Origin: a virus
Length of the DNA stretch: 34,828 bases
Virus record (IMG/VR): IMGVR_UViG_3300043427_001374
Span: 1-34,828 of that record
Direction: 5' to 3' (one strand)
Shown: piece after piece, positions 1 through 34,828 of the stretch
Numbering within the stretch: the first letter of the stretch is position 1
Layout: every line of letters begins with the position of its first letter
Program-made: the position numbers and the translations under genes
The notes under the pieces: generated by a model
What the model was told of the DNA's origin: nothing
Seen by the model: the letters and a program-made list of their open reading frames with translations, nothing else
Databases searched by the model: none

Positions 1-127
1 CAATCGGCACCACGCCCTGTCCCATCGCGGCAACGTGCGCCTCGCGGGTCTTGGCGTCGCCGAACGCGATCCACTCCTTGCGGGTGTAGATGCCCATCTC
101 GTTCGCCTGGCCCCACGCCCCAAGGTT
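1..127. repeat. terminal direct repeat (left copy)
   Basis: These 127 bases are identical to 34702-34828, and both copies end exactly at the window edges. The repeat lies inside a coding region (the MuF domain of the portal fusion), and the reading frame continues perfectly when the ends are joined. The simplest reading is an assembly overlap of a circular contig (127 is a common k-mer length), not a biological terminal repeat. Confidence 0.95.
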
Positions 128-2146
128 GGTTGCCTTGGCGTTCTCCGTGCGGGCGATACGGGTCGCACGGGTGTCCGTGATTTGGTCGCCGTACACCGTG
201 GCCTGAATCAATCGGGCGGTCTCTGCCACGCTAAAGCCACCGACCTCGGCGGCTCGCATTGCGGCGGTGATGCTCCGCGCCGTATCCTCGCCCACGAATC
301 CGGCGAGCGTGCGGGTGCCGACCTCAATCGCAGCAAGGACTTCAGGGGACTGAATCGTCCACGATGCGCCGACGCCCGCCACGCGCTGCGCCCCTGCCAC
401 CAAGCCGCGCCCCATCACTTCACGAAACGCTCGCACCCATCCCTCGTACAGCATCCCGTCCTCCTCGTACGCCGCGACGATCTCGCGGAGGATGCGGTCA
501 AGCGTGGCGGGGTTGCGGCCTTGGGTACGGAAGGCACGGGCAACGAACTTGGCGTCCTCGGCGAACCGCTCGCGGGCGACCTTGTACCACATCGCGTCAC
601 GGCGCGTCAGCTCGGCTTCGGCGCGTTGCCAGTAATCGTAGCGCGGGTCGGATAGCGTTTCGGTGCGCGTCATTGTGCGCTCCTCGTCCATATCCTCCGA
701 CTCGTCCTCCGAATCGTCCTCCGATTCATCCTCGGATTCCGAGTCCGTGGATTCTGACTCCGATTCCTCCGACTCGTCCTCGTCCTCCTTCGGCTCCTCG
801 GGTTCCGGTGCTGCGGTCGGCGCGGCTGGTTCCGGCTCTAGGATCGTGGACGGGTCGATGACCGCGACGGCGGCGGGAATCAACTGGTTCCCCATCGTTT
901 GCAGGATGGCGTCCGTCGGTTCCGGCACGGGCGCGAGCGACAACGCAATACGGCTCTCCTGCCACGAGCGCAGGCCCGCACGGAACTCACGCTCCACGCG
1001 CAACGAGGTGGTCTCGTCATCCTCGACCATTGCCCGCAGGATGTCGGGGTCAAAGGCGATATAGACATCGCCGAACTCGGGCGCGAGCCAGAAGTTCAAC
1101 TCGTCCTCGATTGCCGCCATCAGCGGTTCGATGGTGTGCTGCACCAAGCGCACCCGCGCCTCGCGGTACTGCACGCCCGATAGCCCGCCATCGCTTGACG
1201 CCGACGCAATGCCAATCATCCGAGGGTCCACGCCGAACGCCGCGCAGATATCCTCACGCGAGACCCGACGCAGGTCAGGGAACTCAAGGTCGGCAAGCGT
1301 GAAGCCGAGCGGCTTGATGTCCTTCACGCCACCGAACACGGCGGGCTTACCGCGATTGCCACGGCTCACCATTCGCTCGACGTACCGCGCCTGCACCGCG
1401 TTCGCGTCCTCTTGGGTCGCCTCGTCGTGGAGCATAATGGCGAAGGTCGGCGTGCCGTCATTGGTCACGACCTGCCGCACGTAGCCCGTCGCCTCGTTGT
1501 CGGCGAGCAGGGATTGGATTGCCGTTGCGCCACGGGGAAAGCCGAACACATCGGGCATCGCGGGACGGCCCAACTCAAGGTCGCGGAAGTGCAGCACATC
1601 CTCGGACACCGCCGAGGTGATGACGCCGGACCAGAGCGCATAGTCGTAGCGGGCCGCATCGCCCTCGGCATCGACCCAAACCGATTGCACGGATTCGGGG
1701 TTGATGTGGCGAAGGGAGGTGATGCGTCGGCCCGTGCGCTCGGCCTTCCACATCGCGTTCCCGTAGGCCACGAAGTCGGTGACGGTGCGGGCGCGAAAGC
1801 CTCGCGGCGTCATCCGTGGGCCAGGGAACTCCAAGAGCTGCGACAACGGGTGGGTCGAGGGCAGGATGCTTTCGCGGTTGCCCTTCTCGCGGTAGGCCAC
1901 AAGCGGCACCGACGCCACGATGTCGGAGATGGTGCGGATACAGGCGTGAACCACGGGGTGCTGGCTAAACCCCTTGGCGCGGATCGTCGCGCCGTCGCCC
2001 TTGTATTCCTGTGGGTTGGCAGACCGGACAATGGCGGCGGTCACGGTGCCGCCGGGCGTGCTAATCGGGACAATGGCGCGTTGCTCGCCACCGGAGAACA
2101 CACGGGCGGCAGAGGACAGACGCGCCAAGAGGGACGGCTTGGTCAA
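1..2146 (-). CDS. portal protein fused to MuF-type head morphogenesis domain (N-terminal 715 codons; continues at the right end)
   Basis: Reading leftward from 2146 and continuing across the circle junction to 34586 gives one 753-residue protein. Residues 1-440 look like an HK97-family portal (PVVHACIRTISDIVASVPL near the start, AAFGVDPRMIG later), forming the dodecameric vertex through which DNA is packaged. Residues about 449-489 are almost only Glu, Asp and Ser. Residues 490-753 resemble the Mu gpF minor head protein, with the family motifs RIARTENAKATN, KEW...D.KTREAH and a C-terminal NCRC. The start is TTG at 2146, the first start codon after an in-frame stop; the Shine-Dalgarno sequence is weak (GCGGGG), and a second TTG lies six codons later. 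The gene follows the large terminase after 62 bases. Portal-MuF fusions occur in other phages; the acidic linker is the odd part. Confidence 0.9.
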   Translation of the reverse strand, partial: MTKPSLLARLSSAARVFSGGEQRAIVPISTPGGTVTAAIVRSANPQEYKGDGATIRAKGFSQHPVVHACIRTISDIVASVPLVAYREKGNRESILPSTHPLSQLLEFPGPRMTPRGFRARTVTDFVAYGNAMWKAERTGRRITSLRHINPESVQSVWVDAEGDAARYDYALWSGVITSAVSEDVLHFRDLELGRPAMPDVFGFPRGATAIQSLLADNEATGYVRQVVTNDGTPTFAIMLHDEATQEDANAVQARYVERMVSRGNRGKPAVFGGVKDIKPLGFTLADLEFPDLRRVSREDICAAFGVDPRMIGIASASSDGGLSGVQYREARVRLVQHTIEPLMAAIEDELNFWLAPEFGDVYIAFDPDILRAMVEDDETTSLRVEREFRAGLRSWQESRIALSLAPVPEPTDAILQTMGNQLIPAAVAVIDPSTILEPEPAAPTAAPEPEEPKEDEDESEESESESTDSESEDESEDDSEDESEDMDEERTMTRTETLSDPRYDYWQRAEAELTRRDAMWYKVARERFAEDAKFVARAFRTQGRNPATLDRILREIVAAYEEDGMLYEGWVRAFREVMGRGLVAGAQRVAGVGASWTIQSPEVLAAIEVGTRTLAGFVGEDTARSITAAMRAAEVGGFSVAETARLIQATVYGDQITDTRATRIARTENAKATNLGAWGQANEMGIYTRKEWIAFGDAKTREAHVAAMGQGVVPI
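681..800 (-). other. acidic Ser/Asp/Glu low-complexity linker within the portal-MuF gene
   Basis: About 40 consecutive codons encode almost only Glu, Asp and Ser, using degenerate repeats of GAG/GAC/TCG. It separates the portal and MuF domains (residues about 449-489). The plus strand reads as a serine-rich stretch, which is a shadow. Confidence 0.9.
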
Positions 2147-2191
2147 TAGGGTAAACCCCGCGCAGGGTGATGCCGCAAGTTACGGAACACC

Positions 2192-2206
2192 CTTGCACAA
2201 TGCAAG
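2192..2206. promoter_or_regulatory. inverted repeat upstream of the portal gene
   Basis: CTTGCA, three bases, then TGCAAG forms a perfect 6-bp inverted repeat in the 62-base gap between the large terminase stop and the portal start. Its TTGCAT/TGCAA half-sites resemble the tandem palindromes upstream of the small terminase gene (3715-3737). It could be a protein binding site or a small RNA hairpin. It has no T-tract, so it is unlikely to be a terminator. Confidence 0.4.
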
Positions 2207-2208
2207 CC

Positions 2209-3405
2209 CTAGACCACGAACACGGACGGCCCCTTCTTGATGAGCGGAGAGAGGGCGTAGCGCAGGGCGTCCATCGCGTGATTGTGGGCGTCCACGACCT
2301 TGGGTAGCACCTCCTCCGTCCGCTTGTCCGTCTGGTAGCGGTAAAGCCGTGCCTCCTCGATGACGCGCTTGCAGCGGGGGTGAATGACAATCTCAAGGTA
2401 GGACCGGAGGTGCTGGATGCCGTCCTCCACGCTTCCGGCCCACTTGTCGGCGGCGGTGATGCGGAATCCGCGCTTGCGTAGCTCGGCGATAGTTTCGGGG
2501 CGGGCCGAGTCCGCACGGATCGTGTAGTCCCGTGCGCCAGGCACCGCGTCGAACGCCCGTACCGTGGCGTCCGTGTCAAGCTGGATGCCCCCCGCTTCGT
2601 AGTCAATCCACAGCCGTTGGTCGTGGACGTAGCACCGCAGGAGGACCGTTGGGTCGTGCGCGAAACCCCAATCCGCGCCGTAGAGCGGTGCGCCCCAATG
2701 GGCTTCCGGCTCAAAGGCTTCGACGCGCCACTTGCCCGCGAGGACTTGCGCGTCCGACCTTGCCCACGGCTCACCGCCCCATACGTGGGCATAGGCTTCG
2801 GGGTCGGCCCGTTGCAGATGCTCGGCCTCCTCTCGCAGCACGGACGGGAACCACGGGTTGTCGCGGTAGCTCACCTTGCGGACAAGCGAGCGGTCAGGCG
2901 GGGTCACGACGAACCGCTGATAGGTCGGGTCATCAGCCAAGGCGGGGTTGAAGCTGACCCAAATCTCGGAGCCGGGCTTGCGGATCGTTGGGATGAGGGT
3001 GCGCCACGAGCTATCCGATACGGCCTCGGCTTCCTCGACCCAGCAGACGTCGATGCCTTCCGTGGACTTGATTTGCGCGATGTCGCGGCGTAGACCCTTA
3101 AACAAGAACTCGGTCCCGTTCGCCCCGAGGATGGCCCCCTCTTGGATGGTGTAGAACGAGGTCAGGCCGAGGAGGGTGATTTGGTCGGCGAGGACGCGAT
3201 GCACCGAGTCGCGGATAGACGCCTGGTACTCACGCGCACAGAGGACACGGAGGGGCTGCGACAACCCGTGGACCAGCAAAGCGCGGGCGAACTGCCACGA
3301 CTTCGCCGAGCCTCGGCCCCCGTAGAACACGCGATAGCGGTAGGTGCCAAGCGCGGTGAAGAGCGGGCCGAACGCCTTGGGTGCCTTGACGCCGAGGGCC
3401 GTCAT
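2209..3405 (-). CDS. terL: terminase large subunit
   Basis: This is the ATPase-nuclease motor that packages DNA into proheads. The 398 residues fit the Terminase_3 (PBSX/SPP1-like) family. The N-terminal ATPase shows Walker A GGRGSAKS (29-36), Walker B IDVCWVEEAE (118-127) and a coupling motif SFNP (151-154). The C-terminal RNase H-like nuclease shows three acidic positions: Asp245 in GADWGFAHDP, Asp299 in IRADSARPE and Asp379 in HNHAMDALRYAL. All key residues are intact and the length is usual. The start overlaps the small terminase stop by four bases (ATGA), so the two are translationally coupled. The family often, but not always, uses headful packaging, which agrees with a circularly permuted assembly. 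Confidence 0.97.
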   Translation of the reverse strand: MTALGVKAPKAFGPLFTALGTYRYRVFYGGRGSAKSWQFARALLVHGLSQPLRVLCAREYQASIRDSVHRVLADQITLLGLTSFYTIQEGAILGANGTEFLFKGLRRDIAQIKSTEGIDVCWVEEAEAVSDSSWRTLIPTIRKPGSEIWVSFNPALADDPTYQRFVVTPPDRSLVRKVSYRDNPWFPSVLREEAEHLQRADPEAYAHVWGGEPWARSDAQVLAGKWRVEAFEPEAHWGAPLYGADWGFAHDPTVLLRCYVHDQRLWIDYEAGGIQLDTDATVRAFDAVPGARDYTIRADSARPETIAELRKRGFRITAADKWAGSVEDGIQHLRSYLEIVIHPRCKRVIEEARLYRYQTDKRTEEVLPKVVDAHNHAMDALRYALSPLIKKGPSVFVV

Positions 3406-3671
3406 TCCGTGCTGTCGGGGTCCACCAGCTCGACGCGGATCGTGGAGGGGAAGAGGTCTTTGCCGCCCTCGCCCGTCATCTGGAGCGGGATGAGCCGCGC
3501 ATACAGGGACCAGAAGGTCTTGGGTTCGGCGATGGCGAAGGCCGTCAATGCCTCAACGCCGCCCGCGCCTTCGGCGGCTAGTCGAAAGGCTTCCTTGGCC
3601 TCGACGGTGAGTTTGTTGGGGGTGCCTTTCTTCCGGCCCCCGAGCTTGGGTTGTCCTTTGGGTCGTGCCAT
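3402..3671 (-). CDS. terS: terminase small subunit-like DNA-binding protein
   Basis: This 89-residue protein starts with a basic GGRKKGTPNK segment (residues 11-20), common at the N terminus of small proteins encoded just before phage large terminases, followed by a short helical region. Its position, overlapping the large terminase by four bases, supports the role of recognising phage DNA for packaging. It is shorter than many small terminases, so it may be only the DNA-binding adaptor. No Shine-Dalgarno sequence precedes the ATG at 3671 (the preceding bases are AGCTTGACATAGT). It may therefore be translated from a very short leader or depend on an unusual signal. Confidence 0.75.
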   Translation of the reverse strand: MARPKGQPKLGGRKKGTPNKLTVEAKEAFRLAAEGAGGVEALTAFAIAEPKTFWSLYARLIPLQMTGEGGKDLFPSTIRVELVDPDSTE

Positions 3672-3684
3672 ACTATGTCAAGCT

Positions 3685-3714
3685 ACTATGGTATCGCGGT
3701 TATGCAACTGGCAA
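3685..3714 (-). promoter_or_regulatory. possible promoter of the terminase operon
   Basis: On the minus strand TTGCCA (3714-3709) is followed after 18 bases by CATAGT (3690-3685), a fair match to sigma70-type -35 and -10 boxes. Transcription would begin only a few bases before the terS ATG, matching the absence of a ribosome binding site. Tandem palindromes lie immediately upstream of the -35 box. This is inferred from pattern only. Confidence 0.35.
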
Positions 3715-3737
3715 TGCATATATGCTGCATATATGCA
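3715..3737. promoter_or_regulatory. tandem AT-rich palindromes upstream of terS
   Basis: TGCATATATGC occurs twice in direct succession (3715-3725 and 3726-3736), followed by A at 3737. Each unit contains the perfect palindrome GCATATATGC. The stretch is markedly AT-rich in a GC-rich genome and lies outside coding sequence, in a 77-base gap. Two dimer binding sites spaced one helical turn apart (11 bp) would suit a transcription regulator or the small terminase. Confidence 0.6.
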
Positions 3738-3748
3738 ACGGGTATGCG

Positions 3749-3988
3749 TTATTGGGGGTCGGGGTGTGAGGCGTCCCAGATGGCCCACAGGCGGGCGAGG
3801 TGGGCCTTGATGTGGTCGGACATCGGGGGCGCGGACTGAATGGCGTCCTTGGCTTCGTCGAGGTGCTTGTCGCGCAGGTCGGCTGCGGTGGTGGGTTCTT
3901 CGGTCCACTTGATGCGGGCGTAGTTTGCCGCGTAGGTGTCCGGTGTGACCGAGAGGGGCCGAGGGGTGTCGCCCTTGCCGTTGCTCAT
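3749..3988 (-). CDS. conserved small phage protein, function unknown
   Basis: This 79-residue, mostly helical protein has no membrane segment. Its N terminus (MSNGKGDTPRPLSV, then YAANYARIKW) resembles the short GKGDxxRP phage proteins I recall from many genomes, which have no assigned role. It starts by overlapping the stop of the membrane protein gene at 3985 by four bases (ATGA) and is the last gene before the regulatory gap preceding the terminase genes. Confidence 0.75.
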   Translation of the reverse strand: MSNGKGDTPRPLSVTPDTYAANYARIKWTEEPTTAADLRDKHLDEAKDAIQSAPPMSDHIKAHLARLWAIWDASHPDPQ

Positions 3989-4212
3989 TCCACGGCCTTC
4001 TTGGGCTTGCGGGCGGTGATCTTCTTGGGGGGCCGCTTGGTGGGCGGGGCAATGGCGGCGCGAAGGCGTTCAAGCTGTGCGCGTACGGAACGCAGGTTCT
4101 CGGTCTGCTCGTCAAGGGCGTTGAGCGCATCCTTGAGTTCACCGGAGAGCCGCCAGATAGTTGCGGCGCAGGCGAGCATAGACAAGACCCACAGGGCAAT
4201 GACAGCGGACAC
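3985..4212 (-). CDS. single-pass membrane protein with coiled coil (spanin- or holin-like candidate)
   Basis: The 75 residues begin with one hydrophobic segment (about 3-20, VIALWVLSMLACAATIW). A heptad-like helix (about 22-52) and a lysine/proline-rich tail follow. An N-terminal membrane anchor followed by a coiled coil is the layout of an inner-membrane spanin subunit, but it is also seen in other small phage membrane proteins. No outer-membrane lipoprotein partner with a lipobox is visible next to it. It belongs to the chain of small overlapping genes and is far from the endolysin gene at 14105. Confidence 0.7.
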   Translation of the reverse strand: MSAVIALWVLSMLACAATIWRLSGELKDALNALDEQTENLRSVRAQLERLRAAIAPPTKRPPKKITARKPKKAVE

Positions 4213-4227
4213 GGATACCTCGTCTGG

Positions 4228-4356
4228 TTAGGGTTGATTGGGCAAGCACGCGAGCGTGCGGTTCTCCCATTGGGCCTGGCGTTCTGCCATCGGGTAGCCG
4301 ATCCAAATGGTCAACGCCACGCCGAGCAGGAAGGCCAGTAGGTTTGCGGGTTTCAC
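4228..4356 (-). CDS. 42-residue membrane microprotein
   Basis: A GTG start at 4356 overlaps the stop of the preceding gene (GTGA). The product has one hydrophobic helix (about residues 5-21, NLLAFLLGVALTIWIGY) followed by a polar tail with a single Cys near the end (ACLPNQP). The overlap, a stop 15 bases before the next gene and the amphipathic design support a real gene. The function is unknown; a lysis or membrane-targeting role is possible. Confidence 0.6.
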   Translation of the reverse strand: MKPANLLAFLLGVALTIWIGYPMAERQAQWENRTLACLPNQP

Positions 4357-4490
4357 TTGGTCCTCGCGGGATACTTGCGACAGCCCGTGGTCGCGGCGAT
4401 TTGGTTATGCGTCTTGACGGCGTTTGCGCCCGTGTGCTTGTCATCGCAGACGGGGCAGCGGGTGGGGAGGGTGGTGGGCTTGAGTCTCAC
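4353..4490 (-). CDS. 45-residue putative zinc-finger protein
   Basis: A GTG start at 4490 overlaps the upstream stop and the stop at 4353 overlaps the next GTG, both as GTGA. The sequence contains CPVC (Cys12, Cys15), His28 in AVKTHNQ and Cys37, spacing that could hold one zinc ion in a C2HC-like finger. Such tiny zinc proteins are common in phage early regions and may bind nucleic acid. No specific role can be assigned. Confidence 0.6.
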   Translation of the reverse strand: MRLKPTTLPTRCPVCDDKHTGANAVKTHNQIAATTGCRKYPARTK

Positions 4491-4873
4491 GATTCGGCTC
4501 GCTTGGCGGCGCGGTTCTTGATGCCGCGTAGGATGTTGGCGGTGCGGATGGCCTCCTTGTGCTTGCCCGTGATAATGCGGGCTTGTCCGGCGTTGTTCTT
4601 GGGTTCCCACCGCCGACGCTTGGGTTTGCCCTCGGCCTCGCGCTTGGCTTCGTAGCGGGCGTTCCGTGCCGACTTCTTGGGGTCCGAGGCCTGGCGCATC
4701 CGGTAGGGCGTGGGGTCGGCCTTGTCCGTGCGGAAGCCAAGTCGGTAGCTCGCGTCCGAACACACGAACCATTCGGGGCGCAATGGCGCGAACCGCCGTT
4801 TGGCCCAGAACTCGGAGTCGGCCTCGCAGGTCCGCTGACTCACGCCGTTGGGATCGCAGAGGTGCCAGAGCAT
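4487..4873 (-). CDS. basic hypothetical protein
   Basis: The 128-residue protein has an N-terminal half with four Cys (LCDPNG, RTCEAD, FVCSD) and aromatic residues. Its C-terminal half is rich in Lys and Arg (about 65-128) and is probably helical and nucleic-acid binding. The ATG at 4873 overlaps the stop of the preceding gene as TAATG, which rules out longer in-frame starts that would run through two upstream genes. I do not recognise the family. Confidence 0.65.
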   Translation of the reverse strand: MLWHLCDPNGVSQRTCEADSEFWAKRRFAPLRPEWFVCSDASYRLGFRTDKADPTPYRMRQASDPKKSARNARYEAKREAEGKPKRRRWEPKNNAGQARIITGKHKEAIRTANILRGIKNRAAKRAES

Positions 4874-5052
4874 TAGGACGCCTCCACGGGACGAATGTAC
4901 CAATCCCCGCCGAGTTGACGGGGGTACGCATCGCACCAGACGCTCGCCTCGACCGCCGTGCCAAACCCATCCTCCGGCTGTTCGGGGTGTCGTTGCACCA
5001 CAACCGCGCCCCAATCGTCGGGAATTTCGCGGACGATTTCGTAGCGCGTCAC
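4873..5052 (-). CDS. small hypothetical protein
   Basis: The 59-residue product is acidic with several Trp and Tyr residues (DDWGAVVVQR, DWYIRPVEAS), suggesting a small globular domain. I chose GTG at 5052 because it overlaps the previous stop as GTGA and lies five bases after GGGGG. An ATG at 5064 would add four residues and is possible. Function unknown. Confidence 0.6.
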   Translation of the reverse strand: MTRYEIVREIPDDWGAVVVQRHPEQPEDGFGTAVEASVWCDAYPRQLGGDWYIRPVEAS

Positions 5053-5162
5053 ATCAGCCCCCAATGCAAGAGGTAGGTCGCGCCCACGAAAGCGACGAGC
5101 GCGGCGGCGGTCAGGCTGACAAGTAAGGTCAACTCGCGGGCGGTCAACGGATGCCGGGCCAT
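5049..5162 (-). CDS. 37-residue membrane microprotein
   Basis: The ATG at 5162 follows GGAGGCC and the stop at 5049 overlaps the next GTG. Residues about 12-34 form one hydrophobic helix (LLVSLTAAALVAFVGATYLL) after a short basic, polar start (MARHPLTARE), predicting a single-pass protein with a cytoplasmic N terminus. It overlaps the upstream microprotein gene by 19 bases in another frame. Function unknown. Confidence 0.55.
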   Translation of the reverse strand: MARHPLTARELTLLVSLTAAALVAFVGATYLLHWGLM

Positions 5163-5239
5163 ATGGCCTCCAGTACGCCGAGGGCGATCCACGGGCCGAG
5201 GATAATCAGGTACATCTGCCAATCGCGGCGGGGCGTCAC
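5144..5239 (-). CDS. 31-residue membrane microprotein
   Basis: The GTG at 5239 overlaps the stop of the preceding gene (GTGA). The product is a basic start (TPRRDW) followed by one hydrophobic helix (MYLIILGPWIALGVLEAIW). Its coding status rests on the overlap architecture shared with its neighbours and on the clear membrane pattern. It is among the least certain genes here. Confidence 0.45.
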   Translation of the reverse strand: MTPRRDWQMYLIILGPWIALGVLEAIWPGIR

Positions 5240-5457
5240 TTGGTCACCTCGCGAGTATCTCCGACGAAAGATTCTTCGCCTTCTCGCACAAGGTCGAACA
5301 GCCTCACCAATCGCTCGTTGCCACGGTCAAACCGGACAAACACCTCGTTTTTGAACGGACCACGCGGCTTCTGACTTGTGACTACACCAACTTCAGTAGG
5401 CACTTGTCGCAACGCTACGCGGTCCCCAAAGCCGAGCCAATCGCGGCGGGACTTCAT
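5236..5457 (-). CDS. small hypothetical protein
   Basis: This 73-residue protein begins at an ATG overlapping the previous stop (ATGA at 5457-5454). Its sequence (FGDRVALRQVPTEVGVVT, then VFVRFDRGNERLVRLFDL) suggests a small beta-barrel like those in DUF-type phage proteins of KOW or SH3 fold. That resemblance is structural intuition only. It is the second gene of the operon read from the promoter at 5751-5724. Confidence 0.65.
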   Translation of the reverse strand: MKSRRDWLGFGDRVALRQVPTEVGVVTSQKPRGPFKNEVFVRFDRGNERLVRLFDLVREGEESFVGDTREVTK

Positions 5458-5675
5458 ACGGTCACCTCGTTGCGGACGTATCCACGGACTACCCACGCGC
5501 CACCGCTACGAGTACGGGTCACGCGCACAAACGAGCCGGATTCACGGAACTCGCGCTCCACCTGCTCGGCCTGCTCCACGCCAGCGAAACACCAGCGGTC
5601 CTCCGCCACAAACATCGCGTTGCTGTTGCGCTCACGCTGGCGAGCCGCACCTACGGTACGATTGCTGTTTGCCAT
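5454..5675 (-). CDS. small hypothetical protein, first gene of an early operon
   Basis: The 73-residue product is polar, with a beta-rich C-terminal half (GSFVRVTRTRSGGAWVVRGYV). I chose the ATG at 5675 over the one at 5681 because it lies eight bases after AGGAG, like the starts at 9751 and 9474 that have the same leader. It is the first gene after the promoter-leader element at 5684-5751 and overlaps the next gene by four bases. Function unknown. Confidence 0.7.
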   Translation of the reverse strand: MANSNRTVGAARQRERNSNAMFVAEDRWCFAGVEQAEQVEREFRESGSFVRVTRTRSGGAWVVRGYVRNEVTV

Positions 5676-5683
5676 TGTCATTG

Positions 5684-5701
5684 CTCCTGTCGGGGTAGGT
5701 G
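5684..5701 (-). promoter_or_regulatory. conserved leader element including the ribosome binding site (copy 1)
   Basis: On the minus strand this reads CACCTACCCCGACAGGAG. It is identical to 9776-9759 and nearly identical to 9501-9482. Just upstream, GGGGTAAGG could pair with CCTACCCC with one bulged A, giving a leader hairpin next to the AGGAG site. Confidence 0.75.
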
Positions 5702-5723
5702 TTGGTGTCGCCTTACCCCAAGG

Positions 5724-5751
5724 AATCTACACCGCCCCGCCTAGCTGTCAA
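5724..5751 (-). promoter_or_regulatory. sigma70-like promoter P1
   Basis: TTGACA (5751-5746), 16 bases, then TAGATT (5729-5724) lie in a 113-base gap. The transcript would lead through the conserved leader to the gene at 5675 and on through the overlapping small genes. The perfect -35 box is shared with 9824-9819 and 9541-9536. Confidence 0.7.
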
Positions 5752-5788
5752 GAGGCCACGAGAAGATTCCTACGGGGGGCCGATTTCG

Positions 5789-5980
5789 TTACACGGCGTT
5801 CGGGGTCGCTTCGGTTTTGCCCAACCGCGCCTCAATGCTCGCCACGCTCACCAAGCACACGCGCCCCGGCTCCCGCCGCCCCTCGAGATGCCCCGCCTCA
5901 ATCAACTGGCGCACCCGCTCGCGGCTCACGCCCAGCATCCGTGCCGCCTCGACTGCCCGTACCCATTCCTGCTCCGTCAT
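5789..5980 (-). CDS. helix-turn-helix DNA-binding protein (MerR/excisionase-like)
   Basis: The 63 residues contain a compact helix-turn-helix with the signature AARMLGVSRERVRQLIEAGH (15-34). A short wing follows (REPGRVCLVSVASIEARL), the form of the MerR-like/excisionase DNA-binding domain (HTH_17 type). Phages use such proteins as transcription regulators or excisionases; with no integrase in this genome, a regulatory role is more likely. The ATG at 5980 overlaps the upstream stop as ATGA and follows GGAGAGGGT; an ATG at 5998 is the alternative. It ends just before promoter P1. Confidence 0.8.
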   Translation of the reverse strand: MTEQEWVRAVEAARMLGVSRERVRQLIEAGHLEGRREPGRVCLVSVASIEARLGKTEATPNAV

Positions 5981-6318
5981 ACCCTCTCCGTGCGCCACTC
6001 AAGGGCGCGTGCAATGTGGTCTAGCGTTTCGTCTGCCATCAGCTTGCTCGGCGTGCAGCGCAGGATGCGCCAACCAAGTCCCGCCGCAAGATTTGTTTTG
6101 GTCTGGTCTCGCAGGATGCCAGTACCCCTGCCGTGTGCGCCACCAGTCCATATACCGCCGTCCACCTCTAGCCCGACCTTCTGCTCGACCCAAGCGTAGT
6201 CGAGCCGAAAGCGGCGAGGCGGCGCAAACACGTATTCAAGGGTCGGGGTCGGCATCTTCCTCGCCTTCAGCATCAGCAGGAAAGTCTGCGCTTGCGTCAT
6301 CTTCTTGGCTATCGGCAA
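5977..6318 (-). CDS. PD-(D/E)XK-type nuclease (DUF559/Vsr-like)
   Basis: The 113-residue protein has the layout of short DUF559/very-short-patch-repair-like nucleases: FRLDYAW (Asp40), VGLEVDGG (Glu51, Asp53) and DQTKTNLAAGLGWRILR at the end of the core. Related phage proteins may act in Holliday junction or branched DNA processing, but the substrate here is unknown. A TTG at 6318 lies six bases after a perfect AGGAGG, so I use it, although it overlaps the HNH gene by 83 bases. An ATG at 6300 would lose only six residues. The adjacent HNH gene suggests a DNA processing pair. Confidence 0.75.
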   Translation of the reverse strand: MPIAKKMTQAQTFLLMLKARKMPTPTLEYVFAPPRRFRLDYAWVEQKVGLEVDGGIWTGGAHGRGTGILRDQTKTNLAAGLGWRILRCTPSKLMADETLDHIARALEWRTERV

Positions 6319-6640
6319 CCCACGCCTCCTCGGTTAGTCGCGCCTGTTCGGTCCACCATTCCTTGCTGCGTCCTAGCTCGCCCGTGTGATGCAGATGATG
6401 ACAGGTGTGACAGAGACTCACGATGGTGCTGTAATGGGCCTTTTTCGAGAGTCCCCCGTTCTCCGTATGATGGTTGGCGTTCGGGCGGTCCTCGCTCCCC
6501 TCGCTCCCGCAACACACACACGGCAACTGGCCCACCCATCGCCTCCGGCTCTTGCCGCCGTAGATGCGGGCAAACTCGCCCCCGCTCCGCGCCTTGAGCT
6601 TGATGCGTCCCGTGCGCGTCAGGCCCGACTTACGCTTCAC
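6236..6640 (-). CDS. HNH endonuclease-like protein
   Basis: The 134 residues include a basic N terminus, a zinc-binding CVCCG (41-45), NANHHTENG (54-62) and CHTCHHLHH (77-85). This is the treble-clef HNH arrangement seen in DUF968/Ref-like recombination nucleases. The last 30 residues are very acidic (EDDASADFPADAEGEEDA). The gene starts with GTG at 6640 after GAGGTAGGG and overlaps the upstream stop by 11 bases. Away from the terminase genes, it is more likely a recombination or repair enzyme than a packaging HNH factor. Confidence 0.8.
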   Translation of the reverse strand: MKRKSGLTRTGRIKLKARSGGEFARIYGGKSRRRWVGQLPCVCCGSEGSEDRPNANHHTENGGLSKKAHYSTIVSLCHTCHHLHHTGELGRSKEWWTEQARLTEEAWVADSQEDDASADFPADAEGEEDADPDP

Positions 6641-7415
6641 GCCCTACCTCGCGCTCCCACCACTCGTCGGAGAGGATGTCCCGCGCCTCCTCCACTCGCG
6701 CTCGCACGGCGGCGAGGCCCGTCCGGTCACTCGGCATCGCGGCCTCCGCGCACCGCGTCGAGTCGTGGGGGGTCTGCGGCTGACCAAGGCACACGCCCAA
6801 GTGTCCGCAATCAAAGGGCGAAGCACACGCCGGATAGGGGCATCGCGCCTGCGACTGCCCAATCGCCATAAGGCGACGAGCGATGGTCGGAGTGATCCGA
6901 ATGATCATCCCGTCCTCCACCGGAATCACAATCGGCTCCGGCTGCGGGGTGGCGGCAAACGCGCCAGTCGGGTACATCGTGTGTTGCCCCTCCCCGCTCG
7001 GGGTGGCGGACTCGCGGTGCAACTTGTTCCAGCACACGCACCCAATGTCGGGGCCGATAGGCTGTGAGCGGGAGGAGTTGCAGAAGATGAGGTGCGGATA
7101 TTCCCGCTTCGCCTCCCCCAGCGCGGACTCGGCGGCAACACGGGCGGCGGCTAGCTCGGCGTCCTCAAATCCGGCGACCTCGTCCTTGAGCGCGAGGTAG
7201 CAACGGGCGAGATTGCGCTCGGCGGTGTCCGCTTCTGACCCTGCGAGCCACTCGGCGTCCTGCCGCGCTTTGTGCCAATGCACGCCGTCCATCGACAGCC
7301 CATCGTGTACCGCTGCGGCCTTCACGAACTTGTTGCACGAACAGCCGTGGGGCGAGCCACACAAGCCACGTTCGCCCAAGTGCGCCTTCGCGTGGTGTCC
7401 ACATTCGCAGATCAT
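6630..7415 (-). CDS. cysteine-rich hypothetical protein
   Basis: The 261-residue protein starts with a compact Cys/His cluster (ICECGHHAKAHL, then CGSPHGCSCNKF), a pattern I associate with small phage zinc modules. A helical region (about 45-105) follows. A second Cys cluster (RCPYPACASPFDCGHLGVC) lies near 190-212, and the C terminus is charged and helical. It overlaps the upstream gene by four bases (ATGA). It may be a nucleic-acid-binding scaffold, but I do not recognise a family beyond the N-terminal motif. Confidence 0.7.
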   Translation of the reverse strand: MICECGHHAKAHLGERGLCGSPHGCSCNKFVKAAAVHDGLSMDGVHWHKARQDAEWLAGSEADTAERNLARCYLALKDEVAGFEDAELAAARVAAESALGEAKREYPHLIFCNSSRSQPIGPDIGCVCWNKLHRESATPSGEGQHTMYPTGAFAATPQPEPIVIPVEDGMIIRITPTIARRLMAIGQSQARCPYPACASPFDCGHLGVCLGQPQTPHDSTRCAEAAMPSDRTGLAAVRARVEEARDILSDEWWEREVGREA

Positions 7416-7723
7416 CGTGCATCCTCCGGACGGATAAAGTATTCAGAAACGCGCTTGCCGTTCGGGAGCGTCACGAACCGCGACTTCACGTTGTACCCTT
7501 TGTTCTTTAGGTCGGCCACCCGTGCCGCCAGTCGGTTGCATCCGAATAGGTCGAGCGCGTCGAGGGCCGTCAGTGTCCCGCCCACCTGAAAGTGCCGGAG
7601 AATCAAGCCTGACTGACTCTTGCCCGCCACGCTATCGGGGTGCGTAGTCGGGCCGTCGAACAACGCCAGCCCTTCAGTCTGCGTCCGACCCTTCCGGTGA
7701 ATCTCCATTTCCATCTCGTCCAT
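7412..7723 (-). CDS. winged helix-turn-helix protein (HTH_39-like)
   Basis: In this 103-residue protein, residues 36-80 (SGLILRHFQVGGTLTALDAL, FGCNRLAARVADLKNKGYNV) match the helix-turn-helix domain found in small phage and prophage proteins (HTH_39-type). A beta wing with VTLPNGKRVSEYF follows. It probably binds DNA as a regulator or replication accessory factor. The ATG at 7723 follows GAGG at nine bases and overlaps the upstream gene by 50 bases; an internal ATG at 7714 would reduce the overlap. Confidence 0.8.
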   Translation of the reverse strand: MDEMEMEIHRKGRTQTEGLALFDGPTTHPDSVAGKSQSGLILRHFQVGGTLTALDALDLFGCNRLAARVADLKNKGYNVKSRFVTLPNGKRVSEYFIRPEDAR

Positions 7724-7925
7724 CGGTAATGTCCTCGGGGGAAAAGTGTAGGGCGCAAACGTTGAGGCCGTGCGACATCCACGCATAGCGATGGCCAGGC
7801 TGAATGGCATCGCGCCAACCTTCGGTATGTTCTGCCATATCGCAATCACGGGTCGTGCGGGAGACGCGAACGTGCGCCCCCCGCAACTCGAACCATTCGT
7901 GATCGGCGCGGATGCGCTTACTCAC
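7674..7925 (-). CDS. small hypothetical protein
   Basis: This 83-residue product begins at GTG 7925, overlapping the upstream stop as GTGA. It has a mixed alpha/beta character (HEWFELRGAHVRVSRTTRDC) and an acidic C terminus (EDITDGRDGNGDSPEGSDAD). No family is recognised. It sits in the middle of the operon read from the promoter at 9541-9513. Confidence 0.65.
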   Translation of the reverse strand: MSKRIRADHEWFELRGAHVRVSRTTRDCDMAEHTEGWRDAIQPGHRYAWMSHGLNVCALHFSPEDITDGRDGNGDSPEGSDAD

Positions 7926-8125
7926 CGCGACCCCTTCAACAACTGCCACTCGTCCCACAGCCGTTGCGATTCGTTCATCTCTCGCCTCACGCCGTTCATC
8001 TCGTCAATCGCGGCACCCCTCTCCGCTTGGGTAAAAAGCGGGAACATCGCAGTCAGCACATCAATCCGGTCGCGGCACTCTGCCACGAACTGCGGAATGC
8101 CATCTCTGGGGTCAGGGAGAGTCAT
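7922..8125 (-). CDS. small helical hypothetical protein
   Basis: The 67 residues are predicted to be nearly all helical, with two amphipathic stretches (FVAECRDRIDVLTAMFPLF and MNGVRREMNESQRLWDEW), so it may dimerise by coiled-coil packing. Its start overlaps the last base of the OB-fold-like gene, implying coupled translation. Function unknown. Confidence 0.65.
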   Translation of the reverse strand: MTLPDPRDGIPQFVAECRDRIDVLTAMFPLFTQAERGAAIDEMNGVRREMNESQRLWDEWQLLKGSR

Positions 8126-8772
8126 TACCGCAGCCCTTCCTGCTTCAGCCCGATGTGCAGCGTGGCAGTCGCGGCCTGAATCGCCACCTCGTCCTTCAGC
8201 CCAGAATGGGCCTTGACGTAGCCGAGGAGGTCAAGGTATGCCGTGATATAGGCAAGCCGCTTCGTCGCGTTCGGAGCCACGCCAGACGCCTTGGCGGGGG
8301 TAATGTCGCCCGTCACCCATTCCGGTGCGTCATCGTCCGTAGGAGCGGGGGCCGAGAGGTTCTGCATATTCCCCTGACGGACGGGGTAGTTCTGCGCGTC
8401 CGGTGCGTAGGGGCCATCCGGCGGGAAGCTCTCTTCGTCAAAGGGAAGCGGCTTCTTGGACGGGGGTGGCAAACGCTTGCTCGCCACGGGCGCGGCACGA
8501 TCCACCGCATCAGCGAGCGCGATGTTCCAATACGGCGCACCGCCCTTCGGATTCTCCGTGCGCGAGAACGTCAACGTTTCGCCAGCGCAGTTCGCTACGT
8601 CAAGCGGGATGCGCCCCAACTGACGCCCCGCCGTGTCCTCGGAGATGTAAAGCAAATCGCCCTTGTCGTTCTCAAACTTGACCTGCGGTCCAAACTTGCC
8701 TGCGGTGGTCTCGGCGTTCTTGATGCGCCACGTCACCGACTCACCTGCGCTTGCCAACTTAACAATCGCCAT
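8125..8772 (-). CDS. putative OB-fold single-stranded-DNA-binding-like protein
   Basis: The 215-residue protein has a beta-rich N-terminal domain (about 1-95: ESVTWRIKNAETTAGKFGPQ, GDLLYISEDTAGRQL, ETLTFSRTEN). A proline/aspartate-rich linker (about 95-150) and a helical C-terminal domain follow. The N-terminal domain recalls OB-fold single-strand-binding proteins in phage replication regions. The disordered linker also fits, though the end is not the classical acidic tip. I chose the ATG at 8772, seven bases after GGAGAGG. It probably coats single-stranded DNA during replication or recombination; this is inference from sequence character and place. Confidence 0.55.
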   Translation of the reverse strand: MAIVKLASAGESVTWRIKNAETTAGKFGPQVKFENDKGDLLYISEDTAGRQLGRIPLDVANCAGETLTFSRTENPKGGAPYWNIALADAVDRAAPVASKRLPPPSKKPLPFDEESFPPDGPYAPDAQNYPVRQGNMQNLSAPAPTDDDAPEWVTGDITPAKASGVAPNATKRLAYITAYLDLLGYVKAHSGLKDEVAIQAATATLHIGLKQEGLR

Positions 8773-8800
8773 CGTACACCTCTCCATCTCAACGTTTAGT

Positions 8801-8818
8801 GCCGGAAGGCCGTCCGGC
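8801..8818 (-). other. inverted repeat in a short intergenic gap
   Basis: GCCGGA and TCCGGC flank six bases, giving a 6-bp GC stem between the genes ending at 8830 and starting at 8772. No T-tract follows on the minus strand, so it may be an mRNA stability or processing hairpin and not a terminator. Confidence 0.35.
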
Positions 8819-8829
8819 TCGGTGTCCTG

Positions 8830-9021
8830 CTATTCCTTCGGCAATCGCGCCCGTGCTGCGGCGAGGAAGTCCTTCGCGTCCTCCAAGCAATTCGCCGTCA
8901 TCGTCATCCGGTTGCGCGTGGCGGTGTGCGGTACGTCCTCTGGCATCTTCGCTTGCAACACCAGTAGTTGCATCAACGCCGTGTGGATCGCGTACTCGGC
9001 ATCGTCCCAATCGTTCGGCAT
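8830..9021 (-). CDS. small helical hypothetical protein
   Basis: The 63-residue protein is helical and mildly acidic, with the N-terminal motif NDWDDAEYAIHTALMQLLVL. The ATG at 9021 lies one base after the upstream stop, so translation is probably coupled. No family is recognised. Confidence 0.65.
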   Translation of the reverse strand: MPNDWDDAEYAIHTALMQLLVLQAKMPEDVPHTATRNRMTMTANCLEDAKDFLAAARARLPKE

Positions 9022-9022
9022 A

Positions 9023-9262
9023 TCAGTCTCCGTTGTAGACGCCTGGGCGGTAATACTCGGCGGCACCCGCCAGCGAATCGTATGCCGTGCGGTTGACCTG
9101 TGATGCCGCCCGACGGAGGTGCGCGGCAACCGTGTAGCGGTCACTATCCGTCGAGCTTTGCGGATACTCGCACATCCACGCCGCCACGCGCATCAACTCG
9201 TCCAGTTCGGCGGGGGTCATCGCCCAGATGTCCTTCGGCTCAAACTTCACGCGATGTACCAT
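9023..9262 (-). CDS. small hypothetical protein
   Basis: The 79-residue product is mostly helical (DIWAMTPAELDELMRVAAWM) with an aromatic C terminus (AAEYYRPGVYNGD). It shares one base with the end of the upstream gene (TAATG-type overlap at 9262). The function cannot be assigned. Confidence 0.65.
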   Translation of the reverse strand: MVHRVKFEPKDIWAMTPAELDELMRVAAWMCEYPQSSTDSDRYTVAAHLRRAASQVNRTAYDSLAGAAEYYRPGVYNGD

Positions 9263-9474
9263 TAGTCGTCCACCGCCACGTCAGGGGCATACGCAAGGTC
9301 CGGCGTCGAGGCATAGGCAATCGACGCGAAGCGATGCGGGTTCATCACGGGATGCGGAATCACGCGCGAGGTCCATTTCTTCGTCTCGCGGTTAAACGTG
9401 ACCTCCGTGCCATCGCTCCAGAGGTACGTCACGAACGGGAACTCACTCGCGTCCGAGGCTACTAGCTGCGTCAT
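9262..9474 (-). CDS. small hypothetical protein, first gene of an early operon
   Basis: The 70 residues begin at ATG 9474, seven bases after AGGAG in the shared leader. The N-terminal half is beta-like (EFPFVTYLWSDGTEVTFNRE), and an aspartate-rich end follows. An ATG at 9513 would lie within the promoter and leader, so it is rejected. This gene heads the long operon that runs to the HTH gene at 5789. Confidence 0.7.
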   Translation of the reverse strand: MTQLVASDASEFPFVTYLWSDGTEVTFNRETKKWTSRVIPHPVMNPHRFASIAYASTPDLAYAPDVAVDD

Positions 9475-9481
9475 CTGTCTA

Positions 9482-9501
9482 CTCCTAGTCGGGGTTAGGT
9501 G
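9482..9501 (-). promoter_or_regulatory. conserved leader element including the ribosome binding site (copy 3)
   Basis: The minus strand reads CACCTAACCCCGACTAGGAG. It differs from copies 1 and 2 by an inserted A and an inserted T. It lies directly upstream of the ATG at 9474. Confidence 0.7.
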
Positions 9502-9512
9502 GTACGGGGTCA

Positions 9513-9541
9513 ACGATACTACGGGGAATCGTGCGTGTCAA
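9513..9541 (-). promoter_or_regulatory. sigma70-like promoter P3
   Basis: TTGACA (9541-9536), 17 bases, then TATCGT (9518-9513). It lies in the 70-base gap just after the stop of the gene at 9545 and drives the gene at 9474. The -35 is a perfect consensus; the -10 matches four of six positions. Confidence 0.7.
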
Positions 9542-9544
9542 GGG

Positions 9545-9751
9545 CTACAGGTTCATGCCCTCAAACACTTCGATGTGCGGACGCATCTCAGCAGGAATGT
9601 CGTTGATCCGTTCGGCAAGTACGGCCTCGGCCCGTTCGCGGGTAGACCAGCGCGGGTCCGTCAGGCCGAGCGACTTCAACTGCGTGAAGATGGCGCGGCG
9701 GAGCGGGACATCCTTCGTGTAGCGGGCGGCGATTCCAAAGTGCGTAGCCAT
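9545..9751 (-). CDS. small hypothetical protein, apparently monocistronic
   Basis: The 68-residue protein is helical (DVPLRRAIFTQLKSLGL, RERAEAVLAERINDIP). It starts seven bases after AGGAG in the shared leader. It is flanked by its own promoter (9824-9796) and by the promoter of the next gene (9541-9513), so it may form a single-gene unit. Function unknown; its regulation suggests a dedicated early role. Confidence 0.7.
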   Translation of the reverse strand: MATHFGIAARYTKDVPLRRAIFTQLKSLGLTDPRWSTRERAEAVLAERINDIPAEMRPHIEVFEGMNL

Positions 9752-9758
9752 GTTGCAT

Positions 9759-9776
9759 CTCCTGTCGGGGTAGGTG
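9759..9776 (-). promoter_or_regulatory. conserved leader element including the ribosome binding site (copy 2)
   Basis: The minus strand reads CACCTACCCCGACAGGAG, identical to copy 1 (5701-5684). GTAAGGC lies upstream of both copies. Confidence 0.75.
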
Positions 9777-9795
9777 CGCTTGCCTTACACGACGA

Positions 9796-9824
9796 AAGCT
9801 ATCACCCTCCCAGTTGGCTGTCAA
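9796..9824 (-). promoter_or_regulatory. sigma70-like promoter P2
   Basis: TTGACA (9824-9819), 17 bases, then TAGCTT (9801-9796), in the 89-base gap after the TAGT glycosyltransferase gene. The -10 is weak, but the perfect -35, the gap and the shared leader support a promoter. Confidence 0.65.
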
Positions 9825-9840
9825 GGGGTCCAGCGAATCG

Positions 9841-10728
9841 TTACATTTCTTTCGGGTCGTGTTCGGTTTTTTTTATAAGGCTCATCCCGTATTGGTCCGT
9901 GCCGCTGGGCCACGGAGACAGGTCGGAGCGGCGGATCAGCTTATTGCGCTTGAACGGGCGGTAGTCAACGTGGTGGTGCCAGCGGTTGAATCGCCACACG
10001 ACCTTCGCCACATCGGGGTGCAGGTCGGCAATCATCTGGGATTTCGCCAGCGTCCCCTCGCTCTTGTAGAACTCCTCCGTGTTCCCACCCGACATACGCT
10101 GGGTCGTGACCTTGCCGCACAGGAAGGCGTTGAACTGAACGGTGCATTGCCCGCCCTTCAAGACTCGCAGGGACAGGTCCGTGTCCTCGTTGTAGCGGCC
10201 CCGCCACCGAAACGGCAGATCGTTCTGGATGAGCAGGCAAGAGTAAATGCGCGTGTTCAGGACGTAAGCTGGCAGCGCGTCCCCCTTCTTGGCGAACGAG
10301 TAGTAGTTCGGGCCAGCGAGCGGGACGTTCGTGTAGCGGTCCACGAAGTCCTCCATTGCGCGAATCGTGGAGTCGCAGAACACCTCATACTTCTCGTTGT
10401 GCGTCAGGCGGTGAAAGGCGTCAAGGTTATCGTCCATCACCCAATGCCGCCGTGCGCCGGACTGGATGGCGTGATTCCACGCAAAGTTCCTCGCCGCGCC
10501 AGGCCCCCGTGGTTTCGCTCCGCCGAACGCGTCACAGGTGTCGTAGTCGGTCAGGTACGACGGCGGCAGGACAAGCAGCGGACACGACACCGCACGGGCA
10601 TACGCCTCAACCTGTTCGGCCTCCACAATCATCGTGTGCGGGACGCCCATATCGTTTAGGGCTTTGTGCGTCAGCGGGTTCCTCCATCGCCCCTTTGACA
10701 CGATGTAGACCGGATAGCGGTTAGCCAT
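9841..10728 (-). CDS. TET-associated-type glycosyltransferase (TAGT), candidate DNA base modification enzyme
   Basis: The 295 residues match the phage TET-associated glycosyltransferase family, a GT-A-like fold predicted to add sugars to hydroxymethylated bases in phage DNA. The N terminus is PVYIVSKGRW, followed by GAARNFAWNHA (77-87). The acidic metal-binding segment HWVMDDNLDAF (95-105; Asp99, Asp100) and RYNEDTDLSLR (178-188) complete the core. All are intact and the length is normal. It is co-directional with and overlaps the small gene at 10721 by eight bases, and lies in the operon headed by the replication-initiator-like gene. No TET/JBP dioxygenase is visible here, so its acceptor is unclear. 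The C-terminal codons contain a run of eight A. Confidence 0.8.
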   Translation of the reverse strand: MANRYPVYIVSKGRWRNPLTHKALNDMGVPHTMIVEAEQVEAYARAVSCPLLVLPPSYLTDYDTCDAFGGAKPRGPGAARNFAWNHAIQSGARRHWVMDDNLDAFHRLTHNEKYEVFCDSTIRAMEDFVDRYTNVPLAGPNYYSFAKKGDALPAYVLNTRIYSCLLIQNDLPFRWRGRYNEDTDLSLRVLKGGQCTVQFNAFLCGKVTTQRMSGGNTEEFYKSEGTLAKSQMIADLHPDVAKVVWRFNRWHHHVDYRPFKRNKLIRRSDLSPWPSGTDQYGMSLIKKTEHDPKEM

Positions 10729-10963
10729 CGCTCACCCACACTTTCTTATCCGGCAAGCGGTGAGGCTTGTACGGGTGCCAGATGGACTTCGTGAGCGGCG
10801 TAATGCGCTGCCCGATTAACTCGGCAAACGCCCGTACGTCCTCCGCATTGCGGAAGCGGACGGTCAGCGTTTGGTACGGCTTGTCCGGTTCCTGCACGAA
10901 CTCCGGCATCCCCACCCACTCGGACTTCCAGTCGTGCAAGTCATCACCGAAAAGATCAGCCAC
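10721..10963 (-). CDS. conserved small protein linked to the DNA-modification operon
   Basis: The 80-residue protein begins ADLFGDDLHDWKSEWVGMPE and continues with a beta-alpha-beta-like core (TLTVRFRNAEDVRAFAELIG, then ITPLTKSIWHPY). I recall similar small proteins beside DNA-modification or ParB-like genes in phages and mobile elements, but no function is established. It overlaps both neighbours by eight bases, between the initiator-like gene and the TAGT gene, which suggests it works with one of them. Confidence 0.7.
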   Translation of the reverse strand: MADLFGDDLHDWKSEWVGMPEFVQEPDKPYQTLTVRFRNAEDVRAFAELIGQRITPLTKSIWHPYKPHRLPDKKVWVSDG

Positions 10964-11531
10964 GGGTACAGCCCTCCTTGTGAACGATGATTAGTCGGGT
11001 GGCATCGGGGGTAGCCTTACCCATCCCCTGCCCACATTCAGGGCAAAACGGGTCGGTCTTAAACGGCTCCGGTTGTGGATAACCGCGCTTGCGCGACCCT
11101 GTAGTTTGGTTCGTCCGTCCGTCCGTCCGTAGAGGCGTACGGTCAGGCGTACCGTTCGGCGTAGCGTACGCCGTACGCGCATCGTTCTCAAGGCGTTCGG
11201 TACGCCATTTCCGCGATCGCTCTCGGCTGGCCTCGGCTTCCCGCATCGCCGCCCCGTTGTGCTTCTCCCACGACGACCATACCCCGTTCGTCAGGAAGAT
11301 GCGGCGAAGCTCGGCTGCGAACCGCCCACGATCCCCTTCCCATCCAGCCCACCGCTCAATCAGCGAGTCCCGCAAGTGGGCAAGGTTCCCATCCGGCGCG
11401 TGTTCGGGGAACCGCACCAACGTCCCCACCACCAGCCCTACCGCTTCCGCCACCCGAACGTCGAGGGCTTCCGCCAGTTCGTGAATGTCGGGGTCATCCC
11501 CGATTGCCACCGCAATCCGTATCCAGTTCAT
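10956..11531 (-). CDS. putative replication initiation (DnaD-like/replisome organizer-type) protein
   Basis: The 191-residue protein has a winged-helix-like N-terminal domain (NWIRIAVAIGDDPDIHELAE, VAEAVGLVVGTLVRFPEHAP, LRRIFLTNGVWSSWEKHNG) of the kind found in phage replication organizer proteins. A disordered polar linker (about 120-160) and a C-terminal CPECGQGMGK zinc ribbon-like motif follow. It probably binds the origin and recruits the host helicase. The ATG at 11531 fits the family start; an in-frame ATG at 11633 would add 34 residues of low-complexity sequence. It heads the operon with the TAGT gene. No polymerase or helicase gene is visible. Confidence 0.65.
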   Translation of the reverse strand: MNWIRIAVAIGDDPDIHELAEALDVRVAEAVGLVVGTLVRFPEHAPDGNLAHLRDSLIERWAGWEGDRGRFAAELRRIFLTNGVWSSWEKHNGAAMREAEASRERSRKWRTERLENDARTAYATPNGTPDRTPLRTDGRTNQTTGSRKRGYPQPEPFKTDPFCPECGQGMGKATPDATRLIIVHKEGCTRG

Positions 11532-11660
11532 AGGCCCACCAAAACGCAAGGCCCCGACTTTCCCTCCGGTCTCTCCTGACTCGCTTGCGCGGTCAGCCGG
11601 GGTACTTATCGGGGCGATACAATCTTGCTCCATCTACGGGAGAGAACCGCAGACACCGCA

Positions 11661-11689
11661 AGCATACACCCGCCACGCCTGCCGCGCAA
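11661..11689 (-). promoter_or_regulatory. possible promoter of the replication/TAGT operon
   Basis: TTGCGC (11689-11684), 17 bases, then TATGCT (11666-11661) on the minus strand. The -35 match is poor, but the spacing is ideal and the site lies just after a terminator-like hairpin and before the operon at 11531. The leader would be about 120 bases. Confidence 0.35.
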
Positions 11690-11706
11690 GTCCCACCAAA
11701 CACGAA

Positions 11707-11728
11707 CGGCCCACCCGAAGGTGAGCCG
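11707..11728 (-). terminator. hairpin with UUCG loop, probable terminator or processing site
   Basis: On the minus strand CGGCTCACC, TTCG, GGTGGGCCG forms a 9-bp stem (one G-U pair) closed by a very stable UUCG tetraloop. TTCGTGTTT follows, a weak U-tract. It lies after the metallopeptidase gene and before a promoter-like site, as expected at a transcription unit boundary. Confidence 0.6.
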
Positions 11729-11799
11729 CCGTGATGCGTGAGCCGTCTGATCCCCCGACCTCGGACTCTCGCACACCCGCAACCTAACACAACGCCGTC

Positions 11800-12168
11800 T
11801 TACTTACCATCCCACGGGTCCAATCCGAGCTGGCTCGCCATCGTCCGCACCACCGTCGAGGCCAGGGTATCGCAGAACACCTCAATGTTCCGGTCCTTCT
11901 CCGCGTCCTCCCCGTGAATCAAGTGCGGCAGGCCAGAATCCAGCAGCCAGCAATGCGCCCATTCGTGGATCAGCGTATGCCAGCGAAGGGCAGGGGGCAG
12001 CTTCCCCGCCACGAGGATGCGCCGTTGCGCGGGCTGGTACACCCCCCACACCGTGTCGCCATCCGGCGTCTTGAACGACTCGGCCCTCCGCACAATCACC
12101 TTGACGCCACCCGCCAAGCCCTGCACGGTGCGCGGGATGGGGGGCCAGCGTTTGCGCGAGGTTGCCAT
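11800..12168 (-). CDS. ImmA/IrrE-like zinc metallopeptidase
   Basis: The 122-residue protein has a clear zinc metallopeptidase motif HEWAH (68-72) in TLIHEWAHCWLLDSGL. A downstream glutamate in NIEVFCD (Glu96) is a probable third ligand, the layout of the ImmA/IrrE family. ImmA proteins cleave phage or ICE repressors, and others act in stress responses. There is no helix-turn-helix fusion and no recognisable repressor here, so the target could be a host protein. It is the last gene before the terminator-like hairpin and overlaps the preceding small zinc protein gene by one base. Confidence 0.75.
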   Translation of the reverse strand: MATSRKRWPPIPRTVQGLAGGVKVIVRRAESFKTPDGDTVWGVYQPAQRRILVAGKLPPALRWHTLIHEWAHCWLLDSGLPHLIHGEDAEKDRNIEVFCDTLASTVVRTMASQLGLDPWDGK

Positions 12169-12425
12169 TAGCCGCCGTCCTCGCCCGTGTAGCTATCCAC
12201 CCACCCCTCGCGGTGGAGTTTTGCCACCACAGGGCCAATCTGCGGCAACACGCCCCCACAGCCGGGGCAAACGTCAACCGCCTCCGGTGTCACGCCAAGC
12301 CAGAGCAACCACGTTCCCGCCTCATAGCTGTACCGCAGGCGATCCGGTTCCCGCTCGACAAGGCTCGCCCGCCACTCACACCGGAGCGGGGAGTCTGCCT
12401 TGCAGCGGGTCGTGGTCGGAGCCAT
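12168..12425 (-). CDS. small zinc-ribbon-like hypothetical protein
   Basis: The 85-residue protein has one CPGCGG motif (about 53-58) and two more Cys (TRCKADSPLRCEW) near the N terminus, enough for one zinc site. WLLWLGVTPEAVDV lies between. It is coupled to the metallopeptidase gene by a one-base overlap. No family or function is recognised. Confidence 0.6.
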   Translation of the reverse strand: MAPTTTRCKADSPLRCEWRASLVEREPDRLRYSYEAGTWLLWLGVTPEAVDVCPGCGGVLPQIGPVVAKLHREGWVDSYTGEDGG

Positions 12426-12434
12426 AGCCGAAGG

Positions 12435-12692
12435 TTACTTCTTGCGCTTCGCGGGGGCAATCCGGTACACGGGGGTCGGGTGCATCGCCCCGCTCAACGT
12501 TTCCCGTGGAACACGCGCCACCTCGAGCCGCCCCGCCGCCTTCGCCGCGATAAGAGCCTTGCGGATACGGGCGTCCGCGAGTCCGGTCTGCGCCACCATC
12601 TCGGCAATCGAGCAGTAGCCGTCAGGCGCGGCAATGGCGTGGGATGCCGCCTCAAGCTCCGCGAGAATCTCCGCTGTCGTGATCGTTGTCAT
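12435..12692 (-). CDS. winged-helix DNA-binding protein
   Basis: The 85 residues contain a winged-helix fold: DGYCSIAEMVAQTGLADARI, then RKALIAAKAAGRLEVARVPR as recognition helix and wing, ending with a Lys/Arg tail. It resembles the small phage winged-helix proteins that use a question-and-answer helix pair (CSIAEMVAQTGL). It probably regulates transcription. It overlaps the end of the phosphoesterase gene by four bases. Confidence 0.7.
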   Translation of the reverse strand: MTTITTAEILAELEAASHAIAAPDGYCSIAEMVAQTGLADARIRKALIAAKAAGRLEVARVPRETLSGAMHPTPVYRIAPAKRKK

Positions 12693-13549
12693 AGGGTGTC
12701 GTGTGGTCGGGCGTCAGGACGGAAGATGATAGGCTCCACATCCAGTTTGCCATCAGCAATCGTCACCAAGATGCCGCCCACATCGCTGATGGCACCGGGG
12801 TTGATGCGGTGGATGAAGGCCGTCGCCAGTTGCCAGGCGGGCATCTGAATGAGGCGCGTCGGGTAGGCCGACCCCGTATCCCCGAACTGATGCATATGCG
12901 AACGGATTGCCAAATGCGGGTGAGGCCGTCCGTCAATCGCCGCTCGCGTGAAGATGTCGAACGCCAAGGCGATAACCGTGTTCATCTTCGTGCTTGGCCT
13001 GCTGCCGAACTTGCCGTGATGCGCGATGTCAAGCCTGACCCCTTGGTGCTGGAACGTCCAATGCCAATGGCTCGCGTTCCCGCTCACCTCGTCCACCCGC
13101 ACGGGCCAGCCGTCCTTCTTAAGTCCAAGAAAGATGCGCTCCTCAAACGCAGCGGACGGGCCAACGTGCGCCTCGGTCCCGCGAATCCCAACGATGGCCT
13201 CGGGCTTCAATGCGAGCGGCACCTTCATCGCTGCGTTCACCACCGCCGCCTGTGCCGTGGGATTGCCCGAAAGGATTTGCGTCGTCTTGTGGTGATCGCC
13301 CTCGGTCAAGTCGCCGTTGAACACCTGCACCATCGACGCATCCAGTTGCCGCCGCCTCTGCTCGGCGCGGTGCCAGAACTCTTGCCAGCATTGCCAGAGC
13401 CAGAGCTGCGCCTTGCTCGCGTGGTATTCCCCGCCATCGTCCAGCGTCACTTTCGGGGGGCAGAGCGCAACCGTACTGCCGCAATGTTGGTCCGAGGTAA
13501 TCGCCAGCACCACGGGCCGCTCGGCGTTGGCCTTACGCTTTGGGGGCAT
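12689..13549 (-). CDS. calcineurin-like metallophosphoesterase
   Basis: The 286-residue protein carries the complete metallophosphoesterase metal-ligand set: SDQH (Asp20, His22), NGDLTEGDHH (Asp80), RGTEAH (123-128; a variant of GNHE), AHHGK (His177/His178) and SHMHQF (His218, His220). Such phage enzymes can hydrolyse phosphodiesters, nucleotides or phosphoproteins, and some act with DNA ligase or RNA repair. The substrate cannot be told from sequence. It lies between the lysis cassette and small DNA-binding genes and overlaps the zinc protein gene at 13533 by 17 bases. Confidence 0.9.
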   Translation of the reverse strand: MPPKRKANAERPVVLAITSDQHCGSTVALCPPKVTLDDGGEYHASKAQLWLWQCWQEFWHRAEQRRRQLDASMVQVFNGDLTEGDHHKTTQILSGNPTAQAAVVNAAMKVPLALKPEAIVGIRGTEAHVGPSAAFEERIFLGLKKDGWPVRVDEVSGNASHWHWTFQHQGVRLDIAHHGKFGSRPSTKMNTVIALAFDIFTRAAIDGRPHPHLAIRSHMHQFGDTGSAYPTRLIQMPAWQLATAFIHRINPGAISDVGGILVTIADGKLDVEPIIFRPDARPHDTL

Positions 13550-13754
13550 CGCTCGACAGGATGAGGGGGTTTCGGGGAATCGGGCCGAGGTCGCGCACCT
13601 TCCATTCCTTCTCGCCGTCAGGCACGCCGCCGTCCGGCATCCGGTTCACCGCGATGTGGCATTGCCCCAAGCAATACTCACATTGCAAAATGCCGCCGCG
13701 AGCGTTGCCCGTTCCGGCACACTCGCGGCACACGACCAGCACGGTCTGGCTCAC
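13533..13754 (-). CDS. small zinc-binding (DnaJ zinc-finger-like) protein
   Basis: The 73 residues contain two CxxC-type pairs, CRECAGTGNARGG (9-21) and CEYCLGQC (25-32). These look like half of a DnaJ cysteine-rich domain (CxxCxGxG repeats). The rest is unstructured. It starts with GTG at 13754, shortly after the holin stop. It may bind nucleic acid or help protein folding; no role is known. Confidence 0.65.
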   Translation of the reverse strand: MSQTVLVVCRECAGTGNARGGILQCEYCLGQCHIAVNRMPDGGVPDGEKEWKVRDLGPIPRNPLILSSDAPKA

Positions 13755-13760
13755 GGACGG

Positions 13761-14075
13761 CTACTTCTTCGACGCTTTCTTAAGCGCGTGAATCAGGAAC
13801 GCCGTTGCCGATCCCAACACGGTCTCGATGGTGGCCTGATTCACGTTTGCAAGAAAATCAAGGTTGTCGCCATTCACGCCGAAGTTAACGCCGAGCGCGT
13901 GACCAAGGGCCGTAAAGACGAGGACCGTCGCCGCCACCAGCACGCGCTTCTCCCACGCCGCACGGCTCTCGACCCACGCGGAATACTTCTTGAGGTACTG
14001 CACGATGATGACCGCAAGCGGGGCCACCACGAACGCCATCCCGTACTCGACCAGCTTCAGCTTGATGAAATCCAT
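13761..14075 (-). CDS. putative holin
   Basis: The 104-residue protein has about three hydrophobic helices (AFVVAPLAVIIVQYL, VLVAATVLVFTALGHALGV, TVLGSATAFLIHAL), charged loops and a Lys-rich C terminus (KKASKK), typical of phage holins that permeabilise the inner membrane at lysis. The ATG at 14075 follows GGAGG. It lies 29 bases after the endolysin gene, which strongly supports a lysis function. A longer start at 14099 would add eight residues. Confidence 0.75.
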   Translation of the reverse strand: MDFIKLKLVEYGMAFVVAPLAVIIVQYLKKYSAWVESRAAWEKRVLVAATVLVFTALGHALGVNFGVNGDNLDFLANVNQATIETVLGSATAFLIHALKKASKK

Positions 14076-14104
14076 ACCGCCTCCGTAAAGGGTTCCCACC
14101 TATC

Positions 14105-14587
14105 CTACCGCGCCGCCACGCCCCGCGCAAATGCGGCCTCGGCATCTGCCAGAACGAAGCCCACCGAATTGAGCGGGTCCGTCTTGCGGCCTGGCGCGAT
14201 TGCCGCGTGCGTCGTGACCGCCTCCAACGTCGTGATGGTCCGCGCCAACCGCTCGATTTCCGCAAGCCCCGCCGCGACCTGTACGGGCGTCAACGCCTCT
14301 TTCCCGTTGTTGCGGTTGGCGTAGGCGAGGCCGTAGCTAATGCTATTGACATCCTTCACGCCCTTCCACAAGCTGACGCCCGCGTGCCACGCCCGATGCT
14401 CCGGCCTCACGCAGGTATAGACCTTGCCGTTGCGCCCGATAAGTGAGTGATAACTCACCTTGCTCGCGGGATCGGCGAGCCAGCCCAAGGTACCCGCATC
14501 GCTCGCCCCTGCATCGGAGTGCAGGACAAGGACACGGCACGGCTTCCCGTTGCGGGAATTGAAGTGCGGCGAGGGGTGGGTCAACAT
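14105..14587 (-). CDS. endolysin, N-acetylmuramoyl-L-alanine amidase (Amidase_2)
   Basis: The 160-residue protein is a single Amidase_2 domain, cutting the amide bond between muramic acid and the stem peptide. Zinc-site and active-site features are visible: His23 in VLVLHSDAG, SYHSLIGRNG, AWHAG (66-70), and THAAIAPGRKTDP (126-138; His127 and Asp137). It has no signal peptide or cell-wall-binding domain, so it should need the adjacent holin to reach the wall. The short form without a binding domain is usual for phages of Gram-negative hosts. Confidence 0.92.
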   Translation of the reverse strand: MLTHPSPHFNSRNGKPCRVLVLHSDAGASDAGTLGWLADPASKVSYHSLIGRNGKVYTCVRPEHRAWHAGVSLWKGVKDVNSISYGLAYANRNNGKEALTPVQVAAGLAEIERLARTITTLEAVTTHAAIAPGRKTDPLNSVGFVLADAEAAFARGVAAR

Positions 14588-14590
14588 TGG

Positions 14591-14851
14591 TTAGTCCGCG
14601 TGAAGTTTGCCTTCAATGCGAGCGACCCGCGTCGAGATGTCCTTCACATCGTCCTTCATCTCGCGCAGGTCACGCTCAACCGCCTGCACCGTGGTCCGCA
14701 AGACCGCAAAGCTCATCAACCCGCCCACGGCTGCGGACAAGAGCGGCACAACAAACGGGTTGACGGGGGTCGGGCCTGCGGACTGCACGACCGCGCTCAC
14801 GGCCCCGCTGACTAACCCGATGGCAACGCTCGCCGAATGTTCAATAGGCAT
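14591..14851 (-). CDS. small membrane protein of the lysis cassette
   Basis: The 86 residues have two hydrophobic stretches (SVAIGLVSGAVSAVV and FVVPLLSAAVGGLMSFAVL). A charged helix (AVERDLREMKDDVKDISTRV) with coiled-coil character follows. It is probably a second holin, an antiholin or a XhlA-like helper. The ATG overlaps the methyltransferase stop as TAATG, and the endolysin gene starts three bases after its stop. The function is inferred from position and topology. Confidence 0.7.
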   Translation of the reverse strand: MPIEHSASVAIGLVSGAVSAVVQSAGPTPVNPFVVPLLSAAVGGLMSFAVLRTTVQAVERDLREMKDDVKDISTRVARIEGKLHAD

Positions 14852-15483
14852 TATGCAACCCGCTCCCAAACGGCGGCGTAAAAGGTGGTGGGGGTGGACC
14901 ATTGGTTTGCGGTCTCGCCGCGCACCATCAGCGTTTCGCGGAAGCCCTCGGCGACCAAGACCCGCCGCAGTTCCGACTCCTGTAAAACGTGGAGGTGAAG
15001 CGCATCCGTCGGGACGCCGATCCACTCAAAGAGCCGCAGCGTGTCCTTGGCATTGCGGCACGCCACGCGCAGGGTGGCCTCCCAATCGATAACGTGCTGG
15101 AGGCAGTTATACATCCAGACTTCATCGGTCGGCTCGCCCACATAATGCTCGGCGGGCGTCACGAACCGCTCGATGCCGCGCTCGCGGTAGGTGCGTTCAT
15201 CTTCCGGCAGGAACTCCAGCGGGTCCACAGCAACCATCCGTCCGAGCGTGGGGTGCGTCAGCAACAGGGACTGCGGCCCACAGGCGAAGTCGGTGACGCT
15301 CGCGGTGCTTGGCACCTGCGTCGGGATACGCAGCATCCCCGCATACCACGCCCGCATCGCGTGTTCCCCACGCCGCCGGACTTCGGGGTCGGAATGGTCG
15401 CGCCAGCCCTCGACCCAGTCGCAATGGAAGCGACGCTCCCCGACCTGTGCCGCCACCCACCGCGCCTCGATGCCTACGCTCAT
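14851..15483 (-). CDS. class I SAM-dependent methyltransferase
   Basis: The 210-residue protein shows the Rossmann-type motif I DFACGP (65-70), AVDP (85-88) closing the second strand, and a post-motif VWMYNCLQHV (122-131). This is typical of small-molecule or sugar methyltransferases (Methyltransf_11/23-like), not DNA methyltransferases, because no PPY/DPPY catalytic loop is seen. The ATG at 15483 overlaps the glycosyltransferase stop (ATGA). The pair therefore probably builds or trims a methylated glycan, on the virion or the host surface; this is inference. Confidence 0.8.
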   Translation of the reverse strand: MSVGIEARWVAAQVGERRFHCDWVEGWRDHSDPEVRRRGEHAMRAWYAGMLRIPTQVPSTASVTDFACGPQSLLLTHPTLGRMVAVDPLEFLPEDERTYRERGIERFVTPAEHYVGEPTDEVWMYNCLQHVIDWEATLRVACRNAKDTLRLFEWIGVPTDALHLHVLQESELRRVLVAEGFRETLMVRGETANQWSTPTTFYAAVWERVA

Positions 15484-16607
15484 TCGGCCCATCCGGTTGA
15501 AGGAAACCCGCCCGCCTTGGCGATTGCCGACATTTCGGGAAACACCTCGGCATACATCCGGCCCACCGCCGCAAGGCTGTACTTGGCGATGGCCCGCGCA
15601 CGAATGGCGCGACGATCCAACGCCAGCACCGCGTCCAAGGCCCGCAGCCATTCGGCCTCGGTCTGACACCGATACCCTGTCACGCCGTGCGTGACGGTCT
15701 CCGTGAACGCGCCGAACGCCGAGGTAATCGCGGGGGTTCCGCAGAGCGCGGCCTCAACCACGGTGCCGCAAAACGGCTCAACGTAGCGCGAGGGCGCGAT
15801 GATGGCACGGGCGTTGCCAAGGTAGGCGGCACGCTCGGCATTGAGCGGCCCCAAGACTTCTACGTTGTCCGGCACCTCGCCCCACGACGGGTCAAGCACA
15901 CCGCTTCCCGCAACCTTGAACGGGATATCAGGCCGCTTCCGCGCCAAGTCAAAGACCACGCGCAAGCCCTTCCCCTCGGTCAACCGCCCCAAGAATACCA
16001 CCGCATCGCCGCCCTCACCTTCGGGCCAGTCGGCGGGGTCGTAATAGTTCGGCACCACGTACTCCAAACGGCGCGACGATTCGTGGACCCCGAACCGCCC
16101 CTCCTTCCCCATCGCGGCGTGCCGCACCGCTTCCGATTCGTAGATGCGCCACGGCAAGAGGCAATCGAAGTACCCGATGCCAGACTCCACGGCCCCCGCC
16201 CCATCCCGCAGGTTGGGCAAGCCACGGATCGCGGCGGCGTGCGCGTGACCGAACGGAAGCAGGATAAGGTCGCCAGGCGCGACGCGCTCCTTCAGCTCCT
16301 CGCGGGCGTTGAGGTTCCATTGCCGATAGACGGGCGAGCCGTCCTTGGCATCGTCCCCGTACATCCCGCCCGTGGCGTGTTGCGCGTGATAGGCGTGGCC
16401 CAATAGCTCTTGGTGTTCGTCCTGCCCCATCAGCACGACATCGGCGTCCGCACCGGAGTCCGCGCCGTCGACGCCGTAGTGAATGACCTCAAAGCCATAG
16501 GGCCGCATCATCCGAGCGAACCGCAAGACCTTCCCCGTAAACGCGCAATGCGAGAAGTCGCTGCGCGTCACGGTATGGGGAATCGAAAGCAGGTGAAGGC
16601 GCGTCAT
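15480..16607 (-). CDS. GT4-like glycosyltransferase (GT-B fold)
   Basis: The 375-residue protein resembles family 4 retaining glycosyltransferases. The N-terminal acceptor domain starts LHLLSIPHTV. The donor domain includes VVFLGRLTEGKG and the EX7E signature in EPFCGTVVEAALCGTPAI, followed by GAFTETV. All hallmark residues are present. The ATG at 16607 follows ACAGGACA. An upstream TTG at 16640 would overlap the tail hub gene by 11 bases and is less likely. It lies right after the tail hub gene and overlaps the methyltransferase gene. The likely donor is a nucleotide sugar; the acceptor may be tail protein or host glycan. Confidence 0.88.
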   Translation of the reverse strand: MTRLHLLSIPHTVTRSDFSHCAFTGKVLRFARMMRPYGFEVIHYGVDGADSGADADVVLMGQDEHQELLGHAYHAQHATGGMYGDDAKDGSPVYRQWNLNAREELKERVAPGDLILLPFGHAHAAAIRGLPNLRDGAGAVESGIGYFDCLLPWRIYESEAVRHAAMGKEGRFGVHESSRRLEYVVPNYYDPADWPEGEGGDAVVFLGRLTEGKGLRVVFDLARKRPDIPFKVAGSGVLDPSWGEVPDNVEVLGPLNAERAAYLGNARAIIAPSRYVEPFCGTVVEAALCGTPAITSAFGAFTETVTHGVTGYRCQTEAEWLRALDAVLALDRRAIRARAIAKYSLAAVGRMYAEVFPEMSAIAKAGGFPSTGWAE

Positions 16608-16629
16608 TGTCCTGTCAATATAACGCCAG

Positions 16630-19600
16630 CTAAACGGCAAGTGCTAGGTTATACGTCGTGCCGCCAATCTCGACCGTGATATATCCCGTAGTGTCAAGGC
16701 TGACGGTGGTCGCGTTGTGGACGCCGAGCTTCCAGACGCCAGCGGTCGAGCCGCCGGGCGCGGCGGTCTTGACGCTCCCCGTGCTACCAAGGTCCAACGC
16801 CCCCGCATCAGAGAGCGTCATCGTTGCCGAGGACTGAATCAGTTTGCCCGTCGTGCCATCGAACCGCACCACGGCATTGTCGACGCTCGACGCAGGGCCG
16901 ACCACATCGCCCGCCGCTGTACTCCACGCCACATCGTAGCTCGTGTTGCTTGACTTGACCAAGACCTGCCCCGTCGTACCGCCGGGCGGCAAGACCTCAT
17001 CGGGATCAAAGCCCTGCAACACAATGTCTCGCGTGAGCAACTGCCCATCGGCGTACACATAGAACGTGTAGGTATCGGTAGACCCGACGCCGGGGTTGGC
17101 GATTGACCACGGCGAGGTCGGCTGCGGCGACAACGGCGCACCGCTCTGCCAAATCTCCACCTGCCCAATCGTCCCCGCGCTCCACTTCACCGTAAAGTTT
17201 GGCGAGCCGGGGGCGACGTTTACCTGCAAGGTCGGCGTAATGCGCGAGGGCCGTGCCACCTTCGGCGGCAAGCTCCCCACTACGCCCGACACAATCGGGT
17301 AGGGCCACGGCGAGGCGAGGTAGGGGCCGAGGTTGTTCTGATAGGCACTCGCCGTAAAGCCACCGCCAACGTGCCGCGAGCGATACCAGAAGGTCGCGCC
17401 CGTTGACGGCAACGGATCGCCAAAGACCTGCGTCGTTCCCGGCACGATGGCAATGGTGGCCCACGTGCCAGGCGAGCCGCCGCTGTCCGGCGCACGTTGG
17501 ATTTCGATGTCTAACGTTTCGTCGCCCGCCCACAATCCAAGCGCGATGCCCGACGGGTACTGCGCGTCCTCTAGCGTTGGAATAACACCCATATGCGAGA
17601 CACGGGGGGCCGTGACCGAGGTGCTTGCCGCGCTCGTGAAGCCGTTCGTCGCGTAGGCCGAGACCGCGCCCGTCCCTGCATCCTCGTGTGCCACCGCCAC
17701 GCGGTAGGCCGTCGATGCCGTCAGGTCGCGGAAGGTGATACCCGTGCTTTCGGCATCCAGCGTGGCGACGCGATAGGGTTCCCAATCCGTCGGGTTTACC
17801 AACCCTTGATAGAGATACACGGCGACGCGGTCAATCGCGTTGCCGTTCGTCCACGTTACCTTCGCCGCCGTCGCGCTTGTCGTGCCAATCGTCAACGCGC
17901 TTGGGGCAACCCACGCATCCAACGCCACGTTCACCCACGAGGACCACGCCGAGGGACGCCGTTCGGGGGCCGTGCTACGCGCCCGCACCCACACCCGCGA
18001 GCCTGGCACAAAGGCGGGCAGCAACACCTTGCCCGTCGGAATTTCGCCCGCGAGATAACGGGTCAAGGTCGTGCCGTTCGCCGCTGGCGTTGACGCTCCC
18101 GTATCGTACTCGACCTCGGCACCGATCCCATTTGAGTTCAAGGTTCCGGCGTTCGTGATTGTGAACGATGCGAGCGTGCGCGGATTGAGCGTTTCCTTGG
18201 CGACCGTCAGGGTCGGGGCCGTAGCAAGCTGGCTATTCGGGCCGCTGTCCACGAGCTTGAACACCGGACCCACGGGGGTCTCGTCGCGCCGCACGACCTG
18301 TGCAACCCGCGCCCCAATCGTGCTTTCGCCAATCCGGTAGTTCTGGTTCGGCACGTGCGCGGCGGTAATCAACACCTCGTCGCCCACCTGCGCCGCCGCC
18401 GCTGCGGACGTATCCAACACGGGCAGTTCATACGTCGGCGCACCGCGCCCAAAGCGGTCAAAGATTTCGGCGGCGGTCCCCGAAATCAACAACCCCATAT
18501 CGGGTTGCCACGCATCCACGGTATGCACCATACCGGGAATGTCATACGAAATGACGCGAGTCGAGAACGTGGACGTATCGCCGGACGGCAACTCTAAAAC
18601 GTGTTCGCTTTCCACGATTCCGTCGGGCGGGGGCGGCTCGTTGCTTGACGGATCGGTGATGGCCTTGGCAAGCACCCGATACCCGTACTGCACCGCCGTG
18701 GCAACCGTCACCTCGTCAATGTCAAACCCGCTCGGCAACGACTCGCCTACAAGGTCGTTCGTGGCAATGGTCAAGGTCGGCGCAATGGTGCCGATTCGGG
18801 TCGAAAAAAACGTCTGCTTGCCCGTGCTATCCGTGCGGGCCGAGAATCCGAACGGCCCATAGATGGCCTTGGTCAGGAACTCGCCCATCGGCTGCGGTTC
18901 CGTAATGCGGCACGCGAGCCGGACATTGGCCCCGATAAGATTGCGGATCGTGGTCGCCGAGGTCGTATCATACGGGATGTTGACCGAATCATAGAGCTTG
19001 GTCGCCACATCCACCGGATGCTCGTCAAAGTAGAGCGGCGAGGCTTCCGATACCACGCTATGCACAATGCGGACGCGCAGCTTGGTGCCGACAGATGGCA
19101 CCGCTGGCTGTCCTGCGTCAAGCGTCACATAGATGTACGGGAACTGCGCCCCGCTTGCCTGTGGGCTTCCTCCTCCGGCCTGACCCGTCGTGGTAATGCG
19201 ACCCCACGGGAAGAACGCCCGCAAGCCGCCAACCCAAGTCCCGCCCGCGCCATCATTGACGTACACACGCAAGCTCGGAAACCACACGTTCCCGCGCTCG
19301 CGGGGCGGTTTGGTCAGCGGATAAAAGACGGGTGCGCTATATGCCCCCGTCGTTGCGGCAACGCCGAACGGCGCGAGAATCTTGTTTGCGTACCCTGCAT
19401 ACTCGCCGAAGGATTGCGTGCGCGTGTAGTTCGGCGCAACGTCCGAGGCGGCAAGCCACTTGAGGGCCATAATGCGGTCGCTATTGTCGGCCCAAATCGC
19501 GGACTCGCTCGCCGTCAATTCCGTTTCGATGCCGCCCGAATCGCTAGTCGGCCCGAACCCGTTGATGATAGGACCGCCCAACAAGCACCCGCGATTCGGG

Positions 19601-20076
19601 AATAGCACCTGCTCGGACTTCGCCGAGTCCTGCGGGTTGCGCCCCCACGTGAAGGCGCGGTGGTTCTGCTCGATGCGTCGGCTATCCGAGATGGTAATTG
19701 AATAGGTGATCGCGCTCACTTGCCGGATGGCGGTCAAATAGCCAGCCATCCAGACGATAGGCCACGTTGCCCCGCCGTCCGTGCTGACCTCGATGAACGC
19801 CCGCCGCGACAACAACTGCTGCCGTCCCGATCCCGTCAGCGCAAACGTCACGACGCGCTGGACTCCCGTCACATCGCTTCCCGTCACGGCGTCCACGACT
19901 TCAATGTTGTACGCGCCCGTCCGCACGGCCCCCGTGAGGAGGTCCACCTCTTGCCCGTCCCCGCTCGGTACGCTGGCGATATACGGGTTGTTGTCCGTCC
20001 GCACGCTGGAGATCGTCAGGACATTTGACGTATCGTCGGCACTACGGATGCGAAGGCGGTAGGCGCGGTCAGGCAT
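16630..20076 (-). CDS. tail hub/tip and receptor-binding protein with Fn3 domains
   Basis: The 1148-residue protein follows the distal-tail-like gene, where siphophages encode the hub (gpJ/Tal-like). Residues 1-600 form a mixed domain region. From about 630 to 1000 there are fibronectin type III-like repeats (for example SALTIGTTSATAAKVTWTNG near 725). The C terminus has the fibre motif DVVGPASSVDNAVVRFDGTT (about 1060) leading to AGALDLGS. This motif is common in the tip of phage fibre proteins, so hub and receptor binding may be combined. It overlaps the previous gene by eight bases. Confidence 0.85.
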   Translation of the reverse strand: MPDRAYRLRIRSADDTSNVLTISSVRTDNNPYIASVPSGDGQEVDLLTGAVRTGAYNIEVVDAVTGSDVTGVQRVVTFALTGSGRQQLLSRRAFIEVSTDGGATWPIVWMAGYLTAIRQVSAITYSITISDSRRIEQNHRAFTWGRNPQDSAKSEQVLFPNRGCLLGGPIINGFGPTSDSGGIETELTASESAIWADNSDRIMALKWLAASDVAPNYTRTQSFGEYAGYANKILAPFGVAATTGAYSAPVFYPLTKPPRERGNVWFPSLRVYVNDGAGGTWVGGLRAFFPWGRITTTGQAGGGSPQASGAQFPYIYVTLDAGQPAVPSVGTKLRVRIVHSVVSEASPLYFDEHPVDVATKLYDSVNIPYDTTSATTIRNLIGANVRLACRITEPQPMGEFLTKAIYGPFGFSARTDSTGKQTFFSTRIGTIAPTLTIATNDLVGESLPSGFDIDEVTVATAVQYGYRVLAKAITDPSSNEPPPPDGIVESEHVLELPSGDTSTFSTRVISYDIPGMVHTVDAWQPDMGLLISGTAAEIFDRFGRGAPTYELPVLDTSAAAAAQVGDEVLITAAHVPNQNYRIGESTIGARVAQVVRRDETPVGPVFKLVDSGPNSQLATAPTLTVAKETLNPRTLASFTITNAGTLNSNGIGAEVEYDTGASTPAANGTTLTRYLAGEIPTGKVLLPAFVPGSRVWVRARSTAPERRPSAWSSWVNVALDAWVAPSALTIGTTSATAAKVTWTNGNAIDRVAVYLYQGLVNPTDWEPYRVATLDAESTGITFRDLTASTAYRVAVAHEDAGTGAVSAYATNGFTSAASTSVTAPRVSHMGVIPTLEDAQYPSGIALGLWAGDETLDIEIQRAPDSGGSPGTWATIAIVPGTTQVFGDPLPSTGATFWYRSRHVGGGFTASAYQNNLGPYLASPWPYPIVSGVVGSLPPKVARPSRITPTLQVNVAPGSPNFTVKWSAGTIGQVEIWQSGAPLSPQPTSPWSIANPGVGSTDTYTFYVYADGQLLTRDIVLQGFDPDEVLPPGGTTGQVLVKSSNTSYDVAWSTAAGDVVGPASSVDNAVVRFDGTTGKLIQSSATMTLSDAGALDLGSTGSVKTAAPGGSTAGVWKLGVHNATTVSLDTTGYITVEIGGTTYNLALAV

Positions 20077-20614
20077 TGTCGGTCACGAAGGTGGCAGTCC
20101 CCGTCCGGCTGTACGTCCCGCCGCTCACGCCGTCAGCGACCTGCCAGCGGAACAACGCCTCAAACGGGCCAAGCACGGGCGAATAATCGCAGAGCATTGC
20201 CGTCGCGCCGAGGTTAATCAGCGACAGCCCAAGCGTGTAGGTCAGGTCCGTGGCGTTCGCTTGCGCGAGGCTCACGCTCCCATCGGGGGCCAAGCAGCAC
20301 GAGGCGTAGGACCGCCCCAGCACATCGTCGGTAAAGACCGAGCAGGTGCCGCCGGACTCAAGGTGCGCCATCAGTCGCAGGACTTCGGGCAGGCGGGCCG
20401 TGTCGATGTCGCGAATCTCAAAGCTCGCGCCGTAGTCCGTGCGGAAGCGGAACATCGACCGCGCCCCCGTGCCAAGGGCCGTGGCGACCGCGCCAATTGG
20501 CTTGGCGAACGGGGTCCATCCGGCGAAGCGCGACCCTACGCCACGCGCTATAACGTCGAGGCCGTTGCTCACGACCGCCGTCCCCGCCGCATCGGTGAAT
20601 CGGATACTAGCCAA
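20069..20614 (-). CDS. distal tail-like protein
   Basis: The 181-residue protein lies between tape measure and hub, the usual place of the distal tail (Dit) or lambda M/L-like proteins, and is beta-rich (SMFRFRTDYGASFEIRDIDT). Its last 35 residues (LFRWQVADGVSGGTYSRTGT) share a striking motif with the 60-residue protein at 25200-25382. It overlaps the tape measure stop and the hub start by eight bases each. Confidence 0.75.
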   Translation of the reverse strand: MASIRFTDAAGTAVVSNGLDVIARGVGSRFAGWTPFAKPIGAVATALGTGARSMFRFRTDYGASFEIRDIDTARLPEVLRLMAHLESGGTCSVFTDDVLGRSYASCCLAPDGSVSLAQANATDLTYTLGLSLINLGATAMLCDYSPVLGPFEALFRWQVADGVSGGTYSRTGTATFVTDNA

Positions 20615-22652
20615 GTGTCCCCCGTGTGTTGCCCTTGCTAATCAATTCCTGAATCGCCCGCTGTGCCTTCGGATCGTCGGGGCCGATGATAGTCACGTTC
20701 GTTGCCGAGCGCGGCGTCATTCCCGCCGCCGTCGTTGCCGAGGTCGCGCCGAAGATGATTTGATTGGTGGAGCCTTGCCCCACGCCCGTGCTGGCAATCG
20801 GGCTGTACTGCGCCCCACCCGCACCACCCGACACGCCCGTTCCTACCGATTGACTTTTCCCGCCATTGGCATAAGCAAAAGCGAGCATTGCTATTGCTGA
20901 TGCTACCGCCAGCGTAGGATTCAAAATCATAAAATCACGAATTCGCTTCATCAGCTCGCCAAACCTGATGGCGGTCAACGCTACCTTGACCATCGCGGAC
21001 GCCATATTCTGAATGATGGCTTGCGACATCGAACGCCAGGCATCGGCGATGCGCCCCGTGCTTACCGCCGTCATAATGCCAGATACGAGTCCATCCTCGA
21101 TTCCGCTGGCGATGGAATCTGCCACCGTTCCCTGAATTTCGTTCGCCATCTGCGCGGCTTGTTCTCGAATCGGATTGCGCAAGTTTTTAAACAAGTCGGT
21201 CGGGGCCGTCGCCGTTTGATTGAACGTGGCACCGCTAACCAACACACGATTCATTTCCTCTTGTGCTTTTTTTGCTTCCTTTGCCGCTTCTGTCGCAAAT
21301 GCTTGCCGTGCGCGTTGAAATAGAGATCCACCCGCTAGCTGTTCGGTTGCCGCTAGACTAAACTCACGATTTAACTCACGAACTGCCCCTGCAAGCTGCC
21401 TTGTTGCCGACGTTTCACGGATAACGCCATCCGTTCGCATAGCTCCAGCTAAAATGCCTGCATATTGTTCGGCTCGGTAAGCCTCCAAGCCAGCAACCAA
21501 CGCTGCGTATTCATCTTCAGCTGCTTTAATTGCCGGACCGCTGTCAACAAGACCAGCACTCAACATATCCTTAAGGAACGCCCCGGCCTGCACCGCCTCG
21601 CGCTTGATGAGGCCCAATATCTTTTGCACGGCAATCGCCGCATCCACCGCCAACAACTCAAAGCCTTTAAAGAACGCGACAAGGCCTTCTGCCAAGGCTG
21701 GCACTACATCCTTGGCAATCATCTGTAATGCGCCAGCAAGACCCGTCGTTCCTGCCCCACCAAGAGCGGTATTTACATCCCGCACGGCGAACAAGATATT
21801 GTTCCGCATTACCGTAAAGGCGTCCGATACGGTCATCGGAATCGCACTAAAGTCCTTGCGAATAGTTGCATCCATCCGAAGGACTGCCCCCACCACCTGT
21901 TCTGCCGTCAATTCGCCTTGCATCGCCATCGCCCGCAACTGCCCAATACTTACGCCAAGGCCGTCCGCAATCGCCCTAGCAAGCCCCGGCGTCTGCTCCA
22001 TAACTGACCGAAATTCGTCACCACGCAATGCGCCAGCCGCCAAGCCCTGCGACAACTGCACCAATGCCGCCGACGCTTCCTGACTCGTCGCGCCCGACGT
22101 TTTGATTGCCATTTGCGTCAATTCCGTAAAGCGCAACAACTCGCTTTGCGAAATGGACAGGTTCTTGGTATTGCGCGCCACCCGCGTGTACAGCTCGACC
22201 GTCGCCTCGTAGCTTGAGCGGGTCGCGTCCGCGCTAGCCCGCAATGCGTTTTCGACGCCAATCAGGTTTTCTTGGCTGTCCGTCACAAGACGCAGGCGCG
22301 CATTAAGAAGTTGCGCCGTGTCCGCTGTATTGATAAGCCGTTGGGCAACCAATGCCAACGCACCCGCCGTCAACAAACTTGACTTTTGCATATCGCCGAG
22401 TATTTGCTGGAATCTGTTTCCAGCTCCTGACGAAGCATTAAGGCCAGCAGCTATTCGCTGTGCATCCGTAGCGAATTGCCCATTGGCTTGCCGAAGTTTG
22501 CCAGCTTGATCTCTCCACAAACCCATTGCCCTAGCAGCGTCATTGAGTTCTTGTGTGGCCTCTTCCGTAGAACCCCGCAACTTGTCAATCGCTGACTTTA
22601 CCGCAGCCGCGCCCTCTTCCTTGAGCTTGACGGAAAGTGAAAAGACTTCCAC
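20607..22652 (-). CDS. tape measure protein
   Basis: The 681-residue protein is long and helical, with a tape measure domain (about 60-280, including SGAGNRFQQILGDMQKSSLL and IPMTVSDAFTVMRNNILFAV). Hydrophobic stretches (LTAGALALVAQRL; NPTLAVASAIAMLAFAYA near 600) follow. At about 0.15 nm per residue it would specify a tail near 100 nm. It follows the frameshifted chaperone genes. Its DNA is clearly richer in A and T than the flanks (for example 20860-21560), which may mean recent acquisition. Confidence 0.92.
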   Translation of the reverse strand: MEVFSLSVKLKEEGAAAVKSAIDKLRGSTEEATQELNDAARAMGLWRDQAGKLRQANGQFATDAQRIAAGLNASSGAGNRFQQILGDMQKSSLLTAGALALVAQRLINTADTAQLLNARLRLVTDSQENLIGVENALRASADATRSSYEATVELYTRVARNTKNLSISQSELLRFTELTQMAIKTSGATSQEASAALVQLSQGLAAGALRGDEFRSVMEQTPGLARAIADGLGVSIGQLRAMAMQGELTAEQVVGAVLRMDATIRKDFSAIPMTVSDAFTVMRNNILFAVRDVNTALGGAGTTGLAGALQMIAKDVVPALAEGLVAFFKGFELLAVDAAIAVQKILGLIKREAVQAGAFLKDMLSAGLVDSGPAIKAAEDEYAALVAGLEAYRAEQYAGILAGAMRTDGVIRETSATRQLAGAVRELNREFSLAATEQLAGGSLFQRARQAFATEAAKEAKKAQEEMNRVLVSGATFNQTATAPTDLFKNLRNPIREQAAQMANEIQGTVADSIASGIEDGLVSGIMTAVSTGRIADAWRSMSQAIIQNMASAMVKVALTAIRFGELMKRIRDFMILNPTLAVASAIAMLAFAYANGGKSQSVGTGVSGGAGGAQYSPIASTGVGQGSTNQIIFGATSATTAAGMTPRSATNVTIIGPDDPKAQRAIQELISKGNTRGTLG

Positions 22653-22654
22653 GG

Positions 22655-23017
22655 CTATGCCTCCGGCGCGGGCGCGGCCTTCGCCACCGCCGCTTCGTAT
22701 TGTTCACGCAAGGTCAGGAGCCGCGCCTTCTGCGCGTCCTGCGTTGCCTTGAGCAACCCTGCGGCCTTAAGATATCGGTTCTCGGCGGTCTGCAACTTTG
22801 CGGGTTCGTGGAACGCCATCGCCACCAAGCCCGCCATATCCGTGCGCTCGCCCATTCGCGTGACACGCAGCTCGCGGTGCATCGCCGTTGTCTGCGACCA
22901 CGACCAGAGCGTGAGGGCATAGGGGTCGCCTAGCACCTCACGCACGGGTCTCCCAAACTCACGGGCGGTCTCGACGATGACTCGGCTCACGTACTCCTCC
23001 GGCGTCCACGGCACCAC
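22655..23017 (-). CDS. tail assembly chaperone, downstream (T-like) frame
   Basis: The 120-codon frame (WTPEEYVSRVIVETAREFGR, then KARLLTLREQYEAA) is in the -1 frame relative to the gene at 23050 and lies directly downstream of its slippery site. It is probably made mainly as the C-terminal part of a G-T fusion and not from its own GTG. The fusion from 23358 to 22655 gives 234 residues with the frame kept exactly. Such chaperones coat the tape measure during tail assembly. Confidence 0.85.
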   Translation of the reverse strand: MVPWTPEEYVSRVIVETAREFGRPVREVLGDPYALTLWSWSQTTAMHRELRVTRMGERTDMAGLVAMAFHEPAKLQTAENRYLKAAGLLKATQDAQKARLLTLREQYEAAVAKAAPAPEA

Positions 23018-23049
23018 GACGGGAGCGGACGAACCCCCCGCCGTGTCTG

Positions 23050-23358
23050 CTAGTTTTTTTCCGCTGACTCCGCGATGACCTTCTCCACCTCATCCACCCC
23101 GCCACGCGCCACGGTCAGCACGGCGGCAATCTGCTCCACCGTCAACGAGGCGACCTCGGCCTCGGTCAGCGAAGGAATCGAACACCGCACGACATCCAAA
23201 AGCGCGGCAAGCATCGCCTCGCCGTTGTCCGTCACGCCCTGCGCGGCGGCAATCCGACGCGCCCCCTCGCCCGTCAACGGCCCGACCGCCACCTCGCGCC
23301 CGCACAAGCGGACGCGGGGCAGCTTCGCCGGATTGACCAGCTTATCCAAATCAAGCAT
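23050..23358 (-). CDS. tail assembly chaperone, upstream (G-like) frame
   Basis: The 102-residue helical protein (PLTGEGARRIAAAQGVTDNG, EAEVASLTVEQIAAVLTVAR) lies between tail tube and tape measure, as lambda gpG-like chaperones do. The gene ends GAA AAA AAC TAG, a canonical -1 frameshift heptamer just before the stop. The ATG at 23358 overlaps the tail tube stop as TAATG. Confidence 0.88.
   Translation of the reverse strand: MLDLDKLVNPAKLPRVRLCGREVAVGPLTGEGARRIAAAQGVTDNGEAMLAALLDVVRCSIPSLTEAEVASLTVEQIAAVLTVARGGVDEVEKVIAESAEKN
23053..23059 (-). promoter_or_regulatory. -1 programmed ribosomal frameshift slippery site
   Basis: The minus strand reads A AAA AAC, immediately before the TAG stop of the G-like frame. 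Slipping back one base continues as CTA GCA GAC ACG in the T-like frame without a stop. The run has seven A in total. Confidence 0.9.
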
Positions 23359-23924
23359 TAGACGCTCGCGATGTATTCGATGCGGAACGGCACATCGCCA
23401 GTATTCGTGAAGCCGCTCACGCCCGTGTCCAGACGAGCTTCGATTTCCAGCGAGATGCTCGCCTCCTCGCCGTCCTGCGAGCTGATGTCGTACTTGGTCA
23501 CGAGGCCCGACGGGAAACGCACCTGTACGAACGCGCCCGAACCGCGCAGCCAGATGGCGCGGATGTCGTTCACGTAGTCGCCAGCGGCGAGCAGGCCAGC
23601 GGCCCGCTTCGGCGCATAGGAGGTCGAGGCCGTCCACGCACCCGTCGTGGCGGTCGTTGCGCCCGGCTCAAGGCGGGCGATGTTGCCCGTCGCCAGTTCC
23701 AGCACGGTTCCGGTGAGCTTCGGGGCCATCATCATCTTGCGGTCTAGCAGCTTCACGGCAGACCGCTTGCCGTCGAAATCGATGTTGCGGTAGGTGTTGC
23801 CGGGGTCGAACTGCAAGCCACCCTTGGTCGCGCCAAACACCGTCGCGCCGACGTACAGGACGCCGGAGTCAAGAACGACATCGGAGGGAAGGTTGCTCGT
23901 GAAGCCAGTCAGCGGTGCTGTCAT
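23358..23924 (-). CDS. major tail tube protein
   Basis: The 188-residue, beta-rich protein (VVLDSGVLYVGATVFGATKG, SISLEIEARLDTGVSG) matches the size, composition and position of siphophage tail tube subunits, upstream of the G/GT chaperones. It has clear flanking gene support and an ATG nine bases after GGAG. Confidence 0.88.
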   Translation of the reverse strand: MTAPLTGFTSNLPSDVVLDSGVLYVGATVFGATKGGLQFDPGNTYRNIDFDGKRSAVKLLDRKMMMAPKLTGTVLELATGNIARLEPGATTATTGAWTASTSYAPKRAAGLLAAGDYVNDIRAIWLRGSGAFVQVRFPSGLVTKYDISSQDGEEASISLEIEARLDTGVSGFTNTGDVPFRIEYIASV

Positions 23925-23964
23925 TGGTCAATACTCCGTGGGTAGGTAAGGCACAGGGGGAAAT

Positions 23965-24465
23965 CTAATCGGCTTTCGCCGTAAGGACACGGGGCCAAAG
24001 GAACAAATCGAACTGCCCCAAGACAGCAACCACCGAGGACTCGGCAGGATTGCTGAACTGCGCGACCGTGGCCCGTCGGCGGTTGCGGCAGACCATCAGC
24101 CCTTCGGACGCGGCATAGAGGTAGCCCGTCATCAGGTCATCCACGACATCCATCGCGCCTTCGACCAAGGCCCGCTGGCTCTCCGGCTTGCCCACCGTCT
24201 GCACCTCAAGGAGCGCGGTCTCGCGGTAGCCATTGAAGCCGGGCGTGGTGGTCCGGTCGAGCGTGAGTGTCAAGTAGGGAAAGACGGGCGGCGAGGGTTG
24301 GGCCGCAACGTAAATGCGCGGCGTGGCCCCCACGAAATCGGCAAGGCGCGACCCGCCGGGCGTCACGTGCGCGAGCATCGCGGCCCGCAGGGTGGCGTAG
24401 ATTTGCGCGGTGGTCGCGGTCGAGGGAACCGCCATTGCGCCAGGCATACCGGGGCGGCTAGGCAT
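23965..24465 (-). CDS. tail completion/terminator-like protein
   Basis: The 166-residue protein has an N-terminal helix (TTAQIYATLRAAMLAHV) and a central beta region (FPYLTLTLDRT). Its gene lies between a gp10-like neck protein and the tail tube, where siphophages encode the tail terminator (gpU-like). The N-terminal ATG at 24465 overlaps the upstream stop by eight bases. The name is from position and fold character. Confidence 0.72.
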   Translation of the reverse strand: MPSRPGMPGAMAVPSTATTAQIYATLRAAMLAHVTPGGSRLADFVGATPRIYVAAQPSPPVFPYLTLTLDRTTTPGFNGYRETALLEVQTVGKPESQRALVEGAMDVVDDLMTGYLYAASEGLMVCRNRRRATVAQFSNPAESSVVAVLGQFDLFLWPRVLTAKAD

Positions 24466-24856
24466 TGTTCATCATCCTCGCTACGACCTTGGCATACTCG
24501 GCGGCAATCGCCTGCGCTTGGGCAATCGCGGTGGGTACCCAAATACGCCGCCGCATCAACCTGCTTTTCTTGCCCTTTGTCTGCCAGCCTAGCTCCCAAT
24601 ACAACGGCTGCGGCAACTTCGTGCCAACCTCGGACTCGTAGCCGTTCGGCCCCCTGACGGGACGGGTACGCCGGATAGACTGCTTGACATTCAGGGTGCC
24701 GCGATACTGCTGCGTGGTGTAGTGATCGCCGTGCGCCCGCTCGACCTCGCGCTCGTACACCTGCGCGGCGGCATCCATTCCCGACCGCGCAGCGCGGTCC
24801 ATCTTCTTGACCGCCGCTTCTATGCGGTTCGTGACCTTGACGGCTACGCTAATCAC
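24458..24856 (-). CDS. HK97 gp10-like neck/tail completion protein
   Basis: The 132-residue protein is basic and helical (ISVAVKVTNRIEAAVKKMDR), with GYESEVGTKLPQPLYWELGW near the middle. This resembles the HK97 gp10-like family (gp10-like putative tail component) that completes the neck. It overlaps the next gene by eight bases. Confidence 0.78.
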   Translation of the reverse strand: MISVAVKVTNRIEAAVKKMDRAARSGMDAAAQVYEREVERAHGDHYTTQQYRGTLNVKQSIRRTRPVRGPNGYESEVGTKLPQPLYWELGWQTKGKKSRLMRRRIWVPTAIAQAQAIAAEYAKVVARMMNNA

Positions 24857-25203
24857 GGCGTGTACCGGAAGTCCTGCACCGCGAGCGGCGTAGTCAACAC
24901 GGCATCCGTGCCAACCTTCACCGTCTGGTACAGAGTGTTGTGATTGGATGTCGCGGTATTGACATCGCTCGTCGTGATCGTGTAGGCGTAGGTGCCAGCG
25001 ATGGCGGTCTCAAGCATTGCGAACGGCCCGACGAGCGGCGTCTGCTGGCCCGTCGTGTGGTCGAGTTCAGCCGTGACGTTGAGCAAGCCCGTGAGCGGGG
25101 TCCACTCCCCCGTCACCACATCGAACCGCTGCAACGCCACCACAATCGCGTAGGCGTTGTTCTTGAAGATGATGCCAGACTTGGCATAGGCCGGAGCGGT
25201 CAC
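24853..25203 (-). CDS. neck-region structural protein, function unknown
   Basis: The 116-residue beta-rich protein (KNNAYAIVVALQRFDVVTGE, then IAGTYAYTITTSDVNTATSN) may be an Ig-like or neck-fibre domain. It overlaps the previous and next genes by four bases each. No family is recognised. Confidence 0.7.
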   Translation of the reverse strand: MTAPAYAKSGIIFKNNAYAIVVALQRFDVVTGEWTPLTGLLNVTAELDHTTGQQTPLVGPFAMLETAIAGTYAYTITTSDVNTATSNHNTLYQTVKVGTDAVLTTPLAVQDFRYTP

Positions 25204-25382
25204 AGGGTCAGCCCTCCACGGGCATCACGCGCCCGCACCGAAGGTTCGGAAAGGTCCGTGGCCCGAATAAACGCAGGGTCCAACGGGTCCACGGTCCACG
25301 TGGTGAAGCTCGCCGTCCCCGTGCGGTCAAACGTTCCCGCAAGGACGCCATCGGTAAAGAGCCAGCGGAAGAGGACTAGCAT
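25200..25382 (-). CDS. small structural protein sharing a motif with the distal tail-like protein
   Basis: The 60 residues begin LFRW.FTDGV.AGTFDRTGT, which closely resembles the C terminus of the protein at 20069-20614. The rest (FTTWTVDPLDPAF and so on) is polar. The ATG at 25382 overlaps the upstream gene by seven bases. The shared motif implies duplication or a shared binding partner; the function is unknown. Confidence 0.6.
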   Translation of the reverse strand: MLVLFRWLFTDGVLAGTFDRTGTASFTTWTVDPLDPAFIRATDLSEPSVRARDARGGLTL

Positions 25383-25624
25383 TGCGTCACCCGCTCGCGG
25401 AGGGATCGCAACGCCATTGCCACCGTCGGCCCCGTTCCCGTCACGCGCTCGCCCTCATCGGGTTCCCACTCGACCGCCATCGCCACGCCCCATACCGGAT
25501 AGACGGACATCGTGCCGCCGTACTCGCCAAGGAACGCATCGACGCGGGCCGCATCCTCGGGGCTGGTTGCCATCTGCCGCAGGTCCATTCCGCACATTAG
25601 GCGGGCATCGGTGCCGTATCGCAT
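25376..25624 (-). CDS. small neck-region protein
   Basis: The 82-residue protein (MRYGTDARLMCGMDLRQMA, then GGTMSVYPVWGVAMAVEWEP) overlaps the head-tail joining gene by one base (TAATG) and the next by seven. It sits where siphophages often encode adaptor or minor head proteins. I do not recognise a family. Confidence 0.6.
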   Translation of the reverse strand: MRYGTDARLMCGMDLRQMATSPEDAARVDAFLGEYGGTMSVYPVWGVAMAVEWEPDEGERVTGTGPTVAMALRSLRERVTQC

Positions 25625-26034
25625 TAGGTCGCTGGCCCCACAAGGTGAACGCCATCGAGAGTTTCGTCGCCCTCAAACAACTCAAAGGTCGCATAGGCCG
25701 TCGGGTCGATGGCCTCGAGCGAGATGACCTGCACTCGCAACTGGCGGCTCGGCACCACGCCCCGCACAAAGTAGAGCGTCGCGTCGAGCGTGTCCTTGAC
25801 GATGCCGAAGCTATCCACCGCCACGCCCTCGGCGACCATCGCCACCGCATCCGTGCGAATCTCTACGTGCGCCTGCGGCGAGAACGCCACCTGTTGCCGT
25901 GCGGCGGTCCGGTCCACGCGCCCCCACCGCTCCACGCCGAAGATGTAGACGGGGCGAGCGAAGCCGTCCGCGCCGTTCTCAAACCGCTGATAGAACCGCA
26001 GGCGGCGATCCAAGAGGCCAGGCGCGACGTACAT
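25624..26034 (-). CDS. head-tail joining protein (HT_join-like)
   Basis: The 136-residue protein has the N-terminal LLDRRLRFYQR motif and a beta-barrel-like body (QVAFSPQAHVEIRTDAV, VPSRQLRVQVIS) typical of the Phage_H_T_join/head closure family. It caps the connector and joins the tail. It overlaps the connector gene by one base. Confidence 0.82.
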   Translation of the reverse strand: MYVAPGLLDRRLRFYQRFENGADGFARPVYIFGVERWGRVDRTAARQQVAFSPQAHVEIRTDAVAMVAEGVAVDSFGIVKDTLDATLYFVRGVVPSRQLRVQVISLEAIDPTAYATFELFEGDETLDGVHLVGPAT

Positions 26035-26591
26035 TAGGACGCCACCGCAAGGCGCAAGTGCCGCACCGCCTTCTCCGTGCGAGCCGCCATCTCACGGGAC
26101 GTATCCCACGAGATGCTGGTTCCCGCCCCCGTTTCGCTCGCGGCCCTCGGCGTCCGCTGCTGATACAGCTCGCAGGCCACATCAATGATGACCTGCCCCA
26201 CCATTGCCTCGGTCGCCGGATAGTCGGCACGAAGCGAAAGGCCCGCGCCGTAGGTCACGACATAGGGCATATTCCAAAAGGTCAGACCCGTGGCGGCGTA
26301 GATGATGCCCGCCCCCGCATCGACCCGATAGTCGGCAACCGCCATCGCCACGCCGTCCCCGTCCACAATCGAAGTGACCGAGACCGGACGATGGGGCAAC
26401 ACGATAGACGGCGCGGAGACAATCGACGCATCCTGCGCCGTGTAGGTGAAGGTCCGCGCCGATACGGGCAGGCCGATATAGCCCTCGACGTACTGCGTTG
26501 CCGCCGTCAAGAGGCGCGAGAGCAGGGCATCTTCCGTCGTGGTCTCGATGCGGAGATACGCCTTCAGGTCCGTTACCGTCGGCAATGGCAT
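26034..26591 (-). CDS. head-tail connector protein (gp6-like adaptor)
   Basis: The 185-residue protein has the HK97 gp6-like layout: an N-terminal helical start (TVTDLKAYLRIETTTEDALL), a beta core (IVLPHRPVSVTSIVDGDGV) and C-terminal helices. These adaptors form a ring under the portal. It follows the capsid-linked glycosyltransferase without a gap. Confidence 0.87.
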   Translation of the reverse strand: MPLPTVTDLKAYLRIETTTEDALLSRLLTAATQYVEGYIGLPVSARTFTYTAQDASIVSAPSIVLPHRPVSVTSIVDGDGVAMAVADYRVDAGAGIIYAATGLTFWNMPYVVTYGAGLSLRADYPATEAMVGQVIIDVACELYQQRTPRAASETGAGTSISWDTSREMAARTEKAVRHLRLAVAS

Positions 26592-27806
26592 TTACCGCGC
26601 CCCCGTCAAGATGTCGTGATACCGCTGCCCCACCACGGGGTAGTCGTGATGCGCCGTCACATAAGCTCGTGCGCGTTCGCCTTCCAATCTACACCACGCG
26701 GGATCGCTTGCGAACCGCCGCAAGACATCCCGCAATGCATCGGCATTGTCGGCGACCGTGTAGGGATACGGGATGTTGACGCGCCGATAGTCCGCGTCCT
26801 CCGTCCCCGCCACCACCGCCTGCCCCATCGCCGCCGCCTCAAGTCCGCTCCCTTGCATCCCAAGCCAGAAGCTATCGAAGGTCACATCGCAGGTCGCCTT
26901 CACACGCAACGCCTCGGCGTGCGGCAGTCCCTCAATCAGCACGGCCTCAATCGCCACGCCCTCGGCCTGTAGGTCAGCGACCACCGCAAGGAAGGCGTCC
27001 GTCCCCTTGATTTCCCGACGGGTCGGCGAGTGCGCCACGCGCAACGTCGGCCCCCGTGTATGCCCCTTGGCGAGCGCGGCGTAGTCCCGCACGGGCATCG
27101 GGATCGGAAGCCAATGCACGTGGTCGCCGAACCGTAGGTGATAGGGCCGCGCCCCGAATACCGTTGACCCCATCCTCGCATCAGCCTCTGGGAACGTGAT
27201 GCGAGGGCGGCGCGGCTCCAGCGATCCGTGATAGGTTATCGCCATCCGCTTGCCGTAGGGAATCCCGCCAAGCTCCTGTAACGGCAGGTTGTAGTCCATA
27301 TGGCAATGCACAAGGTCGGCGGTCTGGTACAGCACCCGCACCTGTGCGATGTCCGTCACAACGTCCCATTGCCGCAGGTCGCAGGACGGGTTGCTATGCC
27401 CAAGGCGGGCGAACGCCGACACCACCCCGCTTACCGTGTTCGCCGCCGAATGGTAGCGGTACACGCTTGCGCCAGGGTCGTAGTGCGTCAGGTGCAACAC
27501 CCGAAGCCCACGCGGGGTCGCCGCCTTGTAGTGCGTCGTGATTCCGTCGGGAGTCAGGACGCGGCCTTGCGCGTGCCAGAGCGCATCCAACTGCGCCTGT
27601 GTCCACAGCACGCCTCGGCTATGCCAGTATGCCGCCGTTTCGCCATCGACCTCGTACCAGCGTCCGGCGACCGTGCGGGTCGTGCCAAGTACCGCCTCCC
27701 CCGCCGCATAGCACGACACGGCAGAAACGGCAACAGCCGGAGCCGAGGGCGTCCCCTCGACTCCGACCGTCTGTGCTACCGCTTCGCGCTTACGAGAGCG
27801 CGCCAT
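26592..27806 (-). CDS. capsid-linked glycosyltransferase (GT4-like) with N-terminal extension
   Basis: The 404-residue protein has about 100 N-terminal residues unrelated to the enzyme (RWYEVDGETAAYWHSRGVLW near 49-68) that resemble small phage structural stub domains. A GT-B glycosyltransferase follows, starting LRVLHLTHYDPGASVYRYHS, with GSTVFGARPYHLRF and a donor signature SGLEAAAMGQAVVAGTEDA. The first Glu of EX7E is not in its usual place. I chose the ATG at 27806, which overlaps the capsid gene end by 17 bases; a longer frame runs into that gene. Being coupled to the capsid gene suggests that it glycosylates, or docks on, the virion; this is inference. Confidence 0.85.
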   Translation of the reverse strand: MARSRKREAVAQTVGVEGTPSAPAVAVSAVSCYAAGEAVLGTTRTVAGRWYEVDGETAAYWHSRGVLWTQAQLDALWHAQGRVLTPDGITTHYKAATPRGLRVLHLTHYDPGASVYRYHSAANTVSGVVSAFARLGHSNPSCDLRQWDVVTDIAQVRVLYQTADLVHCHMDYNLPLQELGGIPYGKRMAITYHGSLEPRRPRITFPEADARMGSTVFGARPYHLRFGDHVHWLPIPMPVRDYAALAKGHTRGPTLRVAHSPTRREIKGTDAFLAVVADLQAEGVAIEAVLIEGLPHAEALRVKATCDVTFDSFWLGMQGSGLEAAAMGQAVVAGTEDADYRRVNIPYPYTVADNADALRDVLRRFASDPAWCRLEGERARAYVTAHHDYPVVGQRYHDILTGAR

Positions 27807-29139
27807 CCAGCACCACGAAGGGGCTGTGCGGATCGACCTTGTTGCCAGAGCCGTCAATCTTGTAGGCGTAGGTCGAGGTCGGAAGCGGGATACCACCGCC
27901 ACGCGCCACGAAGCGGTAGGTGGTGATGTCCTGCGTGAAGCGGAAGTGAATCGACGACTCCACCGTGAGAGCCTGACGCAGGCCAGCGGCGTAGAAGTCG
28001 GGGTTCACGAGCGAGATGTCAGCCGTGGTACCGAGCGACGGAAGGAAGTCCGTCACGGTCACGGGCAGGCCGAGGAGGACCATCTGCGGCTTCTCGCGGA
28101 GGTTCTGCATCCAAGTCACCATCGTGTTGTTGGTGGTCTGGAGCGCGAAGAGCTGCTCGATGGCACGACGGCTGATGAACCAACGGCTGTTCGGGCCGTG
28201 GGTGTGGCGCGAGTACATCTTGAACACGTCAGCGGCGGCGATGGCGTTGAGGCCAGCGCGGAACACCGAGAGGCGTGCGCCGTTGCCGGAATTGAGCGCA
28301 CCAAGGGGCGCACCCGTGCCGCCGCCGTCGATGGTGATGTCCTCGTTCATCTTGTTGATGATCTGTCCACCAACCGCAGACACGACCTCGGCGGGCAGCT
28401 CGCCCGTGAAGTCATCGCCGAGGAGTTCGTCGCCGAACTCGGAGATGGCGGCGTACTTGTACATCGTCAGCAAACGCTGCTGGAACGACGGCTCGCGGGT
28501 CGGCTTGGTTGCGGCCTCGTCCACGATGGTGACGTTAGCAATCGAACCCGCCATCGGGCGGTTGAGGACCGTGGTTCCCGTGTCCTGAATGAGGTACGGG
28601 ATGCGGAGCGAGCGGCCCGGCACGTTGTACTTGCGGGCGTACTGCATCACGCCTTCCTGCGCGTTCGAGGTCGAGAAGATTTCCGCGACCTGCGAGAGCG
28701 GGAGGAGGTAGTCGCCGCCGTTGGTGCTGCCCGTGATGGTACGGGTGAGCATATCAATCTGGCGCAGCGCGGCCTTCTCTGCATCGTTCGCCGGACCCTT
28801 GGCGATGGCGCGGACGTAGGCACCCATCGAACGGAAGCCCTCGCGCACGACATTGGCGACCTGCTTGTGACCGTCAGCCATCGACTCGACTTCGCCGCGC
28901 CCGTTGGCGTCGACGCGGACCAGCTCGCCCGCGCCACCCTGACGCTCAACTTCGGCGTCGGCGGTGAACTCGGCAACGGTGTTGGCGCGGACTTCAAGCG
29001 CACGGATATCCGCAACGCGCTTCTCAACCTCTTCAGCGGAGAACGACGCGGACGGATCGGCAAGCTCGGAACGGAGCGCGTGCGCCTTCTCGCGCAGCTC
29101 GTTCGCGGCTCGGTTCTTGGAAACGAGTGGAGCCTTCAT
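27790..29139 (-). CDS. major capsid protein (HK97 fold)
   Basis: The 449-residue protein starts with a charged helical scaffold (about 1-100, coiled coil EEVEKRVADIRALEVRA). The mature HK97-fold arm motif STNGGDYLLPLSQ (138-150) follows. Later come SFQQRLLTMYKYAAISEFGD and GGGTGAPLGALNS. The scaffold domain is expected to be removed by the protease encoded just upstream. The ATG at 29139 follows AGGGG and seven bases after the protease stop. The longer upstream frame is rejected since it runs through the protease gene. Confidence 0.95.
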   Translation of the reverse strand: MKAPLVSKNRAANELREKAHALRSELADPSASFSAEEVEKRVADIRALEVRANTVAEFTADAEVERQGGAGELVRVDANGRGEVESMADGHKQVANVVREGFRSMGAYVRAIAKGPANDAEKAALRQIDMLTRTITGSTNGGDYLLPLSQVAEIFSTSNAQEGVMQYARKYNVPGRSLRIPYLIQDTGTTVLNRPMAGSIANVTIVDEAATKPTREPSFQQRLLTMYKYAAISEFGDELLGDDFTGELPAEVVSAVGGQIINKMNEDITIDGGGTGAPLGALNSGNGARLSVFRAGLNAIAAADVFKMYSRHTHGPNSRWFISRRAIEQLFALQTTNNTMVTWMQNLREKPQMVLLGLPVTVTDFLPSLGTTADISLVNPDFYAAGLRQALTVESSIHFRFTQDITTYRFVARGGGIPLPTSTYAYKIDGSGNKVDPHSPFVVLDGALS

Positions 29140-29146
29140 AGTTGGA

Positions 29147-29923
29147 TTACCCCTGATGGGTAGAAGTAAGGAAAGAGCGACGGACAGCGGCAATGCGCTC
29201 GTCCATCGAGGCCACGCGGGGGGCGTCAGGGGCGTCGTTCGCTCGCGTGTCCGTGGACGAGGCGGGAACGGGGGCCGGAATTGCGGCGTCCGCGTATGCC
29301 CCAAGGATAACGCCCCGCAGTTCGGCGGGCAAGGCCTCTAGCGCAAGTCGGGCGGCAATCACCAGCAACTCGTCATCGGACCGCTCGGCGGGAGCCTCGG
29401 CCTCTTGACGCGCCCCAAGGATGTCGGCCCCTGGCACCGCTGGCATCGGCGTAATGCTGACCTCGCGGAGTTCAATCTCCGTGAAGCGTTCCACGCGCTG
29501 CCCCTCTACCGTCACGGCCTCGGACTGACGCGGCACGAAGCCGACGCTAAAGCCCGTGGACGCCTCGGACGCCAGTACCGCCTTGACATACTCCAATGCC
29601 GCCCGACCCTCGGCGGTATCAAAGACATCGGCAGTCATCACGAGCGCATCGCCGACTTCCTCAAGGGACCGCACTACGCCAACGTGAGCGCGGGTCGAGC
29701 GTTCGTGATCCATCAGCAGCGGGAGCTTGCCCGCCTTGACGCGGGTATCGATGGACCGCTTGGCGCACCCACGGGCGAACATCGTCCCGTAGCTGTCCAC
29801 CACATCGTAGGTCAGGGCGATGCCGGACACGCGCCCCGCGATTCCGGCGGGCAGTTCGGTCTCGGCGCGGACCTCAAGGGTCGCGTCCGAGAGGTGGTAT
29901 CGCTTTTCGGCGAGGGTTTTCAT
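29147..29923 (-). CDS. prohead protease (HK97 gp4-like, U35)
   Basis: The 258-residue serine protease shows the family active-site region LLMDHERST (His73) and STGFSVGF (Ser126 probable nucleophile), followed by ELREVSITPMPAVPGA (151-166). It processes the capsid delta domain during maturation. The C-terminal 90 residues are extended and acidic/Pro-Ala-rich. It lies seven bases before the capsid gene, the usual order. Confidence 0.95.
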   Translation of the reverse strand: MKTLAEKRYHLSDATLEVRAETELPAGIAGRVSGIALTYDVVDSYGTMFARGCAKRSIDTRVKAGKLPLLMDHERSTRAHVGVVRSLEEVGDALVMTADVFDTAEGRAALEYVKAVLASEASTGFSVGFVPRQSEAVTVEGQRVERFTEIELREVSITPMPAVPGADILGARQEAEAPAERSDDELLVIAARLALEALPAELRGVILGAYADAAIPAPVPASSTDTRANDAPDAPRVASMDERIAAVRRSFLTSTHQG

Positions 29924-29927
29924 ACGG

Positions 29928-30260
29928 CTATTCTCCGGCCCATTGGTGGGGCATTAGGGATGCGGCAAGGTCAGGCTCGGCGGCGGCGAAGGCGTCCCAC
30001 CGGAAGGGGGCGGGACTTGGGTCATAGACCACCACGGCACTCGTGGCCCACGAGGGCAGGGGCGACTCGATGACGCCCGACAACCCTTCGCCGCTTGGCT
30101 GCGGATTGGTCAGGTCGCCGTTCGGGAACACGACGGTCTGTGGCTCGTGCCACGGCGCGAGGTGGACGTAGGCCAGCCCGTCGATGACACCGAGCAGGAC
30201 GAAACCCGCTTCCTCGGTCAAGGCGTCGGGCGCGATGGTGACGATCCGTGAGCTATGCAT
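29928..30260 (-). CDS. small hypothetical protein of the head block
   Basis: The 110-residue protein (SSRIVTIAPDALTEEAGFVL and so on) starts at ATG 30260, overlapping the fibre gene stop as TAATG. It is mixed alpha/beta, with no family recognised. It lies directly before the prohead protease gene, so it may be a minor head component. Confidence 0.65.
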   Translation of the reverse strand: MHSSRIVTIAPDALTEEAGFVLLGVIDGLAYVHLAPWHEPQTVVFPNGDLTNPQPSGEGLSGVIESPLPSWATSAVVVYDPSPAPFRWDAFAAAEPDLAASLMPHQWAGE

Positions 30261-31402
30261 TAGACGACCCCCGCGAGTTGGCGCATCGTGTCGCGGGACT
30301 GCTCGCCCTGCGCGATGGCAACGTGAGTGAACCCGAACTGACCAAAAGCACTTGAAATGCCGTAGGAATTCAGATTGACACGCTGATCTGACCAAGCCGC
30401 CGCGAGTGCTTGCGGCGTCGAGGTAACAGAGTTGGTTTCCGTTCCACCGTTTTGCGTAAGGCTGATTGCCGCCGCGCCAGTACCCAAGAGCCGGGCGCGG
30501 ATTTCTACCAAATCATTACGCACAATGGCGGCGGCAGACACAGACGCAGAGGTCAAAGTTGCCGGATCGTGAAATGCCGCATAGTTTGCTGAAGTCGGCT
30601 TGCTAATGCCAAACGACGGGTCGGTAAGTGATGCGGCGGTGATGGAAAGAAGTGCGGTCTCTGCTTTTCCTGTTCCAGACGGGTTTGATAACTCCACGCC
30701 CCGCACATAGACGGTCATCGCCTGCGGTGCGGCGGTAAACGGAAAATAGAGCGAGTCCGCGTTGCGCGTGACCGTGCTGCCTTCGGTCTTGATGTACGAG
30801 GACGGCACCACCGCGTTCTCCGCCTGTGCGCCCCACGCAATCGTCGTGCCTACTCCCGCCGCTTGGTCTGCATAGATTCGGATGCGGTTCGAGTTCGCCG
30901 CCACGATGCCATCGCACGCGAGGAGGATGCGATACCACCCGTCACGGAAAGACTCAATCGGGTACTGTGTTCCAGCACCGCTGACCGTCGCGTTAAAACT
31001 CGGCACGGTGCCGGTCCAATCAATCGAGACCAGATACCGCCACGCGCCAGCCGTCACGTCGCGAAGCCCGAACGACGTTTGCGAGGCGGTTCCCCGTTTG
31101 AAGTAAACACTAATCGCCTTCGTCCCGTCTCCCGTGAACGTACAGATGCGCTCGCTGTAGCCTGCCGTTGCCGAGGCGGTCAGCGTGTCCGCCGTCACCG
31201 TGCCGTCTGGTGCCGTCGTGGTATTCGCTGTCACGCTCTGCGAGACTTGCGTCCACGTATCGAACTCCTCCGACCGAATGCAGAGGTTCGTGCGCTGCGG
31301 CTCAAGCAAGAGCGTTGGGATTGCTTGCGTCTGTCCGGTCGGGATGACGTAATGCGCCGTTCGCGCCACGCCCGTTGCCGCCGTCGTTACCTGTAGGGTC
31401 AT
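30260..31402 (-). CDS. fibre/carbohydrate-binding-like virion protein
   Basis: The 380-residue, beta-rich protein contains LLLEPQRTNLCIRSEEF (32-48) and TAPDGTVTADTLTASAT, motifs that recur in tail fibre and structural proteins of many phages, followed by jelly-roll-like strands (SFGLRDVTAGAWRYLVSIDW). It is probably a surface-exposed fibre or glycan-binding protein. It is four bases from its neighbour and lies in the head block, not in the tail block. Confidence 0.72.
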   Translation of the reverse strand: MTLQVTTAATGVARTAHYVIPTGQTQAIPTLLLEPQRTNLCIRSEEFDTWTQVSQSVTANTTTAPDGTVTADTLTASATAGYSERICTFTGDGTKAISVYFKRGTASQTSFGLRDVTAGAWRYLVSIDWTGTVPSFNATVSGAGTQYPIESFRDGWYRILLACDGIVAANSNRIRIYADQAAGVGTTIAWGAQAENAVVPSSYIKTEGSTVTRNADSLYFPFTAAPQAMTVYVRGVELSNPSGTGKAETALLSITAASLTDPSFGISKPTSANYAAFHDPATLTSASVSAAAIVRNDLVEIRARLLGTGAAAISLTQNGGTETNSVTSTPQALAAAWSDQRVNLNSYGISSAFGQFGFTHVAIAQGEQSRDTMRQLAGVV

Positions 31403-31405
31403 CGG

Positions 31406-31735
31406 TTAGCTCCACGCAGGGCGAACGACCGCCGTCGGTTCGACGCCATCGCTCGGAAAGATATCGACCGTCGCATTGCTGTACGTCACGCGGAACCGGA
31501 GCGCGTACGATCCCGCCGCCCACGCCGCACGGGTCGCCGCCGGAATCTCGACCACACCGCTCGTCGCGGGGGCCACCACCGTGCAGCTCACCGTGCTAAC
31601 CACGTTGGTCGCCACGTTCCGCACCAACGCCTGCACCGTTGCGCCCGTCAAGTTCTGGACCGCGCCGTCCGTCTGGAGGGTCGCCGTAATCGGACCCGCC
31701 GTGTCGCCATAAACCCACACCGCTTGCTCTGCCAC
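31406..31735 (-). CDS. BppU-like/Ig-like baseplate or spike adaptor protein
   Basis: The 109-residue protein begins VWVYGDTAGPITATLQTDG, the beginning of the phage BppU-like N-terminal Ig-like domain (GDxxPxxxxxLxxxxGxPxxL), and ends with a beta strand VDIFPSDG. Such domains attach receptor-binding proteins to virions. It sits one base after the repeat protein gene and three bases before the fibre gene. Confidence 0.72.
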   Translation of the reverse strand: MAEQAVWVYGDTAGPITATLQTDGAVQNLTGATVQALVRNVATNVVSTVSCTVVAPATSGVVEIPAATRAAWAAGSYALRFRVTYSNATVDIFPSDGVEPTAVVRPAWS

Positions 31736-31736
31736 G

Positions 31737-32753
31737 CTACACCTCCACCGCTACCGTATGGTCCGCACCCGACACGGACGCCCCGTGCCGCGCTATTGCC
31801 ACCCCCACCTCGTGCGAGGGAATCACCACCGCCACGCCGTGCAACGCCCCCGCCACCGCCGCCGTATGACGGGCAAAGGCCAGCGTGACCGCCAATGGCC
31901 CCTCACCCGCCACGCCAGGCTCGCCAGCAAACCCGTTCGCCGACAGCGTGCCGCTCGAAAGATAGCCAACCGCTTGACGCCGGACCACGCCAGCCGCCGA
32001 GGTGAACGTGCCGGACCCGCTATAACTTGCCGTGCCGTTCTGCGTCGCACCCGCCACCCCGCCCGTCGCCGCAAGGGTTCCGGTGCCGTCATAGCTGACC
32101 GACGGACGGCGCGTGACCGTTGCGCTTGCCGCAAGGCTGCCCGTTCCGCTGTAGCTCGCCACCCCCGTCACGATCCGACGGGCCGTGCTTGCCAAGGTGC
32201 CGGACCCCGCGAAGGCGACCGAGGCGACCTTGATGGCAAGGGCCGTTGCCGAGAGCGTGCCGTTGCCCGCATACGCCACCGCCTCGGATTGGATGAGGCG
32301 CGAAGTCGCGGCAAGCGTTCCCGTCCCGCTATAGCTTGCCGTGCGGCGGCGAATGACTGCCGCCGTTGCCGCAAGCGATCCCGTGCCGCTGTAGCTAACG
32401 GCTTCCGCAAGGATGAGGCGGCTCGTGCTTGCGAGCGTACCGGACCCGCTATAACTGGCGGTCGCGTTGACCGTCACACCGCCCGGCACCACGGTTGCCG
32501 TCGAGGATAGTGTGCCGGACCCGCTGTAGCTCGCCGTCGCCACACGAATGACCCGTGCGGTCGTGGCAAGCGTGCCTACACCGCTATAACTGACGGCCTC
32601 CGATTGGATGAGCGCGGCGGTACTCGAAAGCGTCCCGCTCCCGCTAAAGCTTGCCGTGGCATTGACGGTGGCGGCACCGCCGGGGGCGCGTGCGTCAAAG
32701 CGGTTGGAGCCATAGACTCCAACGCGCCGGACACTCGCGTTGCCACGGGCCAT
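31737..32753 (-). CDS. repeat-rich surface protein with SGSGTL-type repeats
   Basis: The 338 residues contain twelve copies of an about 22-residue unit with the core [FY][SA]G[SVTN]GTL.[AS][TS][AS], for example YSGSGTLSSTA and YSGTGSLAATA. A C-terminal region without repeats follows (AVTLAFARHTAAVAGALHGV). The repeats predict a beta-solenoid or fibrous stalk. Its place among fibre-like genes suggests virion surface display. The repeats are degenerate at DNA level. Confidence 0.75.
   Translation of the reverse strand: MARGNASVRRVGVYGSNRFDARAPGGAATVNATASFSGSGTLSSTAALIQSEAVSYSGVGTLATTARVIRVATASYSGSGTLSSTATVVPGGVTVNATASYSGSGTLASTSRLILAEAVSYSGTGSLAATAAVIRRRTASYSGTGTLAATSRLIQSEAVAYAGNGTLSATALAIKVASVAFAGSGTLASTARRIVTGVASYSGTGSLAASATVTRRPSVSYDGTGTLAATGGVAGATQNGTASYSGSGTFTSAAGVVRRQAVGYLSSGTLSANGFAGEPGVAGEGPLAVTLAFARHTAAVAGALHGVAVVIPSHEVGVAIARHGASVSGADHTVAVEV
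31935..32670 (-). repeat. twelve coding repeats of about 66 bases
   Basis: This tract encodes the twelve SGSGTL-type units of the protein at 31737-32753. Units are 66-78 bases with the conserved core encoding SGSGTL; the codons vary between copies. The plus-strand pattern of repeated CCGCTATAGCT-like words reflects this. Confidence 0.85.
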
Positions 32754-32759
32754 CGGGCG

Positions 32760-33005
32760 TTAGTCCGGCGTGGCGATGCTAACGTCGGACGCCGACACGT
32801 TGAGGAGCGCAGCGAGCGCGGCACACAACTCGTCATTGCCCCACTTCGGGTCGGACAGCGATCCCGTGCCGTCGGTCAGGTGGGCAATGCCCCCGCGCCC
32901 GATGTCCTCGTTGGCGATGGCGTCGAACACGTTGTAGCTGTACTCGACCCGCACGTTGTCGGTGGCGAGCTTGGGGTCGATAGCGTACTGGCGAATGAAG
33001 ATCAT
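32760..33005 (-). CDS. small acidic hypothetical protein
   Basis: The 81-residue protein (FIRQYAIDPKLATDNVRVEY, GGIAHLTDGTGSL) is acidic and follows the LamG gene. It may be an adaptor of the surface module; no family is recognised. Confidence 0.65.
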   Translation of the reverse strand: MIFIRQYAIDPKLATDNVRVEYSYNVFDAIANEDIGRGGIAHLTDGTGSLSDPKWGNDELCAALAALLNVSASDVSIATPD

Positions 33006-33012
33006 AGGTCGG

Positions 33013-33693
33013 TTATTGGTAGGTCGAACGCCAAGGGGGTTCCTCGCCCTGCTGGAACGCGCTTGGCGAGATGGTCAGGTTGTTGCCGTTGCCGGATTCG
33101 TCGATGCACGCGCCCGTGCCAGCGGCTGTCGTGTTGAAGTTAAGACCAAAGTAGCGTCCCTTGACGCCAGGATACTGCACACGCGGGTCCATCAACAAGC
33201 GTACGTCCTGCGGCGGCACAACGATATCAGGAAGAATCTGAAAGTCGAAAAGGAAAAATCCGTTTCCGTTGCCAATGGCGTTTGGGTTCCAAGTAGTCGT
33301 GCAAGACGGGGCTGCCGTCAGGTCGCGAGTCACGCTTCCTAATACGGTGTGCAATGCGCCATCGACGTACCCACGGATAACATTTGCCGCGTCATCAAAC
33401 GTCACAAGATAATGATGCCACCGCCCGTCACGATGCGGCGATGGGTTAATCGCGGCGTAGCTGGTATTTCCTGCGGTATCGGCAATGTTGAGCTGAAACG
33501 ACAATGAACCGAACCCGCACCGCCATCCTTGACGTTGCACGTTTGCCGTCGAGGTGTGGCGAATAATATCCGTCGAAGGCGCACCCCCGATGAGCTTGGC
33601 CCAAATTGCCACGGTCAACGCCGTGGTGCAGTTCAGCCCCGTTACGTTCGTGGTGCTTCCACCCACGCCAGTATTACGAACGAGGCTCGGCAC
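33013..33693 (-). CDS. LamG/concanavalin-like lectin domain protein
   Basis: The 226 residues form one laminin G/jelly-roll-like domain with the hallmark DGRWHHYLVTFDDAANVI followed by GYVDGAL, and a C-terminal KGRYFGLNFN. Such domains bind glycans and are common on phage surfaces, where they can promote host or mucin attachment. Its DNA is somewhat less GC-rich than its neighbours, and it lies in the head block. Confidence 0.8.
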   Translation of the reverse strand: MPSLVRNTGVGGSTTNVTGLNCTTALTVAIWAKLIGGAPSTDIIRHTSTANVQRQGWRCGFGSLSFQLNIADTAGNTSYAAINPSPHRDGRWHHYLVTFDDAANVIRGYVDGALHTVLGSVTRDLTAAPSCTTTWNPNAIGNGNGFFLFDFQILPDIVVPPQDVRLLMDPRVQYPGVKGRYFGLNFNTTAAGTGACIDESGNGNNLTISPSAFQQGEEPPWRSTYQ

Positions 33694-33694
33694 C

Positions 33695-34162
33695 TTACTG
33701 CGCTTCCATCGTGACGGGGACGACCTGTAGGTCGAAGTTGCTCGCGGTCGCGTTCAATGCCTGGCCCGTCGCGTTCCACACCAAGAACGAGTATTTTGCG
33801 GACAGGTCATAGACCAAAAACGACTTGAAGTAACTTGCGTTTGTGGCGCTGGATACGATGATACTTCCCACCTGCTCGGCGTTCGACGGTTCGCTTGCCA
33901 CCGCCGCGTCCGTCGTGCCGAGGTTGGAGTCGGACAGGTCAGGCGTGCCGTTGGATCGCCGGATGAGGTAGAGCTTAATCGGCGTATTGGCGGTCGGAGC
34001 CGTGCCGCCCGTGGTCACTTCCAAGTACACCATCGCGGCGGGGGCGCGGACGGTCGTGTTGTCGATGACCGCCGAGATGCGCCCCGCGCCGTTCGCCAAC
34101 GACGTCAGGGTAATTGTTGGCGAGACAATGGTGCCGAACGTGGCGAGCGTTTGGCTAGGCAC
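33695..34162 (-). CDS. structural protein, probable virion surface component
   Basis: The 155-residue beta-rich protein (ISPTITLTSLANGAGRISAV, YLEVTTGGTAPTANTPIKLY) resembles proteins encoded near phage tail and fibre genes, with no defined role. It overlaps neither neighbour but lies one base from each. It may be an adaptor of the LamG protein. Confidence 0.65.
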   Translation of the reverse strand: MPSQTLATFGTIVSPTITLTSLANGAGRISAVIDNTTVRAPAAMVYLEVTTGGTAPTANTPIKLYLIRRSNGTPDLSDSNLGTTDAAVASEPSNAEQVGSIIVSSATNASYFKSFLVYDLSAKYSFLVWNATGQALNATASNFDLQVVPVTMEAQ

Positions 34163-34163
34163 G

Positions 34164-34559
34164 TTAGGCCACCGTGAAGGTCAGGTTGCTCGACGCGAAC
34201 TGGATGCTATCGCCCGACGAATAGCTGATGTTGCCGCCCGTCGGGGCCTTGAGGATGGACAGCGCGTTGCCAGAGGTCAGCGAGTCAAAGATGCCGTTTG
34301 CCACGATGGTGGCAATCGTTCCGGTGAGCGGCCCGAACGTCACGGCGGTGCTATTCGTGATGACGCCGTTGGACGGCGCACCGAACGTAATCGCCTGGCG
34401 TGCATAGCCCGTTGCCGCGCACTCGGTTCCGGTCCCCGCCTCGGCATCGCTCACCGCCGTGAAGAGCGCGAGATAGACGGTGGTCGGCGAGGTGGTCGAG
34501 GTGTTGCGGAAGAAGTGGTTGCAGATTGCGTTCTCGGCGTAGTTGCTAAAGTCAGCCAT
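34164..34559 (-). CDS. virion structural protein (gp80-like)
   Basis: The 131 residues match the family beginning [ML].FS.Y.EN...HFF followed by PTTVYLALFTAVSDA and YARQAITFG (the gp80-like tail/head fibre family). Such proteins are minor virion components often encoded beside the portal or capsid genes. It starts 26 bases after the portal-MuF stop. Confidence 0.75.
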   Translation of the reverse strand: MADFSNYAENAICNHFFRNTSTTSPTTVYLALFTAVSDAEAGTGTECAATGYARQAITFGAPSNGVITNSTAVTFGPLTGTIATIVANGIFDSLTSGNALSILKAPTGGNISYSSGDSIQFASSNLTFTVA

Positions 34560-34585
34560 TGGTCAGGTCTCTGGTTAGGTTTGGG

Positions 34586-34828
34586 TCAATCGTCGGTATA
34601 GAAGCCAAGCACGCAGCGGCAGTTGATGACATCGGCGGCATCGCCGGACGGGTCGCCGGGGTACTGGAGGGTCGCGCCGGACTCGCCGACGTACCCGAAG
34701 TCAATCGGCACCACGCCCTGTCCCATCGCGGCAACGTGCGCCTCGCGGGTCTTGGCGTCGCCGAACGCGATCCACTCCTTGCGGGTGTAGATGCCCATCT
34801 CGTTCGCCTGGCCCCACGCCCCAAGGTT
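34586..34828 (-). CDS. portal-MuF fusion, C-terminal part (junction copy)
   Basis: This is the C-terminal end of the gene that starts at 2146 and runs off the left edge. Bases 34702-34828 repeat 1-127, and the unique part 34701-34586 adds the last 38 codons and the stop. It carries the MuF motifs FGDAKTREAHVAAMGQG and DVINCRCVLGFYTDD. Counted once across the circle, the gene is 2262 bases. Confidence 0.93.
   Translation of the reverse strand, partial: NLGAWGQANEMGIYTRKEWIAFGDAKTREAHVAAMGQGVVPIDFGYVGESGATLQYPGDPSGDAADVINCRCVLGFYTDD
34702..34828. repeat. terminal direct repeat (right copy)
   Basis: Identical to 1-127; see the left copy. One of the two should be removed when the genome is circularised. 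Confidence 0.95.

Follow-up and report, generated by a model that had tools for sequence, protein, structure and literature searches.

Why would a phage start the gene for a glycosyltransferase (GT) inside that for its major capsid protein (MCP), and what might be done by the hundred or so residues that precede the catalytic part of the enzyme? The question is raised by the window, the whole stretch of DNA analysed here (an IMG/VR virus record of 34,828 bases), where the preliminary description had placed the start 17 bases inside the capsid gene. The coordinates bear this out exactly: on the minus strand the MCP gene ends with its stop codon at 27790-27792 and the GT gene begins with the ATG at 27804-27806, giving an overlap of 17 nt, and at its other end the GT gene directly abuts that of a gp6-like connector (26034-26591; Table 1).

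Phage-encoded glycosylation of virions (Che8, Corndog) is already known, as are the proteins of the gpFI/DUF7210 kind that the extension of the window's enzyme resembles. Capsid and tail tube glycosylation has been reported for mycobacteriophages (PMC12363180, PMC11256854). The GTs of Che8 (gp110) and Corndog (gp38) are phage-encoded, as here, but differ in that the available parts of these two papers describe no fusion to a head module; in Maravista the GT genes are found away from the MCP gene, close to the genome's 3' end. In the libraries and literature searched, a GT fused to a gpFI/DUF7210 protein, in a lineage where sisters have the protein free or not at all, had no cultured or published counterpart.

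A glycosyltransferase gene lodged among head genes

Relatives of the fusion gene are encoded on 89 IMG/VR stretches, and the order protease-MCP-GT-connector is found in them wherever contigs are long enough. About 80 IMG/VR loci share the MCP-GT-connector synteny, so the arrangement is not a matter of chance, and in most of these the overlapping ATG is kept at -17 or -20. One GT-bearing clade (L005-L015, L019-L022 and their relatives) has ACA in its place; many members of this clade have a possible start (ATG, GTG or TTG) 70 nt after the MCP stop, where the small domain begins. On a further contig (L066, 515-1706) the GT reading frame is divided between two overlapping frames, so that either the gene is frameshifted or the contig is erroneous. 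Among 50,697 cultured phage records, a search for a close relative of the head GT returned only one weak GT match (E 2e-4), and PHROGs holds no family for it.

Table 1. Features of the head region of the window (positions in the window; residues are those of the fusion protein)
Feature	Position	Strand	Evidence
Fusion gene: hairpin-encoded tail, gpFI/DUF7210-like domain and GT-B glycosyltransferase, 404 aa	26592..27806	-	ORF, model, synteny, conservation in 51 unique loci
Major capsid protein (MCP)	27790..29139	-	Phage_capsid, PF05065, E 2.7e-21
Prohead protease (Peptidase_S78)	29147..29923	-	Family scan; precedes MCP
gp6-like head-tail connector (Ad1)	26034..26591	-	PF05135, E 6.9e-9; phrog_442
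Following connector gene, perhaps for head closure (weak)	25624..26034	-	phrog_25 head closure, E 0.072 only; position conserved among relatives
17-nt overlap with MCP, including ATG	27790..27806	-	ATG conserved at -17/-20 in relatives
RNA hairpin (18-bp stem, 4-nt loop), codons ~12-25 of the fusion gene	27732..27771	-	Fold z, stem survey, compensatory changes
Small domain resembling DUF7210 and the C-terminal domain of lambda gpFI, residues ~28-68	27603..27725	-	pLDDT, profile and structure matches, free gene in sisters
Linker, residues 69-98	27513..27602	-	Alignment; some relatives have about 30-40 additional residues
GT-B (GT4-like) catalytic domain, residues 99-404	26595..27512	-	VIA-align Z of 22.7 with 4xsr and comparable values with GT4 enzymes; invariant motifs

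The fusion protein was modelled by AlphaFold2 from 28 sequences (pLDDT 84.8). Residues 100-403 of the model align with 4xsr at a VIA Z of 22.7 (284 residues aligned, rmsd 3.5) and display two Rossmann-like domains in the GT-B topology, and GT-B enzymes at large align at Z of about 19-23, leaving residues 1-97 outside the alignment in most cases. With these matches limited to residues ~98-404, the extension was rejected as a part of the GT-B fold, and the earlier view that the extra residues form a separate domain is upheld by model and structure alignment alike; fold and fusion are both well supported. By sequence, the Pfam glycosyltransferase match of the 404-aa protein reaches 13.1 bits, under the cut-off of 25, and the best relative matches PF13692 at E 8.8e-4. 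GT4-like GT-B enzymes such as PimA, PglA and BshA share with the window's GT the common fold, the conserved His region, the R/K phosphate site and the second Glu of the EX7E motif, and in our GT alignment the YHGS segment, R264/K267 and E323 are invariant. The window's GT differs from these enzymes in that an invariant Leu (L315) replaces the first Glu, leaving EX7E incomplete, and in that its sequence lies below Pfam cut-offs. Because the core motifs are retained in 47-51 of the 51 unique fused loci, the head GT is, to judge from sequence conservation, probably an active enzyme.

Other GTs are encoded in the window and its relatives. A second GT4-type enzyme (phrog_3408) lies on the tail side at 15480-16640 (minus strand); it is present in all 10 GT-bearing relatives tested and in both contigs with a free small domain, and is tandemly duplicated in some. 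On an archaeal MAG contig (L084, 4585-8019) two adjacent GT-like genes stand just upstream of apparent head-tail genes, and one of them apparently encodes a double-GT protein related to the head GT of the window.

A small domain resembling gpFI and DUF7210

The extension (~98 residues) falls into three parts, a hairpin-encoded tail, a small domain and a linker. Most of the small domain is modelled at pLDDT >90, and it includes, as residues 50-66, the motif WYEVDGETAAYWHSRGV to which the preliminary description had drawn attention. That description had taken the extension as a whole for a virion-docking or structural domain; this stands for the ~40 residues that resemble the C-terminal domain of lambda gpFI and DUF7210, but not for the remainder, which is tail and linker. 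Since the resemblance is to a known head-binding module, a role of these ~40 residues in docking to the head would be reasonable to infer by analogy.

The resemblance emerges from comparison of profiles. Against a DUF7210-type profile (an eight-member alignment, TP84_13 included), hhalign gave the N-domain a probability of 91.6% and a score of 29.3, where the maximum in 40 column shuffles was 12.1; against the lambda gpFI C-terminal domain the score was 19.6 and the maximum in 40 shuffles 12.5, with the proviso that absolute hhalign scores overlap noise (a noise ORF of LKA5 scored 20.3). The gpFI alignment pairs the motif of the preliminary description, VAGRWYEVDGETAAYWHSRGV, with LPGTAFRVSAGVAAEMTERGL. 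Matches to Pfam DUF7210 (PF23843) are weak and confined to two of the 28 alignment members, and the consensus reaches 20.5 bits (E 3.5e-4), under the gathering cut-off of 27, with relatives below it too; for Packaging_FI (PF14000), no match is listed for the window or its relatives in a filtered scan, where absence is weak evidence. A Foldseek search of the PDB placed the gpFI C-terminal domain (2LSM) third, at a VIA Z of 4.7 and rmsd 1.6 over 46 residues, values equalled by the unrelated folds of GINS and ribosomal L9; all structure matches of the small domain are modest (VIA Z below 8) and overlap noise. Several of its structural neighbours in BFVD are named DUF7210.

Gene position was brought in through a blind search of all ORFs, in which the gene directly behind the MCP ranked first of 497, 466 and 564 in lambda, P74-26 and TP-84, respectively; since these three phages were picked after the structure search had pointed to them, the ranking tests position together with sequence, not an unbiased sample of phages. 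In the same ranking of VWB, LKA5, Kronos and Dagobah, other ORFs scored above the post-MCP gene and noise attained comparable scores, and hhalign of alignment A3 with the post-MCP protein of Caulobacter phage Kronos gave nothing. Across seven phage records a plain N-domain HMM had no significant match, the post-MCP ORFs of TP-84 and P74-26 lying in the top seven of 3744, and tblastn of the N-domain consensus against phages gave matches at chance level only.

Lambda gpFI and the small domain may have a predicted small fold in common; they share the signature PG-x-x-F/Y-x-V...A...RG and a gene placed directly between those for the MCP and the head-tail joining protein (E-FI-FII in lambda; between MCP and head-tail connector in the window and at 63 unique loci where the domain is fused or free). 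They differ in that gpFI has an extra N-terminal part and no enzyme, and in that head binding is putative for the domain of the window, for which the filtered scan listed no Packaging_FI match. The lambda protein is described as bound to the gpE lattice and assisting packaging (PMC4856287) and as acting through the major head protein (PMC7889075). DUF7210 proteins, such as gp89 of Thermus phage P74-26, and the similar TP84_13 share with the small domain profile similarity and small size; the genes of gp89 and TP84_13 stand directly behind the MCP, and TP84_13 was detected by mass spectrometry in purified particles (PMC5889276). Unlike the protein of the window, they are free-standing, with no GT fused. 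The fold is not confined to heads, since at five of six prophage loci the DUF7210 gene stood just before an apparent tail tube gene instead of following the MCP. Identity to the window's domain region is 20-37% among the N-domains of relatives, against 59-74% for the MCPs, and divergence as fast as this is not what is expected of tight docking on a conserved lattice.

Fused, free and absent states

Relatives that lack the head GT, brought in by MCP search, furnish a natural control. The fusion is present in 51 of 77 unique capsid loci, with an MCP-connector gap of 1.17-1.39 kb; 12 have a free small domain only and 14 have neither. The free gene of these 12 unique relatives encodes 78-83 aa and begins, as in the window, with an ATG at -17; its products, which were not among the sequences from which the N-domain HMM was built, are matched by it at E of about 1e-7. 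Its dN/dS of 0.24 indicates purifying selection, and the small domain therefore has a function of its own. As the same overlapping start occurs here with no GT behind it, the start is independent of the enzyme, and the idea that the overlap is specific to the GT was rejected.

Two of the GT-less contigs (33.5 and 28.5 kb) carry no head GT elsewhere and keep the second, tail-side GT, while five contigs with neither state hold no trace of the head GT. Its absence from several sister clades means that the head GT is not essential. In the MCP tree all loci in the free state fall into a single clade (99/94) that sits within fused lineages, whereas the state with neither arose several times, a pattern which would favour a fused ancestor with several losses, on a tree that is rooted on one long branch (L082) and in which the window's own placement is unsure.

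A hairpin behind the capsid stop codon

The overlapping start had also been read as coupling the enzyme's translation to the most abundant structural protein. A special tie of enzyme to capsid through the overlap is not borne out, the overlapping start belonging to the small gene, kept where there is no GT and lost in one GT-bearing clade; high expression by way of such coupling is made less plausible by a strong, conserved RNA hairpin right after the MCP stop. The hairpin of the window has a fold z of -6.1, with none of 200 shuffles as stable. An uninterrupted stem of 10-19 bp follows shortly after the MCP stop in 73 of 78 unique loci, in many different stem sequences (the median stem of shuffled sequences is 6 bp), and the median folding z is about -3.7 to -3.9 at the hairpin against -0.3 to -1.1 inside the MCP gene. 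Compensatory changes have altered 8 of 15 pairs on both sides in a 15-sequence alignment. The hairpin occurs in most phages of the lineage whether or not coding sequence lies there, and the protein tail that it encodes has a dN/dS of about 0.9, as expected of a passenger. Rfam returned chance matches only for the hairpin. As no clear U-tract follows it, the name of attenuator or processing hairpin would suit it better than that of standard terminator. Its more likely effect would be to limit or insulate the expression of what lies downstream, not to tie that expression to capsid levels.

What the fusion may be for

We put at about one in two the probability that the protein is a GT fused to a head protein of the gpFI/DUF7210 kind, the module bringing the enzyme to heads, where it would glycosylate the MCP or another virion protein. 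Sequence and predicted structure establish that the protein has two domains, that its gene keeps its position and that sisters have a free small gene with the same start; docking, the acceptor and the timing are what we infer, and the fast divergence of the domain and the sister clades that lack the GT call for caution. In outline, a small head protein normally encoded between MCP and head-tail connector would have become joined to a GT-B enzyme; its domain would bind the assembling head, as gpFI reportedly binds the lambda MCP, and so bring the GT to many copies of its acceptor, be this the MCP or another virion protein, with host sugar nucleotides as donor. The conserved hairpin would hold downstream expression under that of the MCP, so that production of the enzyme would be modest, at catalytic levels. 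A more tentative proposal, which we hold less likely than not, is that of a capsid-docked or virion-borne enzyme: anchored on the head lattice by the gpFI-like domain, the GT would coat the capsid with sugar as it assembles and would remain with the particle afterwards.

The fusion might instead be incidental, a genomic convenience with no bearing on targeting: the small domain would keep its role in the head or in packaging, and the GT would act elsewhere, be it on a small molecule, the cell envelope or a different part of the virion. The domain does function with no GT attached, one clade on the MCP tree has seemingly lost the GT and kept the domain, the linker varies in length, and the distant GT relative in the archaeal MAG lacks the domain, yet adjoins structural genes. 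A fusion of convenience is nonetheless hard to square with its stability over wide divergence (MCPs down to 59% identity; 51 unique loci), and a free version of this GT was absent from those lineage contigs that were searched whole; we consider it rather unlikely.

Some protein GTs (TarM/GtfA) have add-on beta domains for the acceptor, and GTs of this type occur among the GT-B structure matches, so that the small domain could be thought to recognise the substrate of the GT and to have nothing to do with heads. Sister phages with free small genes that share the same start, and the post-MCP genes of three unrelated phages that match the domain best, speak against substrate recognition and make it very improbable. 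Scarcely better placed is the proposal that the enzyme glucosylates modified DNA bases before or during packaging, in the manner of the T4 alpha-glucosyltransferase (AGT), with the domain bringing it to the packaging machinery. The close GT-B matches do include T4 AGT (Z 22.4), but it is no better a match than many protein, lipid or small-molecule GTs. The lambda protein gpFI is proposed to act via non-specific DNA binding (PMC4856287). The window also encodes a TET-associated glycosyltransferase (TAGT; PF20691, E 5e-43; 9841-10728, minus strand), whose substrate is puzzling; it is, however, missing in ten relatives, all with the head GT, and a TET/JBP dioxygenase was found in none of these or the window. 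DNA glucosylation is thus not supported as the main role, and we hold it improbable.

Implications

Head-targeted glycosylation, if it is what the fusion serves, would represent a built-in targeting device for virion glycosylation. The locus also illustrates how the coding sequence of the next protein can come to include a conserved RNA hairpin that stands behind the capsid gene. It offers a natural experiment, in that sisters about equally similar in capsid (~71% identical to that of the window) have the fusion, a free head module or nothing, and it provides new leads on the little-understood distribution and function of the gpFI/DUF7210 proteins.
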